A stretch of 64,000 bases of DNA from an uncultured Bacteroidales bacterium. GTDB lineage: Bacteria > Bacteroidota > Bacteroidia > Bacteroidales > P3. The stretch covers positions 62,001 to 126,000 of the forward strand of contig CAMUZR010000007.1 of assembly GCA_947165255.1 (NCBI GenBank), given 5' to 3'. Below the pieces are notes generated by a model, which saw only the letters and a list, made by a program, of their open reading frames with translations, searched no databases and was not told the DNA's origin. Made by a program: the position numbers and the translations under genes. Positions 1 to 64,000 of this stretch are shown in pieces. Within the stretch, counting starts at the first letter, position 1; each line of letters starts with the position of its first letter.

Positions 1-349
1 TCGCGTGTATACCGTGGAGCGTCATGCCCCCCTGTTCCGAAAAACGAAAGAACTCTTGGCCGCCCTTCGTTATACCCATGCCCACTGCTTCTTGGGCGAC
101 AGTTGGGACGGGATACCGGAGATGAAAGACTTTCTCTACGACCGCATCCTTGTCACCTGCGGTGCTCCCACACTCCCTGAAGGCCTTATGCGCCAACTCA
201 AAGTCGGCGGCATGATGGTCATTCCCGTCGGAACCACAGAACAGCGCATGCTACGCATACGTAAAGAGGGCGAAGAACCCTCTCAATGGCAAGTGGAAGA
301 CCATGGCAATGCCAAATTCGTACCGATGCTCGAAGGCCGTAATTTCTGA
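1..349 (+). CDS. pcm: Protein-L-isoaspartate O-methyltransferase, C-terminal part (5' end outside window)
   Basis: This is the C-terminal part of a cytosolic repair methyltransferase that uses S-adenosylmethionine to methylate isoaspartyl residues in damaged proteins. The frame is open to the window edge (codons from base 2); the GTG at base 5 is an internal valine codon, not a start. Visible family signatures are TVERH near the edge, then YDRILVTCGAP, then LKVGGMMVIPVG and the closing FVPMLEG. The glycine-rich SAM motif lies outside the window. It ends 54 bp before the convergent SprT-like gene. The family call is fairly secure; the gene symbol is by family. Confidence 0.85.
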   Translation, partial: RVYTVERHAPLFRKTKELLAALRYTHAHCFLGDSWDGIPEMKDFLYDRILVTCGAPTLPEGLMRQLKVGGMMVIPVGTTEQRMLRIRKEGEEPSQWQVEDHGNAKFVPMLEGRNF

Positions 350-403
350 AAATACTGGATGCTGCCGTAGTTCAGAACCCCAGCAAGGCAGTGGGGCCTA
401 TTA

Positions 404-1051
404 CTATATATTATTGATTATTTCTACCTGTGCTGTGCCAGATACAAGGTATTGCTTTTTGTCGTCGAGGTTGAGGCAAATCCAGCGGGTACGCCTTTTC
501 TCGATGGCTTTGAAAAGGAGTGAAGGTTTGGCCACTGGGCGGAAGACGGTGCCTGGGGATAGCTGGTTGAGGGAGAGGTCGCTGGCTGGGTTGTAGTCGG
601 GATCGTAGTGGTGAAGAATGGTCTCAATCTTGGTGCCGATCGAGTGGCTGAGGGGAATTTGGCGGCAGTAGGTGCGCATTAGCGTTGCAGCATCGGTAGG
701 GAAGTTGGCTATATATGCCATTATCAACTGCCGATATTCTTCTTGCCACTCGTGACCATGAGGTTGAACCCTGTTGCCGTAACGCTGATGGGTGTTGAGG
801 TGAGCCATCTCGTGCAACAGCACCCACAGGAAGGTGTAGGGGTTGAGGTTGCCGTTGACGCTGATTTCGTGGAAAGGGTGACGCAGCTGTGGCCAGCGGT
901 AGTCACCCAGTTTCGAGTGCCGTTCGCGTGTGATGTGCAGGTGTATATTGTGCTGCTGAATGAAGTCGAACGTTGGGTCGACAGCCTTGGCAGGGAGGTA
1001 TCGACCAAGGGTGCGTTTATACTGCTCAACTGTAGATGGGTCCATCGGCAT
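404..1051 (-). CDS. SprT-like zinc metallopeptidase domain protein
   Basis: A 215-residue SprT-like protein. The zinc motif HEMAH is at residues 80-84 and the following HGHEW at 98-102, where a third metal ligand is expected, so the metal site looks intact. The region after residue 130 is a basic, beta-rich tail like the C-terminal part of SprT-family proteins, but I see no zinc-ribbon cysteine pairs. No signal peptide, so cytosolic. Eukaryotic relatives (Spartan) cleave DNA-protein crosslinks; the bacterial role is not established and I do not infer one. Its start overlaps the end of the upstream mini-lipoprotein gene by 26 bp, suggesting a two-gene unit. Confidence 0.8.
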   Translation of the reverse strand: MPMDPSTVEQYKRTLGRYLPAKAVDPTFDFIQQHNIHLHITRERHSKLGDYRWPQLRHPFHEISVNGNLNPYTFLWVLLHEMAHLNTHQRYGNRVQPHGHEWQEEYRQLIMAYIANFPTDAATLMRTYCRQIPLSHSIGTKIETILHHYDPDYNPASDLSLNQLSPGTVFRPVAKPSLLFKAIEKRRTRWICLNLDDKKQYLVSGTAQVEIINNI

Positions 1052-1235
1052 GTGGCTGGCTGGTAGGGATGGTTAGAGAGAATGTAGGGCAGTCGCAGTT
1101 GCGGCGTTTGCGGTGCTTGGGCATGTGCACCCCCTTGCTGCTGCATGAGGCCAGCAGTCCTGCCAGTACCAAGGAGGCAAGGAGTGTCCGCAAACGGAGC
1201 AAAGCTATGGGATTATTGCGTGATATTATTTTCAT
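1026..1235 (-). CDS. Small basic lipoprotein with conserved KHRKRRNCDCPTF motif
   Basis: A 69-residue protein with a long basic n-region, a hydrophobic stretch (about residues 17-29) and a lipobox ending in Cys31 (GLLASC), so a predicted lipoprotein. The mature part is only about 38 residues and carries KHRKRRNCDCPTF. From memory, short Bacteroidales lipoproteins with this Cys-Asp-Cys-Pro motif are widespread and uncharacterised. Its 3' end overlaps the SprT-like gene by 26 bp. The start is the first ATG; a shorter start is not available without losing the signal peptide. Confidence 0.7.
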   Translation of the reverse strand: MKIISRNNPIALLRLRTLLASLVLAGLLASCSSKGVHMPKHRKRRNCDCPTFSLTIPTSQPHADGPIYS

Positions 1236-1329
1236 ACTGCCATTAACGACACAAAGTATTTTTTATTGCGCATGGGTGTATGCTGCCACCGATCAATCCC
1301 TTCTAGTAAGCTTTCGTTTTGGGCAACGT

Positions 1330-1361
1330 TTGTCCTCTTTGGGGAAAGAAAAGAAGGACAA
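1330..1361. terminator. Possible hairpin terminator after CPBP protease gene
   Basis: Bases 1330-1340 (TTGTCCTCTTT) pair with 1350-1361 (AAAGAAGGACAA), with one bulged base and a 9-nt loop. It lies just past the stop of the leftward CPBP gene. There is no clear T-run on the leftward strand, so function as an intrinsic terminator is uncertain. Confidence 0.3.
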
Positions 1362-1396
1362 TAGTATGACATGTGAATCATTAGGAACGGTGAAGG

Positions 1397-2254
1397 CTAC
1401 AGGTTGATGTGCGAGGTGAAGAGGCGTTCGTGGCTGATGTAGCGGTCATAGAGAAATAGGATTGATACGACGACAAGCAAGGCGAGAAAGCCTGCCAGGC
1501 CTGGGATGCCGATAAGCAGGTCATTATAGTCGTACATAAATAGATTAGTCATACTTGACAGGGCGTTGATGGTACCGTGCATGATGGCCGGCACAATTAC
1601 GCTGCCACTTTTGAGTCGGAAGTATTGAAAAAGGACACTGAGGGGGATGCTTACGATTATCATGGCGAGTATGCCGACGAGGTTAGGGTGCTGCGGGTAG
1701 TTGTGACCCATGAGGATAAAGGGTGCGTGCCACAAACCCCACACAAGACCCGTGACGATGGCGGCGATGAAAAAGGGTCGGCCTCTGAACAGGGTCAGCA
1801 GATAGCCTCGCCAGCCGATCTCCTCGCCGAAAGCAAAGAGGGCATTGATGGTGGCACCTGCAAGCATGCCAAAGAGGAAGGTGACAGTCAGAGCTGCAAC
1901 GGGGGTGAGGTGCATATTGTTGCAAAGGAGCTGGAGGGATTGGCTGTGAGTGGTGAAATGGTTGCCGTCAATCCAGTAGTTGAAAAGAAGGGTGAGAAGA
2001 ACGATGGCGGGGATGGTGAGCCAGCCGAGAAACCACCAGCGGTTGACCTTCCAGCTGATGCCAATTCCTCGCAACAGGGGTTGGCGACTTGAGGCTTGGC
2101 AGATCAGCGTGGCCACAAGCGGGAAAAACATGCAGATGGAAACTAATGTGTTGCCCATCGGCGAAGGATAGTCGGCTCCAGAAAGCCATAAGACACAGCC
2201 TACAGCCCAGATTAGGCCGTAGGTGATGGCTATGTAGAGTTTGAAGTTTTTCAT
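1397..2254 (-). CDS. CPBP family intramembrane metalloprotease
   Basis: A roughly 285-residue multi-pass membrane protein of the CPBP (Abi / type II CAAX protease-like) family. The motif EEIGWRGY falls at about residues 144-151, WHAP at about 175-178 and a late membrane histidine (MHGTINA) at about 226, giving the expected Glu/Glu plus two His metal site. Around seven to eight hydrophobic segments are visible. I start it at the ATG at 2254, just before the first membrane helix and behind an A-rich leader. An upstream ATG at 2323 overlaps the permease stop (ATGA) but would add 23 residues encoded by a palindromic repeat. It is the last gene of an ABC-exporter operon. Bacterial CPBP proteins can confer immunity to secreted peptides or process membrane proteins; the substrate here is unknown. 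Confidence 0.8.
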   Translation of the reverse strand: MKNFKLYIAITYGLIWAVGCVLWLSGADYPSPMGNTLVSICMFFPLVATLICQASSRQPLLRGIGISWKVNRWWFLGWLTIPAIVLLTLLFNYWIDGNHFTTHSQSLQLLCNNMHLTPVAALTVTFLFGMLAGATINALFAFGEEIGWRGYLLTLFRGRPFFIAAIVTGLVWGLWHAPFILMGHNYPQHPNLVGILAMIIVSIPLSVLFQYFRLKSGSVIVPAIMHGTINALSSMTNLFMYDYNDLLIGIPGLAGFLALLVVVSILFLYDRYISHERLFTSHINL

Positions 2255-2264
2255 ATTGTTTTTT

Positions 2265-2317
2265 GTCGGAGTAATCGGAGTATTCAGATTATTCTGAGTA
2301 CTCCGATTATTCCTGAT
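2265..2317. repeat. Palindromic intergenic repeat, family B copy 1
   Basis: Arms at 2268-2281 (GGAGTAATCGGAGT) and 2300-2313 (ACTCCGATTATTCC) are inverted repeats matching at 13 of 14 positions, and the loop holds a further small TCAGA/TCTGA inverted pair. A second, more perfect copy lies at 58457-58508 between iorA and iorB. Here it separates the permease from the CPBP protease inside an operon, so it may act at the RNA level or simply be a dispersed element. Confidence 0.75.
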
Positions 2318-2319
2318 TG

Positions 2320-3519
2320 TCATTTTGAGAACATAACTTTCTCGCTGTTGAACATGCGGGTGAGGCCGAATACGGCAATGCCGGTGTAGGCAATGTCGGA
2401 GACGAGGGTAACTAGCACAGGCGTCCAGCGCATTGAGTGGGCGAAGACGTCGGCCATGACCTCGATGGCGTTGTAGAAGGGTATGAGGTAGACAGCGAGG
2501 TTCTGCGCGGTGCCAGACTGGAACATGGGCAGCAGGCCTGCGAGCATCACTACCAGCATAAAGGGGGTGACCATGGTACCAGCGTTCTTTACATCCTTGG
2601 CCAGGGCAGAGAGGAGGCTGACGGCGGAGGCCATGACCAGCACTGAGGCCAGGATGACCAGCAGGAGGGCAATATAGTCGTTGGTAGTGTAGTTGAAGGG
2701 AATGTCGATGCTTTCGTTGCCTGCCGAAATCATGTTGGGTAACGAGAGGGCAATACCGATAAAGCTGGAGATGCCGCTGAGCAGGGCGATGGAGCTGAGC
2801 GAGACAATCTTGCCCAAGGCCAGTTCGGAGCGTTTCATTGGGGTGACAAGGAGGGTGGCAATGGTGCCGCGCTCTTTCTCGCCTGCGATGGAACTGGGCG
2901 CGATGGCCATGGTGCCGCTGAAGAGCATCATGATGATGAGCATGGGCAGGAGCTTGCTGAGGATGTCGCCTACCACCTGGTCGTCGCTGGCCTGGTTGAA
3001 GGTCTGCTCCTCAGAATCGGCGCGGTTGATGTCGAAGAGGTTGGCCTGTGCGTTTTCGAAGGCGGTGAGGGCGGCTTCGAGGGTCATGTATACGCGGTTG
3101 GAGGCGTTGTTGGCGGAGTTGTAGTAGATTTCGACATTGGGGGCGGGCAGCCCGGTGGAGGGCTGGTAGGAGGCCACAAGGGAGTCGAACTGGGCGGGGA
3201 AGCGCATGAGCACTACGTTGATGTCCTTGTCCTGCAGGGCGTCGATGTCGGCTTGGCCGAAAGGCTCATGCAGCAGTGCGATGCTGCTGTCGGCGGATTC
3301 TAAGAGGGGCAGCATGCTGGGAGGCATATTCTCCACTTTCAGCATCACTAGGTCCTGTTCGCCATGGCTTTCCATGTTGCGGATACCTACACCCATGAGG
3401 CTGTAGATAAGGTAGATGAGCAGGCCGGGCATGATGACGGTGGTGAAAAGCAGTTGGCGGTCGCCGAAGAAGCGGGCAAACTCTTTGCGGATGATGGTCC
3501 AGGTGTTGTTGCGGTTCAT
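2320..3519 (-). CDS. ABC-2 type exporter permease (NatB-like)
   Basis: A 399-residue permease. It has one N-terminal membrane helix (about residues 20-40), a large extracytoplasmic domain of about 150 residues, and then five or more helices in the C-terminal half, the layout of NatB/ABC-2 sodium or drug exporters. The start at 3519 forms an ATGA overlap with the ATPase gene stop; a longer reading frame to 3585 begins inside that gene and is less likely. It presumably pairs with the ATP-binding protein encoded just upstream to export an unknown substrate, and shares an operon with the CPBP protease. Confidence 0.88.
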   Translation of the reverse strand: MNRNNTWTIIRKEFARFFGDRQLLFTTVIMPGLLIYLIYSLMGVGIRNMESHGEQDLVMLKVENMPPSMLPLLESADSSIALLHEPFGQADIDALQDKDINVVLMRFPAQFDSLVASYQPSTGLPAPNVEIYYNSANNASNRVYMTLEAALTAFENAQANLFDINRADSEEQTFNQASDDQVVGDILSKLLPMLIIMMLFSGTMAIAPSSIAGEKERGTIATLLVTPMKRSELALGKIVSLSSIALLSGISSFIGIALSLPNMISAGNESIDIPFNYTTNDYIALLLVILASVLVMASAVSLLSALAKDVKNAGTMVTPFMLVVMLAGLLPMFQSGTAQNLAVYLIPFYNAIEVMADVFAHSMRWTPVLVTLVSDIAYTGIAVFGLTRMFNSEKVMFSK

Positions 3520-4292
3520 TGTTCGTCTCCTTTCTGTTGTTTGTAAAGTTCGAAAAAGCGGTCCTCGATGTTCAAGCCGTCGCACACTTCTTCAAGCGAG
3601 CCACAGGCGGTCAGGTGTCCGTCGATGATGATGCCCACGCGGTCGCACAGGCGCTCGACCAGGCTGAAGATGTGGGTGGAGAGGATGATGGTCTTGCCTG
3701 AGGAGCGCAGTTCTTGCAGGTAGTCGGTGACGGTGCGGGCGGTGATGACGTCGAGGCCGTTGGTGGGCTCGTCGAAGATGATGATGTCTGGGTCGTGCAC
3801 CAGGGAGATGACGATGCTGAGTTTTTGCTTCATGCCGGTGGAGAGATTGGCCACCTTGACCTCGGCAAACCGGTCGATGCCGAAGCGGGCAAAGAGGCTC
3901 TGCTTGCGTGCGGCTGCGGTGCTGGGGGGCACCCCGTGCAGCTCGCTGAAGAAGTCGTAGAGATAGTTGGGGGTGAAGAAGTCTTCCAACTTCAGTTCGC
4001 TGGTGAGGAAGGCTATCTTGCCGCGTACCTCTTCGGGCTGTGTTACGATGCTGCAGCCGTCGACCCAGGCATTGCCGCGGTCGGGCTTGATGAGGGTGGC
4101 GAGCATGCGGAGGGTAGTGGTCTTGCCGGCCCCGTTGGGGCCCAGGAGGCCGAATATCTCACCCCGGTTGGCGGTGAGGGAGAGGTCGTCTACGGCCGTT
4201 TTGTGCCGCTGCTGGGTACGCTCCAGCCGCTGCTGCTTGCGCGAGAGGGTGAAGGTTTTGCTGAGACCTTCGATACGGAGAATTTCGTCCAT
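3516..4292 (-). CDS. ABC transporter ATP-binding protein (NatA-like)
   Basis: A 258-residue ATPase subunit of an ABC exporter. Walker A GPNGAGKTT is at residues 51-59, the ABC signature LSTGMKQK at 150-157, Walker B plus catalytic glutamate IIIFDEP at 170-176, the D-loop follows, and the switch histidine is in STHIFS. Basic insert residues around 18-31 precede Walker A. It is the first gene of the leftward operon ATPase-permease-CPBP protease and overlaps the permease by 4 bp. The closest described type by layout is NatA of NatAB; the substrate cannot be read from sequence. Confidence 0.92.
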   Translation of the reverse strand: MDEILRIEGLSKTFTLSRKQQRLERTQQRHKTAVDDLSLTANRGEIFGLLGPNGAGKTTTLRMLATLIKPDRGNAWVDGCSIVTQPEEVRGKIAFLTSELKLEDFFTPNYLYDFFSELHGVPPSTAAARKQSLFARFGIDRFAEVKVANLSTGMKQKLSIVISLVHDPDIIIFDEPTNGLDVITARTVTDYLQELRSSGKTIILSTHIFSLVERLCDRVGIIIDGHLTACGSLEEVCDGLNIEDRFFELYKQQKGDEQ

Positions 4293-4344
4293 TTTTGTCA
4301 GATTTTTTTAAAAGTAAATTGAGAGTTGAGATAGTTTTTAGTTT

Positions 4345-4497
4345 ATGATTATCCGCTATCGTCCGAAATATGAAATCGCGTCTCTCCGAGACGCAGTCGG
4401 ATGATTGGTTTTCAAGCACCGCACTGCGCTGCGCTTGTACGGTGTTATTGAGGTTAAGCCTCTACGAGGCTTCTTTACGGCCATTGCGGATAATCAT
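4345..4497. mobile_element. MITE-like element with terminal inverted repeats and three internal hairpins
   Basis: A 153-bp block bounded by inverted repeats: ATGATTATCCGC at 4345-4356 and its complement GCGGATAATCAT at 4486-4497, with partial matching further in. Inside are compact hairpins: 4378-4394 (GCGTCTC, TCC loop, GAGACGC), 4417-4444 (CACCG/CGGTG around a GC-rich core) and 4456-4472 (AAGCCTC, TAC loop, GAGGCTT). It is flanked by T-rich TTTTTAGTTT runs. No open frame of note. The structure suits a non-autonomous transposable element or a structured RNA; no transposase is in the window. Confidence 0.6.
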
Positions 4498-4538
4498 TTT
4501 TAGTTTTTAGTTTTTACTTTTTAGTTTAAATGATGGGG

Positions 4539-5018
4539 TTAGTCTTGGTTGGGAGTGCCGCGGCGCACGGCTGCTATGCGGGCCTTGATTTCGGCCCAGA
4601 TGGTGACAGCCATGCAGCCGAAGACAAGTACAATGACCGCCACCTCGGTGTGGACACGGGTCAGGAAGCCTGCACCAAGAAGCTTAAAGGAGTCGAAGGC
4701 GAATGCCAGGGTGATGAACAGGGTCATGGCCCCGAAGGAGACGTAGCGATAGCCGTCGGGGTCGATGTTCATGTAGGGCTTGCGCTTGATGTGGGGTTGG
4801 CGGAGGTTGATGTAAATCTTGTTGGTGACCGTGGTAGGGTGGGTGATGATGAAGGCGATGGCGGCCACGATGACCACCTCGGGCAGGGCATGGGTGAGCA
4901 GGGTCTCCACCTTCTCCGCCCCAGCGGGCATCTTGACGATGAACCAGACATTGGACACCAGGCAGACGATGGCCGCCAAGGCAAAAAGGAGGTATCCGAT
5001 AACTTTACGTGTTTCCAT
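4539..5018 (-). CDS. Four-TM membrane protein of unknown function
   Basis: A 159-residue protein with about four membrane helices (roughly residues 7-28, 46-62, 92-112 and 120-142) and a basic cytoplasmic loop between helices 2 and 3. I do not recognise a family. The ATG at 5018 is preferred over a longer frame from 5084, because the extension overlaps the coding end of the small ribbon-helix-helix gene, which stops 13 bp upstream. It is third in an operon with an SPFH protein and an RHH regulator, so it may be a membrane partner of the SPFH complex. Confidence 0.7.
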   Translation of the reverse strand: METRKVIGYLLFALAAIVCLVSNVWFIVKMPAGAEKVETLLTHALPEVVIVAAIAFIITHPTTVTNKIYINLRQPHIKRKPYMNIDPDGYRYVSFGAMTLFITLAFAFDSFKLLGAGFLTRVHTEVAVIVLVFGCMAVTIWAEIKARIAAVRRGTPNQD

Positions 5019-5031
5019 GGTGTGGGTGCGG

Positions 5032-5208
5032 TTATTCTTCCGATTTGGGTTCTTGAGAATACTTGCGAGGGGTGCGTTTGGCACGTTTGAGGGCCTCGGA
5101 CAGTATCCACTCTATCTGTCCGTTGGTGCTGCGGAACTCGTCGGCAGCCCATTTTTCGATGGCCTCATAGACCTCGGCATCTACCCTCAGTGCAAAACTC
5201 TTTTTCAT
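5032..5208 (-). CDS. Small ribbon-helix-helix (Arc-like) DNA-binding protein
   Basis: A 58-codon gene running from the ATG at 5208 to a TAA at 5032. It begins MKKSFALRVDAEVYEAIEKW, a typical RHH beta-strand and first helix, followed by a second helix NGQIEWILSEALKRAKR and a charged tail. The RHH fold binds DNA as a dimer through the N-terminal strand (here KSFALRV). It starts 5 bp after the SPFH gene stop and ends 13 bp before the membrane protein, so it is co-transcribed. The short length makes it easy to overlook. It could autoregulate the operon; that is inference. Confidence 0.8.
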   Translation of the reverse strand: MKKSFALRVDAEVYEAIEKWAADEFRSTNGQIEWILSEALKRAKRTPRKYSQEPKSEE

Positions 5209-5213
5209 GGCGA

Positions 5214-6158
5214 TTAATTGTAAAGGGTGCCTGTGTTGATGACAGGGCTGGCACTCTCGTCGGCGCAGAGCACCACCAGCAGGTTGCTGACCATGGCAGC
5301 CTTGCGTTCCTCGTCCAGTTCCACGATGTTGTCCTGAGAGAGCTTCTTCAGGGCCAGATCCACCATGCTGACGGCTCCTTCGACTATTTTCTCACGAGCG
5401 GAGATGATGGCATCGGCCTGCTGGCGGCGCAGCATGACGCTGGCAATTTCGGCAGCGTAGGCCAGGTAGTTGATGCGTGCCTCGACTACTTCGATGCCGG
5501 CGATGGAAAGGCGGCTGCGCAGCTCTTCTTCCAGGCGGTCGTTGATTTCCTCGCCACCGCTGCGGAGGGTGATTTCCTCGGTGTGGTTGTTGTCGATATT
5601 GTCATAGGCATAGAGGCCTGCCACTTTGCGCAGGGCGGCATCGCTCTGTACGTTGACGAAGTTGTCGTAGCCGTTGCCGTGGGTGGTCTTGTTACCGTTT
5701 TTGTCGACAGTGGTGATGGTCTCGACTTCAATGTCAAAGCAGGCCTTATAGGTGTCCTTTATCTTCCACACTAGGACAAGGCCTATCATAATGGGGTTGC
5801 CGTTCTTGTCGTTGACTTTGATGGGGTCGACATCCATGTTGCGGGCGCGAAGCGAGAGACGACGTTTGCCATAGAAGGGATTGACCCAAAAAAAGCCGTT
5901 GTCGGTCACGGTGCCGCGGTACTTGCCGAAGAAGGTCAGCACGCGGGCCAAGTTGGGCTGGATAATCATAAAGCCGATGCAGTGCAGCAGATAGACCACG
6001 CTGCCCAAGCAGCAGAGGAGGATGGCCAAGTCGTCGTGGGGGCCGACTAAAGCAATGGTGCCTGTGATGATGCCCACTAGCAGGGCTAGGTTAATAAGAA
6101 GGTGCAGGAATCCGTTGTTGGCAAAGGTCATTCTTTTGGTGAATTCTTTTGTTTCCAT
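5214..6158 (-). CDS. SPFH (band 7 / stomatin-like) domain membrane protein
   Basis: A 314-residue protein. Two hydrophobic segments (about residues 18-38 and 44-66) anchor it, then an SPFH/band-7 domain starts near residue 70 (VLTFFGKYRGTV, GFFWVNPF, then NMDVDPIKVNDKNGNPI). A coiled-coil-prone helical region follows (AEIASVMLRRQQADAIISAR), as in stomatins and prohibitins, which assemble ring or cage scaffolds in the membrane. It heads a three-gene operon with a tiny RHH regulator and a four-TM protein. A well-formed promoter lies upstream at 6218-6248. The specific role is unknown. Confidence 0.88.
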   Translation of the reverse strand: METKEFTKRMTFANNGFLHLLINLALLVGIITGTIALVGPHDDLAILLCCLGSVVYLLHCIGFMIIQPNLARVLTFFGKYRGTVTDNGFFWVNPFYGKRRLSLRARNMDVDPIKVNDKNGNPIMIGLVLVWKIKDTYKACFDIEVETITTVDKNGNKTTHGNGYDNFVNVQSDAALRKVAGLYAYDNIDNNHTEEITLRSGGEEINDRLEEELRSRLSIAGIEVVEARINYLAYAAEIASVMLRRQQADAIISAREKIVEGAVSMVDLALKKLSQDNIVELDEERKAAMVSNLLVVLCADESASPVINTGTLYN

Positions 6159-6217
6159 AACTAATAAGTTTTTGTTTCTGATTTTTTTTGTTTTAATATC
6201 ATTTTAATATCACTTTG

Positions 6218-6248
6218 CAAAAGTATGAACTTTTTTTTATTCCACAAA
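6218..6248 (-). promoter_or_regulatory. Bacteroidota promoter for the SPFH operon
   Basis: On the minus strand, TTTG (6248-6245), a 19-bp spacer, then TACTTTTG (6225-6218), matching the consensus TTTG / TAnnTTTG. It overlaps the region serving the divergent M1 peptidase promoter. Confidence 0.7.
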
Positions 6249-6260
6249 AAAAAATTTTTG

Positions 6261-6268
6261 TATCTTTG
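6261..6268 (+). promoter_or_regulatory. Putative -7 element for M1 peptidase gene
   Basis: TATCTTTG at 6261-6268 matches the Bacteroidota -7 consensus and lies 55 bp before the ATG. The matching upstream TTTG is not conserved, and its place is shared with the divergent SPFH promoter. Confidence 0.55.
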
Positions 6269-6323
6269 CACTCGTATCCTTTCCAGAAAGGTGCTACTTA
6301 TTGACATAGAATATCATAGTATT

Positions 6324-8669
6324 ATGAGGAAAACATTGTTTTTTTTGTTGCCACTCTGTTTGGCATTGTTCCAAAATAGGGTTTACGGACAGTCCGCTGA
6401 GGCCGATTCTGTAGATGTGCTGCATTACGACCTTACTTTGGATATGGGTAATACTGTCCCTAATCAGTTGAGAGCCACTGCGGACATTGCCTTTCGGCTG
6501 ACTCGCCCGTGCTCTTCGCTTACTTTAGATTTGATCTGCGATTCGCTTTCCCCCGTGAGTCTCGACGGCACGATGATAAGGGGTTTCAGCTACGAACGTG
6601 ACAATGCTTTGCTGCGTATATACTTGAGTAATGTCGTGGTGGGTGACACTCACGTGATAACTGTGCCATACGTCACCAACGGGTATGTGGAAAATTATGG
6701 CTTTGGCGGCATGCATTTGGATAACAATATATACTATAACCTCGGATGCGCTTTCATGCAGTTTCCGCATGTTTTTGGACGCAGCTGGTATCCCTGTCGT
6801 GACAACTTTTACGATAAGGCCACTTATCGCTACAATGTAACCACCAAACCAGGCTGGCGTGCCCTATGTAGTGGTATGAAGCAAAGTGAGACTTGGGCCG
6901 ATGATGGCAGCAGTACAAGTGTGTGGACATTGGACTATCCCATTCCTACCTACCTGTCGGGTGTGGCCACTGCTGACTTCCATATTATAGAAAGGGAGTA
7001 TCAGGGCCTTTATGGCACTTATCCCGCCACCATAGGTTTCACCACCCACGATAGTACTTCGGTGGCCGCCACATACGATATATTGGAAGAGGTCATACCT
7101 ATGTACGAGCGCTGCTTTGGACCCTATCGTTGGGAGCGAGTGGGGTATGTATCCACGCCGATGGGTTCTATGGAACATGCCAACAACATTGCGTTGGTGT
7201 CCGACTGCATGGCTTCCTCCGACAATCGGTGTCATTCGACTATCTGTCATGAGTTGGGTCACGCCTGGTTTGGTAACTTGGTTACTTGTGCTACGGAAGG
7301 TGACATGTGGATTAATGAGGGAGGCGCCACCTTCTGTGAAGAAATTGCCACCGAAGCTCTGTATGGTAAGTCTGCCGCCACCGACTTTTATCAAAATAAG
7401 CTATCCACCGTGCTCCGCACTGCCCATAAAGACGACGCCGGTTGGAGATCGCTGTCGGGCATGTCGCGTTACTATACATACGGCACTACTACTTATCAGC
7501 AGGGAGCCATGGTGTGGCACTCGCTGCGAGGGTATATCGGCGACTCTCTTTTCTATGTCTGCATGAACCGTCTGTTTCGCAACTGTGCCTTCGGCAACTT
7601 GGATGCCGCCACACTGCGCGACAGCCTTTCGCTTTACAGCGGATTGGATCTTACCGACTTCTTCGACTTTCATGTCTTTCATCCAGGTTTTGTGGATTAT
7701 TCTATCGACGACCTCTCAACGGATGGCAACAATGCCACGCTCACTCTTCGTCAGTTGCTGCGTGGCACCAACCACTATGCTCGAGGCAATCGGGTGCCGG
7801 TTACTTTTTTCAGTCGAGACCTCAGAAAGTGCGACCGCCTCATGGTATTCGATGATAGTGTGGCTTCAGAGACATTTGCACTGCCTTTTGAGGCGGCTTT
7901 TGCCGTGGTGGATTATCACCATGACTTATCTGACGCCTGTACCGATGCCACAACCTATCTTTCGACCAAAGGATTGCGAGAACTGGGCAGGAGTTATTGC
8001 CGTATCATGGTGGGTGAAACTACCGATGACTATAATGCATGGGTGCATGTGGGACACCATTATGCCCAGCCGCAGGGTGAGATGGCCGAAGGTATCTTGA
8101 GGCTGTCTAACCGCTACTGGGAGGTGGCGGGCAATGTGCCGTGGCAGGGGAATGTGACAGGACGTTTTTTATACAATCAAGGTGCCAATGGCTCTTCTGG
8201 GGCATCGCTTCTGGACGAAGGCTTTTATGAAAAACCAACCATGCTCGATTCTATGTGTCTCGTTTACCGTGTCGATGCACATCATCCGTGGGAGGTGGTT
8301 TCGCGTACACGCACTTCGAACAGCTCTTTATCCACGGGCTATTATACTGCCCGTCTTTTCCCAGGGCAATATGCCTTGGCTGTGGTGGATACCGCCATCG
8401 CTGGTATCGGGCAGCCGGTGACGGAAGAGGCTCAAATAGACCTTAGCATCTATCCTAATCCAGCCATCAGAGGCACTTTTACTATCGACCTGGGCCATTA
8501 TGACAAAAAATTCAATGTCGTATTATTTGATTCCATGGGAAGGAAAGTATTGCAAAAGAATAATTTGCATAGTGGAGATGTTGTTCGCCATAGTCTCACT
8601 GCAGGAAGTTATGTGGTGCTAATTAAAAATAATTTCATATCTTTGCAAACGCAAATAATAGTACAATGA
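6324..8669 (+). CDS. Secreted M1-family metallopeptidase with T9SS C-terminal sorting domain
   Basis: A 781-residue secreted zinc aminopeptidase-like protein. After a signal peptide (MRKTLFFLLPLCLALFQ, cleaved near residue 23) comes an M1 fold with the GxMEN-like motif MGSMEH near residue 280 (Asn replaced by His), the zinc motif HELGH at 309-313 and the third ligand Glu332 in WINEG, exactly 18 residues after the second His. The C-terminal 80 or so residues form a type A T9SS sorting domain (IDLSIYPNPA, FDSMGRKVL, GSYVVLIK), so it is predicted to be exported through the outer membrane by type IX secretion. The ATG at 6324 is chosen because the frame upstream is promoter sequence. It overlaps the next gene by ATGA. 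Confidence 0.9.
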   Translation: MRKTLFFLLPLCLALFQNRVYGQSAEADSVDVLHYDLTLDMGNTVPNQLRATADIAFRLTRPCSSLTLDLICDSLSPVSLDGTMIRGFSYERDNALLRIYLSNVVVGDTHVITVPYVTNGYVENYGFGGMHLDNNIYYNLGCAFMQFPHVFGRSWYPCRDNFYDKATYRYNVTTKPGWRALCSGMKQSETWADDGSSTSVWTLDYPIPTYLSGVATADFHIIEREYQGLYGTYPATIGFTTHDSTSVAATYDILEEVIPMYERCFGPYRWERVGYVSTPMGSMEHANNIALVSDCMASSDNRCHSTICHELGHAWFGNLVTCATEGDMWINEGGATFCEEIATEALYGKSAATDFYQNKLSTVLRTAHKDDAGWRSLSGMSRYYTYGTTTYQQGAMVWHSLRGYIGDSLFYVCMNRLFRNCAFGNLDAATLRDSLSLYSGLDLTDFFDFHVFHPGFVDYSIDDLSTDGNNATLTLRQLLRGTNHYARGNRVPVTFFSRDLRKCDRLMVFDDSVASETFALPFEAAFAVVDYHHDLSDACTDATTYLSTKGLRELGRSYCRIMVGETTDDYNAWVHVGHHYAQPQGEMAEGILRLSNRYWEVAGNVPWQGNVTGRFLYNQGANGSSGASLLDEGFYEKPTMLDSMCLVYRVDAHHPWEVVSRTRTSNSSLSTGYYTARLFPGQYALAVVDTAIAGIGQPVTEEAQIDLSIYPNPAIRGTFTIDLGHYDKKFNVVLFDSMGRKVLQKNNLHSGDVVRHSLTAGSYVVLIKNNFISLQTQIIVQ

Positions 8670-9283
8670 AAAATATAAAATTTGTCTTACTGATAGTTAT
8701 GCTTTTTGCTGCTAGCTCGGCAATGGCACAGTTTAAACAGGAAAAACCTAATGTGGAGTATATGTTGAAGGTGGAGGCCGGTTATCTGCACAATGTGGGT
8801 AATTATGGTCAGCAGAAGGTAGTTAGCGATGGTATTACAAACCCCACTACCCCCAATGGATACTACTTGAGAGACCACGAAGAGGCTTTCGGACTAAATG
8901 TTATTAACGGTATCAACATAAGCCAGGATTTCTTCCTCGGAGGCGGATTGGGTTATAGTTATTGTCTTCCTTTGTATCAAGGAAACAAGGGATTGGAACC
9001 CAGTCACATGGCTCAGGTGTTTGTAGATATGGACTATCGTCCCATAAACGCTACTTGGGCTCCCATGGTAGGTGCACGTTTGGGTGGCAGCTACCTTATC
9101 AACAATAATAATTACGGCTCCACCATGAGCCCTTACATCGAGGTATATGCCGGCCTGAACTGGTTCTACGACCACGCTTATCAAGAGATGGATCGCAACT
9201 ACCATAGTTTTTTTCTTGAGGCCGGAGTGGTACTGCAGCAGCAGACGGTCTTTATTCCCGTCCGAATTGGTTGGCGTCTTTAA
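8666..9283 (+). CDS. Outer-membrane beta-barrel-like protein
   Basis: A 205-residue exported protein with a clear signal peptide (cut after SSAMA, before QFKQEK). The mature part shows alternating, aromatic-rich strands (FLGGGLGYSYCLPLY, MVGARLGGSYL, YIEVYAGLNWFY, FFLEAGVVLQQ, FIPVRIGWRL) as in small eight-stranded outer-membrane barrels. Translation is coupled to the M1 peptidase gene by an ATGA overlap, so it may work with it, for instance in surface attachment or uptake; that is inference. No narrower family recognised. Confidence 0.7.
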   Translation: MKNIKFVLLIVMLFAASSAMAQFKQEKPNVEYMLKVEAGYLHNVGNYGQQKVVSDGITNPTTPNGYYLRDHEEAFGLNVINGINISQDFFLGGGLGYSYCLPLYQGNKGLEPSHMAQVFVDMDYRPINATWAPMVGARLGGSYLINNNNYGSTMSPYIEVYAGLNWFYDHAYQEMDRNYHSFFLEAGVVLQQQTVFIPVRIGWRL

Positions 9284-9303
9284 TTAAATAGGAGTAAAGG
9301 ATT

Positions 9304-9681
9304 TTGGAAAGTACCCGTCAGCAAAAAATTTCGCGTCTCATTCAACAGGATTTAGGCGACATTTTCCTGCGTGAGATGAAACCGGTGTTGGGCAATTCTC
9401 TCATCACTGTCACCGGAGTGCGCATCTCGCCCGACCTATCCATTGCCCGCGTCCATGTCAGTATCATGCCGATTGGCGACATACCTGCCCAAGGCGGCGA
9501 ACCCGCTAAGCCTGCCACTAAGCAGGGCATAATAGACGCTATACTCGCCCATGCCTCCGATATACGTCGCCGTTTAGGTAACCGCGAGGCCAAGCAGTTG
9601 CGGATCATTCCACAGCTCGACTATTACTTGGACGACACCCTCGACTATGTAGAGAAGATTGATAGACTGCTGAAGCAGTAA
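9304..9681 (+). CDS. rbfA: 30S ribosome-binding factor RbfA
   Basis: A 125-residue RbfA, the single-KH-domain protein that binds the 30S subunit late in maturation and helps 16S rRNA 5'-end processing and cold adaptation. Matching features are RQQKISRLIQQDLGDIF at the N-terminus, VTGVRISPDLSIARVHVSI in the middle and LRIIPQLDYYLDDTLDY at the C-terminus. There is an insert of about 15 residues (AQGGEPAKPATKQG) in a loop. The start is TTG at 9304, preceded by a GGAGTAAAGGA purine tract; there is no in-frame ATG before the conserved region. It is followed by a LolE-type permease gene 36 bp later. Confidence 0.92.
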   Translation: MESTRQQKISRLIQQDLGDIFLREMKPVLGNSLITVTGVRISPDLSIARVHVSIMPIGDIPAQGGEPAKPATKQGIIDAILAHASDIRRRLGNREAKQLRIIPQLDYYLDDTLDYVEKIDRLLKQ

Positions 9682-9717
9682 CTCCGTCACTTTTTCTTCT
9701 GCTGACGTGTTGCCGCC

Positions 9718-10959
9718 ATGAACCTCAACTTCCTTATTGCTCGCCGCTACTTCTTCTCCCATAAGCAGAAGACGGTTATTAATATTATCTCTTGGATTTC
9801 GCTTATAGGAATCGCTGTTAGTACAACTGCATTGATTGTAGTTCTCAGTGTCTATAACGGCATTGGCAACCTTACCCAGACCCTTTTCAATTCTTTCGAC
9901 CCACCTCTTTTGGTGGAGCCAGCGCAGGGAAAGACCTTCCACACGGGCGACATGCCTTTTACGCAGCTTAGACAGTTGGAAGGTGTAGACGCAGTTTCTT
10001 GCATGGTAGAGGAAAACGCGTGGATTACCTACCGACACAACCAGGCCATCGTGTCATTGCGAGGTGTAGACGACGTGTACCATAAGGTGACAGGGTTGGA
10101 CACCTTGCTTTATGAAGGCGACTATACATTGAAGACTTCGGCAGAATCGTTGGGATCCGGTGAGTCGGTTTTTTTTCTGCTTCTAGGTGCGGAAGTGTAT
10201 TATGATTTGGGCATTCGACAGGCTGCCAATGTGCCTCTAGCGGTGCATATACCCAAACGGGGTGTGGCGCTAGGTATGACTATGGAACAGGCTCTCAATA
10301 CCGCTTATGCTTATCCAGGAGGCAATTTCTACATCCAGCAGGATATCGATAACCGCTATGTGGTGGCCGACATAAGTTTTGTGCGGCAGCTAATTAATTA
10401 TTCCCCCGATGAGTGTACTGCCCTGGCTTTGTCATTAAGCGACGATGCCAATGTAAAGAAACTGAAAGCTCAGGTTAGACAGTTGCTGGGAGAGAAATAT
10501 ACCGTTAAAGACCGTTTCGAGCAGCAGCCCATTTACTATAAAGTCTTCCGAAGCGAACGGCTAGGAATATACCTCATTCTAGCTCTCATCGTGCTCATTT
10601 CCACGCTCAACCTAGTGGCTTCGCTTTCGCTGCTGGTGCTGGATAAAAAGCGCGACATCACCACACTCCGCAGTATGGGTATGCTCCGTTCCGATATCCG
10701 CCGCACTTTCCGCATAGAGGGTGTGATGATTTCCACCGTAGGGGTAGTGGCAGGTCTTTTCATGGGCTTTTTGGTATGTTTCCTGCAGCAGCAATTCGGC
10801 CTTGTCAAAATGGGAGAAAACTTCATCGTCTCAGCCTTCCCTGTGGACATGCGTGGCATCGACTTCCTTCTGACTTTCCTGCTGGTAATGGCAATTAGCA
10901 CCCTTTCGGTTTTCCTTTCTGTCCGCACAACCCGTATAGGTACTGCTATCGGGGACTGA
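9718..10959 (+). CDS. FtsX-like permease of the LolC/LolE family
   Basis: A 413-residue inner-membrane protein with one N-terminal helix (about residues 22-46), a periplasmic domain of about 220 residues, and three C-terminal helices (about 280-300, 330-355 and 380-400). This is the MacB/FtsX fold used by LolC/LolE to release lipoproteins to the outer-membrane route. Conserved pieces include IARRYFFSHKQKTVINIISWIS at the start and KRDITTLRSMGMLRSDIRRTF before the last helices. The partner ATPase (LolD) is not adjacent. Its last 14 bp overlap the convergent lipid kinase gene. Confidence 0.88.
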   Translation: MNLNFLIARRYFFSHKQKTVINIISWISLIGIAVSTTALIVVLSVYNGIGNLTQTLFNSFDPPLLVEPAQGKTFHTGDMPFTQLRQLEGVDAVSCMVEENAWITYRHNQAIVSLRGVDDVYHKVTGLDTLLYEGDYTLKTSAESLGSGESVFFLLLGAEVYYDLGIRQAANVPLAVHIPKRGVALGMTMEQALNTAYAYPGGNFYIQQDIDNRYVVADISFVRQLINYSPDECTALALSLSDDANVKKLKAQVRQLLGEKYTVKDRFEQQPIYYKVFRSERLGIYLILALIVLISTLNLVASLSLLVLDKKRDITTLRSMGMLRSDIRRTFRIEGVMISTVGVVAGLFMGFLVCFLQQQFGLVKMGENFIVSAFPVDMRGIDFLLTFLLVMAISTLSVFLSVRTTRIGTAIGD

Positions 10960-11881
10960 CGAAGGTAATGGCGTGGTGGAGGTTTCGCACCACGTAGTGA
11001 CTGCTGTGCAACATCTCGCCATCGATTACCAGCCAGAAGGGCTCTGAACTAGCAATGTCGACATCGGTGGCCTGGCGGTAAAGCATTAATTTCTTCACGT
11101 CTGGTCGGTTAATATGGGTGCCGTGGCTGTAGGCATCGATAAGTGAAGCAAATTTCACTAATGACATACGTCGAAATAGGTTGACCTCCAACAACCCGTC
11201 GTCGTTAAGCGAGAGAGGCGAACACATATAGTTTCCCCCGTTGAAACGCCCGTTACCGAGGGTGCAAAGAAGCATCTTCCCATCGAAGAAGGGTTGTCCG
11301 TCTACAGTCATGCGAACGTAATTGCTACGCGATGTGAAAATACTCTTAATAATACCCGTTGTATAGGAATGCTTGCCACCTATAATGGGTTTGCGCCTGA
11401 CGTCGTTTCCTACTTTGCACACCATAGCGTCGAAACCAAAGTTGCACACATTGATGCTATAACGAGGGGACGGCTCAGGGTCGTCGGGACAATTGATTCT
11501 CATCACATCAACTGCATGCCGAATACCCTCAACCAAACGGGGAATGTCGTTGAAATCGTCGAGAGAACCGTAGTATTTGATATAGTCGTTACCGCTTCCG
11601 TTTGCGTGGACGGTAACCTCTGCCTGCTTGTAGCCGATGCAACCGCTTACCACCTCGTTGAGGGTGCCGTCGCCGCCACATGCATAAAAACGTACAGGCA
11701 TGTCAGGATGTTCTTGACACCAGTGGTGCACCCACACGGTGGCATCGCCAGGGTTTTGGGTGTGGTATATTTGGTAGTCGAAATGTGAATGTGTGGCAGC
11801 GTATGCTTCCACTCGTTGAGTAATGAAGGAGGTAGCATCCTGCTTTCCTGCGCAGGGGTTCACGACAAAGATATGTTTCAT
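10946..11881 (-). CDS. Diacylglycerol kinase-like lipid kinase
   Basis: A 311-residue cytosolic lipid kinase of the DAGK catalytic-domain (YegS/BmrU-like) family, which phosphorylates diacylglycerol or related lipids with ATP. The nucleotide-binding motif GGDGTLNEV is at residues 69-77, preceded by VNPCAGK near the N-terminus, followed by GSGNDYIKY, and PLSLNDDGLLEVNLF lies in the C-terminal lobe. A TATTTTTG promoter element sits only 8 bp before the ATG, suggesting a very short or absent leader. Convergent with the LolE-type gene, with a 14-bp tail overlap. Confidence 0.88.
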   Translation of the reverse strand: MKHIFVVNPCAGKQDATSFITQRVEAYAATHSHFDYQIYHTQNPGDATVWVHHWCQEHPDMPVRFYACGGDGTLNEVVSGCIGYKQAEVTVHANGSGNDYIKYYGSLDDFNDIPRLVEGIRHAVDVMRINCPDDPEPSPRYSINVCNFGFDAMVCKVGNDVRRKPIIGGKHSYTTGIIKSIFTSRSNYVRMTVDGQPFFDGKMLLCTLGNGRFNGGNYMCSPLSLNDDGLLEVNLFRRMSLVKFASLIDAYSHGTHINRPDVKKLMLYRQATDVDIASSEPFWLVIDGEMLHSSHYVVRNLHHAITFVSPR

Positions 11882-11889
11882 AGTGACTG

Positions 11890-11897
11890 CAAAAATA
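11890..11897 (-). promoter_or_regulatory. -7 element of lipid kinase gene, close to the start codon
   Basis: TATTTTTG on the minus strand (11897-11890), followed by just eight bases and then the ATG at 11881. The predicted transcript would have a leader of only a few bases. Confidence 0.6.
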
Positions 11898-11950
11898 CTA
11901 ATAATAATTAATATGAAAGGGAAAAAGTGTCGTATTTAACAAAAAAGTTG

Positions 11951-11958
11951 TATTTTTG
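11951..11958 (+). promoter_or_regulatory. -7 element of lepA
   Basis: TATTTTTG at 11951-11958, followed by CA, lies about 100 bp before lepA. The TTTG element expected upstream is poorly conserved. Divergent from the lipid kinase promoter. Confidence 0.55.
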
Positions 11959-12060
11959 CATTTTATTTGGCATTAGAGGACGCATTACTCAAAGAGAAGG
12001 GATTTGCTGCGAGGCCCTCTTGGCCTAGTTTTTTTACATAAACCCGATAACAAAGAAAGA

Positions 12061-13866
12061 ATGAACAGTATACGCAATTTCTGCATCATTGCCCACATTG
12101 ACCATGGCAAAAGCACCCTGGCCGACCGTCTTTTAGAATATACCAACACAGTCTCTCAACGCGAAATGCAGGACCAAGTGCTTGACGACATGGATCTAGA
12201 GAAAGAGCGTGGCATTACCATCAAGAGCCATGCCATTCAGATGGACTATAAGTACGAGGGGGATGGTGAAAATCATGGTAAAAATTATATTCTTAACCTT
12301 ATTGACACTCCTGGCCACGTCGATTTCAGCTACGAGGTCTCTCGCGCCATCGCTGCCTGTGAAGGGGCACTCTTAGTGGTCGACGCCACCCAAGGCATAC
12401 AGGCTCAAACCATTTCTAACCTCTATCTCGCGCTCGAAAACGATTTGGAAATCATCCCAGTGATGAATAAAATAGACCTCGACAGCGCCATGCCTGAAGA
12501 AGTGGCCGACGAAATCATCGACCTTTTGGGTTGCGAACGCGACGACATTCTCTCATGCAGTGCCAAGACTGGAGTGGGCGTTCCAGAAATATTGCAAGCC
12601 ATCGTCGACCGAGTACCAGCGCCAAAAGGCGACCCCGAGGCTCCCCTACAGGCCCTGGTATTCGATTCGGTGTTCAATCCCTTCCGGGGCATTATCAGCT
12701 ACTTCCGCATCATGAATGGCACCATCAAGACCGGCGATTGGGTGAAGTTTGTCAGTACCGAAAAAGACTATCACGCCGATGAGATTGGAGTGCTCAAACT
12801 CAGCATGGAGCCCCGCAAACAGCTGAGTGCAGGCAATGTGGGCTATATTATCAGTGGCATTAAGACCTCCACCGAAGTTCGCGTGGGCGATACTATTACC
12901 CATGTGCAACGCCCTTGCGAGAAAGCCATTGATGGCTTCGAATCGGTCAAACCTATGGTCTTCGCCGGTGTCTATCCTGTCGACACCGACGACTACGAGG
13001 AGTTGCGTTCTTCCATCGAGAAATTGCAGCTCAACGACGCCTCTCTCACTTTCGAACCAGAGAGTTCGCTGGCCTTGGGCTTCGGCTTCCGTTGCGGTTT
13101 CTTAGGACTGCTGCACATGGAAATAGTGCAGGAACGCCTCGAACGCGAGTTTAACATGGACGTCATCACCACCGTTCCCAATGTGCAGTATAAGGTGAAA
13201 CTCACCAATGGTGAAGAAATCGACGTGTACAACCCCTCGGGCATGCCCGAACCCAACAACATCGCCGAGGTCTACGAACCTTACATCCACGCCCAGATAA
13301 TCACCAAGGCCGACTATATAGGCCCAGTCATAAAACTCTGCATGGACAAACGAGGCATCCTCAAAAATCAGAACTACCTCACCACTGACCGCATCGAAAT
13401 CACTTTCGACCTTCCCCTTGGCGAGGTCGTCTTCGACTTCTACGACAAACTCAAAAGCATATCCAAAGGCTATGCCTCCTTCGACTATTACATCAACGGG
13501 TACCAGCCATCCAAGTTAGTTAAGTTGGAGATTCTTCTCAACGGTGACCCAGTCGATGCCCTCTCCACCCTCACCTATGTCGACAATGCTTACCCCATCG
13601 GTCGCCGCATGTGCGAAAAACTTAAAGAACTCATCCCACGCCAGCAGTTCGACGTTGCCATCCAAGCCGCCATCGGCAGTAAGATTATCGCCCGCGAGAC
13701 TGTACGGCAAGTACGTAAGGATGTGACAGCCAAGTGCTACGGTGGCGACATCACCCGCAAGCGCAAACTCCTCGAGAAACAAAAAGAAGGCAAGAAACGC
13801 ATGCGCCAAGTCGGCAACGTCGAAGTCCCCCAAAGCGCCTTCCTCGCCGTTCTTAAACTAGACTAG
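12061..13866 (+). CDS. lepA: Elongation factor 4 (LepA) GTPase
   Basis: A 601-residue LepA/EF4, a translational GTPase acting on ribosomes (back-translocation and initiation/biogenesis roles have been described). The G1 motif AHIDHGKST is at residues 11-19; GITIK (G2), DTPGHVDF (G3), NKIDL (G4) and SAKTG (G5) follow. Domains II, III and V and the LepA-specific C-terminal domain ending in [16 protein letters not shown] are complete; length is normal. The ATG at 12061 matches the family N-terminus ([14 protein letters not shown]); the TTG extension to 12004 is promoter sequence. A weak TAGTAA-gcag-TTACTA hairpin overlaps its stop codon. Confidence 0.97.
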
Positions 13867-13944
13867 TAAGCAGTTACTAAAACTCTTTTCCTGTACCCAA
13901 TTATCAATTGTATAATAATCAGAATATAGTTACATCAATTCCCA

Positions 13945-14484
13945 ATGAATCCAATAGTAGTAATCATTCTTGTTTTACTGGCTGTTTTAGCCTCCATAGC
14001 CATTACAGGCTATATCTTTTATCTGATAACAAAACGTTATTTCGACAACCAGCAGAAAATGCAGATGCTTCAGATGCGACTCGACGAGCACCGCGAAGCG
14101 GTCAAATTGGTCACTCCCATCCGCTTGCAGGCCTACGAGCGCCTGGCGCTTTATCTTGAGCGTATCAGCCCTGATAGCCTAGTATTGCGCTGCTACCGTC
14201 CTGGCATGGACACCAAGACCCTGCAAAACACTATGACCAAGACCATCCGCGACGAGTGGGAACACAACCTCAGTCAGCAGGTTTACATCTCCAGTGAGGC
14301 ATGGAAAATGGTTCGTGAAGCCAAAGACGAAATGACCGGCGTGATTAATTCTGCAGCCATCACCATCCCGCAGGACGCCGACCCCACACGTTTGGCCAGC
14401 GCCATTTTTTCGTCCGTGGCCAATGGCCAAGCACCCACTGCCCAGGCGTTGGAATTCCTGAAGAAGGAGATGCGCGAACTATGA
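13945..14484 (+). CDS. Single-TM protein of unknown function heading the RND operon (possibly DUF7935-like)
   Basis: A 179-residue protein with one N-terminal membrane helix (about residues 4-28) and a cytoplasmic, helix-rich body. Visible pieces are QMLQMRLDEHREAVKLVTPI, RLQAYERLALYLERISPDSL and a central region TIRDEWEHNLSQQVYIS. I recall similar Bacteroidota proteins annotated only by DUF number (possibly DUF7935), with no known function. Its stop overlaps the adaptor gene start (ATGA), so it is translated with the efflux components. Confidence 0.75.
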   Translation: MNPIVVIILVLLAVLASIAITGYIFYLITKRYFDNQQKMQMLQMRLDEHREAVKLVTPIRLQAYERLALYLERISPDSLVLRCYRPGMDTKTLQNTMTKTIRDEWEHNLSQQVYISSEAWKMVREAKDEMTGVINSAAITIPQDADPTRLASAIFSSVANGQAPTAQALEFLKKEMREL

Positions 14485-15545
14485 TCCCCGTCGGGTATCG
14501 CCATCCACATTCTGCCTTCATAAAACGAATGAAGGCGCTCTTGCCTCTTTTGGCAGTACTGGTCTCCTCTTGCCATCCCCAGCAAGAGGCCACACCCGAG
14601 CGGGTAGTGAAAGTAAATGTCATGACCGTTTCCAATGGCGAGACGGGCAGTTTCCACGAATACGTAGGTTCGCTTGAAGAGGCCGCAGCCAGCAGCCTGA
14701 GTTTTGGCGTGAGTGGCAAAGTAACTGCCGTTTATGTCAAAGAGGGGCAGCGCGTAGTGGCCGGACAACTATTGGCCTCGGTGGACAAAAGCAATGCCTC
14801 CAACGCCTTCAATGCCGTCCAAGCCACCCTCAACAGGGCTCAGGACGGTTATCGCCGTGCCAAACAAGTCTACGACCAAGGCAGCCTGCCCGAAGTCAAG
14901 CTGATAGAGGTCCAAACCCAACTGGATCAAGCACAGTCCATGTACGACATTGCAAAAAAAGGGCTGGAAGACTGCAACCTCTATGCCCCAACATCCGGCA
15001 CCATCGACAACCGACTGATTGAGAGGGGCAGTTCTGTCACCGCTTTCCAACCGGTCATGCGTCTGCTGGACCTCTCACGTCTGTACGTCAAAATGAGCGT
15101 TCCTGAAGTAGACATCGCCCGGGTGCGTGTAGGCGACTCAGTCAGCGTGGTAATCAATGCGCTAGAGGGAACCGACTCGCTGGCTCTGCGAGGTGTCGTC
15201 GACGAACAGGGTGTAAGTGCCGACCCTCTCTCTCATAGCTACTTAGTCCGCATCCGTATCCTCTCCCACCAGAAGGGACTGCTGCCTGGCATGGTGTGCC
15301 GGGTGCGCCTTTCGGGCAAACAGGTAAGCCGTGGCATCGAAGTGCCCAACCGAGCCGTTCAGCTGAACAACAAAGGCCAGCGGTATGTTTGGGTAGTCAG
15401 CGACAGCACCGCCCAGCAATGCCCCGTGCGTATTGGCGACCTCACCCAGACAGGTGTCCTGGTCACCGAAGGCTTGTCGGCCGGCGACCAGGTGATAGTA
15501 GACGGCATGATGAAGGTCTCCGTCGGAACCAAAGTTGAGTATTGA
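14481..15545 (+). CDS. RND efflux periplasmic adaptor (membrane fusion lipoprotein)
   Basis: A 354-residue HlyD/AcrA-type adaptor linking an inner-membrane RND pump to an outer-membrane channel. A lipobox (LAVLVSSC) predicts N-terminal acylation. The lipoyl half-motifs (SLSFGVSGKVTAVYVKEGQR and LYAPTSGTIDNRLIERGS) flank a coiled-coil hairpin (ALNRAQDGYRRAKQ to YDIAKKGLEDC), followed by beta-barrel and membrane-proximal domains. The start at 14481 overlaps the upstream stop (ATGA); an internal ATG at 14529 right before the signal peptide is an alternative. Pump and TolC genes follow. Confidence 0.92.
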   Translation: MIPVGYRHPHSAFIKRMKALLPLLAVLVSSCHPQQEATPERVVKVNVMTVSNGETGSFHEYVGSLEEAAASSLSFGVSGKVTAVYVKEGQRVVAGQLLASVDKSNASNAFNAVQATLNRAQDGYRRAKQVYDQGSLPEVKLIEVQTQLDQAQSMYDIAKKGLEDCNLYAPTSGTIDNRLIERGSSVTAFQPVMRLLDLSRLYVKMSVPEVDIARVRVGDSVSVVINALEGTDSLALRGVVDEQGVSADPLSHSYLVRIRILSHQKGLLPGMVCRVRLSGKQVSRGIEVPNRAVQLNNKGQRYVWVVSDSTAQQCPVRIGDLTQTGVLVTEGLSAGDQVIVDGMMKVSVGTKVEY

Positions 15546-15567
15546 ACCACCCTCTTTCCCCACTGTC

Positions 15568-18500
15568 ATGAAGAAACACCAAGGATTCATAGAAACAGTG
15601 ATGGCCAATCCCAAGATTATCTTTCTGATAGTCGGGATGCTGGTAATATTTGGCATCTATGGCCTGGACAAGATGAACAAGCAGGAGTTTCCCGAGTTTG
15701 TCATCCGCCAGGGCATAGTGGCTGCCGTCTACCCAGGAGCCAACAGCGAGGAAGTAGAGCAACAGGTCACAACACCTCTTGAGGAGTACCTCTTCACCTT
15801 CCAGGAGGTAAACAAAGAAGGCACCTACAGCTACACCAAGGAGGGTATCGTATACATCTACGTCGAGTTGGACAATAGTGTCAAGAACCAAAACGAGGTG
15901 TGGTCCAAAATTCGTCATGGACTGAAAGACTTCAAGATGCAGCTCCCTGCCGGTGTGCTGGGACTGGTGGTTGTAGACGATTTCGGCAACACCTCCTCCC
16001 TGCTGATTACCATGGACTCGCAGGACAAGACCCACCGTGAGATGGAGCGTTACATGAACATGCTGAAAAAACAGCTCCGCACGGTCCCCGCCGTAGGCAA
16101 CATCAAATCCTTTGGCGAGCAGAAAGAGGAACTCGACGTTTACATCGACAAAGAGAAACTAGCCTCCTACGGCATCAGCCACGAGCTGATTACGGCCGAA
16201 CTATTCTCCCAAGGCCTGCTTAGCATTGGCGGCACTTTGGAAGACGACCAAAATATCGTGCCCCTTCATGTGGCCAGCCCCTATCTCTCCGAGCGTGAAA
16301 TTGGCGAACAGGTGATTTTCTCATCCCATACAGGCCAGGCCATCCGCCTGAAAGACGTGGCTCGGATCGAGCGCAACTATGCCGAACCATCCAGCTTCAT
16401 CACCAAAGACGGCAACAACGCCTTGGTGCTCTCGGTTGAGATGCGCAGCGGCAACAATATCGTCAAATTCGGCGAGCAGGTAGACGAAGTGCTCCAAGAC
16501 TTCCAGCGCACCCTACCCGAAGGGGTCTCGATCTACCGCATCACCGACCTGCCCAAAGTAGTGGACGACAGCATCTGGTCCTTCTTGAAAGACCTTCTAA
16601 CTGCCATATTGGTCGTAATCATAGTGATGCTCATGCTCTTCCCCATCACCTCCGCCCTCATCCCCGCCATCGAAATCCCGCTCACCACCGCCATCACCAT
16701 ATCCATCATGTACATCATAGGCTACGAAATGAACACCGTCACCCTTGCGGCGCTCATCGTCACCTTGGGCATGATTGTGGACGACAGCATCGTTATGATC
16801 GACGGCTACATGGACAACCTTCGGCACGGCGAGCGGCCATGGGATGCAGCCGTGCACAGCGCCAAGACCTTCTTCCCCTCCTTGATAGTGGCCACTATCT
16901 CCATCTGCGCCATCTTCTTCCCGTTCCTTTTCACGATGGAAGGACCGCTGGGCGACTTTGTCAAGTTTTTTCCCACCACCATCAGCATCTCCCTAGGCGT
17001 GTCGTTGGCTCTGGCCATGCTGCTCACCCCCTGGCTGGAACAGAAGATGATCAAACCCGACGACCCCTCCAGTCCCAAACGCGAAACTCTTGTCACGCGT
17101 ATTCAAAACCGTTTCTTCCTAGGTCTGGAGCGAGGGTACGACAAACTGCTGCGCACCTGTTTCCGTTTCCCGTGGCTTACCATCGGGGCCGGACTGCTTT
17201 CTGTTTTCCTGGCAGTGGTTCTTTTCCTAAATCTGCCCCTGCAGCTCATGCCCAAAGCCGAGCGCGACAGTTTCGCCGTGGAAATACACCTGCCCGACGG
17301 AGCCACCCTAAATCAAACCAACCAAGTGTGCCAACAGTTCGAGGCCGTTTTGCAGAACGACCCCGACATCACCAGCGTCACTACCTTTGTAGGCAGCAGT
17401 TCCCCCCGCTTTATGGCTGCCTACTCACCCAACATGCCGGCCAAAAACTACGCCCAAATGATAGTCAAGACCACCGACTATGACGTCACTCCCAAGGTGG
17501 TGGAACGTTACAAGGACTCTTACGTCGATGCCTACCCCAATGCGGTAGTACGTGTCAAACAACTCGACTATCAAGGCGTTGTCAACCCCGTAGAGATAAG
17601 ACTGCGTGGCGAGGACAAGGCCGCCCTCCGCCAGTATGCCGACACCCTCAAGGCCTTCCTAGAGCGGCACGACGACGACCTAGTGTGGGTGCATAGCGAT
17701 TTCGATGGCTTCCGCCCATCGGTACGCATCGACCTTCGCCCCGAAGAGGCTTCGCGCCTTGGTGTCACCAAGGCCATCCTCTCGGCCAATCTGGCTACCC
17801 TCTTCGGCGGAGTGCCCATGACCACTATCTGGGAGGGCGACTATGCCCTTCAGGTGGTGCTCAAGACCGAGACCAGCCCCGATCTCACCGACTTCGAAAA
17901 ACTCGAGAACACCCTCGTTCCCACCGCCATGCCCGGTGTATGGGTGCCCCTCCGTCAGGTGGCCACCCTCACCCCCGACTGGACTCCCGCACAGATTGCC
18001 CACCGCAACGGCGTCCCTTGCGTAACGGTCGGCGCCGACCTGCGTTTCGGCCACAGTCAGCCGGTGGCCATGAAAAAACTCAAACCGTGGCTTGAAGGCG
18101 AATTCCAAGAGATGCTCCCCGACGACATCACCATGTCCTACGGTGGCCTCGACGCCGTCAACCAGAGCAACATGGGCGGCATCATCATCGGCCTGATTGC
18201 TGCCGTGCTGATAGTCTTCTTTTTCCTGCTCTTCAATTTCAAGAAAATCCGCCTCACCCTCCTGGCCCTCTGTGGCACCAGCCTGTGCCTCCTGGGCGGT
18301 TTTGTGGGGCTGTGGATATTTGGCTCCGATGTCAGTCTCACGGCCATCATAGGCATTGTCAGCCTCATCGGCATCAACGTAAGAAATACGATTGTCATGT
18401 TCGACTACGCCGAGGAGCTGCGTCAGGAAGGCATGCCGCTCAAGCAGGTGGCCTTCCAGGCTGGCAGCCGCCGCATGCGCCCCATCTTCCTCACTAGCGC

Positions 18501-18669
18501 CACTACTGCCGTCGGTGTCATCCCAATGATTGTACACCGCAGCACCCTTTGGATGCCTATGGGCATAGTCATCTGTTTCGGCACCATCTGCGCCATCGCA
18601 TTCATCGTCACCGTGTTGCCGGTTGCCTATTGGAAACTGTTCGACAAAAAGAAAAAAACCGTCTCATGA
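15568..18669 (+). CDS. RND efflux pump, AcrB-like inner-membrane transporter
   Basis: A 1033-residue resistance-nodulation-division transporter, full length, with helix 1 at about residues 13-32, two large periplasmic loops and two six-helix bundles. Proton-relay motifs are recognisable in TM4 (VTLGMIVDDSIVMID) and in TM10/11 (VSLIGINVRNTIVMFDYAEE). Sequence resembles the HAE-type family used for drugs, detergents or bile salts, but the substrate cannot be assigned. The ATG at 15568, 22 bp after the adaptor stop, is preferred to a TTG at 15535. The 3' end overlaps the TolC gene start by ATGA. Confidence 0.94.
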   Translation: MKKHQGFIETVMANPKIIFLIVGMLVIFGIYGLDKMNKQEFPEFVIRQGIVAAVYPGANSEEVEQQVTTPLEEYLFTFQEVNKEGTYSYTKEGIVYIYVELDNSVKNQNEVWSKIRHGLKDFKMQLPAGVLGLVVVDDFGNTSSLLITMDSQDKTHREMERYMNMLKKQLRTVPAVGNIKSFGEQKEELDVYIDKEKLASYGISHELITAELFSQGLLSIGGTLEDDQNIVPLHVASPYLSEREIGEQVIFSSHTGQAIRLKDVARIERNYAEPSSFITKDGNNALVLSVEMRSGNNIVKFGEQVDEVLQDFQRTLPEGVSIYRITDLPKVVDDSIWSFLKDLLTAILVVIIVMLMLFPITSALIPAIEIPLTTAITISIMYIIGYEMNTVTLAALIVTLGMIVDDSIVMIDGYMDNLRHGERPWDAAVHSAKTFFPSLIVATISICAIFFPFLFTMEGPLGDFVKFFPTTISISLGVSLALAMLLTPWLEQKMIKPDDPSSPKRETLVTRIQNRFFLGLERGYDKLLRTCFRFPWLTIGAGLLSVFLAVVLFLNLPLQLMPKAERDSFAVEIHLPDGATLNQTNQVCQQFEAVLQNDPDITSVTTFVGSSSPRFMAAYSPNMPAKNYAQMIVKTTDYDVTPKVVERYKDSYVDAYPNAVVRVKQLDYQGVVNPVEIRLRGEDKAALRQYADTLKAFLERHDDDLVWVHSDFDGFRPSVRIDLRPEEASRLGVTKAILSANLATLFGGVPMTTIWEGDYALQVVLKTETSPDLTDFEKLENTLVPTAMPGVWVPLRQVATLTPDWTPAQIAHRNGVPCVTVGADLRFGHSQPVAMKKLKPWLEGEFQEMLPDDITMSYGGLDAVNQSNMGGIIIGLIAAVLIVFFFLLFNFKKIRLTLLALCGTSLCLLGGFVGLWIFGSDVSLTAIIGIVSLIGINVRNTIVMFDYAEELRQEGMPLKQVAFQAGSRRMRPIFLTSATTAVGVIPMIVHRSTLWMPMGIVICFGTICAIAFIVTVLPVAYWKLFDKKKKTVS

Positions 18670-20102
18670 GAAAGCCTTTTTTTTTAGCCCTAGCCTTACT
18701 GGTCCTATCCACCGCCACCACCGCGCAACCCCAAGTCCAGTGGTTGCAACTGGACAGCTGCAAGGCATTGGCCCTCCGCAATCAGGCCGCCATGAAAAAT
18801 GCGGCCTTGGAGGTGGAAATGGCCAAAGAAACGCGCCGCGCTGCACTCACCAAATTCTTCCCGTCAGTGAGCCTCATGGCCGCTTACTACCATTCGCAGC
18901 ATCCGCTGGTAGACCTCAGCACCGACGACGAACGCGACAAAATTGAGATTACCTCCCATTCCACGGGCGAGACCCTCGAGCAGCAGATAAATGATTTGCA
19001 GCAGCGCATTACCGATCTCGGTCTCGACATTAATGTGCGGCAATTCGTCGAGTCGTTCATAGCTGACTACGGCGTGGATGTATCCATCAGAATGTTGGAC
19101 CACGGCGCTTTTGCCAACGCCCTGGCAGTCCAGCCTATTTTTGCGGGAGGCCGCATTGTCAATGGCAACCGTCTGGCCAAATTGGGCGTCGAAGCTGCCG
19201 AAGAGAAAGCCAATGTGACTCGGAACGAGGTGGAGATGACCACCGAACAGTACTACTGGCGGGTGGTTTCGCTCAACGAAAAACTCAAGACACTCGACCG
19301 GTTCCAAACCCTCCTCGACACCTTGGAACACGATGCCGCCGCGGCTGTGGAGGCGGGTGTGCTGAGCCGTAACGAGTGGCTCAAGGTGCGGCTGAAACAG
19401 AACGAGTCCAGTGCCCTTCGCATACAGCTCACCCACGGCATAGCCCTGGCCACACGGGCGCTCTGCCAGTATGTGGGTCTTCCCTTTGATGAAAATACTG
19501 CCTATCGGTTCGATTCGTTGCCATACGATATTCAGGCCGAGATGCCTTTGGCCGTCAACCCTTCACAAGCCGTGGAGGGGCGCGCCGAAAGCCGCTTGCT
19601 GCAGAAGGCTGTCGACGCCGCCCGGCTGCAGAAGGCCATGGCTGTCGGCGAGGCGCTCCCGCAGGTGTCAGTCGGAGCCACCTATGGCACCAACAACCTC
19701 TTGGGCAACGAGTTTCGACAAAACGGTATGGTCTTTGCCACCGTGAATGTGCCGCTGACCGCTTGGTGGGAGACAGCCCACAAGGTGCGCAAGGAAAACC
19801 TGCAGCGCCAACTGGCCGAAAATCAGCGCGACGACCTCCTTCAGCAAATGCAGCTGCAAACCCTTCAGGCATGGAACGAGTTGAGCGAAGCCTGGCAGCT
19901 GGTGTCCGTCAGGCGCGAAGCTGTCGACAACGCGCAGGAAAACCTTCGCGAAACCGGTCATTACTACAAGGCCGGCCTCATTTCCCTCTCCGACTACCTC
20001 GAGGCACAGACCCTCCTTCAGCAGGCCCACGACCAACTGATCGACCAGCTCATTGCCTTTCAGTTAAAGTCTCTCCAGTACAGCCAGATAGTCCAACCCT
20101 AA
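18666..20102 (+). CDS. TolC-like outer-membrane efflux protein
   Basis: A 478-residue outer-membrane channel of the TolC/OEP family, completing the tripartite pump. The signal peptide (MRKPFFLALALLVLSTATTA) is followed by two OEP repeats of long helices and short strands (SCKALALRNQAAMKNAALEV near the start and AENQRDDLLQQMQLQTLQA in the second half). The ATG at 18666 overlaps the pump stop (ATGA), and the signal peptide begins there, which rules out the longer upstream frame. Closes the four-gene operon that starts at 13945. Confidence 0.93.
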   Translation: MRKPFFLALALLVLSTATTAQPQVQWLQLDSCKALALRNQAAMKNAALEVEMAKETRRAALTKFFPSVSLMAAYYHSQHPLVDLSTDDERDKIEITSHSTGETLEQQINDLQQRITDLGLDINVRQFVESFIADYGVDVSIRMLDHGAFANALAVQPIFAGGRIVNGNRLAKLGVEAAEEKANVTRNEVEMTTEQYYWRVVSLNEKLKTLDRFQTLLDTLEHDAAAAVEAGVLSRNEWLKVRLKQNESSALRIQLTHGIALATRALCQYVGLPFDENTAYRFDSLPYDIQAEMPLAVNPSQAVEGRAESRLLQKAVDAARLQKAMAVGEALPQVSVGATYGTNNLLGNEFRQNGMVFATVNVPLTAWWETAHKVRKENLQRQLAENQRDDLLQQMQLQTLQAWNELSEAWQLVSVRREAVDNAQENLRETGHYYKAGLISLSDYLEAQTLLQQAHDQLIDQLIAFQLKSLQYSQIVQP

Positions 20103-20463
20103 CCTACCGCAGCCTTTTCTTTCTCCTTCTTTTTGGTCCATCCTCTTCTGCCGCCACCCCAATGGCGATAGGTCGGCACACCCTGAAGGTCCACAGTATT
20201 CCTGAAAAGGTTGACAAACTGCATGTCTTTCCCCAGTTGCCTTGCTACAGCTGCTACAGTGCTACAGTTTGAAAGTGGGTATTCCATTTTCTTATGTTTT
20301 TTTAACTTTTTGCGTATTGCTTTGAATGTTAATTTGGTACGTTGCTTTATGGTGGGGAGTTGTGTAAAATAAACGTTTCAAAATGTAATTTATACTTGCT
20401 ATTTGGAAAGTTTTGTGTACTTTTGCAGCGTCAATTTGATTAAACATTTTAATTTTAAAAGTC
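20103..20463. other. Intergenic region with promoter, no gene recognised
   Basis: About 360 bp. The first 170 bp are C/T-rich and contain tandem GCTACAG motifs (about 20245-20270); a 62-codon minus-strand frame there resembles no family I know. The remainder is AT-rich and carries the promoter for the membrane protein/XRE unit. Confidence 0.5.
20395..20425 (+). promoter_or_regulatory. Bacteroidota promoter for membrane protein/XRE unit
   Basis: CTTG (20395-20398), a 19-bp spacer, then TACTTTTG (20418-20425) followed by CA. Close to the TTTG / TAnnTTTG consensus, 38 bp before the ATG at 20464. Confidence 0.65.
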
Positions 20464-20958
20464 ATGAAAACTTCAAAATTGTTATTGCCCTATGGGTTTA
20501 AATGTGCAGGGCTGTGGATTCTGGCCGTTGCCGTTGTGTTGCTTTTGGTTTATTCCATCGTTCCAGATGGTATGTTATGCAGCAGTTGGAACGATTTCCG
20601 CGCGTTGTTCGGATTGGAGCGGATTCGAGTGGAGAATTTCCCTTTTACTGGCGGTTTTTCTGCCGACAGTGATTTGGTGAATTCTTTTATTTGGGTGCTG
20701 TTTGTTGTGGGGGGCGTGTTTATCGGTTTCTCACGCAATAGGAGTGAGGATGAATTTATTGAGCATCTGCGCTATGAGTCGCTTATCTTGTCGCTTTACT
20801 TTAACTGTATTCTACTGGTGGCGGCCATCGTGTTTGTGTGGGGATTGTCGTTTGTTTCGGTGATGATGTTCAATATGTTCTCCACCTTGTATTTCTTTAT
20901 CATCTGCTTTTACGTCAGGTTGTTCATCAATAAACGCTCTCTTGGAAATGAAGAATAG
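20464..20958 (+). CDS. Four-TM membrane protein paired with XRE regulator
   Basis: A 164-residue protein with four membrane helices (about residues 16-36, 78-93, 108-130 and 132-152). A charged stretch after helix 2 reads SRNRSEDEFIEHLRYESLIL, a pattern I recall from small Bacteroidota membrane proteins that sit beside XRE-type regulators. No numbered family is claimed. Its end overlaps the start of the regulator gene by 11 bp. By analogy with similar pairs in Firmicutes, the membrane protein may modulate, or be repressed by, the regulator. Confidence 0.72.
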   Translation: MKTSKLLLPYGFKCAGLWILAVAVVLLLVYSIVPDGMLCSSWNDFRALFGLERIRVENFPFTGGFSADSDLVNSFIWVLFVVGGVFIGFSRNRSEDEFIEHLRYESLILSLYFNCILLVAAIVFVWGLSFVSVMMFNMFSTLYFFIICFYVRLFINKRSLGNEE

Positions 20959-21148
20959 GTTGAAAGTGGCCCGTGCGGAGATGAATATCACGCAGGGTGA
21001 GTTGGCCGAGAGGATAGGGGTGACCCGTCAGGCGGTCAATTCGATAGAATTGGGCAAGTATGTGCCTTCTACGTTGCTGGCATTGAAGATGGCCAAGCTT
21101 TTTAGAAAGAGTGTGGAGGAACTTTTCATGCTTGAGGAGGACGATTGA
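20948..21148 (+). CDS. XRE-family helix-turn-helix regulator (minimal)
   Basis: A 66-residue protein that is almost only a Cro/CI HTH domain: MKNRLKVARAEMNITQGELA, then ERIGVTRQAVNSIELGKYVP and a final helix ending in VEELFMLEEDD. The recognition helix is in TRQAVNSIE. This minimal form is typical of autoregulators next to small membrane proteins. The ATG at 20948 is chosen over a TTG two codons upstream. It overlaps the preceding gene by 11 bp, so the two are translated together. Confidence 0.9.
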   Translation: MKNRLKVARAEMNITQGELAERIGVTRQAVNSIELGKYVPSTLLALKMAKLFRKSVEELFMLEEDD

Positions 21149-21168
21149 TTAACTACAAATGGATTAAT

Positions 21169-21687
21169 ATGAAGAAAGGAATCGTTTTAGCCACATGGGT
21201 TGTGCTTGTGGTATGCGGATTGAACAGGGCCGCAGCACAGAATGGATTGTATATGGTTAAGAATGCAGAAAGGCTTGCCTCGGAGAGGCTGGCAGAGAAG
21301 ATGGCTTCGTCGGCTTCGGTGACTTCGGAGGAGAACGAGCATAACGGTTTGAGTCCGGAAAACACCGAGGTGGCGAATGTGGAGTTGGGGGATGTGCTGG
21401 CGACGTATCTTATGGAGAATATTCCTTCGACGGAACTGACTGCTGCGATGGGTGTGCCTCAACGGGTGGAGATTACCGACAAGGAAATCGTGTTTACCAC
21501 CGAAGGCGGCGACACGGTGCGGGTGTTTAACGTGATGATGACTGAGGCCATACCTTCACAATCGGATGGTCGTTGGGTGCTCAACTGTGAAAATGGTGAA
21601 CAGATGGTTCTCTACTGGCGGAAAGACTGCGGGTTTGTGATGGATGTGCCAGGAATCAGGCGTTTGGAACTGGCGAAGATTCGATAG
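21169..21687 (+). CDS. Secreted protein of unknown function
   Basis: A 172-residue protein with an N-terminal signal peptide (MKKGIVLATWVVLVVCGL to AAAQ). The mature chain has a short acidic, Ser-rich linker (SSASVTSEENEHNG) and a compact beta-rich C-terminal half (VEITDKEIVFTTEGGDTVRV, WVLNCENGEQMVLYWRKD). I do not recognise it. The ATG at 21169 is 20 bp after the XRE stop, so it probably belongs to the same transcript. A bidirectional terminator follows. Confidence 0.65.
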   Translation: MKKGIVLATWVVLVVCGLNRAAAQNGLYMVKNAERLASERLAEKMASSASVTSEENEHNGLSPENTEVANVELGDVLATYLMENIPSTELTAAMGVPQRVEITDKEIVFTTEGGDTVRVFNVMMTEAIPSQSDGRWVLNCENGEQMVLYWRKDCGFVMDVPGIRRLELAKIR

Positions 21688-21703
21688 CCGGGGATTGCGT
21701 CAA

Positions 21704-21736
21704 TAAAAAAAGGCTGCCGTGTGGGCAGCCTTTCTT
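21704..21736. terminator. Bidirectional intrinsic terminator
   Basis: AAAAAAA, then the stem AGGCTGCC / GGGCAGCCT with a GTGT loop, then TTTCTTT. Serves the rightward secreted-protein gene and the leftward exbD genes, which converge here. Confidence 0.85.
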
Positions 21737-21757
21737 TATGTAGAGTGGGATAGACGC

Positions 21758-22231
21758 TTATTTGCGTTCCCCTTTGGCGGCATTGTAGAAGATTTTGAAT
21801 GCGCCGGAGTTACGGAGCTCCTGTTTGATGTCGCTTATGAGACCCATCTTGGTGTCTTTATCGGCCTTGATGGAGAAAGTGACAAACGGGCGGTCGGCTT
21901 CGACACGTGCGGAAATCTCGCTCTCGACAAACATAGGGATGTCAGAGACCTCGGAGATTTGGTCGTTGAGCTGGATACGGGATTCGGTACCGTATTTTTT
22001 CTGCATCTCACCGACCATAGGAGTACCCACGTTGATGTAGCTTACGAGACTCTTCTTTTGGAGTTTGATGGTCTCGGTGGCTTTGGGTACCTTGATACTC
22101 ACGTAGAGTGAGCTTTCGCGCATCGTGGTGATGGTCATGAAGAAGAACAGGAGCATGAAGATAATGTCGGACATGGAGCCCATGTTGAGACCGGGGGTCT
22201 CTTTTGCTTTTTTACCAGTAAAACGTGCCAT
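21758..22231 (-). CDS. ExbD/TolR-family biopolymer transport protein
   Basis: A 157-residue ExbD: a basic N-terminus, one membrane helix (about residues 20-40, MGSMSDIIFMLLFFFMTITT) with the conserved Asp22 (in SMSD) that carries protons, and a periplasmic domain (VSYINVGTPMVGEMQKKYGT, FSIKADKDTKMGLISDIKQ). ExbD works with ExbB and TonB to energise outer-membrane transport, or in Bacteroidota with related motors. It is complete, and starts where the truncated upstream exbD stops (22231). No exbB or tonB is in the window. Confidence 0.9.
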   Translation of the reverse strand: MARFTGKKAKETPGLNMGSMSDIIFMLLFFFMTITTMRESSLYVSIKVPKATETIKLQKKSLVSYINVGTPMVGEMQKKYGTESRIQLNDQISEVSDIPMFVESEISARVEADRPFVTFSIKADKDTKMGLISDIKQELRNSGAFKIFYNAAKGERK

Positions 22232-22500
22232 TATTTCTTTTCTCCTATCTTTGTAGGATCGGCCTCGGAGATGGCAATGGGGATTGCCTGGTCGATGGCT
22301 TCAGCCTGGGGTTCTGTTAGGTCGGCGTATTTACGTCCGAACTTTGCTTGCGAGAGCTCGTTGCGCATCTCGTCGATTGCAGCGGTGAGCTCGTTTTGCA
22401 CGGCTATGTACATGTCGTAGGATGTGCCACGGTCGTTCTGCAGAGAGATAACACCTTTGGATACGCAGGATTGTCCCTTTGTCCACTTAATTACCTCCAT
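22231..22500 (-). pseudogene. Truncated ExbD: C-terminal remnant lacking the membrane helix
   Basis: An 89-codon frame whose residues 13-89 match the C-terminal part of the longer (about 200-residue) Bacteroidota ExbD (VSKGVISLQNDRGTSYDMYI, VQNELTAAIDEMRNELSQ, ending ISEADPTKIGEKK). The N-terminal half, including the membrane helix and its Asp, is missing. The apparent ATG at 22500 is formed by the edge of a 29-bp perfect hairpin (22501-22567), and nothing upstream on this strand continues the protein. Without a membrane segment or signal it cannot act as a normal ExbD, so I call it a remnant. It lies 1 bp from the intact exbD. Confidence 0.75.
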
Positions 22501-22567
22501 TTAGTTTGCATTTAGTTTATGTTTTATTTATTGCCAAAAAATAAAACATAAACTAAATGCAAACTAA
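22501..22567. repeat. Long perfect hairpin, family A copy 1
   Basis: Left arm 22501-22529 and right arm 22539-22567 are perfectly complementary over 29 bp, with a 9-nt loop. The arms are built from a TTTAGTTTGCA-type unit, and one further unit (ACAAACTAAATA) follows on the right. A related copy is at 54384-54450. Both lie in divergent intergenic regions. Confidence 0.85.
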
Positions 22568-22930
22568 GTACAAACTAAATACTGGAGGAACAGCGGAGGA
22601 ATGAGGATGCGGAGAAGGATCTGCCAGTGGTGAGTGGCGACTGGAGGCATTTGACTGCATGGCGGAAGGATGGAGGGATGTATGTGGCTGGTTTATATTG
22701 TTTTTTGTTTGAAGGCATGTGGGTTCTTCCGTTTTTTAAGGTTTTTTTTGTGGCTGCGAGTGAAATAAAAAGGTTCTTTTGCCCACAAAATAGTTGGTAA
22801 AAGAATATGCGCGAGGTGTCTTGGTTATGGTTTAGAGGTGTGGGTGGTTAAGTATAGATGGCTGTTACTGGGTGCTTTGCAAGTTTGATTTTGTCGGGTG
22901 GATTTTTTTTTGTATTTTTGCACTTTATTT
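22568..22930. other. Intergenic region, G-rich then AT-rich, no gene
   Basis: Directly right of the hairpin are about 110 bp of purine-rich sequence (many GGAG/GGA repeats), then AT-rich sequence with the M23 peptidase promoter. I see no open frame that continues exbD or looks like exbB. Confidence 0.5.
22889..22920 (+). promoter_or_regulatory. Bacteroidota promoter of M23 peptidase gene
   Basis: TTTTG (22889-22893), a 19-bp spacer, then TATTTTTG (22913-22920). The ATG follows after only ten bases, so the transcript leader should be just a few bases long. Confidence 0.75.
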
Positions 22931-24193
22931 ATGAAGAAATATATTAGTTTTGTCATATTGGTTCTGATGGTGGTTGCGGGGATTGGCTGCTATGCCCAAG
23001 ACCGCCCTAATGCTAAACAGAATAAGTCAATTAAGCCTAAAGTGTCTTCCAGCGACCGTAGCGGAAGCAAGATTACATATAACAAGTTGGTCAAGACCAA
23101 GGACCCGGGCGATGAGTACTCGGGAGTGCGTATCGACAATTTTGCCCATAAGAAGCCCAAACGTAAGGTGGACAACGATACGGTGGACGTGGCCGACGAT
23201 GTGGAGGTAAAGCCCTTGGCGAGCGACAATTACTATTTCTACGACGAGGACGAGCAGACGCGCGAGGAACGCGAGAACGCGTTCTACGATGCGCCCGGAG
23301 TGCCACTGCCACAGCAGCCCCGCAAGAAGCCGCGTCCCGGCCAGAACGATGAGACTGACGAGGATGCGGGTGCGGACTTGGTGAGCGGTCTGCCCGGTTT
23401 CGCCCTTTCGCAACAGGACGACCCTGGTGCCGAAAGTGAGGACGAGATTCTTTATGCCGGCGACTCGGCTTCGGTGCATTCCGAGAAGGCCGACGTGTCG
23501 CTGATGGAGCCGGTGGCCCTGTCGCTTGTCGACCCCGAACACGGCAAACGCTTTGTCTTCCCCACTCCGCAGAAGGCCATTCCTACGTCTCATTTCGGAC
23601 CCCGCCGCCGCCGTTTTCACTACGGCCTTGACTTGGCTCTGCCTACGGGCGAGCCTATTTACGCCGCTTTCGACGGAGTGGTCCGTTTCTCGAAATATAA
23701 TAGCTCTTACGGTCACCTGGTGGTCATACGCCATGACAATGGTTTGGAGACCTATTATGCCCATTTGTCCAAGCGCCATGTGGCGCCGGGCATGCATGTG
23801 AAGGCTGGCGACATTATTGGCCTTTGCGGCAATACGGGTCGCAGCCGTGGCTCGCACCTGCATTTCGAGATTCGCTACAAGGGCAACGCCATGAACCCCG
23901 AGAATGTGGTCAGCACCGAGACGCGCGATTTGCTTTCGCCCACGCTGACACTGACGCACAACTCGTTCCGTAAGGTGGCCAAGAGGGGTCTGGAGAATAC
24001 CAGTGCCCAGTCGTCGCGCCGTTCGGGTTCGGGCAACTACAGCAGCGACGGCAAGTATTACAAGGTGCGCACGGGCGACACCCTCAGCCGCATTGCCAAG
24101 CGCAACGGTACTACCATTAGCAAGCTCTGCAAGCTCAACGGGCTGCGGGAGTCGTCGGTAATTCGTCCTGGTCAGAAACTTAGAATCCGCTGA
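22931..24193 (+). CDS. M23 endopeptidase with C-terminal LysM domain
   Basis: A 420-residue exported peptidoglycan hydrolase. A signal peptide ([20 protein letters not shown], then YAQ) is followed by about 180 residues of charged, low-complexity linker. The M23 domain has the metal motif HYGLDLALP and the later [10 protein letters not shown]; its central glycine-rich part is [20 protein letters not shown]. The last 45 residues are a LysM peptidoglycan-binding domain ([20 protein letters not shown]). It probably cuts cell-wall cross-links in the periplasm. trmD starts 1 bp after its stop. Confidence 0.92.
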
Positions 24194-24194
24194 T

Positions 24195-24875
24195 ATGCGA
24201 CTGGATATCCTTACGCTTTTCCCTAATATGATGTCGATGTTCTTTGAGGAGTCTATCCTCCAAAGGGCACAGAAGAAGGGTGTTGTGGAGGTGTTTTTTC
24301 ACGACTTGCACGACTATTCGCTGACGCGCTATGGCAGTGTGGACGACTATCCGTATGGAGGTGGCGCGGGAATGGTGATGGCCGTGGAGCCGTTGGCAAA
24401 CTGCATTGAGGAGTTGCAGGCCCAGCGCAGCTACGACGAGGTTATTTATACTGCCCCGGACGGCGAGATGCTTTCGCAGCCTATGGCCAACGCGTTGTCG
24501 CTGAAGCAGAATCTGATGATTCTTTGTGGACACTACAAGGGGGTGGACGAGCGCCTGAGAGAGCATTTTATCACGAAGGAGATTTCCATAGGCGACTATG
24601 TGCTGACGGGCGGTGAGTTGGCCGCTGCGGTGATTTCCGATGCGGTGATTAGGCTGATTCCAGGCGTGATAGGCGACGAGCAGTCGGCTCTGGGCGACTC
24701 GTTTCAGGACGGTCTGGTGGCACCGCCGGAATATACGCGGCCGCCGGAGTTCCGCGGGTGGAAGGTGCCAGAGGTGCTGCTGAGCGGCAACCACGCTAAG
24801 ATTGAGCAGTGGCGCTACGAGCAGGCAGTGCAGCGCACGAAGGAGCGCCGCCCCGGCATGATGGATGCAGAATGA
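24195..24875 (+). CDS. trmD: tRNA (guanine-N1-)-methyltransferase TrmD
   Basis: A 226-residue TrmD, the SPOUT-class enzyme that uses SAM to methylate G37 at N1 in tRNAs, preventing +1 frameshifts. Family marks are [12 protein letters not shown] at the start, YGGGAGMVM, the knot region [16 protein letters not shown] and [15 protein letters not shown], and ending with [17 protein letters not shown]. Length is typical. It is 1 bp downstream of the M23 peptidase, so the two are probably co-transcribed despite unrelated roles. Confidence 0.96.
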
Positions 24876-24978
24876 CGATTTCTTAGAGGCAGCAGCCCGG
24901 CTCAGTTGTTAGTATCTTGAGATAAGATTATTATTTAGAATAAACCATTTACAGACTTTAAATTATAAATTATTCACG

Positions 24979-25644
24979 ATGAACGAATTTGAGAAATATG
25001 CCACTAAGCATTGTGGTATCAGCAGCACGACATACGCAAAGTATACTTCGGCCATTAACAACTCAATGACGCCTTATATTGTTGAGGAGCGCCAGCTGAA
25101 TGTGGCCCAGATGGATGTTTTCAGCCGTTTGATGATGGACCGTATTATTTTCTTGGGTACGGCTATTGACGACTACACGGCCGACGTCATTCAGGCGCAG
25201 CTGCTGTTTCTTGAGAGTATCGACAGCGCTAAAGATATTTCTATCTACCTGAACTCGCCGGGAGGCTCGGTATATGCCGGCTTGGGCATTTACGACACGA
25301 TGCAGTATATCCGTCCGAAGGTTTCTACTATCTGCACCGGATTGGCCGCCTCGATGGCCAGTGTGCTGCTGTGTGCGGGCGAGAAGGGGATGCGCTGCGC
25401 CCTGCCCCACAGCCGTGTGATGATCCACCAGCCCATGGGCGGTGCAGAGGGTCAGGCCAGCGATATGGAGATTACCTGCCGCGAGATTCAGAAACTGAAG
25501 AAAGAGTTGTACGAGATTATTGCCAAGCACAGCGGCCAGCCCTACGAGAAGGTGTATGCCGACAGCGACCGCGACCATTGGTTGACCGCCGAGGAGGCCA
25601 AGGAGTACGGCATGATTGACGAGATTTTGGTCAATAAAGACTGA
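24979..25644 (+). CDS. clpP: ATP-dependent Clp protease proteolytic subunit ClpP
   Basis: A 221-residue ClpP, the serine peptidase that forms the 14-mer chamber served by ClpX. The catalytic triad is readable: Ser125 in GLAASMASV, His150 in VMIHQP and Asp199 in SDRDHWL. The oxyanion loop LNSPGGSV is at about residues 91-98. Its partner clpX is not adjacent but lies at 43.6-44.9 kb in this window. The stop overlaps the dut start (TGATG). Confidence 0.96.
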
Positions 25645-26090
25645 TGGCGGCCATGCTGGTGAAGATTATTAACCGTTCGCACCACCCGCTGCCTAAGTAC
25701 GAGACGGCGCAGTCGGCGGGATTGGACCTGAAGGCCTTTCTGCCCGACGGTCCAATCACGTTGGCCCCTATGCAGCGGGGATTGGTGAAGACGGGTCTTT
25801 TTATGGAGCTGCCCGCGGGCTATGAGGCCCAGGTACGTCCCCGCAGCGGACTGGCCTTGAAAAAAGGCATTACGGTGCTCAACTCGCCCGGCACTATCGA
25901 TGCCGATTACCGCGGCGAGATTTGCGTGATTCTGATTAACCTCTCCCAGGAAGATTTTGTGATAAACGACGGCGAGCGCATCGCCCAGATGGTGGTGGCG
26001 CGACATGAGCAGGCCGAACTAGTGCAAGTGGAGGAGTTGAGCGAGACGGAACGCGGCGCGGGCGGTTTCGGCCACACGGGTAAAAACTGA
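25644..26090 (+). CDS. dut: dUTP diphosphatase (dUTPase)
   Basis: A 148-residue trimeric dUTPase converting dUTP to dUMP, keeping uracil out of DNA. Motifs in order: SAGLDLKA (1), [12 protein letters not shown] (2), [14 protein letters not shown] (3), [11 protein letters not shown] (4) and the C-terminal glycine-rich motif [11 protein letters not shown] (5); all five are present. The ATG at 25644 overlaps the clpP stop; a start three codons later (MLVKI) is equally plausible. Followed 5 bp later by the NamZ-like gene. Confidence 0.95.
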
Positions 26091-26095
26091 CTGCC

Positions 26096-27328
26096 ATGCA
26101 GGGGTTGAGGCACATCTGGCCGTTATTGCTGGCTTTGCTGCTGGCAGCAGGTTGCAGGGCGCAAGAGCCAAGGCAAGAAGCCCCTCAGCCTTTGAGGGTA
26201 GGAGCCGAGGTGATGCTGTCTAAGGAGTATGCCATCTTTCCTCCCACTAAGGTTGCCTTAGTTGCTAACCAAACATCGGTGGTTGGGTGTACCCACTTGG
26301 TTGACACGCTTTTAAATGAAGGCGTCCTAGTGACGAAAATTTTCTGTCCCGAACATGGTTTCCGCGGCATGGAGGCTGCAGGAGCCAAGGTGGACAATAG
26401 TGTTGACCCAAAGACGGGGCTTCCCATCATTTCACTCTACGGCAAGAATAAAAAGCCCACACCGGCGCAATTGAAGGATGTTGATGTGGTTATTTTCGAC
26501 TTGCAGGATGTGGGGTGCCGCTTTTACACCTATCTTTCCACGCTGCATTATGTGATGGAGGCTTGTGCCGAAAACGACAAGCCGTTGCTTGTGCTTGACC
26601 GACCTAACCCCAATGGACATTACATTGACGGGCCTGTGCTCGACACGGCCAAGTTTCGCTCTTTTGTGGGCATGCACCCTGTACCAATAGTCTATGGCAT
26701 GACCATTGGCGAATATGCCCGCATGGTCAATGGCGAGCATTGGTTGAAGGGAGGCAGGGAATGCGTTCTTGGGGTAGTTCCCATGCAGAACTACTGTCGA
26801 GACAGTGTCTACGCTTTGCCCGTTCCGCCCTCGCCCAATTTACGCAATGCTCATGCCATTGCTCTGTATCCCAGCCTTTGCCTTTTCGAGGGCACTTCTG
26901 TCAGTGTGGGACGTGGTACCGACTGGCCCTTCGAGGTGGTGGGCACGCCACATCCGAGCCGTGTGGAATGGAATGCCACCTATACCCTTGCTACCGGACA
27001 GAAGGTTCCCCTTTACTCGTTCACACCTAAGGGTGGAAAGTTGTGCCATGGATTCGATTTGCGCGGAATACGGGTGCCGCCGAGGTTCGACCTCTCATAT
27101 CTGATGATGATGTACAATGTGGTTGCTAACAGAAGGCTCTTCTTTTTGGGGAATAATTTCTTCGAAAAGTTGGCCGGCACGGGTGACCTGCGCCGGCAGC
27201 TGGAGCAGCAGGTGCCAGAGGAGGAGATACGCGCCTCCTGGCAACCCCAACTTGACCATTTTAAGACTGTCCGTAGCCGTTACCTCCTGTATCCTGATAT
27301 AGAACGAAGCCAGGTGGAGGAAAAGTAA
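26096..27328 (+). CDS. DUF1343 / NamZ-like exo-beta-N-acetylmuramidase lipoprotein
   Basis: A 410-residue lipoprotein with a lipobox ending at Cys20 (LLLAAGC). The mature chain fits DUF1343, the family of NamZ, which removes N-acetylmuramic acid from the non-reducing end of peptidoglycan fragments (GH171). Recognisable pieces are VALVANQTSVV, FCPEHGFRGMEAAGAKVDNS, FDLQDVGCRFYTYLST, LDRPNPNG and FEGTSVSVGRGTDWPFE; the Glu residues in EHGF and FEG are candidate active-site residues. It suggests turnover of cell-wall fragments. Confidence 0.88.
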   Translation: MQGLRHIWPLLLALLLAAGCRAQEPRQEAPQPLRVGAEVMLSKEYAIFPPTKVALVANQTSVVGCTHLVDTLLNEGVLVTKIFCPEHGFRGMEAAGAKVDNSVDPKTGLPIISLYGKNKKPTPAQLKDVDVVIFDLQDVGCRFYTYLSTLHYVMEACAENDKPLLVLDRPNPNGHYIDGPVLDTAKFRSFVGMHPVPIVYGMTIGEYARMVNGEHWLKGGRECVLGVVPMQNYCRDSVYALPVPPSPNLRNAHAIALYPSLCLFEGTSVSVGRGTDWPFEVVGTPHPSRVEWNATYTLATGQKVPLYSFTPKGGKLCHGFDLRGIRVPPRFDLSYLMMMYNVVANRRLFFLGNNFFEKLAGTGDLRRQLEQQVPEEEIRASWQPQLDHFKTVRSRYLLYPDIERSQVEEK

Positions 27329-27469
27329 ATTCTTGTTTACTTTTTTCCCCATGTCAAAAAAAATGTGTAATTTAGCGCATTAATTGTGTGCATTGCGGTT
27401 GATTTTTTTTCGACGCAATGTACTAATATCGGTATAATTACGTTATAGAAATAAAATATCTATATATAC

Positions 27470-30247
27470 ATGAAAACGATAAAAAAAGGACTTGCACTAC
27501 TGATTGTAGCCATTCTTTTTGCAGGGACGGCCTCGGCACAGAGCAGTGTCGCTGCCACCGCCGACCAGCAGTTTCAGAACAAGCAGTACATCCTGGCATT
27601 GGAGAGTTACCAAAAGGCATACGACCGGGTGGGTAGTAACAAGGCTGAGAAAAACCGCATCTATTTCCAGATGGGCGAATGCTACCGCCTGATGTATAAC
27701 TACCCCAAGGCACAGCACACTTACCGCCGCCTCATTCAGGCTGGATACTACTCGGTGGAGCCTAAGATTTATTTCTATATGGCCGAAATGTGCCGTTTCA
27801 ACGGCGAGTTTGACGATGCCGACGGCTACTACGATAAGTTCTTGCAGCTGGTGCCTAACGACAAGTTGGCACTCTCGCGCAAGAAATCGCTTATTGATGT
27901 TACCCGCTGGGCTGCCGACCGTAGCCGCCACGTGATTACCAAGTTGGTAGATTGGAATACCGATTATAACGACTGGTCGCCCCGTTTTATGGGGGATGAT
28001 ACCAATACGCTGGTATTTACCTCTTCGCGCTATGGCACTGACGAGGAGGGACAGGATGTTTGGACCGGTCAGAATTTCTCGTCGTTCTACATGGTTTATA
28101 AGGACCGTAACGAGCGTTGGACTGACGTGCCCACGCCTTTCGACCAGTCGGGGAAAATCAACACTTCTAATAACGAAGGTGAGGCCTGCTTCTCGCCCGA
28201 CGGCATGACTATCTATTTCACCCGTTGCGACATTGTGGAGCATGAGAGCCACGGATGCGCCATTTACACTTCTACCAAAGCCGCGGCTGTCGACAAGAAG
28301 AAAAAGACTGCCAAGAAGGCTAAGGCCAGCACTTCTTCCAAGAAGACCACAAAGAAGGGTAAGAATAGCACAGACAACGACAAGGACGATAAGAAAGGCA
28401 AAAAGGGCAAGGATGCTAAGGACGAGGCTCCAGAGGAAGAGGAACTGGCTCCTGGCGAATGGGCTACCCCTGTCAAGATTGACCTCGGCGACACGAATTA
28501 TAACTACCTCTATCCTGCTATCTCTTCCGACGGCCTAACGCTCTATTTCTGTTCCGATATGCCGGGCGGAGAGGGCGATTACGACATTTGGAAGAGCACA
28601 CGCGCCTCCCTGGCTGACGACTTTGGTAAGCCAGTCAACATGGGAACACCCGTCAACACTCCCGGCCGTGAGGCTTTCCCCGTCTTGCGCGACGACTCGA
28701 CGATGTATTTCTCCTCCAATGGCCTCCCCGGCATCGGCGGTTATGACCTTTTCAAGACTACCATTGGCAAGCGCATTTGCTCCAAGCCCCAGAACCTCGG
28801 TGTGCCCATTAACTCTTCTTACGACGAGATGACGATTATTTATTATCCCGAGAATGAGGACAACCCCATGATGGAGCGTGGCTATTTCTCCTCCAACCGT
28901 CCCTTTGAAGACCCCCTGAACAAGAATACCGATAAGAAGGGCAAGAAGATTCCGCTGCCCACTATGAACCTTTTCTCCTTCCAGCTGCCTCCGCTGTTGT
29001 ATACCATTGAGGGTACTGTTCGCGACGAGAAGTCGATGCAGCTTATCAAGGGCGCTAAGGTCAAAATCGTCGGTTCTGACGGTTCTGAGGCTGAGACCTA
29101 CACCGACAAGAAAGGCCACTATAAATTTAACAACAGCCAGGTGCACGGCCAGGTGGTATACAAGATGTACCTCTCCAAGGTCGACTACTTCAGCTTGGAA
29201 GGCTCGGAGAGCACCAAAGGCTACACTGTCGACAAAGACATTGTCCACGACTACCGAATGGAACCTGTGCCCCAGCAGCCTGTGGTCCTGCCCGAAATCC
29301 GCTACGACCTCAGCAAATGGGATATCAAGGAGGAATTTATGGACTCTCTTATGGATCTCTACCTTGTGATGGTAAACAACCCCAGCATCGTGGTGGAAAT
29401 CCGTGCCCATACCGACTGCCGTCCCTATCTTGGCCTCACCAATGACACCCTCTCGCAGCGTCGTGCGCAAAGCGTGGTTGACTATCTTGCCAGCCGCGGC
29501 ATCGAGCGCGACCGTCTTGTGGCCAAGGGCTACGCCGATCGCGTCCCCCGCACTCTTGACCGCGATGTTTATATCGAAGTAGGTGGCAAACCTTATATCT
29601 TCTCGGCAGGCACAACGCTCGACTGCGACTATATTGCCGACCTGCCCACCCCCGAGCATCAGGAGGCCGCCCACCAGCTCAACCGCCGTATTGAGTTCCT
29701 CGTGCTCCGTTCCGACTATGTCCGCAAGAATGTGGTTAATTCTTTGGCCGACTCTACTATTGCCAAACAGAACGAGGACGGCACTTATATCGATTTAGTG
29801 AATGCCCCCGTCGACTCTAATTTCAGAGACGTGGCCGTAATCATCCACGACGAAAGCAGCATTCCCGTCACCATGATAAACACCCAGAAAGGCGAGGTCC
29901 AGGCCATCATCAACGGACAGCAGGTGCCCATGCTTATCGACGAGCGCTTCAAGGAGCCTATCGCTATCTCCTGGGAGGAGGCCATGAACATGCTCTATCA
30001 ACGCCGTATCAATAAAGAGGATTTTCCCGACCGCGACAACGCTTTCGACCCCGAAGGCAACATCCTTGACAAGGCTAAACTGGTATTCAAAGAAATCCAG
30101 ATTGGTCAGCATCACCAACACAATGTGGAGGTTATCGTGGTTAAGGGTATCGACTATAAGTTCATAATCAACCGTTCTGCTTTAGCGGACTTCGGCGAGT
30201 ACGAGTTCGATAAGCAGCTTGGCAAACTCTACTTCTTAGACGACTAA
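27470..30247 (+). CDS. PorE-like OmpA-family protein (TPR, beta-propeller, CRD, OmpA, extra C-terminal domain)
   Basis: A 925-residue exported protein (signal peptide to about residue 23, TASA-QSS; no lipobox Cys). Domains in order: TPR-like helices (about 28-140), PD40/WD40-like propeller strands (about 160-500, with SSDGLTLYFCSDMPGG repeats), a carboxypeptidase-regulatory-like fold (about 512-595), and an OmpA peptidoglycan-binding domain (about 610-765, EIRAHTDCRP and SQRRAQSVVDYL). This is the layout of T9SS PorE. Unusual parts are a Lys-rich stretch at 263-323 interrupting the propeller and a C-terminal domain at about 795-925 that reads like a retropepsin fold with INGQQVPMLIDERF where D-T/S-G is expected (D824). 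Anchoring or T9SS role inferred. Confidence 0.82.
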   Translation: MKTIKKGLALLIVAILFAGTASAQSSVAATADQQFQNKQYILALESYQKAYDRVGSNKAEKNRIYFQMGECYRLMYNYPKAQHTYRRLIQAGYYSVEPKIYFYMAEMCRFNGEFDDADGYYDKFLQLVPNDKLALSRKKSLIDVTRWAADRSRHVITKLVDWNTDYNDWSPRFMGDDTNTLVFTSSRYGTDEEGQDVWTGQNFSSFYMVYKDRNERWTDVPTPFDQSGKINTSNNEGEACFSPDGMTIYFTRCDIVEHESHGCAIYTSTKAAAVDKKKKTAKKAKASTSSKKTTKKGKNSTDNDKDDKKGKKGKDAKDEAPEEEELAPGEWATPVKIDLGDTNYNYLYPAISSDGLTLYFCSDMPGGEGDYDIWKSTRASLADDFGKPVNMGTPVNTPGREAFPVLRDDSTMYFSSNGLPGIGGYDLFKTTIGKRICSKPQNLGVPINSSYDEMTIIYYPENEDNPMMERGYFSSNRPFEDPLNKNTDKKGKKIPLPTMNLFSFQLPPLLYTIEGTVRDEKSMQLIKGAKVKIVGSDGSEAETYTDKKGHYKFNNSQVHGQVVYKMYLSKVDYFSLEGSESTKGYTVDKDIVHDYRMEPVPQQPVVLPEIRYDLSKWDIKEEFMDSLMDLYLVMVNNPSIVVEIRAHTDCRPYLGLTNDTLSQRRAQSVVDYLASRGIERDRLVAKGYADRVPRTLDRDVYIEVGGKPYIFSAGTTLDCDYIADLPTPEHQEAAHQLNRRIEFLVLRSDYVRKNVVNSLADSTIAKQNEDGTYIDLVNAPVDSNFRDVAVIIHDESSIPVTMINTQKGEVQAIINGQQVPMLIDERFKEPIAISWEEAMNMLYQRRINKEDFPDRDNAFDPEGNILDKAKLVFKEIQIGQHHQHNVEVIVVKGIDYKFIINRSALADFGEYEFDKQLGKLYFLDD

Positions 30248-31157
30248 GTTAATAACAATAACAGGACCCACGGCTTGTGGTAAGACGAGTCTCGCCGCCG
30301 AACTGGCTTTCCAGCTCGGCGGTGAGATTATTAGTGCCGACTCACGGCAGGTGTTTCGCGGCATGGACATCGGCACTGGAAAAGACCTAGCCGACTACCA
30401 TATCCACGGAACGGACATACCCTACCATCTTATCGACATTCACGACGCGGGCTATGAGTACAATGTCTATCAGTTCCAAAACGACTTCATCCGTGCTTTC
30501 GACGACATTGTCTCGCGCGGGAGTCAGCCGATCCTCTGCGGTGGCACGGGCATGTATATAGAGGCTGTTGTCAAAGGCTACCAGTTGGCCGATGCCCCCA
30601 TCGACCCCGACTTCCGCAAACGCATGGAGGCCTTCACCGACGAGGAGCTCATCGCCCGTCTGGCCTCACTTATCAAGCTCCACAACCACACCGATACCGA
30701 AACCCGCGACCGTCTTCTGCGCGCCCTAGAGATTCAGGAATACCATCTCCAGCACCCCGACGAGTACCCCCACATGCCCGAGATGGAACATCTCATAATA
30801 GGAGTCAGATTCCCCCGTGAAATTGTAGTCGAGCGCATTGGCATCCGCCTACGCCAGCGGTTGCAGGAAGGCATGATAGAAGAGGTGAAGGCGCTTCTTG
30901 AGCAGGGGGTCCCGGAGGAACGACTCCTCCGTTACGGATTAGAGTACAGACATGTCACCCGCTATCTGCGCGGTGAGTGCAGCTACGATGAAATGTACGA
31001 AAACCTCTACACCGACATCCGTCGTTTCTCCAAGCGCCAAATGACCTGGTTTCGTCGCATGGAACGCCAAGGCATCCCCATCCATTGGATTGACGGCACC
31101 CAACCTCTCCAAACTAGGGTTGCCGAAGTTATTGCTCTTTTCCGTTCAGAGTGTTAA
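30240..31157 (+). CDS. miaA: tRNA dimethylallyltransferase MiaA with a non-canonical ACG start
   Basis: MiaA adds a dimethylallyl group to A37 of tRNAs reading codons that begin with U. The P-loop GPTACGKT is at residues 9-16, then IISADSRQVFRGMDIGTGK (substrate and Mg site) and a complete C-terminal part (RLLRYGLEYRHV, KRQMTWFRRM). An in-frame TAG at 30237-30239 closes the frame upstream, and there is no ATG, GTG or TTG before the P-loop; the first ATG (30351) would delete it. The codons after the stop read ACG ACT AAG TTA ATA, giving [M]TKLITITGPT, a perfect family N-terminus if ACG initiates. It overlaps the upstream gene's end. ATA at 30252 is the alternative. Confidence 0.85.
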   Translation, partial: TTKLITITGPTACGKTSLAAELAFQLGGEIISADSRQVFRGMDIGTGKDLADYHIHGTDIPYHLIDIHDAGYEYNVYQFQNDFIRAFDDIVSRGSQPILCGGTGMYIEAVVKGYQLADAPIDPDFRKRMEAFTDEELIARLASLIKLHNHTDTETRDRLLRALEIQEYHLQHPDEYPHMPEMEHLIIGVRFPREIVVERIGIRLRQRLQEGMIEEVKALLEQGVPEERLLRYGLEYRHVTRYLRGECSYDEMYENLYTDIRRFSKRQMTWFRRMERQGIPIHWIDGTQPLQTRVAEVIALFRSEC

Positions 31158-31227
31158 AAAACACTACAATAGGATTATAGTGCAATATCTTTAACCCTCC
31201 GCCGTTTTCTCCCAAAACAACTTTCTT

Positions 31228-32427
31228 ATGGGTCGTATCACGAATTTCATCCGGCGGAATCGTGCTCTTTTGTGGTATAAGGTTATCCCCGCGCTCAATC
31301 TAGCATTGGTGCTGCTGAGCATTTGGGGCAACAGCATGACCAATGCAGGTTTCTGCCGTCCAGTTCTGTGGGCAGCAATAGTTCAGGGCATCAGTTTCCT
31401 CAACATCATCACTTTCACCTGGGTAGAGCGAACCCACTTGCGGGGTCTCAATGCGCTGCTTTGCGGCATCAGCACGGGGGTATACCTCTATTGGTGCCTT
31501 TTCCTCGGAGGCTGGGTAATACTCATGCCCGTTCCCGTGTGGTTCCTGGTGCTGTTGTTATGGCGCAATCTGGTGCGTCCAGTTCACAAGGCCGTGCGAT
31601 GGTGGTATCTTGCAGGAATCGTGCTTTGTGTCCTTTTCGCAGCCGGTTGTGGGCAGGCATACGCCTCTTCCTACAAGGCCTTCGACCAGCACAAAGTCCC
31701 CAACGGCAATCCCATGACCGAACGCATAGCAGGCATGCATTTCCTATACCACACCAGTTTTTGCATCTACGACGGCTGGCGGCCGCCACTGCACGACCCC
31801 GCCCTGGTGCTGGGCATGAGGCTCAACGGTGGCAAAGACCCTCTTGCAGGCGTGGGATTAGAAAAACGCTTGGCGTTGTACCATAGCATGTATCCCCTCC
31901 GTCAGGTCAAGACCCGCTGCGCCTGTAGTCGTGAGTCGGAGCGCAACGGCTATTTCACCGACCTCCTCTGGCAGACTATCGAAATTGACCGCGTCCAGGT
32001 ACTTTCCTCCCTTGAAACCATGGCCACCCTGTCGCCCGAAAAAAATAACAACCTACTGAATGAATACGGCCTTCCCTTTGCCTACCTAGATTCCTCCTTC
32101 AGCCGTGTGGTCAATCTCGAAACGGGCGACACGCTATCATCTGGCTCGCCTGAGAGCCGATTCTTCGAAATAACCCTTCTAGACTATGGCATCAGGGGAG
32201 TCCCGTGCCTCACCAGTATAGTCGAGAAAAGTGGACAGCGCTGGTTCACATTTCTCTTTCCTTCAGCCGACAGCAGCACAGTGAACTATTCCACTGAACC
32301 TTTCATTCCCAAGTCTTCATACTATTGGATAGTACCAACAGATGAGAAACCAGAGGGGGTCATAAAACTCTATTATCCCGAAACACAGGAATTCGACACC
32401 CTACGTTTGATGCTTGCCAGTAGGTAA
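31228..32427 (+). CDS. Membrane protein with five N-terminal helices and a periplasmic domain, unknown
   Basis: A 399-residue protein. The first 150 residues hold about five hydrophobic helices; the last runs through VLCVLFAAGCGQAYASS. The remaining 250 residues are soluble and probably extracytoplasmic, with two adjacent Cys (TRCACSRE) and mixed alpha/beta character. No family recognised. It follows miaA by 70 bp and precedes the first ECF sigma cassette by 160 bp. The gene is clean and has codon use like its neighbours. Confidence 0.65.
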   Translation: MGRITNFIRRNRALLWYKVIPALNLALVLLSIWGNSMTNAGFCRPVLWAAIVQGISFLNIITFTWVERTHLRGLNALLCGISTGVYLYWCLFLGGWVILMPVPVWFLVLLLWRNLVRPVHKAVRWWYLAGIVLCVLFAAGCGQAYASSYKAFDQHKVPNGNPMTERIAGMHFLYHTSFCIYDGWRPPLHDPALVLGMRLNGGKDPLAGVGLEKRLALYHSMYPLRQVKTRCACSRESERNGYFTDLLWQTIEIDRVQVLSSLETMATLSPEKNNNLLNEYGLPFAYLDSSFSRVVNLETGDTLSSGSPESRFFEITLLDYGIRGVPCLTSIVEKSGQRWFTFLFPSADSSTVNYSTEPFIPKSSYYWIVPTDEKPEGVIKLYYPETQEFDTLRLMLASR

Positions 32428-32467
32428 TAATACCTAAATCGGAATACCTTTTTTTAATTTATAGTGA

Positions 32468-32525
32468 AGGCTGCCCCGACAATTTTATGCTCATTTTGGG
32501 TGGCAGCCATAACTATTTTTTTTCT
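32468..32525. terminator. Possible stem-loop with T-run
   Basis: GGCTGCC (about 32470) and GGCAGCC (about 32502) could pair across a long loop, followed by a run of T (ATAACTATTTTTTTT). The long loop makes this a weak terminator candidate. Confidence 0.35.
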
Positions 32526-32586
32526 GAGATGTTATGTTTGGGTTTTTCGTTGCGTCTAATAAAGCAAAATAAACAGGATACGCAAT

Positions 32587-33057
32587 ATGGAAGATGACGA
32601 AAAGGAATTCATGGACATTATATGTCGACACAGGGACATGATTTGGCGCATTTGCAGCACTTTTAGGCTTAGCGCTGCATGGACCACCGAGGATGCCTTC
32701 CACGAGGTGCTTTGTGATTTATGGAAAGGATTTGGCCGTTTTAATCGGAGAAGCGCCGAACGCACCTGGATTTTCCGTGTGGCCACCAACACGATGCTTT
32801 CCCTTTTGCGTAAAAAAAGCAACCAGCCCACCACTCCGCCACCCCCCTCTGCCGAGCCTTCCTATAGTGAAGAGGAATACAGAGATGTGGTGGACATGTT
32901 GAGTACCCTTTCCGAACCCGATAGTACCATCGTGAGGGCGCACATTCAGGGCTTCAGTTATGCCGAGATTGGTCAAATGACTGGTCTTTCAGCACCCGCC
33001 GTGGGTATGCGCCTGTCCCGTTGTCTCAAGAAATTAAGAAAGCTTTATCATCAATAA
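32587..33057 (+). CDS. ECF-type RNA polymerase sigma factor (cassette 1)
   Basis: A 156-residue sigma-70 family factor with only regions 2 and 4. Region 2 (about residues 10-75) contains HRDMIWRICSTFRLSAAWTT and RTWIFRVATNTMLSLLRKK; region 4 (about 100-153) has the HTH IQGFSYAEIGQMTGLSAPAV. It would redirect RNA polymerase to a small regulon in response to an envelope signal. The next gene, 7 bp downstream, encodes a single-TM protein in the position of an anti-sigma factor, and two lipoproteins follow. A similar cassette lies at 48.2-51.2 kb. Confidence 0.92.
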   Translation: MEDDEKEFMDIICRHRDMIWRICSTFRLSAAWTTEDAFHEVLCDLWKGFGRFNRRSAERTWIFRVATNTMLSLLRKKSNQPTTPPPPSAEPSYSEEEYRDVVDMLSTLSEPDSTIVRAHIQGFSYAEIGQMTGLSAPAVGMRLSRCLKKLRKLYHQ

Positions 33058-33064
33058 AAAGAAT

Positions 33065-33415
33065 ATGGAAGAATTTGACAATCGACTCTCAGCGTATGAG
33101 GAGTATCTGAAAAAGCAGCATTACCCTTACAGCGAAACCGTCCTCCGGAAAGAACTCCGTGGCATTATCTGGCATACCCCCAAGGAGAAACCTGCCCCCA
33201 TGACATGGCAGCAGAAGCCCCGTCGCAGGCTGTGGCGCTCAATTCCTGTGGCTGCAGCGTTGTTGGCATTGCTCATCCCCGTCGGCTTTCTGGCTGCGCG
33301 GGGAGGCGAAGATGTTGCCGTGGTCAGCCAGGGAGGCCAGCAGTTCTATTTTTTATGCAACAACCATTGCTCTCCCGAACAAACCATCGATTACTTTAAC
33401 ACCATCATAAGATGA
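33065..33415 (+). CDS. Single-TM putative anti-sigma protein (cassette 1)
   Basis: A 116-residue protein: a cytoplasmic N-terminal part of about 55 residues (MEEFDNRLSAYEEYLKKQ), one membrane helix (about 57-77, VAAALLALLIPVGFLAAR), and a short outer tail with a Cys-x-x-x-Cys pair (FLCNNHCSPEQTIDYF). It lacks an obvious zinc anti-sigma motif (HxxxCxxC). Position after the sigma gene and topology suggest it controls that factor. Ends in ATGA overlap with the next lipoprotein. The cassette 2 counterpart (50440-50721) starts similarly, with EEFDN. Confidence 0.7.
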   Translation: MEEFDNRLSAYEEYLKKQHYPYSETVLRKELRGIIWHTPKEKPAPMTWQQKPRRRLWRSIPVAAALLALLIPVGFLAARGGEDVAVVSQGGQQFYFLCNNHCSPEQTIDYFNTIIR

Positions 33416-34041
33416 AAAACATATTTTTACCTTTCGTATTTCTGCTCTTGGTCGCCTGCGAGCGTGAGCAGACTTTGCCCCAAGCCACTTCGGCCGCCAA
33501 AGACATTTACATGCAATATGCCGACCATGACGGACTTACCGTTGCCCTGTTGGGCGACTACAACGGCTACAACGCCGTCATGCTTCAGGCTCAAAATACC
33601 GAGGCTTGGCTGCAATTGTGCGACACCTTTGGCGTAATGCCTAGGGTGGATGCGCAGGCCTTAGACACGGTAAAGGTGTCGCACCTATCTGTGAGCAAGG
33701 TCAATAATGCCTCCCTGCCCATGGCCAAGGCGCAACAACTGTCCGAAATCTTCTCCGTAGCTGACTCCTCACTGATTCAAATGCACCCCGACACTGCCTA
33801 TTCTATCGTCACCAGTGTCAGCTACGACCATGGGGTACAGACAGACTCGTCAGTGACTGTGCGCAATGGCACAAGCCCTGAGTCAGAAAACTTACTGCCT
33901 ATCTCACTGGCACATGGCAACTGCGGCCATGTGGTTTACTATGACAGCGACCGAATGGCCATCTGGCTTTTTTTCTACAGCAACGACGATGAATTAAATC
34001 AAATATTAAACCACGTAACCCTTAATAGCACAAAAAGATGA
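33412..34041 (+). CDS. Lipoprotein of the DUF4252-like type (cassette 1)
   Basis: A 209-residue lipoprotein (lipobox FLLLVACE, Cys16). The mature chain starts with a helix pattern YMQYADHDGLTVALLGDYNG followed by AQNTEAWLQLCDTFGV. The cassette 2 protein at 50000-50443 has the equivalent YERYASQKDLAVAQVNGF and ADNEAAWQRLMKEYAI. The family resembles DUF4252, which I recall next to ECF sigma genes in Bacteroidota; that link is from memory. It overlaps the next lipoprotein gene by 4 bp. Confidence 0.68.
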   Translation: MKNIFLPFVFLLLVACEREQTLPQATSAAKDIYMQYADHDGLTVALLGDYNGYNAVMLQAQNTEAWLQLCDTFGVMPRVDAQALDTVKVSHLSVSKVNNASLPMAKAQQLSEIFSVADSSLIQMHPDTAYSIVTSVSYDHGVQTDSSVTVRNGTSPESENLLPISLAHGNCGHVVYYDSDRMAIWLFFYSNDDELNQILNHVTLNSTKR

Positions 34042-34799
34042 AAAGAACAATCCTTCTATTGTCGGCAGCCATCCTCTCAGCCGCTTGCACCAAAGAGCCC
34101 CTACCTCAACCCTCTTCTGATGCTGTCTTCTCCTTGGCCGAAACCTCATGGGTTGGCACCTACGACGACAAATACCAGGGCTACCCTGCCACACTTTTCT
34201 GGAACCTAGAATTCCTGTCCGACAGCACCGGCACCCTCCATCTCGATCTGGTGATAGCCGCCACCCCGCAACCTTCGATGGACATTGCTTTCCGCTACGA
34301 ATTCAATGGGACTGATGGGGTGACTTATGACGAATATTTGACTGAACCTGGGCATTTCCATTATGACTCTCTCTCGCACACTCTCACATGGGATTTGCAA
34401 GTGGGTGACGCCAACGACGCTTTGGGAGGGACTACGGTGTTTCATCTGGAAGGTCAAGAGTCGGTCCCCTTTCCCACCAATACCACATGGCGGGCAGAGC
34501 AGCAATTGACAGTAAGTGACACCCTTATGCCTGTCTCCTGGCGGCTGGATTTCTGGGAGTATGGCTTGGGTGGACAGGTGTCCTATTGTGCGGCTAGCAC
34601 CTGTGTGGGGCAATCATTCTTTTGGCAGTATGACAGCACCGCCCATACAGGCTCACTCAATGTGAATGGCAACCACTATTCTTTTTCTTATAGTGCTGAG
34701 AATGAGTTACTAACATTGAACTATGCTACCCACATTCACGGTACTATGATTCCCATAGGAGGCATTCTGCAATTCCGCAAAGAAGAGAACGAAGAATAA
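34038..34799 (+). CDS. Lipoprotein with a lipocalin-like beta domain (cassette 1)
   Basis: A 253-residue lipoprotein (LLSAAILSAAC, Cys17). The mature part is strand-rich, with a possible duplication: SWVGTYDDKYQGYPATLFWN in the first half and TTWRAEQQLTVSD in the second, each followed by strands separated by D/S-rich turns, a lipocalin-like look. No family is assigned. Its start overlaps the previous gene (ATGA), so sigma, single-TM protein and both lipoproteins form one translation-coupled unit. Confidence 0.65.
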   Translation: MKRTILLLSAAILSAACTKEPLPQPSSDAVFSLAETSWVGTYDDKYQGYPATLFWNLEFLSDSTGTLHLDLVIAATPQPSMDIAFRYEFNGTDGVTYDEYLTEPGHFHYDSLSHTLTWDLQVGDANDALGGTTVFHLEGQESVPFPTNTTWRAEQQLTVSDTLMPVSWRLDFWEYGLGGQVSYCAASTCVGQSFFWQYDSTAHTGSLNVNGNHYSFSYSAENELLTLNYATHIHGTMIPIGGILQFRKEENEE

Positions 34800-34818
34800 C
34801 GGGTGGAGTATGTCGGAT

Positions 34819-35721
34819 TTACCACTCCAGATATTTCTTGCGCCCCGTTAGGCGGTCAAAGAGGGTTCGGCTGGGTATGGGGCGCTGAATATCGAAAGTC
34901 CCTGCGGGGGTGACGAACCCCTGAGTCTTGCCCATTCGGGCGTAGGCAAGGCCTTCAGAAAAAGTGCCCAGATGGTCGAAACGGGTGTCTATAATCAGGT
35001 TGCCTGCTTTGTCAACGGCACCGAATTTGCCATCTTTTTCCACTATGGCGCGGCCTTCAATCAAACTGAAGACAGAGGCGTATTGGTCGCCGAGGTTGGC
35101 CACAGTCTTCCCCTGGCAGTCCACAAAACGCCATTGGCCGTCCTGACATACAGGCGCGACCCCTTCGGAGAAGTTTTCTGCCTCGTCGAACTGAAGCGGC
35201 AGCACGTATTCTCCCTGGGTATTGATAAAGCCCCATTTCTCACCAATGTTCACCAACGCCATGCCGTCAACGAAAGGGGTGGCATAGTCAAACGTGAGCT
35301 CAATGACCACTTTGCCGTCGCGGTTGAGGTATCCGCTTTTCAAGTCTTTGGTGATAACTGCCAGGCCGTTTGAAAAACTTTCCACATCGTCTGTGTCGTC
35401 GTCCAGGTCGAACAGCGTGTTGCCCTTCTTATCGATGACAAAGGTGGCATCGCCCAGCGTGGCGGTGGCCGCACCTTCGCTGAAAGGCATGGCCCAGTCG
35501 TATTTGGGTGCAATGATAAAAGTACCGTTTTTATCAATGTAGCCGTACTTTTCGCCTTTCTCGACAGCGGCGAGGCCTTCGCTGAAGCCAAAGGCATCAT
35601 GGAATTGGGGCTGAATGGCGAAACGGCCTTCGCGGTTGATAAAGCCCCACCGGTCGTTCTGTTTTACTGCCGCCAGGCCTTCGGCAAAGGCCCAGGTGTT
35701 TCCGTTTTGTAGAATGTTCAT
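34819..35721 (-). CDS. WG-repeat protein
   Basis: A 300-residue protein made of about eight WG (KWG) repeats, each roughly 35 residues, with the core form W/YGFINxxGxFxIxPxFDxAxxFSEGLA. Examples begin RWGFINREGRFAIQPQF and KWGFINTQGEYVLPLQFD. No signal peptide is seen, so it may be cytosolic or export may need another route. These repeats form beta-structures of unknown function. It lies 20 bp from the convergent cassette 1 lipoprotein gene and 41 bp after manA. Confidence 0.88.
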   Translation of the reverse strand: MNILQNGNTWAFAEGLAAVKQNDRWGFINREGRFAIQPQFHDAFGFSEGLAAVEKGEKYGYIDKNGTFIIAPKYDWAMPFSEGAATATLGDATFVIDKKGNTLFDLDDDTDDVESFSNGLAVITKDLKSGYLNRDGKVVIELTFDYATPFVDGMALVNIGEKWGFINTQGEYVLPLQFDEAENFSEGVAPVCQDGQWRFVDCQGKTVANLGDQYASVFSLIEGRAIVEKDGKFGAVDKAGNLIIDTRFDHLGTFSEGLAYARMGKTQGFVTPAGTFDIQRPIPSRTLFDRLTGRKKYLEW

Positions 35722-35762
35722 TTTGTATAAGATTAATTGTGAATAATATTTTGCTGGATGAA

Positions 35763-36836
35763 TCAGCCCATGAAGGGATCTTCGCCGCCCACAAATTGTG
35801 CCACCCAGTCGCGGTCGGTGGAGTGGTTATGGCTCTCCTTGTCGGTCCATTGGTCGGGGTCGATGTACACCTCGAGCAATTTTGCGGGTCCTTCGGAGAA
35901 GAGCTCCACCGTGTCGGCCACGGCGGGTACCAACACGCATTCGCCCGCATGTATGGGCACTATCTCGTCCATGCTCCGCACGGCGGCAATACCCTCGACG
36001 CAAAGGTATATGACAAAGGAGTCCAATCCTGTAAAGTCCTTCTTCATCGGCTTAGTAAGGGGGATGAGGTTGGTGGTGAAGTAGGGGCACTCGGCCAGCC
36101 GGGTGGTGCTGTTTTCCTTGTAGGTATAGTGGGTCTTGCCGTCTTTCAGCTCGCTGAAGTCTATGGCGTCCAGGGCCTCGGCGGTGTGCAGCTCGCGCAG
36201 CTTGCCGTCGGCGTCGGGCCGGTTGTAGTCGTAGATGCGGTAGGTGCAATCGCTGTTTTGCTGTATCTCGGCCAGCAGCAGCCCTTTGCCCAAGGCGTGG
36301 ACCCGTCCGGCCGGAATGAAGAACATGTCGCCTGCCTGCGGCCGCTCGATGTGCAGAATGCTCTCCAGCCTGCCCAGCTGCAGAAACTGCTGGTACTCCT
36401 CCTTGGTGACGGCCTGGCTGAAGCCGTCCACTATCTGGGCGCCCGGGTCGGCCTCCATAATGTACCACATCTCGGTCTTGCCGTTTTCCATGCCGCGCTC
36501 GCGGGCCAGTTGGTCGTCGGGGTGCACCTGGATGGAAAGGTCGTCGTTGGCGTCTATTATCTTCAGCAGCAGCGGAAACTCGGTGCCGAAGTGGTTAAAG
36601 TTTTGCTCGCCGATAAGTTCTCCCATGTATATCTCCAGCACCTCGTTGATGTCGTTCTCGGCCAGAAAGCCGTTAACGATGACCGACTCGTTGCCCACCA
36701 CTCCCGACAGAGCCCACAGCTCGCCGCAATTGGGCAGGGGCGAGTAGTCGAACCCCAACGTGCTGATTTTGTTTCCGCCCCATACCTTGTTCTTAAACAG
36801 GGGCATGAATTTCATGGGATAAAGATTACTTTTCAT
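35763..36836 (-). CDS. manA: Mannose-6-phosphate isomerase, class I type
   Basis: A 357-residue cupin-fold isomerase interconverting fructose 6-phosphate and mannose 6-phosphate, feeding GDP-mannose and glycan synthesis. It begins MPLFKNKVWGGNKISTLGF; the zinc motif is LSIQVHPDDQLA (the His-Pro-Asp-Asp signature) with KTEMWYIMEA after it and FIPAGRVHALG in the middle, holding another ligand. Length fits short type I enzymes. I start at 36836. The WG-repeat gene lies 41 bp downstream and may be co-transcribed. Confidence 0.93.
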   Translation of the reverse strand: MKSNLYPMKFMPLFKNKVWGGNKISTLGFDYSPLPNCGELWALSGVVGNESVIVNGFLAENDINEVLEIYMGELIGEQNFNHFGTEFPLLLKIIDANDDLSIQVHPDDQLARERGMENGKTEMWYIMEADPGAQIVDGFSQAVTKEEYQQFLQLGRLESILHIERPQAGDMFFIPAGRVHALGKGLLLAEIQQNSDCTYRIYDYNRPDADGKLRELHTAEALDAIDFSELKDGKTHYTYKENSTTRLAECPYFTTNLIPLTKPMKKDFTGLDSFVIYLCVEGIAAVRSMDEIVPIHAGECVLVPAVADTVELFSEGPAKLLEVYIDPDQWTDKESHNHSTDRDWVAQFVGGEDPFMG

Positions 36837-36921
36837 CGAAATAATAAATGTGTTATTGTGTTAAAGCGCGGATGCGTGAGCCGGGTAAGGCGAATTGGGC
36901 CGACAATAGAATACCACTTCT

Positions 36922-37929
36922 CTATTTCAGAGTCTTCAACACCCGCTCCAACTCCCAGATGCGTATGTCGCGCGCCACCACCAGTCCCGCGCGGTTGACC
37001 AGTACCATGTAGGGAATGTGGTCGATACTGAGCTGCTTCAGGTAGTTCGCGTCCCATCCGTTGGGGTTGTCGTCAATGTTTATGGTCAGAATGCTGACTG
37101 GGCGGTCGCCAATGGCCTTCTGGGCCTGCTCCAGCTGGGTTTTGCAGCGGTCGCACCATGTGGCGCCAAACATAATCAGCGTGGCGCCTTCCCTGTTGCG
37201 GGTCTGCTCGAAGGTGCAGCGCTCTTTCTTGCCGTTGAGGTAGGCAAAATCCGGCATCTCGCTCCCTTCCGACACGGCGGGGGTGGCCTTCATCCAGCGC
37301 CGTAGCAGGGTGTAGTGGTAGGTGTGGCGCCCCTCGTCGGCCACCTGGCTGATCAGTTGGCGCACCACCCCGTCGTCCAGGTTGCTCATCTCCTGGTAGA
37401 CCACAAAGGGCAGATAGATGGAGGCGGGGTTCTCCTTGGCATACTGCTTGAGGAAACTGGCCGGCTCGGTGGCATTGCGGTAGCACTCCATGAGGTAGCG
37501 GTACTCGCTATTGCTGCGCGAGTTGCGTATGACCGACAGCTCGGGGCGGGTGGCGTTGAGCGCTATGCTTATTTCGGAGTTTTCCAGATAGAAATAGAGG
37601 GGCCGTCCGATGGCGCTATGCTGCAGCGACGCCAATACGGGACTGTCCACATGTCCGCTGAAGTGGAACATGCCCTTGTTGCCCTTGTCGGTAAAGGTGT
37701 GGTAGGTGCTGTCGCCGTCGTAAATGGTGAGGGTGAAGATACCGCTCAGGCTGCTCTCGCCGCTGATTCTGAACTGGCTCCCCTCGGCCACCGGCATGGG
37801 GCTGGCGGGGGACAGGAGGGGCTGAGGTGCGGCGCCGAGGCTGCCGGACGCGGGCAGCAGCAAAAGCACACATACAATCCATCGCGCAAGGCGCGTGGCT
37901 TTGCACATAGGGGTGGCTGGATGGCTCAT
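36922..37929 (-). CDS. Exported thioredoxin-like (TlpA/DUF4369-type) protein
   Basis: A 335-residue exported protein. After an N-terminal hydrophobic region (about residues 16-32) comes a beta-rich domain (FRISGESSLSGIFTLTIYDG) like the DUF4369 modules found before thioredoxin domains. The C-terminal third is a thioredoxin fold with GATWCDRCKTQ, active-site Cys259 and Cys262, and a cis-proline segment HIPYMVLVN. It is likely a periplasmic thiol-disulphide reductase. The Trp-Cys-Asp-Arg-Cys active site is unusual. Confidence 0.82.
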   Translation of the reverse strand: MSHPATPMCKATRLARWIVCVLLLLPASGSLGAAPQPLLSPASPMPVAEGSQFRISGESSLSGIFTLTIYDGDSTYHTFTDKGNKGMFHFSGHVDSPVLASLQHSAIGRPLYFYLENSEISIALNATRPELSVIRNSRSNSEYRYLMECYRNATEPASFLKQYAKENPASIYLPFVVYQEMSNLDDGVVRQLISQVADEGRHTYHYTLLRRWMKATPAVSEGSEMPDFAYLNGKKERCTFEQTRNREGATLIMFGATWCDRCKTQLEQAQKAIGDRPVSILTINIDDNPNGWDANYLKQLSIDHIPYMVLVNRAGLVVARDIRIWELERVLKTLK

Positions 37930-37939
37930 GTTTTCAGTA

Positions 37940-38143
37940 TCAATAAGAGTGGTAGGTCGAGCCGTTCTTCTTGTTATTGCCCCTGACGGAGTAGTTCTTA
38001 TTGATAGTTTTGCTAGACTTGTATTTCTTGGGGGTGTTCATGTAGCCGTCGGAGCTAGATTTGCAAGAAGTGAGGGTGCCCGTGATGCCGAATAGTCCCA
38101 CCACAAGCAGCAACGATACGAAAACCTTAGCGCACTTTTTCAT
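37940..38143 (-). CDS. Small lipoprotein, unknown
   Basis: A 67-residue lipoprotein with a good signal peptide and lipobox (GTLTSC, Cys27). The mature 40 residues are rich in Lys, Ser, Asn and Tyr (KKYKSSKTINKNYSVRGNN). It is 10 bp upstream of the thioredoxin-like gene on the same strand, so likely in the same transcript. No family known. Confidence 0.6.
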   Translation of the reverse strand: MKKCAKVFVSLLLVVGLFGITGTLTSCKSSSDGYMNTPKKYKSSKTINKNYSVRGNNKKNGSTYHSY

Positions 38144-38641
38144 ATTATCTATTTTTAGCGTTTTCTTGTTTTGTTACAATATGTTGTTTATAGCCAGTGT
38201 TTTATTACTTCTCCAAAGCGGGTCTTACCCACTACTTCGAAAGTACAAAATAACACATTTTTCTCCGATTACGCAAACTTTTTCAGATTTTTAATAGTCC
38301 TTCCGATTGCGTCGAGCCGCCTCTGCTCCGCCTGCCCTTCGGCCCCCGCTTCCCTCCCTCCGGCCGCCCCCTTGGTTCGCCATATCCTCTATTGTTCCTC
38401 TATCGTTGGCCTATAGGTCGTCTATTTAGAAATAAAGAACTGGATGGGAGCGGCAGAGGGGCAGCAGGCCAGTGGGCGGGGCCACGCCGCGGGGCGCGCG
38501 AGGTGAAAATATTTTTTGTCCGTCTTTGCGTAAATCCATTTTTTTTATGTAAATTTGCAGCGCAAAAATGTGTTCAACGGGGTATGCGATAAACATATAG
38601 GACCTACAGAATGTGTTATTTAGCCCCTAAAAGTTGGAGTT
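38144..38641. other. Intergenic region with C-rich and G-rich tracts and a promoter
   Basis: About 500 bp. 38310-38375 is C/T-rich and 38440-38510 is G-rich, flanking an AT-rich centre with a CCTATAGG palindrome. The two rich tracts are partly complementary. 38500-38560 resembles the promoter region at about 54236-54290. No gene supported. Confidence 0.5.
38525..38557 (+). promoter_or_regulatory. Promoter for the two-TM protein and efp
   Basis: TTTG (38525-38528), a 21-bp spacer, then TAAATTTG (38550-38557). The 25 bases 38536-38560 are identical to the minus-strand bases 54260-54236 at another promoter. Confidence 0.7.
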
Positions 38642-38917
38642 ATGAACTATCAAAGAAATCTTAGAATCTACGAATATATCTCATATATTCTTATCATCGG
38701 TGCCACCGTCGTCTACTTTGTCTTCCACAAGCAGGGAGCCGGCGCGCTCAACCTCACCCTTATCATCCTCATCCTTGCGGTTCTGAGCCGCATGATGATG
38801 GAGCGCACCCGCCGCCTGGCCGCCGATGCCGAGATAGACGTGCTCAAGAGTGACCTCCGGCGCCTCACCCAGCTCTACTCCGAAGAAAAGAAAAAGAACG
38901 CCGACAAGGCCAACTAA
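38642..38917 (+). CDS. Two-TM protein with coiled-coil tail, unknown
   Basis: A 91-residue protein: two closely spaced membrane helices (about residues 12-28 and 36-53), followed by a charged helix (MERTRRLAADAEIDVLKSDL to the C-terminus), likely a short cytoplasmic coiled coil. No family is recognised. It lies 50 bp before efp on the same strand and probably shares its promoter. Confidence 0.72.
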   Translation: MNYQRNLRIYEYISYILIIGATVVYFVFHKQGAGALNLTLIILILAVLSRMMMERTRRLAADAEIDVLKSDLRRLTQLYSEEKKKNADKAN

Positions 38918-38967
38918 CCCCAAAAGGCGACTAGAATATTGAAAATTAAAAATAAACATTACATAAT

Positions 38968-39531
38968 ATGGCAACAACCACTGATATCAAGAACGGACTC
39001 TGTATTAATTTCAACAACGACATCTACACCATCGTAGAGTTCCTTCATGTAAAACCCGGCAAGGGTGCCGCCTTTGTCCGCACCAAAATGCGCAGCGTCA
39101 AGACCGGCCGTATCCTCGAGAACACTTTCCCCAGCGGCGCCAAGATTGACGTCGTCCGCGTCGAGCGTCGCCCCTACACCTACCTCTATAAAGAGGGCGA
39201 TATGCACGTTTTCATGCACACCGAGACCTACGAGCAGATTTACATCCCCGAGTCCATCATCAACGCTCCCCAGTTCCTGAAGGACGGTCAGTATGTCGAG
39301 GTCACCGTCGAGGCCGACACCGAGACCCCCCTCATCTGCGAACTGCCCCCCTTCATCGAAACTGTCGTCACCTACACCGAGCCTGGTTTTGCCGGCAACA
39401 CCGCCACCAACGCCATGAAGGACGCTACCGTCGAGCCTGGTGTGCAGGTGCGTGTGCCTCTGTTTATTAAAGAAGGCGAGCGCATCAAGGTCGACACCCG
39501 CACCAACGAGTACGCCGAGCGTATCAAGTAA
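38968..39531 (+). CDS. efp: Elongation factor P
   Basis: A 187-residue EF-P, which binds stalled ribosomes between the P and E sites and speeds peptide bonds at polyproline stretches. The three-barrel fold is readable: [19 protein letters not shown] (loop with the tip lysine in PGKGAA), then [20 protein letters not shown] and the C-terminal barrel [19 protein letters not shown]. The lysine at the tip is the residue modified in some bacteria. A hairpin follows at 39563-39606. Confidence 0.96.
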
Positions 39532-39562
39532 GAGTTTTTTTATTTTCATCATTTTCATTTCC

Positions 39563-39606
39563 GGACGTTAGTCGCATTTGCGGTTTTTTGCCGTAGCCTA
39601 ACGTCC
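39563..39606. terminator. Stem-loop after efp
   Basis: GGACGTTAG (39563-39571) pairs with CTAACGTCC (39598-39606), with smaller pairings inside the loop, followed by TTTCTT. Possible intrinsic terminator; the T-run is short. Confidence 0.55.
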
Positions 39607-39631
39607 TTTCTTACATCTAGGTTTGTTTTTT

Positions 39632-40645
39632 ATGAAGCGACTTCTTCCAGCACTTTTCCTCGTCCTGCTGTTTGCTGCCTGCAACGGCGGGTCGAATAAG
39701 AAAGCCACTCCGGCGGCCTCCACGGTCGACTACAGCCAGGTGGCCATTCCCCACTTCAATGCCGACTCCGCCTACCAGTTTGTTGCCGACCAGGTGGCTT
39801 TCGGCTTCCGCACCCCCAACACCGCGGCGCAGTCTCGCTGTGCCGACTATCTGGCCCGCCAGATGGGCCGCTGGTGCGACACGGTCATTGTGCAGGATTT
39901 CCCCGCCACCCTCTGGGACGGCACCACCGTCCGCGGCAAGAACATCATAGCCTCCATCGAGGCTCCGGCCTCCGCCTCCACGGGCAAGCGCCTGCTGCTG
40001 GCCGCCCACTGGGACAGCCGCCTTTGGGCTGACCACGACCCCGACCAGGACAACCACCGCAAGCCTATTGCCGGCGCCAACGACGGTGCCAGCGGCGTGG
40101 GAGTGCTCATGGAGATGGCCCGCATCATCTCTGCCCAGCGCCCCGCAGTGGCTATCGATTTCGTCTTCTTCGACGTCGAGGACCAGGGTTGCCCCGAATG
40201 GGCCGACAACTATGTCGAGGACAGTTGGTGCAAGGGTTCGCAGTATTGGAGCCAGCACCCCCATGTGCCCTATTATACGGCCGTTTACGGCGTGTTGCTC
40301 GACATGGTGGGTACCGAACAGCCCCGCTATACGAAGGAGCAGATTAGCCGCCAGTATGCCGCCGGCGTCATGAACAAGATGTGGGCGGTGGCCGCTGCCC
40401 TCGGACACGATAAGATTTTCGAAAACACCGAGACCGACCCCATTCTCGATGACCACTACTATGTCAACCGCATGGCGGGCATACCTATGATTGACATTGT
40501 TCAGAACACGCGCGGCATCAGTTTCTTCCAGCACTGGCACACGGTGAACGACAATCTGGAGCATGTCGACAAGAATACCCTCCGAATTACAGCCGAAGTC
40601 ATCCTGAAGACCATTTATGGCGACTACGGCATCCAGTCCAATTAG
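39632..40645 (+). CDS. M28-family peptidase / glutaminyl cyclase-like lipoprotein
   Basis: A 337-residue lipoprotein (lipobox LLFAAC). The M28-type zinc motifs are in order: AAHWDSR (His, Asp), GANDGASG (bridging Asp), FDVEDQG (Glu), DMVGTEQP, and a late FFQHWHTVNDN with the final His. This set and the length fit bacterial glutaminyl cyclases, which turn N-terminal Gln into pyroglutamate, and M28 aminopeptidases. In T9SS bacteria, exported proteins often start with Gln, so cyclase activity is plausible. The ATG at 39632 is chosen over a TTG upstream. Confidence 0.85.
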   Translation: MKRLLPALFLVLLFAACNGGSNKKATPAASTVDYSQVAIPHFNADSAYQFVADQVAFGFRTPNTAAQSRCADYLARQMGRWCDTVIVQDFPATLWDGTTVRGKNIIASIEAPASASTGKRLLLAAHWDSRLWADHDPDQDNHRKPIAGANDGASGVGVLMEMARIISAQRPAVAIDFVFFDVEDQGCPEWADNYVEDSWCKGSQYWSQHPHVPYYTAVYGVLLDMVGTEQPRYTKEQISRQYAAGVMNKMWAVAAALGHDKIFENTETDPILDDHYYVNRMAGIPMIDIVQNTRGISFFQHWHTVNDNLEHVDKNTLRITAEVILKTIYGDYGIQSN

Positions 40646-40650
40646 TCCCT

Positions 40651-41100
40651 ATGTGCCATTCCCGCTATTATTTCGTCCCCTTAGGCCTCTTTGTTATTGC
40701 CTTTGTAGCAGCCTTTGCCTTTGCCTCCTGCGGAAAAGAGGGGCGCTGCCATGTGCCGATTGGGGATGCCAACTGCCAGATTGACCCCAACTCGCCCCTC
40801 TATCCGGGCATAAACAATTGCGACGGCTACGAATATTTGGTGGGTGGGGCAAACGGTTTGGTTGTTGTGCGTGTCAGTTTCAACGATTTTGCCTGTTACG
40901 AACGCTCCTGCCCCCTCGACTCTGGCCGTCTGGAGATGGCTTCCGGCTACGGCAACATTGTCCTGGAGTGCCCCAAGTGCCACTCGCAGTTCAATACTTT
41001 TCTCGACGGCTGCCCCCTCGAAGGTAGCCGCACCTCATGCTACCTGTATAAGTACGGCACCTACTACGACGGCCGCACCCTATACATTAGCAACTACTAA
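40651..41100 (+). CDS. Rieske-like lipoprotein with altered iron ligands
   Basis: A 149-residue lipoprotein (AFAFASC). The second half has the order of a Rieske 2Fe-2S domain: FACYERSCPLDSG, LECPKCHSQFNTF, then GPA-like turn sequence and YLYKYGTYYDGRTLYI. In a normal Rieske site the motifs are C-x-H and C-x-x-H; here the first gives CPLD, with no His, and the second is CPKCH. The cluster may be changed or absent. Six bp after the M28 gene, so co-transcribed. Confidence 0.65.
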   Translation: MCHSRYYFVPLGLFVIAFVAAFAFASCGKEGRCHVPIGDANCQIDPNSPLYPGINNCDGYEYLVGGANGLVVVRVSFNDFACYERSCPLDSGRLEMASGYGNIVLECPKCHSQFNTFLDGCPLEGSRTSCYLYKYGTYYDGRTLYISNY

Positions 41101-41116
41101 AGGGTACTAGGGATTA

Positions 41117-42385
41117 TTAGTCTTTCTTTTTTAGCGAAGCGGCCTTCTCCTCGTCAGCCTCGGCCTTTGCAATCCATTGAGCCCGATCATCAGGATTTTG
41201 TTCAGCAAGGATTCGATAGCATTTGGCACGGTTTACGTATGCCTTAGCTTTTTTGTTATCAATAGAGATGGTGCTGCTGAAGTCCTTGATGGCTCCATCG
41301 ATGTCGCTTAAGAAGTTCTTTTTGAGAATTCCGCGGTTATTGTATGCTTTTGAATTGTTCGGATTCTTCTCAATTGCCATGTCGTAGTCTTTCATGGCTC
41401 CCTCTTTGTCACCTAAGTTCCTTTTGAGATTTCCACGGTTATTGTATGCTTCTGAATTGTTCGGATTCTTCTCAATAGCCATGTCGTAGTCCTTCATGGC
41501 ACCCTCCTTATCGCCTAAGTCGTTTTTGAGAACTCCGCGGTTATTGTATGCTTCTGAGAAGTTCAGATTTTTCTTGATTGCCATGTCGAAGTCCTTCATT
41601 GCTCCCTCCTTGTCGCCTAAGTCGTTTTTGAGATTTCCGCGGTTATAATATGCTGATGAATTGTTCAGATTCTTCTCAATAGCCATGTCGTAGTCCTTCA
41701 TTGCTCCCTCTTTGTCGCCTGACTTCCTTTTGAGAATTCCGCGGTTATTGTATGCTTCTGAGAAATCGGGATTCAGTTCTATTGCCTTAGTGTATAGTGA
41801 GAAGGCTTTTAGCTTATCTTCTTCGGAGAGAGCCTGAGTGAAGTTCTCGCTAGCTTTGGACATTCTTGCTGCCTTTTCTGCAGCTTCCTTGCTCTGGTCT
41901 ATGTCTTTCTTTATTGCCTCGACTGTATCTTTTAATTTGTTTATCTCTGATAGAGATTCCTTTGCGGATTTTGCATCTTCCTTAGCCGAATCGGCTTTTT
42001 GTTGCACAGTATTGAGTTGCCCCTCTAGCTTGTTCAGTTTTTCCTGTTGTTTTTTGTCATTTCTTACATTGAGAACTATAGGTGCAAGGACACCCAAGCC
42101 TACCCCAAGTGCACCGATGACGATGGCGAGTAATGTTAGCCAATGCGAAAGGTTGTCGTTGATGGTATTTTCTTTGTTCCGAACGTCTTCTCTATAGATT
42201 GCAACCTCTTTCTCAAGAGTTTCCATCTGCTTTTTGATTGCTTCGTTCTCGGCTTGCAACTGCTGGATGGTTGCGTTGGCCTGAACCTCTGGAGCGGTTG
42301 TTTTGGACTGTTGCCCAAAGATGGTTTGGCCACTGAATATGATGAGCAGTGACAGCAGTAGTGTGTACTTTAGTTGCTTTTTCAT
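41117..42385 (-). CDS. Exported TPR protein with near-identical repeats
   Basis: A 422-residue protein with a signal peptide (MKKQLKYTLLLSLLIIFSG, cut near QTIFG), a coiled coil (about residues 25-65), a membrane helix (about 70-97, HWLTLLAIVIGALGVGLGVL), another long coiled coil (about 98-175), and six TPR units of 34 residues. Units two to five are almost the same (DKEGAMKDYDMAIEKN), so they amplified recently. TPRs bind partner proteins; a scaffold role is inferred. The ATG at 42385 is chosen since the longer frame overlaps queD. The short membrane segment after a signal peptide leaves topology uncertain. Confidence 0.82.
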   Translation of the reverse strand: MKKQLKYTLLLSLLIIFSGQTIFGQQSKTTAPEVQANATIQQLQAENEAIKKQMETLEKEVAIYREDVRNKENTINDNLSHWLTLLAIVIGALGVGLGVLAPIVLNVRNDKKQQEKLNKLEGQLNTVQQKADSAKEDAKSAKESLSEINKLKDTVEAIKKDIDQSKEAAEKAARMSKASENFTQALSEEDKLKAFSLYTKAIELNPDFSEAYNNRGILKRKSGDKEGAMKDYDMAIEKNLNNSSAYYNRGNLKNDLGDKEGAMKDFDMAIKKNLNFSEAYNNRGVLKNDLGDKEGAMKDYDMAIEKNPNNSEAYNNRGNLKRNLGDKEGAMKDYDMAIEKNPNNSKAYNNRGILKKNFLSDIDGAIKDFSSTISIDNKKAKAYVNRAKCYRILAEQNPDDRAQWIAKAEADEEKAASLKKKD

Positions 42386-42447
42386 TTTGTGTGTTGTTGC
42401 GTTGCTGTGATAAAAGACGTTGGGTGTGCGCCCCTTGATGGCGGGGC

Positions 42448-42885
42448 TTATAGAATCAGTTCGGCACAGGAGGATTCGGTTTCGTAGAGTTTGAGGGAGT
42501 GGAGGCGGGTGCCGGCTGGGAAGGCACCGTCGAGAAGGTGGGCAAAGTGGAGCAGGAGATTCTCGGTGGTGGGCTGGAAGTCGACCCAGATGAGTTTGGC
42601 GGCAAAGCCGTCCAGGGCGTCGGTGGGCTGTGCGGTGCCTGGGGTGCGGGGGAGTACAAGGGCATGGTCGAAGGGGTCGACTAGGCGCTGCTGCACAATT
42701 GCTTTGATGGAACCGAAGTCGAGGACCATGCCGTCGGACGAGGCACCCTCCTGCTGCAGGGGGGTGCCTTCGACGGTGACGTAAAGTTTGTAGGAATGGC
42801 CGTGGATGTTGTGACATTTGCCCTGGTAGGAAGGCAGGGCGTGGGCCATTTCGAAGGTGAACCGCTTGGTGAGTCGGAGTAGCAT
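42448..42885 (-). CDS. queD: 6-carboxytetrahydropterin synthase QueD family
   Basis: A 145-residue enzyme of the 6-pyruvoyl-tetrahydropterin synthase fold. QueD makes 6-carboxy-5,6,7,8-tetrahydropterin from dihydroneopterin triphosphate, the second step to queuosine. Zinc histidines appear in FEMAHAL and NIHGHSYKL; the nearby Cys in GKCHNIHGH is the catalytic Cys type. MVLDFGSIKAIV and DHALVLP are family motifs, and the glutamate in LKLYETESS ends it. Pterin synthases of other roles share this fold, so queD is likely, not certain. Confidence 0.88.
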   Translation of the reverse strand: MLLRLTKRFTFEMAHALPSYQGKCHNIHGHSYKLYVTVEGTPLQQEGASSDGMVLDFGSIKAIVQQRLVDPFDHALVLPRTPGTAQPTDALDGFAAKLIWVDFQPTTENLLLHFAHLLDGAFPAGTRLHSLKLYETESSCAELIL

Positions 42886-42897
42886 AGGCCGAGGGGT

Positions 42898-43605
42898 TTA
42901 TTTCATTCCCACGGGATGGGCCAGCATGGCGCGGCCGTTCTTGATGCCGAGGAGTTTGTGGATGGATTCGCGGTTGATGCCGCCGCAGGCTACGGTGCCC
43001 AGTTCGGCGGAGGCGCAGAAGAGGTAGATGTTTTGGCTGATGTAGCCGCCGTCGGTGGCAGCGTAGAAGTCGCGGTCGGCGGTTTCTTTGAACATTTTCA
43101 TGCGGTCGTAGTTGGCCACCAGGACGATGCTGACCGGCGCGATGGAAAAGAATTTCTGGTTGCTGATGATGGCACGATTGTCGCCTTCGACCACTTTGCT
43201 TAGGGCGTGTTTTTTGGCGTCGTAGAGATAGACCCCTTGGCGGGTGAAGACGTAGATGTCATATTCCTGGCAGTTGACGGCCGAGGGGACGACACGCTTG
43301 CCCTCTTCGAGACGGTTGAAACCGTAGGTGCTCCAGAGGAGGCTGGAAAGCATTTCGACGGGGAGTTCTTCTTCGCGCAGGTCGCGAATGGTCTGACGGT
43401 GTTTCAGTGCAATCTGCAGGGGGGTGTCGAGTCCCATTTGGGGTTCGGGAAGCGGGATGTCCTCGATGATTTTTAGTGTGGTACCAGTGGTGCGGCCGTC
43501 GACGGACTCGGTGCTCTTGGGGGCTTTGTTGGTTTTCTTTGCCTGTGCCTGAACTCCGCCGAAGGTGAGGAGCAGGACGAGGCTGAGCAGGATGATTCTT
43601 TTCAT
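42898..43605 (-). CDS. Exported SagB-type nitroreductase/oxidase-fold protein
   Basis: A 235-residue protein with a signal peptide (MKRIILLSLVLLLTFGGVQA). The rest is a nitroreductase fold: HRQTIRDLREEELPVEMLSSLLWSTYGFNR is typical of the SagB/ThcOx subgroup, with PSAVNCQEYDIYVFT and a C-terminal GGYISQNIYLFCASAELGTV. Such proteins bind FMN as dimers. An exported form is unusual; the signal peptide implies the flavoprotein acts outside the cytoplasm. Lies between clpX and queD on the same strand. Confidence 0.82.
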   Translation of the reverse strand: MKRIILLSLVLLLTFGGVQAQAKKTNKAPKSTESVDGRTTGTTLKIIEDIPLPEPQMGLDTPLQIALKHRQTIRDLREEELPVEMLSSLLWSTYGFNRLEEGKRVVPSAVNCQEYDIYVFTRQGVYLYDAKKHALSKVVEGDNRAIISNQKFFSIAPVSIVLVANYDRMKMFKETADRDFYAATDGGYISQNIYLFCASAELGTVACGGINRESIHKLLGIKNGRAMLAHPVGMK

Positions 43606-43621
43606 GATGTCTGTTTTTTTA

Positions 43622-44869
43622 TTATTTTAAAGTGGGGTTTATGCTGGATTTGTTTATCTGGTCGAGGGCCAGTTTCTTGGTGATGCGGACTTTGGAACCT
43701 TTCTCTTTGTTGGGGAGGTCGTACATGAGGTCGTTCATGATGTTTTCCATAATGGAGCGGAGTCCGCGGGCGCCGAGTTTGTATTCCACAGCTGTGTCGA
43801 CAATGGCGTCTAGGGCGGCTTTGTCGTACTCCAGTGTCACGCCGTCCATTTTGAAGAGTTCCTGGTACTGCTTGGTGAGTGCGTTTTTGGGTTCGGTGAG
43901 GATGCGGCGCAGGGCATCGTGGTCGAGGGGGTTGAGGTGGGTGAGCAGGGGGAAGCGCCCGACGAGTTCGGGGATGAGGCCGAAGCGCTTGAGGTCCATG
44001 GGAAGGATGTAGCGGAGCATGTTGTGCTGGTCGATTTGCTCGCGGGTGTGGGTGCCGTTGTAGCCGATGACGTTGGACTTGAGGCGGGAGGCAATGGCAC
44101 GTTCGATGCCGTCGAAGGCGCCGCCGGCGATAAAGAGAATGTTGCGGGTGTTGACCTGTATCATGGGCTGCTCGGGGTGCTTGCGGCCTCCCTGGGGCGG
44201 CACGTTGACCACGGCTCCTTCGAGCAGTTTGAGCATGGCCTGCTGTACGCCTTCGCCGGATACGTCGCGGGTGATGGAGGGGTTGTCGCTTTTGCGGGCG
44301 ATTTTGTCTATCTCGTCGATGAAGACGATTCCGCGTTCGGCGGAGGCCACATCGTAGTCGGCCGCCTGCAGCAGCCGCACGAGGACGTTTTCCACGTCGT
44401 CGCCTACGTAGCCGGCCTCGGTGAGGGTGGTGGCATCGGCAATGCAGAAGGGGACGTCGAGCATACGGGCAATGGTGCGGGCCATGAGGGTTTTGCCTGT
44501 GCCGGTTTCGCCCACGATGATGATGTTGGACTTTTCAATTTCTACGTCGTTGGTGTCGTCCTGATGTTCGGAGAAGTATTTGAGGCGTTTATAGTGGTTA
44601 TAGACCGAGACGGCGAGGACTCGCTTGGCGTCGTCCTGCCCGATGACGTACTGGTCGAGGTATTCCTTTATCTGCTGAGGTGTGGGGATGGATTTGCCGG
44701 TGTTGAAAGTGGACGGGTTTTGGCGGTCTAGTTCTTTGAGCATTTGGGAGGCTTGCTGGATGCAGGAGTCGCAGATGAAGCCGTTGAGTCCGGTAAGCAT
44801 GAGCCGGGCTTGTGACTCGGGGCGGCCACAGAAGGAGCAGCGATTTTCGGAGGTGGGTTTCTTTGGCAT
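43622..44869 (-). CDS. clpX: ATP-dependent Clp protease ATP-binding subunit ClpX
   Basis: A 415-residue ClpX, the AAA+ unfoldase feeding ClpP. The N-terminal zinc domain uses Cys11, Cys14, Cys33 and Cys36. Walker A GETGTGKT is at residues 120-127, Walker [10 protein letters not shown] at about 181-189, and the pore-loop GYVGDDVE at about 153-160. The C-terminal sensor region ([20 protein letters not shown]) is complete. clpP is separate, at 25.0 kb. It is the next gene after mrdA-rodA on the same strand, with 72 bp between. Confidence 0.97.
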
Positions 44870-44941
44870 ATTATTGAGTTGGAGTTTTTGTTTTATTATG
44901 ATAGGGCACTGAGTGCCGTTAGTTCGCGCGAATGAATGGTC

Positions 44942-46198
44942 TTAGAAAAGGGCGTTGCGGTCGGCGTCCTGCCGGATGAAGACGAAAAGGAGCAGGGTGA
45001 AGGCGATGAGGGAGGAGCCGCCGTAGCTGAAGTAGGGGAGGGGGATGCCGATGACGGGGACGAGGCCGAGGACCATGCCGATGTTGATGAAAAAATGGAA
45101 AAAGAGGATGGAGGCCACGGAGTAGCCGTAGAAACGGGCAAAGGTGGAGCGTTGGCGCTCGGCCAGGGTGACCAGACGGATGAGCAGCAGCACGTAGGCG
45201 GCAATGACTACCAGGCTGCCGATAAAGCCCCATTCTTCGCCGACGGTGCAGAAGATAAAGTCGGTTTCCTGCTCGGGTACGAAGTCGGCCTTGGTGATGG
45301 TGCCGTTGAGGAAGCCCTTGCCGACAAGGCCGCCCGAGCCGATGGCAATTTTGGCCTGGTCGACATTGTAGCCCACGCCGGTGGGGTCTTCGATTTTGCC
45401 CAGAAGGACGTAAATGCGGTCGCGTTGGTGGCTCTCGAGAATGTGATCGAATGCAAAGTCTACGGAGAGGGTGAAAAGGCAGCAGAGGAGGAATACAAGC
45501 CCGGTGTGCCAGTAGTCCTTAGCGGTACGTTTTGAGAGCCAAAGGAAAAGGTAGGCAAGCCCGCCGAGAAGGAGAATGCCCATGAGAATGAATTTGTTAA
45601 CCAGTAGGGCAGCGATGAATAGCACGATGGCCACCACGCCGATGATGAGTATGTAGGGCGAAAGTCCTTCGCGGAAAAAAGCCAGCAGGAAAGCCGTGAA
45701 AACCAATGCCGAACCGGTGTCGTGCTGCAGCAGTATGAGGAGGCAGGGGATGAGCACCACAGCCGAGAGAACCAGTTGGGTCTGCCGCTGCTTGAGGTCG
45801 GTGTTGATGTCGCCCACATATTTGGCCAAGGCCAGGGCGGTAGCAAATTTGGCAAACTCGGAAGGCTGCAGCTTGAATATACCGAAGTCGATCCATGACT
45901 GTCCGCCGTTGGTGACCGTACCGATGAAAAGGGTGAGTATCAGGAGCGCGATAACAATGCCATAGATGATATACGCAATGTTAGAAAAGATTCGCGGCTT
46001 GATGAGTATGACGCAGAGAGCCACTACAAAAGCAGTGCCCATCCAGATTAGTTGTTTGCCATGCTGGACGGAGAAATCGAGAATTTCGGCATGAGTCTCG
46101 TCGTAGCAGGCGGCGTAGATGTTCAGCCAGCCGAACAGCACCAGGAAAAGGTACAGAACCACGGTAATCCAGTCGAAGCGTATTTTCTCGGTAGGCAT
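44942..46198 (-). CDS. rodA: Rod shape-determining SEDS protein RodA
   Basis: A 418-residue SEDS glycosyltransferase with about ten membrane helices. RodA polymerises lipid II into peptidoglycan for cell elongation with its partner PBP2, encoded just upstream. SEDS marks seen are GGQSWIDFGIFKLQPSEFAKFATALALAKYV and LQHDTGSALVFTAFLL, plus GLGVSLVP-like IGMVLGLVPVIGIPLPYFSYGGSS near the end, and Asp in the DTGSA loop. mrdA ends 6 bp before it starts, giving a tightly linked elongasome pair. Confidence 0.96.
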   Translation of the reverse strand: MPTEKIRFDWITVVLYLFLVLFGWLNIYAACYDETHAEILDFSVQHGKQLIWMGTAFVVALCVILIKPRIFSNIAYIIYGIVIALLILTLFIGTVTNGGQSWIDFGIFKLQPSEFAKFATALALAKYVGDINTDLKQRQTQLVLSAVVLIPCLLILLQHDTGSALVFTAFLLAFFREGLSPYILIIGVVAIVLFIAALLVNKFILMGILLLGGLAYLFLWLSKRTAKDYWHTGLVFLLCCLFTLSVDFAFDHILESHQRDRIYVLLGKIEDPTGVGYNVDQAKIAIGSGGLVGKGFLNGTITKADFVPEQETDFIFCTVGEEWGFIGSLVVIAAYVLLLIRLVTLAERQRSTFARFYGYSVASILFFHFFINIGMVLGLVPVIGIPLPYFSYGGSSLIAFTLLLFVFIRQDADRNALF

Positions 46199-46204
46199 AG
46201 GGCG

Positions 46205-48058
46205 TTATCTTCTTTTTTTAGGCTTTTTAATGCGGCGGGTGAGCGGCAGTTTCTGGCAGGGGTTTACCTCCATATAGTATTTTTCGACGTCCTTGCGCTC
46301 CACCTCGCCTTTGAGGTACTTCTCGATAATGAGACCCGCGATAGGAGCGGCCCAGGTGCCGCCGCCGCCTTGTGCGTTCTCTACATATACTGCCACGGCT
46401 ATTTTGGGGTCGTCCATAGGGGCGAAGGCAATGAACACCGAGTGGTCGTTGCCGTAGTTTTCGGCCGTGCCGGTCTTGCCGCAGACGGCTATGCCAGGCA
46501 CGTCGGCCTTATGTGCCGTGCCGCCGGCTCCGTGGACCACGTCGTACATGCCGCGGGCAGCGATGTCGAAATATTGTTTCTCAATGCCGGTCTCGTGCTT
46601 TTCATAGAATGCGGGGTTCTTCGTGGAGTCGGGTCCATAGTAGCGCACCAGATGGGGTGTGTAATAGTAGCCCCGGTTGGCCACAATGGCAGCCAGATTG
46701 GCCATTTGCAGGGGCACCACCTCCACTTCGCCCTGTCCGATACTGTTGGAGTAGATGGTGGTGAAAGCCCAGCGTTCCTTGCCGTACCACTTGTTGTAGA
46801 AAGCCGTGTCGGGTATGTTGCCGCCCTTAACGTTGGGCAGGTCGATGTCGAGCCGCTGCCCGAAGCCGAAACGCAGCATATAGTCGCGCCAGACGGTCAG
46901 ACCGTACTGGCTGTCCTTATAAATATTTTTGTATTTCCCCTGCTGAATTACACGGCGATAGGTGTAGTAGAAATAAGGGTTGCAGGACATTTTGATGGCT
47001 TCCTGCACACTTCGTGCGCTGGGGTGATTATGGCAGCCCAACACTTTGTCGCACACAAAACCCGTGTTTGGCGTTATAACGCCTAGGTGCAGCGCAATCA
47101 TGGCCTGTGCCACTTTAAATATAGAACCCGGCGGATATTGTGCCTGCAAGGCTCGGTTGAATAGGGGCTTAGAAATGTCCTCGTTCAGTTTGACGAAATT
47201 TTGGCCTCGGATGCGGCCCACCAGCATGTTAGGGTCGTAGCAGGGCGCGGAGAGGAGGGTGAGCACCTCGCCGGTAGAGGGCTCAATGGCTACCACGCAG
47301 CCACGCTTGTTGGCCATTATTTTTTCGGCGTACTCTTGCAGGTCGGCGTCCAGGGTGGTATATAGGTTCATGCCCTCGATGGGCATGGTGTCCAGCTGTC
47401 CGTGCATGTAGGAGCCAATTTCGCGATTATGCACGTCCACCTGCATAATTTTCTTACCCTTGATGCCGCGCAGTTCGGTCTCGTAGGAGGCCTCTAAACC
47501 GCTTTTGCCTATATAGTCGCCCCGTTTGTAGTAAGGCTTTTCTTCCAAGTCGTGTTCGTTCACCTCGCCCACATAGCCCAGCACATGGGCTGCTATAGGT
47601 CTGCCGTAGAGGCGCAGCGTTCGTTTGGATATGTAGAACCCCTTAAACTTATACAGAATGTTCTCCCACTTGCCGAACTCTTCTTTTGAAATTTGTTTCA
47701 TAAAGATGGAGGCGGAGTAAGGCGAATAGGTGTAGGCCTTCTTCATGCGCTCTTCAAAATCTTGTCGAGTGATGCCCAACGACTGGCAGAAATAGTTCGT
47801 GTCCAAGTTCTTCACCATACGGGGGATGACCATCAGGTCGTAAACGGCCTCGTTGTATACCAGCAGGCCTCCGTTGCGGTCGTACATTAGGCCGCGGGCG
47901 GGGTACTGCGTTATGTTGCGCAGCGATTGGTTCTTGGCCTTCTCTTTATATTCCTTATCGAAAATTTGCAACAGCGAAAGCCGGCCGACAAAAATTATGC
48001 CGACCACGAGGAAGATAATCTTCACTATTCCACTGCGATTACTATATTGGTTGGACAT
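46205..48058 (-). CDS. mrdA: Penicillin-binding protein 2
   Basis: A 617-residue class B transpeptidase cross-linking peptidoglycan in the elongasome. One N-terminal membrane helix (about residues 9-28), a dimerisation/pedestal domain, then the transpeptidase domain with catalytic Ser312 in GSIFK, the SxN motif probably in SCNPYF (about 358), and KTG at 528-530. Length and order are normal. Upstream in Bacteroidota one often finds mreC and mreD; here the neighbour is an unrelated lipoprotein gene behind a terminator. Confidence 0.95.
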   Translation of the reverse strand: MSNQYSNRSGIVKIIFLVVGIIFVGRLSLLQIFDKEYKEKAKNQSLRNITQYPARGLMYDRNGGLLVYNEAVYDLMVIPRMVKNLDTNYFCQSLGITRQDFEERMKKAYTYSPYSASIFMKQISKEEFGKWENILYKFKGFYISKRTLRLYGRPIAAHVLGYVGEVNEHDLEEKPYYKRGDYIGKSGLEASYETELRGIKGKKIMQVDVHNREIGSYMHGQLDTMPIEGMNLYTTLDADLQEYAEKIMANKRGCVVAIEPSTGEVLTLLSAPCYDPNMLVGRIRGQNFVKLNEDISKPLFNRALQAQYPPGSIFKVAQAMIALHLGVITPNTGFVCDKVLGCHNHPSARSVQEAIKMSCNPYFYYTYRRVIQQGKYKNIYKDSQYGLTVWRDYMLRFGFGQRLDIDLPNVKGGNIPDTAFYNKWYGKERWAFTTIYSNSIGQGEVEVVPLQMANLAAIVANRGYYYTPHLVRYYGPDSTKNPAFYEKHETGIEKQYFDIAARGMYDVVHGAGGTAHKADVPGIAVCGKTGTAENYGNDHSVFIAFAPMDDPKIAVAVYVENAQGGGGTWAAPIAGLIIEKYLKGEVERKDVEKYYMEVNPCQKLPLTRRIKKPKKRR

Positions 48059-48082
48059 GAAAATGCCGTTTCAATCAAATTG

Positions 48083-48090
48083 CAAAGATA
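48083..48090 (-). promoter_or_regulatory. -7 element for mrdA-rodA
   Basis: TATCTTTG on the minus strand (48090-48083), followed by CA, 24 bp before the mrdA ATG. The partner TTTG element is not obvious. Confidence 0.6.
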
Positions 48091-48134
48091 CAACTTTTTT
48101 ATGAATTGTTGCGCGCGTATATATAAAAAAATAG

Positions 48135-48168
48135 AAGGGCAGCAGTACTGCCCTTCCGTTTTTTATTA
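48135..48168. terminator. Bidirectional terminator between cassette 2 and mrdA
   Basis: AAGGGCAG (48135-48142), a five-base loop, CTGCCCTT (48148-48155), then CCGTTTTTTATT on one side and A-rich sequence on the other. Ends the leftward lipoprotein transcript before the mrdA promoter. Confidence 0.8.
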
Positions 48169-48194
48169 ACAAAGCTAAAAGTTTAGGTGCTCTA

Positions 48195-48752
48195 TTAAAT
48201 GTTGCGGTGGAAAACCAGTTGTAAGGTTACGTCCTCATCCTCGTCGAATCCGTAAACGATGTTCAGGTCAATCACGATAGCGTCGGTAGTGGTGTCGTAA
48301 GTAAAGGCAATCTGAAGGGTGTCAGGGTTGCCGTCCTCGTCAACAGTATTGGCAGTGAGATAACCGGTATGGGTGGTGGGGTCGTAGGAATAGCCAAAAT
48401 CCAAGCTCTCAATCTCTTCAAGGCTGAATTCGCCGTCCACTTCGCCAGCGCTCAGAACCGTCACGTCCTCAGGGAAAGTAAGGTGGGCGTAGGTGGAGTC
48501 GAAGTTCAGACCAAACTGAAGCTGCAGGTTCAGGCCGGCAATGCTGTCCCAGCCGCAGCCACCATCGATGAAGGTAGAGTCAAGGAGGTTCATCGTAAAG
48601 GTCCATTCGGTACCGATAAGGTCCTCAGTACTCTTCACAAGAACGTTCTCATTTTCGTGGTTGTTACCGTTAATGGGGGCGATTTCGTCCTTCTGGCAGG
48701 CGGTCATACCGAGCAGCAGTGCGGCTGCGACTAAAAGAATCTGTTTCTTCAT
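48195..48752 (-). CDS. Lipoprotein with lipocalin-like beta domain (cassette 2 region)
   Basis: A 185-residue lipoprotein (LLLGMTAC, Cys19). The mature part is acidic and strand-rich: LIGTEWTFTMNLLDS starts a lipocalin-like domain; FGYSYDPTTHTGYLTAN and IAFTYDTTTDAIVIDL are strand pairs. It resembles in style the cassette 1 lipoprotein at 34038 but is too distant to call homologous. It lies 160 bp after the larger cassette 2 lipoprotein and may be separately transcribed. Confidence 0.65.
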   Translation of the reverse strand: MKKQILLVAAALLLGMTACQKDEIAPINGNNHENENVLVKSTEDLIGTEWTFTMNLLDSTFIDGGCGWDSIAGLNLQLQFGLNFDSTYAHLTFPEDVTVLSAGEVDGEFSLEEIESLDFGYSYDPTTHTGYLTANTVDEDGNPDTLQIAFTYDTTTDAIVIDLNIVYGFDEDEDVTLQLVFHRNI

Positions 48753-48914
48753 GTTTTCTAATTTTTTTGTGTTAATTTTTTGTGAGTTAATTATAATTTT
48801 ATGTTTCTTTTTTTTCTGTTCAATTTTGTGTTGCTTCAGTTTCCAAGTCTGTTACGCCTATAATAACGCAATGAAAAAATCAAAAACTACAACAATTGCA
48901 AATTTTAACAGTTG

Positions 48915-49988
48915 TTAATAATTGGAAGTGTTCGTAAGTACCATCTGCTGAACTATCGGCTGCTTCTCCTCGTTTGCATTCCAACGGGTGATAATCATTG
49001 TATTCGAAGTCAGCCATACGATGTTCCAGGTGCCCCCGGCCATGCCGGTCAGGTTGCAGGTAATCGCATCGTAGCTGATGCTCCAAGTGCCGTATTCGGG
49101 CTCCATGGCAGTGTTGCCCACTGTGCGCGCAGCCGTCCCATCGGCGTTGAAGGTATAGTAGATAGGCCTGCCGTTTTCTTCGGGGAAATAACTATAGACA
49201 TCAATAAGGTAATCCTCGCCGTTGCCGTAGGTATATTCGGTATAGTTGCTGAATTGCCAGGTACCGATGGGCGTAGAGTTGTCGGCAGTGATTAGGTTCA
49301 GGAATAGGGTGGCGTCCCCACCGTTGTAATCGGCCGTACTCACATATCCCGACAAGGTGACCGTATCGCCGAGGCTATAGCCCTCCAATGTGCCGTTAGC
49401 TGAAAACAGACAGTTATTTTGCAGAATGACAAGGGTGGTGTCGGCATTTATTCTTAGGGCCAGAATATCCTCATAAATTTGTTGCGAAGAAAAGAAATCC
49501 GAAAGCGATACCGACACTAGGACACCGGTAAAGCTCTGATATATCGTGCTGTCTTCCACCACTGGGGCAACTGCGTAAGCCGTTCCGTTCCACACACCCG
49601 TCTGCCGGTCGTAAGTGACGTTCACCGTCTTGCCCGCCTGTTCCATTCGGCGCATCCATGCTTTCATCTCGTCACGGTTGCTAGTGCTGATAGTATTGGA
49701 CTCCTTTCTGAGCACTGGGCCACCCTTTGCAGCATACAGGTCTGCCGGCTGCGAATTGAGGTTATAGAACGTAACCGACTTTCCCTCCTCGGCATAGTCG
49801 CAAAATTGGTCCAATAGTTTTCCCCATTCCGATTCGCTGTGGATCATCGTGCTGCTTTCGGCCTTGTCAACGGTGTATATCACCGTGCAAGTCCAGTTCT
49901 GGGTAGGTTTGTTTTCTTCTTTGCAAGCCGTAGCGCACAGCAAGAGAGCGATGAGAGGTAAAAGAATTCTCGTCTTCATCTTAGTCAT
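48915..49988 (-). CDS. Large lipoprotein with C-terminal lipocalin-like domain (cassette 2)
   Basis: A 357-residue lipoprotein (lipobox LLLCATAC). The N-terminal two-thirds are mixed; a central OB-like segment (YSLGDTVTLSGYVSTADYN) precedes a C-terminal beta domain of about 100 residues (IGTWQFSNYTEYTYG, YTFNADGTAARTVGN, YGTWSISYDAITCNL, WLTSNTMIITRWN) of the lipocalin-like type common in Bacteroidota. It starts 11 bp after the previous gene's stop; MKTRIL, three codons later, is an alternative start. Confidence 0.7.
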   Translation of the reverse strand: MTKMKTRILLPLIALLLCATACKEENKPTQNWTCTVIYTVDKAESSTMIHSESEWGKLLDQFCDYAEEGKSVTFYNLNSQPADLYAAKGGPVLRKESNTISTSNRDEMKAWMRRMEQAGKTVNVTYDRQTGVWNGTAYAVAPVVEDSTIYQSFTGVLVSVSLSDFFSSQQIYEDILALRINADTTLVILQNNCLFSANGTLEGYSLGDTVTLSGYVSTADYNGGDATLFLNLITADNSTPIGTWQFSNYTEYTYGNGEDYLIDVYSYFPEENGRPIYYTFNADGTAARTVGNTAMEPEYGTWSISYDAITCNLTGMAGGTWNIVWLTSNTMIITRWNANEEKQPIVQQMVLTNTSNY

Positions 49989-49999
49989 ATTATTATTCG

Positions 50000-50443
50000 T
50001 TAGCGTTTCTTGGTTTTATTCTTGTCAGAGCCCTCCAGGGCGTTCATCTGATAATTGAGCAATGCCTCGTACTGCTCCGAGCTGTCCAGCCGATAGAAAG
50101 CCATGGTGCGGCGGTCGTGAGAGGCCACTACCTTTATCACCGGGCGTCCAGTCCAGCGGGTGCGTTTGGCCGGACTGGCCACTTCGCCCAGCCACGACGA
50201 GGAGCCCCCTCCGGGGCGGATAGCGTACTCTTTCATCAACCGCTGCCAGGCAGCCTCGTTGTCGGCCACCACCAGCACCACGTCTACCCGCACACTGTCG
50301 CTCAGCGCAAAGCCGTTCACCTGCGCCACGGCCAGGTCTTTCTGCGAGGCATAGCGCTCATACAGGCTGCTTTGTGCGCCCGCTGCCAGCGGCAGCAATA
50401 ACATGAGTATTAATAGTATTCTTTTCACAATTATTCTTTTCAC
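50000..50443 (-). CDS. Exported DUF4252-like protein (cassette 2)
   Basis: A 147-residue exported protein with a signal peptide (VKRILLILMLLLPLAAGAQ) without a lipobox Cys. The chain SSLYERYASQKDLAVAQVNG and VADNEAAWQRLMKEYAI is similar to the cassette 1 lipoprotein at 33412. The C-terminus is highly basic (EGSDKNKTKKR). Overlaps the preceding small TM gene by ATGA. It seems to be the second copy of a cargo protein linked to an ECF sigma factor. Confidence 0.7.
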   Translation of the reverse strand: MKRIIVKRILLILMLLLPLAAGAQSSLYERYASQKDLAVAQVNGFALSDSVRVDVVLVVADNEAAWQRLMKEYAIRPGGGSSSWLGEVASPAKRTRWTGRPVIKVVASHDRRTMAFYRLDSSEQYEALLNYQMNALEGSDKNKTKKR

Positions 50444-50721
50444 AATAAATCAACTGTTAGCATTTCGGCTGCCAGCGACACCCATTGGGCATCGTCGGTG
50501 TCGCTCCGGTTGCTGCACACCGTGGGATATTCTGTTGGGGATGAAGGCCACAGCAGGGGGACGGTGGCGGTCGATAATGCTCCCACCACCAGCACTGCCA
50601 TCACTCCGTTTCGCACACGCCTTTGCCGGCGTTCCCATGCAGGGTATTGCCGTGCCAATCTGTGGGCTTTCCCTTGGATTTCAGTTTCTTGCCATAAGTT
50701 GTCAAACTCTTCTACGTTCAT
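50440..50721 (-). CDS. Single-TM putative anti-sigma protein (cassette 2)
   Basis: A 93-residue protein: a cytoplasmic part of about 35 residues (MNVEEFDNLWQETEIQGKAH), one helix (about 40-58, NGVMAVLVVGALSTATVPLL), and a short outer tail. It sits directly after the sigma gene, overlapping it by ATGA, as in cassette 1. The EEFDN start is shared with the cassette 1 protein. The role as an anti-sigma factor is inferred from position and topology only. Confidence 0.7.
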   Translation of the reverse strand: MNVEEFDNLWQETEIQGKAHRLARQYPAWERRQRRVRNGVMAVLVVGALSTATVPLLWPSSPTEYPTVCSNRSDTDDAQWVSLAAEMLTVDLL

Positions 50722-51185
50722 AGCGTCATTCTTTTTCTTAATTCATCTTTTATTCGCACCAGTCTTACACTCACGTTCTTTTCGGAAAGACCTGTCTTCT
50801 CGGCTATTTCCTCGTAACTGTAGCCCTCTAACTGCAGGCGCACTATGCTGCGGTTGGGTTCGTCAAGCAGTGCAATCTGTTCGTGCAGCTCGCGCACCAA
50901 CGGGTTTTCCTCCGCCTCCTCGTCGTATCCTTCCGGAACCGACTCCGTATTCTCTATGCTCCGCAGGCAGCTCACTACTGCATTGTGGGCAATCCTCCAC
51001 ACCAGGGCAGCCTGCTGCAGCTTGGGCAGTGGCATTATCTTCTCCCGTGAGCGCCAAAGTGCTATAGTGGCTTCTTGAACCAAATCCTCAACCTCTAACC
51101 CACGGTGCTTGAATCGCCGGCAAAGCGAGAATATCAGTCCACGGTAGCTCTTGAGCAGGTCGTCAAACGGGTCGTGGTGCATCAT
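50718..51185 (-). CDS. ECF-type RNA polymerase sigma factor (cassette 2)
   Basis: A 155-residue sigma-70 family factor. Region 2 is CRRFKHRGLEVEDLVQEATI with ALVWRIAHNAVVSCLRSIE; region 4 has LQLEGYSYEEIAEKTGLSEK and NVSVRLVRIKDELRK. It would transcribe its own cassette under an envelope signal. Similar organisation to the unit at 32.6-34.8 kb, so the two may be paralogous; sequence identity looks modest. Confidence 0.92.
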   Translation of the reverse strand: MMHHDPFDDLLKSYRGLIFSLCRRFKHRGLEVEDLVQEATIALWRSREKIMPLPKLQQAALVWRIAHNAVVSCLRSIENTESVPEGYDEEAEENPLVRELHEQIALLDEPNRSIVRLQLEGYSYEEIAEKTGLSEKNVSVRLVRIKDELRKRMTL

Positions 51186-51248
51186 CTTATATAATAACGT
51201 AACAAAACGCCGAAAAACTACAATAACTGTAAAAAAAATCCTATTGCC

Positions 51249-53498
51249 TCAAGATGTAGTTACAACCGACAGCTTTTTAGCCAGTTCCTCTCTTGGGGCA
51301 AGAGTGAAGACGAGCCCTCTTTGCCTGTCGGGCGGCAGAGTGTGGAAGTAGCGTAGCTGCTCTTCGAGAATTTTTCTGAGGTAGGTAGTAATCTGCTGCG
51401 ACAGCTCTACCCGTCCTGCACCCTCGAAAGCCTGAGCAATGCGGTAGACCAGTTCGGGGCTCTGCAAGGCCGTGAGGGGTATCTCGCCCAGGGTCTTGCT
51501 CAGCACACTGTCGGCCCTTGCGCCCATGTCGTGGGCGGTGAGGTTCTCAGCCAAGAGCACCACGTCGCTCCAGTACTGCTCAAGAAACTTGCAGCATGTC
51601 TCGTCAATATATACCCCCTCCATCGGTTGCCAGCCCATGGCTTCCATCACATGGCGGTAGCAGGGCTCCACGGCCACACTGTCGCATGTCTCATTGCAAA
51701 GGCGGTAGGCGTTACCCTCCAGCTGGAACTGATCCGGAAACAGGTCGCGAAACCGGTTGAAGGCATAGTGGGTGAAATAGACGGGGCGCCCCACCTCCCT
51801 GCTCTCGCTCAGCAGTTTGGCAAAATTGCTCCATCCCATCAGGCCTATATTCTCCACGCGCACATCCAGCCGTGTCTGTTCCACGGTCTGTAGGTACCAG
51901 AGGGGGAAGGTGTCGTTGTCGCCATAGCAGAACAGCACGGCACCCAGCTCGTTGCTGTCGCAGGAGTTGAGAATATTGGCTCCGGCGTCATGTGCTATGT
52001 AGCGTCCGCTGCGGTCGTGGTCGTCCCAGTTCTGGCAGGCCATGAGCAGGGGCACTGCCAACACCAGCACCGTTCCAACCGCCGTCCCAACGGGTCTGCG
52101 CAGGCGCACTTTCGAAAGGAGAAGAGCAATTTTCTCAACCAGCCATCCCGCCCCGTGGCCGATAAAGATACAGAAGGCATAGAAACTGAGCACGTAGGCA
52201 TAGTCGCGTTCGCGGGGTTCGTAGCAGGGGTGGTTCAGGTAGACCGAAAGCACCACGCCGCCCATGAGAAACAGCGTCAAGACTGCCCAAAAGGCCTTCT
52301 TCTCGTCGGTCATTACCACCAGCCCCAGTATGCCCAGCAGCAGCGGCAGCATATAGTAGACATTATGCCCGCGCGTGTGCAGCGACTCGGGTGGCCGCTC
52401 GGCCGTGCCCACCAGCAGGCGGTCCAGCGGCGCCAGGCCTGTTAGGAACTGCCCGTTCTGCGCCGAGCCGTAGCCTTGGCGGTCGTTATAGCGGCCCGAG
52501 AAATTCCACATCAGGTAGCGCAGATACATATAGGTCAGCTGGTAGGAACCGTAATAAGTCATATTGCCCACAAAACTCGTGTCGCCCCCGCTCCAGGTAA
52601 GGCCATACTTCAAATCGTTTGGGCGGTGGCGCCACATGCGGGGGTAGAGAGGCGCCTTCTCGTAATTGTCGCGGCCCAGGTAGGCCTTGAACTCAGCCAC
52701 CGTGGCGGGGTGCCCTTCGTTGATAGGGGTCCCGGCCGCGGCACGGATAGGGATGATAAGGTAGGGGCTGAGCCCCAGCGCAAAGAACAGCAGGAGCATG
52801 GGCACAATTCGCGTGGCGTAGGCCTTGAAGGGTAGCTCCCGCCCGGCTTTTTTCTCTTCTGCAGCCTTGAAGATGAAAAGCAGCAGCAGGGTGGGGGAGG
52901 TGAGAAGCGCCAGCTGGTGGACGCAGTATCCCATGCCCATCAGCAGGGCAACCAGCAGCAGCCATCGCTGCGCCTGACGGCGGTCGGGGCAGCGGTACCA
53001 GTGCAGCATGGCCCACAGCGCCGCCGAAGCAATGAGCATGGCCAGGCTGTACACCTCGCTCTCCACGGCCGAGAACCAAGCCGTGTCGCAGAAAAGGTAG
53101 CATAGCGAACCCACCAGTGCCGCCACACGGTGCCGTGCCATGAGCGGACGCTGGGGCTGCGGTTGGAAAAGCAGCAGGATGGTCCAGTAGAGAAACATCA
53201 CCGTCAGGCCGGCCGAAAGCGCCGAGAGGGCGTTGCACCACGGAGCCACGGCCAGCATGTTGCTGCCGGCGAAAAGCGTGAAGACATGCGCCAGCAACTG
53301 ATAGAGGGGTGCTCCGGGAGGGTGCCCCACCTGCAACAGGGCCGAGACGGAGATAAATTCGCCCGCGTCCCAGAAACTAGTCGAGGGCTCCAGGCAGAGC
53401 AGGTACACAGCCGTGGCTCCCAACGCCAGCAGCCAGCCTATCAGCAGGTCCAAGCGGCCTACCAGTTGACCACGCTCTTGTTGAAGATGTCCTCGCAT
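51249..53498 (-). CDS. DUF2723 / GT117-type membrane glycosyltransferase
   Basis: A 749-residue protein with about ten membrane helices in the N-terminal 470 residues and a soluble C-terminal domain. The family motif FWDAGEFISVSALLQVGHPP is near residue 45, followed by GAPLYQLLAHVFT; such proteins (DUF2723, GT117) have a GT-C fold like protein O-mannosyltransferases. In Bacteroidota they may help O-glycosylate exported proteins. The ATG at 53498 lies 40 bp inside the end of lptE; no later start keeps the first helix. Confidence 0.88.
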   Translation of the reverse strand: MRGHLQQERGQLVGRLDLLIGWLLALGATAVYLLCLEPSTSFWDAGEFISVSALLQVGHPPGAPLYQLLAHVFTLFAGSNMLAVAPWCNALSALSAGLTVMFLYWTILLLFQPQPQRPLMARHRVAALVGSLCYLFCDTAWFSAVESEVYSLAMLIASAALWAMLHWYRCPDRRQAQRWLLLVALLMGMGYCVHQLALLTSPTLLLLFIFKAAEEKKAGRELPFKAYATRIVPMLLLFFALGLSPYLIIPIRAAAGTPINEGHPATVAEFKAYLGRDNYEKAPLYPRMWRHRPNDLKYGLTWSGGDTSFVGNMTYYGSYQLTYMYLRYLMWNFSGRYNDRQGYGSAQNGQFLTGLAPLDRLLVGTAERPPESLHTRGHNVYYMLPLLLGILGLVVMTDEKKAFWAVLTLFLMGGVVLSVYLNHPCYEPRERDYAYVLSFYAFCIFIGHGAGWLVEKIALLLSKVRLRRPVGTAVGTVLVLAVPLLMACQNWDDHDRSGRYIAHDAGANILNSCDSNELGAVLFCYGDNDTFPLWYLQTVEQTRLDVRVENIGLMGWSNFAKLLSESREVGRPVYFTHYAFNRFRDLFPDQFQLEGNAYRLCNETCDSVAVEPCYRHVMEAMGWQPMEGVYIDETCCKFLEQYWSDVVLLAENLTAHDMGARADSVLSKTLGEIPLTALQSPELVYRIAQAFEGAGRVELSQQITTYLRKILEEQLRYFHTLPPDRQRGLVFTLAPREELAKKLSVVTTS

Positions 53499-53968
53499 AG
53501 CTCGGTAACAATCTCGCTCACCAAACCCGCCTCAACGGCCGAGAGGTCCAGCGAGGCGTTGTAATCCTTGAAACGGGTGAACGACTGCTCAAAGTCGGCC
53601 TTGGGGTCGTAGCGGTTAGTGAATTTTACTTTAATGGTGATAGAGAGGCGGTTGGTGGCCACATTGTCCGAACTGCTGATGGAGGAGGCCTTGGTTCCGT
53701 AGTCGGTTATCTCGCCTGTGATTTGCAGGTCGCCCTCGTCCGACGCCATGTTCAGGCTCGTTTGGGAAGAGAACATCTGCTGCAGCTCGTCGTATATCTT
53801 CTGGCTCAGCTGCGGATTGACCGTCGTGGCATAGTTGGGGAATTGGCTGATGGCAATGGTCTTGGCCTCCACCGGGATGGAGGCGCCAGTGAACGAGTAG
53901 CCACCCGTGCAGCCACACAGCGCGGCGGCAGCCAATCCAATGAGGGCAAACGCAAAGAACTTCTTCAT
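53459..53968 (-). CDS. lptE: LptE-family LPS-assembly lipoprotein
   Basis: A 169-residue lipoprotein (LAAAALCGC) of the LptE/LptE-like family of Bacteroidota, which plugs the LptD barrel and helps insert LPS in the outer membrane. Key pieces are GYSFTGASIPVEAKTIAISQF, then NPQLSQKIYDELQQMFSSQT, DLQITGEITDYGT and the C-terminal helix AVEAGLVSEIVTELCEDIFN. lptD is not in the window. The end overlaps the DUF2723 gene, suggesting joint expression of two envelope functions. Confidence 0.87.
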   Translation of the reverse strand: MKKFFAFALIGLAAAALCGCTGGYSFTGASIPVEAKTIAISQFPNYATTVNPQLSQKIYDELQQMFSSQTSLNMASDEGDLQITGEITDYGTKASSISSSDNVATNRLSITIKVKFTNRYDPKADFEQSFTRFKDYNASLDLSAVEAGLVSEIVTELCEDIFNKSVVNW

Positions 53969-54020
53969 ATAGCCGGCCTCCCAGAAATCAGTTTGTCAGT
54001 GGCATGAGGGTCAGGGAACC

Positions 54021-54191
54021 TCATACGTTGTTGGCGTCGTGGTCGATGTGCTCCTCGTCCTGCAGCATCCACAGCATGTAGGACGACTGCTGCTCCATGT
54101 AGTCCAGGATGGCAATCTTTTGTGGCAGGTCGTTTATTTTCGAAATCTCCGCCACTATCTCGTCAATCTTTATTTTTATATTGTTATCCAT
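54021..54191 (-). CDS. Small acidic protein, unknown
   Basis: A 56-codon gene. The start at 54191 (MDNNIKIKIDEIVAEISKIN) is chosen because the longer frame runs through its promoter. The chain is helical and acidic, ending EEHIDHDANNV, with MEQQSSYMLWMLQDEE in the middle. No family known. The strong promoter at 54239-54246 and the short spacing (52 bp) to lptE suggest it heads that operon. Confidence 0.6.
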   Translation of the reverse strand: MDNNIKIKIDEIVAEISKINDLPQKIAILDYMEQQSSYMLWMLQDEEHIDHDANNV

Positions 54192-54238
54192 TTGTTTATC
54201 AGATTGTAATCGGTTAAAAACACAGTTTATTTTGTCTG

Positions 54239-54246
54239 CAAATTTA
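54239..54246 (-). promoter_or_regulatory. -7 element for the small acidic protein/lptE operon
   Basis: TAAATTTG on the minus strand (54246-54239). It is inside 25 bases (54236-54260) identical to 38536-38560, the promoter of the two-TM protein/efp unit. Confidence 0.65.
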
Positions 54247-54383
54247 CATAAAAAAAATGGAACGGATTGCCCATACAAAAAAATAATTTCTCACCGGCCC
54301 ATTGCCCCCCTCTCCCCCCGGCCGCCAAATCCGCCCCGCGCAGCCTTCTTTTCGCCCCCGTTCCTTCGCCTTTTGTTTTGCAT

Positions 54384-54450
54384 TTAGTTTGTATTTAGTT
54401 TGTATTTTATTTGTCTGACAAAAACAAAATGCAAACTAAATACAAACTAA
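54384..54450. repeat. Long hairpin, family A copy 2
   Basis: Left arm 54384-54408 and right arm 54426-54450 pair over 25 bp with one wobble; the loop is 17 nt. The arms are TTAGTTTGTA-type units like those at 22501-22567, and the loops of the two copies are also alike. Confidence 0.8.
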
Positions 54451-54576
54451 GTGTAATGTAAAAAGCTTGTCTGGAGCGAGGGCAGCGGGAACCGCGAAGC
54501 GTGTTGGCCCCACCTGGCGTGGAGGCTGCTGACGGTTCAGGGGGTGGGCAGGATTGGCTTGGAGGTAAGGTTTTTT

Positions 54577-54607
54577 TTTGATGGAATGGAAAAAATATGT
54601 ATTTTTG
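54577..54607 (+). promoter_or_regulatory. Consensus promoter with almost no leader
   Basis: TTTG (54577-54580), exactly 19 bp, then TATTTTTG (54600-54607); the ATG follows at 54617. The predicted transcript would start only a few bases before the ATG. Confidence 0.75.
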
Positions 54608-54616
54608 CAATCTCAA

Positions 54617-55033
54617 ATGAACCGCTTGGAATATTGGATTAAGGCTCAGACGCAGTACCGTGTGCATTCGCCGTTCGTGTTTGACATGTATCGGAAGGTT
54701 CTCTTTGCGCGTCTGCCGAAGGATATTTCACGCCGTTTGGCCGCTGAGCATGCAGACCAACGCCGCTGTTACCGCGAGTTGGTGTATAAGCTGCAAGACC
54801 ACTATCATCTGCGCACGGTGTGCTACGATGCCGACGAGGCGGTGCTGGAGGGCGACCCCGACACTTTCGGAACGCTCAAGGTGGTCTGCCGTCCTCATAG
54901 CAGCCGGCTGCGCGAGCTGCGGTGGAACGCGCAGTGCGGCAACACGAAATACACGGTCAGTATCGACCTTTTCGACGTGGGGCTGCTGATGGGCCATCCG
55001 AAGCTGCACCGCCAGCATTTTTTGCTTAAATAG
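54617..55033 (+). CDS. Methyltransferase-derived protein lacking the SAM-binding core
   Basis: A 138-residue protein. The N-terminus (YWIKAQTQYRVHSPFVFDMY) is like that of a Bacteroidota class I SAM methyltransferase family of about 250 residues, and the C-terminus (YTVSIDLFDVGLLMGHPKLH to HFLLK) is like that family's last strand and tail. The usual central Rossmann part, including the Gly-rich SAM motif, is missing or reduced to about 75 residues. This is from memory of the family. It may be a condensed paralogue with a new role. It sits 28 bp before gldD and starts close to its promoter. Confidence 0.6.
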   Translation: MNRLEYWIKAQTQYRVHSPFVFDMYRKVLFARLPKDISRRLAAEHADQRRCYRELVYKLQDHYHLRTVCYDADEAVLEGDPDTFGTLKVVCRPHSSRLRELRWNAQCGNTKYTVSIDLFDVGLLMGHPKLHRQHFLLK

Positions 55034-55061
55034 TATCATCATCGAACGAATCCTATACAGA

Positions 55062-55661
55062 ATGAATCAGAAGGTTTTGACTTTAATCACATTGGTGGCG
55101 GCCGCCGGGCTGATGGCCGCCTGCCACCACCGAAATGACGAGACCCCTAAGCCGCAGGCCTACCTGCGCATCGACCTGCCGCCCCACGACTATGCCCTCT
55201 GCGATACCGCCGCCCTCCCCTTCACCTTCGAGCGCAACAGCCTTGCCGCCCTCCAATGGAAGGAGAACCCCGACCGCTCGCAGGACAAATGGTTCACCCT
55301 GCAGTACCCGCAGTATAAGGGCTATCTCTTCCTCTCCTACAAGCGCATTCACGGCCCGAAAGAGCTGAAGGCGCAGGTGGACACTTCCTACCGCTTTGTG
55401 GAGGACAATTTCCACTTCTCCTCAGGGGTGGACGAGAACACTTTCGTGGACCGCAAGCACAGGCTTTATGGCACTACTTACCACCTGAAGGGGCAGAACG
55501 TGGCCAGCACCTATCAGTTTTGGCTGACCGACAGCACCAGCCATTTCCTCCGTGGGGCGCTCTATATCGACGTCACCCCCAATAACGATTCGCTGGCTCC
55601 GGTGCTCACGTACCTCCAAGAAGATATTGACCACTTAATAGAATCGGTAAGATGGAGATAA
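55062..55661 (+). CDS. gldD: Gliding-motility lipoprotein GldD
   Basis: A 199-residue lipoprotein (AAGLMAAC). Matching GldD features: PQAYLRIDLPPHDYALCDT, PFTFERNSLAAL, YPQYKGYLFLSYKRI, a middle VEDNFHFSSGVDEN, and the C-terminal FWLTDSTSHFLRGALY with LIESVRW. GldD is needed for gliding and T9SS in flavobacteria and occurs in Bacteroidales with T9SS. This agrees with the sorting-domain peptidase at 6.3 kb. Its end overlaps the next gene by 10 bp. Confidence 0.88.
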   Translation: MNQKVLTLITLVAAAGLMAACHHRNDETPKPQAYLRIDLPPHDYALCDTAALPFTFERNSLAALQWKENPDRSQDKWFTLQYPQYKGYLFLSYKRIHGPKELKAQVDTSYRFVEDNFHFSSGVDENTFVDRKHRLYGTTYHLKGQNVASTYQFWLTDSTSHFLRGALYIDVTPNNDSLAPVLTYLQEDIDHLIESVRWR

Positions 55662-56779
55662 AGTTTGTATTTTTGGCATTTGCCATGACCCTCCTAGCAG
55701 GCGGTCTGCAGGCTCAGTCTTTCTCTGAGCAGGAGGTTGTTATTCATATCGTGGGACATGAAGAAGGCGCCACCCCGACCGACTCGATGCAGCTGGCCGG
55801 AACGCTCTCTGTGCCATCGGAGGTGCAGGGCCGGCTTCCGGCGGTCATCCTCATCACAGGTTCGGGCGCTCAGAACCGCGATGAGGAGCTGATGGGGCAC
55901 AAGCCTTTTAAGGTGATAGCCGAGTATCTCTCGGCACGGGGCTATGCCGTGCTGCGGTGCGACGACCGCGGCGTGGGCGGCTCGACGGGCGAGGTGGCCC
56001 ATGCCACCACTCTCGATTTTGCGCAGGATGTGCGCCATCAGGTGCACTACCTACAGCAGCAGAAGATGATTGACCCTGACCGCATTTTCCTCTTCGGCCA
56101 CAGCGAAGGGGCCACGGTGGCCGCCATTGTGGCCGCACAGAGCCGCGGCATGGCTCATCCGGTGGCCGGAGTGGCTATGCTGGGAGGCGCCGGCATGGAC
56201 GGCCGGAGAACACTGCTGCAGCAGAACGGCGTGATTTTCGCCCTGCGGGGAGTGGCCGACAGCCTTGTGGCCCGGCGGCTGGCCTGCATGAGCGACATCT
56301 TTGCTGCCTGCGACACCATCTTTTTGGGTGCAGGTGCCGACACAGTCAAGACGCTCAACCTTGCTTTCCGCCCTATTTTCAAGCAACATGCGGCCGGCCT
56401 CACCAAGGAGCAGAAGAAGCAGGTGGGGCTGACCAGTGTCGACTGCTACGGCTGGGCCGTCACGATGGCCATGCCGTGGATGGTTACTTTCCTAAGACTG
56501 AATCCGGCCGAATATATAGCCCAGTTGCCCTGCCCCTTGCTGGCTATCGGCGGGGAGAAGGACTGCCAGGTGCTTCCCGGAGTCAATCTGCCGGCTATTG
56601 CGCAGGTGTGTAAGGAGAATGGTGTGCCGTGCCAGACGATGCTGATGAAAGGGCTGAACCATTTGGGGCAGCAGTGTGAGACGGGGGCTGTGGAAGAATA
56701 CGTCAACCCCGAACAGGCGCCGGACGACAGAGTTTTGGAAGCTTTGGTTCAGTGGCTTGGCAGCATCGCGGGGAAATAA
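55652..56779 (+). CDS. Exported alpha/beta hydrolase
   Basis: A 375-residue hydrolase with a signal peptide (MEIKFVFLAFAMTLLAGGLQ). The fold is typical: PAVILITGSGAQNRD (oxyanion region), LRCDDRGVGGS, then the nucleophile elbow GHSEG at 149-153 with Ser151, and later PLLAIGGEKD for the acid and GLNHLGQQ for the His. It resembles exported esterases/peptidases in Bacteroidota. It overlaps gldD by 10 bp. Substrate unknown. Confidence 0.88.
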   Translation: MEIKFVFLAFAMTLLAGGLQAQSFSEQEVVIHIVGHEEGATPTDSMQLAGTLSVPSEVQGRLPAVILITGSGAQNRDEELMGHKPFKVIAEYLSARGYAVLRCDDRGVGGSTGEVAHATTLDFAQDVRHQVHYLQQQKMIDPDRIFLFGHSEGATVAAIVAAQSRGMAHPVAGVAMLGGAGMDGRRTLLQQNGVIFALRGVADSLVARRLACMSDIFAACDTIFLGAGADTVKTLNLAFRPIFKQHAAGLTKEQKKQVGLTSVDCYGWAVTMAMPWMVTFLRLNPAEYIAQLPCPLLAIGGEKDCQVLPGVNLPAIAQVCKENGVPCQTMLMKGLNHLGQQCETGAVEEYVNPEQAPDDRVLEALVQWLGSIAGK

Positions 56780-56780
56780 A

Positions 56781-56812
56781 TTTGTCTATGTCGATTATTT
56801 TCTTTATTTTTG
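56781..56812 (+). promoter_or_regulatory. Consensus promoter for iorAB
   Basis: TTTG (56781-56784), a 20-bp spacer, then TATTTTTG (56805-56812), followed by CA; the iorA ATG is 42 bp further. Confidence 0.78.
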
Positions 56813-56854
56813 CAAAATCAATATTGTAAATTATTAATATATAAAATATTGGAT

Positions 56855-58444
56855 ATGTCGAAGTTACTCCTTTTAGGCGACGAAGCAATCGCGCAAGCTT
56901 TTATCGACGCGGGCGGCAGTGCCATTAACAGCTATCCCGGCACCCCTTCCACGCAGATTACCGAATATGTCATCAAATCTAAAGAGGCTGCCCAGCAGGG
57001 CATCCGTGCCAACTGGTGCGCCAATGAGAAAACTGCTCTTGAGGCCTCCATCGGCGTGGCATACGCCGGCAAACGTGCCATGACCTGCATGAAGCACGTG
57101 GGCCTTAACGTCTGCGGCGACCCCTTCATGAATGCCGCCATCATCGGCACTAAGGGTGTTATTATCGTCGTGGCCGACGACCCCAGCATGTTCTCCAGTC
57201 AGGACGAGCAGGACAGCCGTTTCTATGGCCATTGGGCTATGATTCCCATGCTGGAGCCCAGCAATCAGCAGGAAGCCTACGACATGGTTTTCTACGGCTA
57301 TGAGTTGAGCGAGAAGATGGGTACTCCCATCCTTATGCGCATCCCCACCCGTCTGGCCCACAGCCGTGCCGGTGTCGAACGCCGTCAGCCCCTGCCCCAG
57401 AACCCCATTTCCTATCCTACCGACCCCAAGAGTTTCGTGCTCCTGCCCGTCAATGCCAAGCGTCTGTATCGCGACCTGATTGACAAGCAGCCTAAGTTCG
57501 AAGAATCTTCCGAAACCAGCGGCTATAATCAGTACATTCCCGGCACCGACAAGAGCCGCGGTATTGTTACCACCGGTATTGCCTATAACTACTTGCTGGA
57601 GAATTTCCCTGGCGGCAAGTGCCCCTATCCTGTGGTGAAAATCACACAGTACCCCCTGCCCACCGCCATGCTGAGCAAGCTCTATGACGAGTGCGACGAA
57701 ATTCTGGTGCTTGAAGATGGCCAGCCCTTCGTCGAGGAGCAGATTAAAGGCTGTTTGGGCAAAGGCAAGCCTGTCCATGGCCGCCTTGACGAGGTTATCC
57801 GTCGCGACGGCGAGTTGAATGCCGAGAAGGTGGCAAAGGCTCTTGGAATGGCCGTTGCTAACGGTCCTGCCGTGCCCGAGGTGGTCACCAACCGTCCTCC
57901 CGCCCTCTGCCAGGGGTGCCCCCATATCGACAGCTACGAAGCTCTCATCGACGTGATGAAGAAGTACGAGCACGGCCGTGTCTTTGGCGACATCGGTTGC
58001 TATACTCTCGGCTTCAATATGGGTGCCATCAATACTACCGTCTGCATGGGTGCTTCCATCACTATGGCTAAGGGCGCTGCTGAAATGGGCATCTTCCCCT
58101 CGGTGGCAGTCATCGGTGACGGCACTTTCGGTCACAGCGGCATGACTGGACTTTTGGACTGCATTAACGAGAAGGCCAACGTCGTGGTCATGATTCTCGA
58201 TAATGACATCACCGCCATGACTGGCGGCCAGCCCTCAAGCGCCAATATGAAGCTCTTCAACATCTGCAAGGGTCTCGGTGTCGACCCCGACCACATCCGT
58301 CACGTAGTGCCTCTGAAGAAGAATTACGACGAGTTCGTTAAGATTCTTGAAGAGGAAATTGCCTACGACGGCGTTAGCGTCATCATCCCCCAGCGCGTCT
58401 GCATTGTAGAGAACAAAAAGCGCGTAGCAGCTAAAAACAAATAA
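56855..58444 (+). CDS. iorA: Indolepyruvate:ferredoxin oxidoreductase, alpha subunit
   Basis: A 529-residue TPP-dependent subunit. IorAB converts aryl pyruvates (from aromatic amino acids) to aryl-acetyl-CoA, reducing ferredoxin. It begins with LLLGDEAIAQAFIDAGGSA and SYPGTPSTQITEYV, the TPP-binding GDGTFGHSG lies near residue 428, and CQGCPHIDSYEAL is near 354. The long C-terminal ferredoxin domain with two 4Fe-4S clusters known in archaeal IorA is not present; the chain ends in VIIPQRVCIVENKK. The ATG at 56855 matches the N-terminus of the family (MSKLLLLGDE). iorB follows after a palindrome. Confidence 0.92.
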   Translation: MSKLLLLGDEAIAQAFIDAGGSAINSYPGTPSTQITEYVIKSKEAAQQGIRANWCANEKTALEASIGVAYAGKRAMTCMKHVGLNVCGDPFMNAAIIGTKGVIIVVADDPSMFSSQDEQDSRFYGHWAMIPMLEPSNQQEAYDMVFYGYELSEKMGTPILMRIPTRLAHSRAGVERRQPLPQNPISYPTDPKSFVLLPVNAKRLYRDLIDKQPKFEESSETSGYNQYIPGTDKSRGIVTTGIAYNYLLENFPGGKCPYPVVKITQYPLPTAMLSKLYDECDEILVLEDGQPFVEEQIKGCLGKGKPVHGRLDEVIRRDGELNAEKVAKALGMAVANGPAVPEVVTNRPPALCQGCPHIDSYEALIDVMKKYEHGRVFGDIGCYTLGFNMGAINTTVCMGASITMAKGAAEMGIFPSVAVIGDGTFGHSGMTGLLDCINEKANVVVMILDNDITAMTGGQPSSANMKLFNICKGLGVDPDHIRHVVPLKKNYDEFVKILEEEIAYDGVSVIIPQRVCIVENKKRVAAKNK

Positions 58445-58456
58445 AATGTTAGAATA

Positions 58457-58508
58457 GTCTGAGTAATCGGAGTTTTCAGAATAATTGGAGTACTCCGATT
58501 ACTCAGAC
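58457..58508. repeat. Palindromic intergenic repeat, family B copy 2
   Basis: GTCTGAGTAATCGGAGT (58457-58473) and ACTCCGATTACTCAGAC (58492-58508) are perfect 17-bp inverted repeats around an 18-nt loop. The related copy is at 2265-2317. It lies between iorA and iorB. Confidence 0.8.
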
Positions 58509-58527
58509 ACAAAAAAAGAACACAACG

Positions 58528-59091
58528 ATGAAAAAAGACATCATACTTTGTGGCGTAGGCGGTGACGGCATCGTCTCCGTAGCCAAAATCATCAGCGATG
58601 CAGCCCTCAACCTGGGCATGAATGTTAAACAGAGCGAAATCCACGGCATGTCGCAGCGCGGCGGTTCTGTGTTTAGCCACCTCCGCATTAGCAGCGAGCC
58701 CATTTTCGCCGATGTAATTCCCGAAGGCAAGGCCGACATCATCCTCAGCTCTGAGCCAATGGAAGCCCTGCGCTATCTGCCCTTCCTCGCCCCCGACGGC
58801 GTGGTCATCACCAACAGCGACCCCTTCGTCAATATTAAGAATTATCCTGACATTGAGAAGGTCAATGCCGAGCTGGCTAAATTGAAAAAATGCGTCAGTT
58901 TCAACGCCAATGCTATTGCCAAGGAAATCAACGCCCGCGGCAACATGGTGCTCCTCGGCGCTGCTGCCCCCTATCTTGAGATCGAATTTGACGAGCTGGA
59001 GAAAGCCATTAAGGCCATCTTCGGCCGCAAAGGCGACGCCGTTGTTGAGACCAACATCAAGGCCATCCGCGCCGGCCGCGATGCGAAGTAA
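58528..59091 (+). CDS. iorB: Indolepyruvate oxidoreductase, beta subunit
   Basis: A 187-residue subunit with the pyruvate-ferredoxin oxidoreductase gamma-type fold: IILCGVGGDGIVSVAKIIS is the glycine-rich start, ESEIHGMSQRGGSVFSHLRI follows, and the C-terminal IEFDELEKAIKAIFGRKG ends it. It forms the second half of the IorAB enzyme with the upstream subunit. 83 bp separate the two genes, with a hairpin between. A terminator follows. Confidence 0.92.
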   Translation: MKKDIILCGVGGDGIVSVAKIISDAALNLGMNVKQSEIHGMSQRGGSVFSHLRISSEPIFADVIPEGKADIILSSEPMEALRYLPFLAPDGVVITNSDPFVNIKNYPDIEKVNAELAKLKKCVSFNANAIAKEINARGNMVLLGAAAPYLEIEFDELEKAIKAIFGRKGDAVVETNIKAIRAGRDAK

Positions 59092-59120
59092 GTAGTAATT
59101 GGCTGACATAAATAATATTG

Positions 59121-59160
59121 GGCCACTTGGCATTCGGTGTCAGGTGGCCTTATTTTTTTC
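59121..59160 (+). terminator. Intrinsic terminator after iorAB
   Basis: GGCCACTTG pairs with CAGGTGGCC (59121-59149, one wobble), followed by TTATTTTTTT. Strong rightward terminator. Confidence 0.85.
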
Positions 59161-59181
59161 TGTCATGTTGAGAAAAATGTG

Positions 59182-59189
59182 TACCTTTG
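59182..59189 (+). promoter_or_regulatory. -7 element for DUF4838 gene
   Basis: TACCTTTG at 59182-59189, 21 bp before the ATG. No clear upstream TTTG. Confidence 0.5.
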
Positions 59190-59210
59190 CATTTGTTTTA
59201 ATGTAGTAAG

Positions 59211-61535
59211 ATGAGAGGTGAAAGTTTGAAAATCGTGGTGCTCCTTGTGCTCTTGACTATGGGATTTCAGCAAGGCTTGGGGCAGAGTTGGCCTAAGCGA
59301 GGTGGCGCGAGCTATTATTCAGTTGGCCAAATCATATTGCCTCAGAAGGCTGATAGTATTGAGCAGCAGGCAGCACGGCTGTTGTCAGATTATTTGGAAG
59401 GCTTTGTGGTTATGCCGGAACCGGCGCAGAGCGATTCGCTCTATTCTGAAGCTAATCCGCAGTACAGGCAGTTGAATCCAACGATCTTTGTGGGACGGAC
59501 TCACTGGGCAGGGAGGATGCTGCAGCGCAAGGAGGAGGTGAGAGATGATGGTTTCCGTCTGCTGAGTAACGGACGGGTGGCGGCCATCTATGGCCTTCAG
59601 GGCAAGGGGGTTCTCTATGGGGCTGCGCGTCTGCTGGAGCTCAAGGGCTACCGCATGACCCATCATCAGATTCCCGATGTGGCTCCTTCTATCCTACCGG
59701 GACTGCCAGTAGTGGACGAGGTGAACAATCCGAGTTTTGCCTACCGCGAGATGTGGTACTACACGCCGCATCACAGCCAGGACTATGCCGACTGGCACGG
59801 ACTGCATTTTCGCCGTGACCTGCATTGGGCAGATGATATGTATGTGCATACTTTCCAGAAGCTTATTCCTCCGCAGGAGTTTTTTGACCGCCATTCCGAG
59901 TGGTTCAGTGAAATCGGGGGCAGGCGTGTGCGCGATGGGCAGTTATGTCTGTCAAATCCCGCTGTGCTTGACACCCTTTGCGAACGGCTGGGAGAGCGGA
60001 TGGCGCAGCAGCCCGAGGCGCAAATATGGTCGGTTTCTAACAATGATAACTACAACGTCTGTCAGTGTGCACGTTGCCGTCATCAGGACTCGCTCTATGG
60101 TGGGCCGAGCGGTACGCTCATCCATTTCATTAATCAGGTGGCAAGAAGATTTCCCGACAAGACTATTTCCACACTTGGCTATCAGTTCACCCGCCGCGCT
60201 CCGCAGCCAGTGAATGGTCGCATCGAGAAGCCCGACAGCAATGTGAACATTATGTTCTGCTCCATCGAATGTGGCCGACAGGAGCCCATCGTAACCGCTG
60301 TTGCAGAGGCCTCGTTCCGCAGGGACATGGAGGAGTGGGCAGCGCTGACGGACAATATCTATATGTGGGATTATGTGGTGCAGTTTCGCAACATGTGGGA
60401 TCCGTTCCCCAATCTGCATGTGCTGGGACCCAATCTTAGATATTTCCGCGACCATGGCGTACACTGGATGTTTGAACAGGGCACTGGGGCCAACAACGTA
60501 ACATCGTGGATGGAGTTGAGGGAGTATTTGCTGGCTAAACTGATGTGGGACGTGGAGGCCGACGTGGACTCGTTGCTGCACGACTTCTGCCTGCATTACT
60601 ATGGCTTCGCATCACAGCCAGTAGAGGAGTTGTATCGTGAGATGACACGATCACTGGTGGCATCTGGTAAGCGATTGGACATTTACGGCTATCCTATTGA
60701 TGCCGCACAAGGCTATTTGGCACCAGCGCAGATAACTAAGTATCAGACCCTCATTCGCACAGCCTATGAAAGCCTCGGCCGATATGACTCTGTGGGCAGG
60801 ACGTATTATATCGATTACGGTCTGTTCACTGACCAGGTAGTGCGTGACCGAATCCGTTTTTTGGAGCTATCCATAGACTATGCAGTACTAGAGTTGACCA
60901 TGGCGGGGAAACTGCCGATGGATAGCACATTCGTGCATAGAGCCTATCGTTTTGTCGAGGACGGCCAGCGGCTTGGAATCACCATCCTGCATGAGATGGG
61001 GTATACGCTCGCCGAGTACCTTGCTGACATTAATGGTTTTCTGATGAAAAGTAGTGAGCCGAATCTTGCCAGAGGCTGTCCTGTGTTTTTGAAGTCACAA
61101 CCGAAACCCCAATATGCCTGCGGTGGGGGTGCGGGACTAACCGACGGACAGGCGGGTACGCTCGACTACCGCCACTCGTGGCTGGGCTTTTTACGCGACA
61201 CGCTGGATGCCGTAGTGGACCTTGGCCAGCGACATCAGATTAGCGAAATGAGGTTGGATTTCTTCTTTTATCCCCTCTCATGGATTTTTATGCCTCAACG
61301 GGTGGAGTTTTACCTCTCCAACAATGGTCGCGACTGGCGACTAGTGGACACGATATTGCCTAGTAATCCAGAAGTGCTGGCGGTGCCACAGATAAAGATT
61401 TGTGCCACACGTGAGTTGAAGGAGAGAGCGCGTTATGTGCGGGTAGTGGCCGTACCGTTGGAAACGATACCCGCTTGGCACCGTGCGACTGGTAATGTAC
61501 CGTGGATTTTCACTGACGAGATTATTGTTCGTTAG
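59211..61535 (+). CDS. Exported DUF4838 protein with discoidin-like C-terminus
   Basis: A 774-residue exported protein. The signal peptide ends near QGLGQ. An N-terminal alpha/beta domain (about residues 35-150) resembles the non-catalytic domain before GH20-type hydrolases (GLQGKGVLYGAARLLEL); a DUF4838 domain follows (about 185-440, SNNDNYNVCQCARCRHQDSL, IMFCSIECGRQEP, NIYMWDYVVQF). The C-terminal 150 residues look like an F5/8 type C carbohydrate-binding domain (NLARGCPVFLKSQ, RVEFYLSNNGRDWRLVD). It probably acts on a glycan. The end overlaps dtd by 4 bp, convergent. Confidence 0.82.
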   Translation: MRGESLKIVVLLVLLTMGFQQGLGQSWPKRGGASYYSVGQIILPQKADSIEQQAARLLSDYLEGFVVMPEPAQSDSLYSEANPQYRQLNPTIFVGRTHWAGRMLQRKEEVRDDGFRLLSNGRVAAIYGLQGKGVLYGAARLLELKGYRMTHHQIPDVAPSILPGLPVVDEVNNPSFAYREMWYYTPHHSQDYADWHGLHFRRDLHWADDMYVHTFQKLIPPQEFFDRHSEWFSEIGGRRVRDGQLCLSNPAVLDTLCERLGERMAQQPEAQIWSVSNNDNYNVCQCARCRHQDSLYGGPSGTLIHFINQVARRFPDKTISTLGYQFTRRAPQPVNGRIEKPDSNVNIMFCSIECGRQEPIVTAVAEASFRRDMEEWAALTDNIYMWDYVVQFRNMWDPFPNLHVLGPNLRYFRDHGVHWMFEQGTGANNVTSWMELREYLLAKLMWDVEADVDSLLHDFCLHYYGFASQPVEELYREMTRSLVASGKRLDIYGYPIDAAQGYLAPAQITKYQTLIRTAYESLGRYDSVGRTYYIDYGLFTDQVVRDRIRFLELSIDYAVLELTMAGKLPMDSTFVHRAYRFVEDGQRLGITILHEMGYTLAEYLADINGFLMKSSEPNLARGCPVFLKSQPKPQYACGGGAGLTDGQAGTLDYRHSWLGFLRDTLDAVVDLGQRHQISEMRLDFFFYPLSWIFMPQRVEFYLSNNGRDWRLVDTILPSNPEVLAVPQIKICATRELKERARYVRVVAVPLETIPAWHRATGNVPWIFTDEIIVR

Positions 61536-61987
61536 GTTCGGTTCTGCGAGTCAATGAGGATGGTGACGGGACCGTCGTTGACCAGTGACACCTGCATGTT
61601 GGCGCCGAATTCGCCAGTCTGCACCTCTTTGCCAAATTCAGCAGAGAGGCGGGCGATGAATTTTTCGTAGAGAGGAATGGCCACTTCGGGACGTGAGGCG
61701 CGGATGTAGCTAGGACGATTGCCCTTCTTGGTACTGGCCATGAGGGTGAATTGGCTGACCAGCAGGATGCCGCTATTGGGTACGGAAGTGACGGGAAGGT
61801 TCATTACGCCGTCGGCATCGTCGAAAATGCGCAGGGACACAATCTTGCGGCAGAGCCAGTCAATGTCTTCGTTGCCATCGGCATCTTCAATGCCCAGCAG
61901 AATCATCATGCCGGGTCCGATGGAACTTTTAAGTCGGCCACCTATGGTGACAGAGGCTTGGGTGCAGCGCTGTATTACTACTTTCAT
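61532..61987 (-). CDS. dtd: D-aminoacyl-tRNA deacylase Dtd
   Basis: A 151-residue Dtd, which hydrolyses D-amino acids (and glycine mischarged on tRNA-Ala) from tRNA. Typical sequences: MKVVIQRCTQASVTIGG, LLVSQFTLMASTKKGNRPSY (active site Thr/Gln region) and the C-terminal TGEFGANMQVSLVNDGPVTI with the Gly-Pro motif (NDGPVT). Length is normal. It lies 6 bp after the stop of the helicase gene on the same strand, likely co-transcribed. Confidence 0.95.
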   Translation of the reverse strand: MKVVIQRCTQASVTIGGRLKSSIGPGMMILLGIEDADGNEDIDWLCRKIVSLRIFDDADGVMNLPVTSVPNSGILLVSQFTLMASTKKGNRPSYIRASRPEVAIPLYEKFIARLSAEFGKEVQTGEFGANMQVSLVNDGPVTILIDSQNRT

Positions 61988-61993
61988 ATCACA

Positions 61994-64000
61994 TTATGAG
62001 ATAATAGCTAGTTTGGCGAAGGCGAGGAGGAGGGTTTTCTGGCCAATGTTATCGAAGAAGACGACAGCTTTGCGGTCTTTGCCACTGCCTTCAATTGAAA
62101 TGACCTTGCCGATGCCAAATTTGGCGTGTTGGACTTGCATGCCCACCTGTATGGCGTTGATTTCAGCAGGAGTCCGCATGGCGGTAGGGCCTTGGGGGGT
62201 GGGGGAGGCTTTGGATTGAAGCCTTCGAGGGCTTTGACTATTACTTTCCTTCCGTTTGAAACTGCGCTCGGTTTCGGGAGACCATCTCACCCCTTTAATG
62301 CCCGAAAAGGCACGTGGAAGTTCGCCCACCGGAGGGAATTGTTTCTGTACCCGGGGCAGTTCGATATATTGAGGGTCGACTTCTTGCACGAAACGACTGA
62401 TTTCCTGAGCAGAGGAGTTGCCATACTGGTAGCGCGTCATGGCGTAGGACAGGGTCAGTTGTTTTTCGGCACGGGTGACGGCGACGTAGAAGAGTCGCCG
62501 TTCTTCTTCAAGGTCTTCGCGCGAGAAGATGGATAGGGCCGAGGGGAAGAGGTTTTCTTCCATGCCGACGACGAAGACGTAGGGAAATTCCAATCCTTTG
62601 GCGGCGTGGATGGTCATCATGGACACCTTGTCGGCATCTTTATCTTCGCCTTTATCCTCGGAGGTGAGAAGAAGCACTTGCTGTAGGAACATGTCGAGGG
62701 TTTTGAACTGAGAGGGAGGGTTCTCAGAATTGTAGGTGTCTTCTGGGAGTTCTGAGTTTTCTGATTCTTCGGAAAACTGGTCTTCTTTATCGCAAAATTC
62801 TTGGACACCGTTGAGGAGTTCTTCAATGTTTTCGATGCGGTTAGGGTTGTCAGGGTCGTCGTCGTTCCGCAGGAGGGTGACGATGCCTGAGCCAAAGACG
62901 ATTTGTTTGGCCAACTGGTAGGCGTCCACAGTGTGGAGCATGGCAGTGAAACGTTTTATCATCATCATGAATTCACCGATTCGCTGCACGGTGCCGCTGT
63001 TGATACCGAGTCCGAAGGAGGGTAGGTTTTCTATGACGGTCCAGATGGCTACGTCGTTGTCGGCAGCGGCAATGCGTATTTTGTCAATGCTGGTCTGTCC
63101 GATGCCACGGGCAGGATAGTTGATGATGCGCAGGAGCGATTCTTCGTCGTAATTGTTGATGACCAAGCGCATATAGGCCAACACGTCTTTAATCTCTTTG
63201 CGGCCATAAAAAGAGAGGCCTTGATAGATTCGGTATGGGACTGCGTCTCGACGGAGGGCTTCCTCAATGGCGCGCGACTGAACATTAGTGCGGTAGAGTA
63301 TGGCGAAGGATTTGTAGGGAATGTCTTGGTCGATATGTGCCTGTTGGATGGCTTCGGACACTTGTCGACCCTCGTCGCGTTCGTCGATGGCACGAAGCAG
63401 TCTAATGCGGTTGCCTTGGGCATTGTCGGTCCAGATTTCCTTTTCAATCTGGTCGCGATTGTTGGCAATGATGGAGTTGGCTGCATTAACAATGACCTTA
63501 GTGGAACGGTAGTTCTGCTCGAGTTTGAAGAGGTGAAGGTTGGGATAGTCGCGACGGAAGTTGAAGATGTTCTGAATGTTGGCACCGCGGAAAGCGTAGA
63601 TACTTTGTGCGTCGTCACCCACCACGCAGATATTTTGGAAACGGGCGGCTAATTTTTTGACTATGAGGTATTGTGAGTAGTTGGTGTCTTGATACTCGTC
63701 CACCATGATGTAGCGGAAACGGTTTTGATATTTTAGCAGCACGTCGGGAAAGTCTCGCAGGAGGATGTTCATGTTGAAGAGGAGGTCGTCGAAATCCATG
63801 GACATGGAGTTACGAAGGCGTTTGTTGTATAGCTTATAGATCTCTGCAATATGGGGCTTGTGCGCGTCCTTGTCGGTCTGCTGTATTTCGGGATTGGAGG
63901 CGTAGTCTTCGGGCGAGAGAAGATTGCTTTTGGCCATGGAGATGCGGCTGAGGACATATCCAGGGCTGTAGGTCCTGGGGTCAAGGTTAAGGTTCTTGAC
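61994..64000 (-). CDS. UvrD/PcrA-type DNA helicase (N-terminus outside window)
   Basis: A superfamily 1 helicase, 3'-to-5', partial. The frame is open to the right edge; the in-frame ATG at 63937 is internal, because the preceding codons read NLNLDPRTYSPGYVLSRIS, a normal UvrD segment. Visible motifs: DEYQDTN (II), VVGDDAQSIYAFRGA (III), LEQNYRS (IV), IHAAKGLEFPYVF (V) and VAVTRAEKQL (VI). Walker A lies outside. The C-terminus has a Tudor-like tail (VGMQVQHAKFGIGKVISIEG) as in PcrA. Gene symbol could be uvrD or pcrA. Confidence 0.92.
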   Translation of the reverse strand, partial: VKNLNLDPRTYSPGYVLSRISMAKSNLLSPEDYASNPEIQQTDKDAHKPHIAEIYKLYNKRLRNSMSMDFDDLLFNMNILLRDFPDVLLKYQNRFRYIMVDEYQDTNYSQYLIVKKLAARFQNICVVGDDAQSIYAFRGANIQNIFNFRRDYPNLHLFKLEQNYRSTKVIVNAANSIIANNRDQIEKEIWTDNAQGNRIRLLRAIDERDEGRQVSEAIQQAHIDQDIPYKSFAILYRTNVQSRAIEEALRRDAVPYRIYQGLSFYGRKEIKDVLAYMRLVINNYDEESLLRIINYPARGIGQTSIDKIRIAAADNDVAIWTVIENLPSFGLGINSGTVQRIGEFMMMIKRFTAMLHTVDAYQLAKQIVFGSGIVTLLRNDDDPDNPNRIENIEELLNGVQEFCDKEDQFSEESENSELPEDTYNSENPPSQFKTLDMFLQQVLLLTSEDKGEDKDADKVSMMTIHAAKGLEFPYVFVVGMEENLFPSALSIFSREDLEEERRLFYVAVTRAEKQLTLSYAMTRYQYGNSSAQEISRFVQEVDPQYIELPRVQKQFPPVGELPRAFSGIKGVRWSPETERSFKRKESNSQSPRRLQSKASPTPQGPTAMRTPAEINAIQVGMQVQHAKFGIGKVISIEGSGKDRKAVVFFDNIGQKTLLLAFAKLAIIS

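What the first reader, a model, noticed from the sequence alone, without database searches (positions are those of the whole stretch)
30230..30290. miaA appears to have lost its ATG: an ACG sits where a silent change in the overlapping gene would remove it
Seen directly: in the miaA frame there is a TAG at 30237-30239, then ACG ACT AAG TTA ATA ACA ATA ACA GGA leading into the P-loop; no ATG, GTG or TTG precedes it. The first ATG (30351) would delete the P-loop. The bases 30239-30244 are two Asp codons (GAC GAC) of the upstream gene. If the first were GAT, also Asp, the miaA frame would begin ATG ACT AAG. So one synonymous T-to-C change in the overlap removes the start codon. Either ACG (or ATA at 30252) initiates, giving low MiaA levels, or this strain is changed, or it is a sequencing error.
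Basis: partly seen in the sequence, partly recalled or inferred. Interest (0 to 1): 0.7.

Follow-up and report, generated by a model that had tools for sequence, protein, structure and literature searches.

The report
Conserved ACG start codon in miaA
In a group of related gut bacteria, a tRNA-modification gene seems to begin with ACG instead of ATG, and its sister copy and a DNA-repair gene also begin with unusual codons, so the odd start is an old, shared trait and not an error.

Summary
In detail: in the miaA frame TAG (30237-30239) is followed by ACG (30240-30242), with no ATG/GTG/TTG before the P-loop. One slip: 30351 is GTG; the first ATG is 30363. It is no error or strain quirk. 22 of 24 species in one clade carry ACG at this place, 8 nt inside the end of the upstream OmpA/PorE-like gene. 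In 39 of 81 other genus rows the site reads GATG, an ATG start at the same overlap. The codon before ACG drifts (9 TTG, 9 TCG, 4 TAG). The gene is under purifying selection. This genome's second miaA and recG also lack canonical starts; the clade has AUC/AUA there in 16 of 23 and 21 of 23. In 112 ortholog pairs ATG use equals the outgroups' (97 and 97), so initiation is not loose genome-wide. Best reading: ACG is a real, weak start reached by termination-reinitiation, one of a small near-cognate set (both miaA genes, recG, infC). That ACG initiates, and that output is low, are inferred.

The parts
27470..30247 (+). Upstream gene, 925 aa, with TPR, PD40, carboxypeptidase-regulatory-like and OmpA domains (PorE-like); ends TTA GAC GAC TAA
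   Evidence: (NF052230 427.5 bits, below its cut-off of 600)
30237..30239 (+). In-frame TAG just before the miaA ACG; excludes a start further upstream in this genome
   Evidence: TAG at this place in 4 of 24 clade rows
30239..30241 (+). Asp codon GAC of the upstream gene; its third base is the middle base of ACG
   Evidence: GAC in all 22 of the 23 overlap rows that have Asp here
30240..30242 (+). ACG, proposed start codon of miaA
30245..30247 (+). TAA stop of the upstream gene; miaA read from ACG overlaps that gene by 8 nt
30240..31157 (+). miaA (first paralog), 305 aa from ACG, stop included in the end coordinate
   Evidence: TIGR00174 176.7 bits over cut-off 148.65; PF01715 198.1 bits over 23.6; aligned to MiaA chain 2qgn from query residue 3 to chain residue 4
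30264..30287 (+). P-loop GPTACGKT
30351..30353 (+). GTG, first ATG/GTG/TTG after the ACG; would give a 268-aa protein without the P-loop

Best explanation
The ACG at 30240 is the real start codon of miaA. It most likely arose once, at the base of a clade of at least 24 species, when the overlapping Asp codon of the upstream gene went from GAT to GAC, and it has been kept since. Ribosomes that finish the OmpA/PorE-like gene at TAA 30245 are already beside the ACG, so initiator tRNA can be placed on this near-cognate codon by termination-reinitiation, without a Shine-Dalgarno site. Output is expected to be low and tied to translation of the upstream gene. The same habit (AUC or AUA, mostly close to an upstream stop) is kept at the second miaA and at recG, so the clade probably holds MiaA low by weak, perhaps IF3-sensitive, start codons. 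Shown here: position, conservation, overlap, purifying selection, no canonical alternative in the TAG rows, no genome-wide shift. Inferred: that ACG initiates, reinitiation, low yield, IF3 dependence.
For: ACG in 22 of 24 clade rows, 8 nt into the upstream gene's end; clade support 100/96; 39 of 81 other rows GATG at the same overlap. The codon before ACG is TTG 9, TCG 9, TAG 4 of 22, so 13 of 22 have no canonical codon next to it. dN 0.018-0.102 against dS 0.41 to saturated in ten chosen pairs. Read from ACG the N-terminus fits solved MiaA chains. Both departures have a canonical codon: G081 ATG with the overlap lost, G104 TTG AAG. Second miaA: ATC/ATA in 16 of 23, 10 of them with an in-frame stop in view and no canonical codon after it; recG: ATC/ATA in 21 of 23, 14 of them likewise. 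No 'M[TNIS]K[LI]' N-terminus, as ATG at the site would give, among 126 database relatives. For E. coli, reinitiation without an upstream SD, its inhibition by excess IF3, and random non-canonical starts downstream of the stop when RRF is inactive are reported (PMC2268962, passages). In S. aureus three non-canonical starts (cvfC1 AUU, ccpN AUA, citZ AUA) gave about 10% of AUG in poor medium, up to 30% for ccpN in rich medium (PMC13009471, section 10).
Against: No expression or N-terminal data. The wobble test is weak: 2 of the 35 other Asp columns are also all GAC, so constant C alone would be seen by chance about 6% of the time. Nine of 22 ACG rows have TTG directly upstream, and rows without the TAG can have distant canonical codons in the open frame inside the upstream gene (database entries such as P0119 start there). 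Database relatives show further departures at the site: 9 with Lys and 2 with Leu of 113 that match the motif (36 more are the displaced G081 type). In this genome the ATC of the second miaA lies 182 nt after the stop of the upstream cca-like gene, which does not suit simple coupling. ATG at a displaced start in G081 shows that a strong start is tolerated.
Confidence: 0.72

Rival explanations
1. ACG is the start, but it is only tolerated, not selected: coupling to a well-translated upstream gene makes start-codon identity nearly irrelevant, and the change drifted in.
For: Wobble conservation is only borderline. Three other genus rows (L044, L093, L096 of 81) have no ATG/GTG/TTG between the last in-frame stop and the P-loop, and L100 has its own ACG at the overlap, so miaA starts are lost repeatedly.
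Against: The second miaA and recG also hold AUC/AUA over 16 of 23 and 21 of 23 species, while 112 ortholog pairs show no general loosening. No ATG at the site in 22 species although one silent transition would make it.
Confidence: 0.3
2. Another codon is the real start (TTG just upstream, or CTG, ATA, ATT downstream) and ACG is incidental.
For: TTG precedes ACG in 9 of 22 rows. Database entries begin at the codon before the ACG site, at what the matching loci show to be ATT or CTG, or about 40 residues in (P0121, no P-loop).
Against: None of these codons is conserved; 4 rows have TAG in place of TTG and 9 have TCG. A start at the later Ile codon would cut into the first strand of the P-loop fold (fold recalled).
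Confidence: 0.1
3. A +1 ribosomal frameshift near the end of the upstream gene makes a fusion, so miaA needs no start of its own.
For: The frames overlap and differ by +1.
Against: No constant slippery stretch: the codon before GAC is TTA, TTT, CTT, TTC or CTC. A fusion would join a protein of envelope type to a tRNA enzyme. The second miaA and recG mostly have in-frame stops or short spacers before the proposed start instead.
Confidence: 0.03
4. C-to-U RNA editing turns ACG into AUG, as known (recalled) for some chloroplast genes.
For: ACG is a codon that such editing would turn into AUG; it is kept in 22 of 24.
Against: AUC and AUA at the second miaA and recG cannot become AUG by C-to-U editing.
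Confidence: 0.02
5. miaA is decaying because a second miaA exists.
For: A second copy is present in this genome.
Against: No inner stop in the 30 best matches, conserved motifs, dN far below dS. The second copy lacks a canonical start too.
Confidence: 0.02
6. Sequencing or assembly error.
For: The named relatives are metagenome assemblies.
Against: The same base in 22 of 24 species, one genome each.
Confidence: 0.01

Closest known systems
infC (IF3) with a non-AUG start (E. coli AUU, recalled; S. aureus AUA, PMC13009471 section 10)
   Same: Conserved near-cognate start in a chromosomal gene; infC of this genus begins with AUA in 27 of 27 parsed rows of 30 loci
   Different: infC has AGGAG upstream here; miaA has no such site and overlaps an upstream stop; ACG mismatches the initiator anticodon at the middle base
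pcnB of E. coli with an AUU start (title of Binns and Masters 2002 seen in a reference list; details recalled)
   Same: A weak start limits an enzyme that acts on RNA
   Different: AUU and one gene; here ACG and AUC, in two paralogs plus recG, across a clade
ccpN (AUA) and cvfC1 (AUU) of Staphylococcus (PMC13009471, section 10)
   Same: Conserved non-canonical starts that lower yield
   Different: An extended SD is predicted to direct them; no stop overlap is described in the section read
Translationally coupled overlapping gene pairs (PMC2268962, passages; PMC10666635, listing only)
   Same: Start a few nt from the upstream stop
   Different: Known cases use AUG as a rule (recalled)
Chloroplast ACG starts edited to AUG (recalled)
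   Same: ACG where AUG is expected
   Different: AUC/AUA at the companion genes cannot be edited to AUG by C-to-U

Membership tests
MiaA (TIGR00174 / PF01715) | Score above curated cut-off | tested here: met
   176.7 bits vs 148.65; 198.1 bits vs 23.6
MiaA (TIGR00174 / PF01715) | P-loop and full N-terminus present when read from ACG | tested here: met
   GPTACGKT; aligned from residue 3 to 2qgn residue 4
MiaA (TIGR00174 / PF01715) | Dimethylallyl transfer to A37 of tRNA | not testable with these tools
   no assay
Genes limited by a near-cognate start (infC/pcnB/ccpN class) | No AUG/GUG/UUG available as start | tested here: met
   in-frame TAG directly before ACG; the same in 4 of 22 ACG rows; 9 more have TCG and 9 have TTG there
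Genes limited by a near-cognate start (infC/pcnB/ccpN class) | Near-cognate codon conserved between species | tested here: met
   22 of 24
Genes limited by a near-cognate start (infC/pcnB/ccpN class) | Extended Shine-Dalgarno guiding the start (S. aureus cases; not a feature of every member) | tested here: not met
   no match longer than 3 nt in 24 miaA rows
Genes limited by a near-cognate start (infC/pcnB/ccpN class) | Lower yield than AUG; IF3-sensitive | not testable with these tools
   no expression data
Termination-reinitiation coupled pair | Same strand, start within a few nt of the upstream stop | tested here: met
   8-nt overlap in 23 of 24
Termination-reinitiation coupled pair | Downstream translation depends on upstream translation | not testable with these tools
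   no expression data
RNA editing of ACG to AUG | T in cDNA at the C | not testable with these tools
   no transcript data

The most novel reading that the evidence does not exclude
ACG is a natural, long-conserved start codon of a bacterial chromosomal gene, and this clade runs a small start-codon-controlled set (both miaA paralogs, recG and infC) in which IF3 level and ribosome termination upstream set the dose of tRNA A37 modification and of RecG.
Probability: 0.3. Interest if true: 0.85.

Novelty: new variant of a known kind. Interest (0 to 1): 0.7.

Why it matters
ACG is not among the start codons of NCBI table 11 (recalled), so annotation gives this gene inconsistent starts: database relatives begin at what the matching loci show to be ATT (P0058) or CTG (P0104), or about 40 residues in without the P-loop (P0121). 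If ACG initiates, it widens the set of natural bacterial start codons and ties it to termination-reinitiation. Two paralogs of one tRNA-modifying enzyme holding non-canonical starts, while 112 ortholog pairs show no such shift, would make the question 'is weak initiation selected?' directly testable, with ready comparisons in sister species that have ATG at the same base.

Tried and rejected
Genome-wide relaxation of start-codon choice: expected after the second miaA and recG turned up, not borne out. In 112 ortholog pairs ATG is used in 97 genes of G000 and 97 of the outgroups; GTG/TTG 11 and 12; 'none' 4 and 3. Of the 4 'none' rows of G000 one is miaA; by eye the other three are alignment or frame artefacts. 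A scan listed 31 candidate rows among 588 ORFs in 858 kb of G000 and 18 among 386 ORFs in 580 kb of outgroups; by eye only miaA, the second miaA and recG stood out, one short frame (G000:C1:100145-100507) stays open. The scan is blind to genes with a chance ATG/GTG/TTG nearby and did not list infC, so the true number may be higher.

Odd initiator tRNA: the CAT tRNA at L264 has the GGG:CCC anticodon stem of an initiator (recalled); nothing there explains ACG. Degraded ribosome recycling factor: frr of G000 scores 195.8 bits over a cut-off of 149.1. Special RNA structure at the start: none beyond shuffles (z 1.17 and -0.42). recG starting at an ATA that overlaps the upstream stop: possible in G000 alone, but relatives keep ATC or ATA further on.

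Faulty steps of mine: one search read minus-strand loci unturned. The motif was too strict. One search was spoiled by antisense shadow ORFs. One search picked wrong codons for some recG and second-miaA rows; searches give the tallies. In one search the open frame of 485 codons taken as upstream gene in G000 is not cca-like; the cca-like stop is 182 nt off. The site rule allowed three neighbouring codon positions.

Rows dropped: 112 of 120 genomes had a strong match to this miaA (best E 3.1e-58 or lower); 110 were fetched, not G048 and G066; 5 (L037, L040, L046, L067, L069) failed the motif search. In one search, 3 of 30 infC loci were not parsed, 1 of 30 recG loci.

Literature: the listings (8 of 8, 12 of 226, 1 of 1 and 40 of 93 papers listed) showed me no bacterial chromosomal gene starting with ACG; titles and abstract beginnings only. 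This is not proof of absence. Hecht et al. 2017 (initiation from all 64 codons) is not held.
Full report
What was checked. The sequence at 30230-30290 is as described: upstream gene ...TTA GAC GAC TAA (27470-30247), and in the miaA frame TAG ACG ACT AAG TTA ATA ACA ATA ACA, then the P-loop. The only slip is that 30351 is GTG; the first ATG is at 30363. The 305-aa reading from ACG is a MiaA by TIGR00174 and PF01715 and aligns to a solved MiaA chain from its third residue (2qgn residue 4), so ACG sits about where Met is expected.

Is it this genome only? All 120 genomes searched in its genus match the protein, 112 strongly, of which I fetched 110. On a MiaA tree of 111 rows, L003-L026 form one clade of 24 rows with support 100/96. 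Of the 24 species 22 have ACG at the same place, each 8 nt into the end of the upstream gene. The two exceptions have canonical codons: G081 has ATG with the overlap lost (upstream stop about 80 nt away), and G104 has TTG AAG.

What was there before? In 81 parsed other rows of the genus, 39 carry GATG at the same overlap, that is GAT GAx T(A/G)(A/G) with ATG as start. One species elsewhere on the tree, L100, has ACG at the homologous overlap too, but also an in-frame GTG seven codons before it. L044, L093 and L096 have no ATG/GTG/TTG between the last in-frame stop and the P-loop.

Is ACG kept by selection? The codon before it is TTG in 9, TCG in 9 and TAG in 4 of the 22 rows, so TTG is not needed. 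In ten chosen pairs dN is 0.018-0.102 while dS is 0.41 to saturated. At 36 Asp columns of the last 490 codons of the upstream gene in 23 overlap rows, 33 vary between GAC and GAT; this one is all GAC (22 of 22; the 23rd row has Glu), but so are 2 others, and mean GAC use is 0.78. That is suggestive, not decisive. Of 126 database relatives (best 120 listed of each of two searches), none begins as ATG at the site would make it. Of the 113 that match the motif, 64 have Thr at the site and 2 more have Thr one codon earlier; 36 are the G081 type, 9 have Lys and 2 have Leu there. The database is biased, since gene callers do not use ACG.

A second and third case. A scan of this genome for ORFs without a canonical start put the second miaA first: in-frame TAA, no ATG/GTG/TTG, then ATC AAA shortly before the P-loop. 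Its orthologs have ATC (15) or ATA (1) there in 16 of 23 clade rows; the other 7 have canonical codons. Of the 16, 10 have an in-frame stop in view with no canonical codon after it, 3 have a canonical codon 9 to 15 codons upstream. recG, recognised by its Pfam domains, is alike: ATC (18) or ATA (3) in 21 of 23, ATG in 2; 14 of the 21 have an in-frame stop in view and no canonical codon, 2 have TTG upstream (one only two codons away). Of 6 parsed outgroup recG rows 4 have ATG and 2 TTG. infC begins with AUA in 27 of 27 parsed rows, with AGGAG upstream; infC is a known non-AUG gene. Shine-Dalgarno matches are at most 3 nt in the 24 miaA rows; AAGGA occurs before 1 of 16 second-miaA and 2 of 21 recG near-cognate codons. 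An upstream open frame ends within -20 to +40 nt of the codon in 19 of 21 recG rows and 13 of 16 second-miaA rows, the latter 12 once G000 is corrected: there the cca-like gene (named by eye) ends 182 nt before the ATC. G081 has canonical codons at all three genes.

Is the whole genome loose? No sign of it. In 112 ortholog pairs between G000 and two outgroup genomes, ATG is used in 97 and 97. Among 588 ORFs in 858 kb of G000 only miaA, the second miaA and recG stood out by eye, and none among 386 ORFs in 580 kb of outgroups. The initiator-like tRNA has anticodon CAT, frr is ordinary, and the start has no special RNA structure.

How it probably works. Inferred: a ribosome ending at TAA 30245 stays on the mRNA and initiator tRNA is accepted on the ACG five bases before that TAA. 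Reinitiation near a stop, its inhibition by excess IF3 where there is no upstream SD, and random non-canonical starts when RRF is inactive are described for E. coli (PMC2268962, passages). Three non-canonical starts in S. aureus gave roughly a tenth of AUG yield in poor medium and up to 30% for ccpN in rich medium (PMC13009471, section 10). An N-terminomics study in E. coli mentions one ATC among upstream starts; the term ACG does not occur in its main text (PMC13245402, passages). I therefore expect low MiaA, coupled to the upstream gene.

Verdict. It is a new variant of a known kind: conserved near-cognate starts, here with ACG, stop overlap without SD, and both paralogs of one enzyme.

Noticed in passing
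L197:11143-12036 (G000:C20): Second miaA (297-codon open frame) without ATG/GTG/TTG before the P-loop; ATC kept in most clade relatives.
   Followed up: yes
L198:13873-16131 (G000:C20): recG without canonical start; ATC GAC kept in most clade relatives.
   Followed up: yes
L243 from 1429 (G000:C1): infC begins ATA GTA GCA after AGGAG; AUA in 27 of 27 parsed rows of the genus.
   Followed up: partly
L324-L353, alignment: IF3 differs between clade and outgroup rows at several columns, for example Lys in 16 of 18 clade rows where 8 of 9 outgroup rows have Ile; could bear on start-codon stringency.
   Followed up: no
L264:1500-1572: Initiator-like tRNA-Met seems, by eye, to have U opposite U at the end pair of the acceptor stem.
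   Followed up: no
L268:1501-1575: Another CAT tRNA with, by eye, an A-C mismatch next to the anticodon loop; perhaps the isoleucine AUA tRNA.
   Followed up: no
G081 (L006, L234, L286): The one clade species with canonical codons at all three genes (ATG, TTG, ATG), as if changed together.
   Followed up: no
L100 (G115); L044, L093, L096: Other genus members whose miaA start is ACG or has no ATG/GTG/TTG, away from the main clade.
   Followed up: partly
G118, G119: Two close relatives show only a weak match to this miaA but keep the second miaA; possible loss, though completeness is 72% and 85%.
   Followed up: no
15 of 119 genomes gave no infC match (among them G076, 98% complete) and 14 of 119 no frr match (among them G003, 95%); assembly gaps likely.
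   Followed up: no
A few genus members have one stop inside a miaA match (G068 in the first copy; G037, G050 and G073 in the second copy as listed).
   Followed up: no
G000:C1:100145-100507 (- strand): Short open frame without early canonical start that looks like a piece of a Cas9 C-terminus (recognised from memory).
   Followed up: no
window 9298-9681: rbfA-like gene (named by eye) appears to start with TTG where the outgroup has ATG.
   Followed up: no
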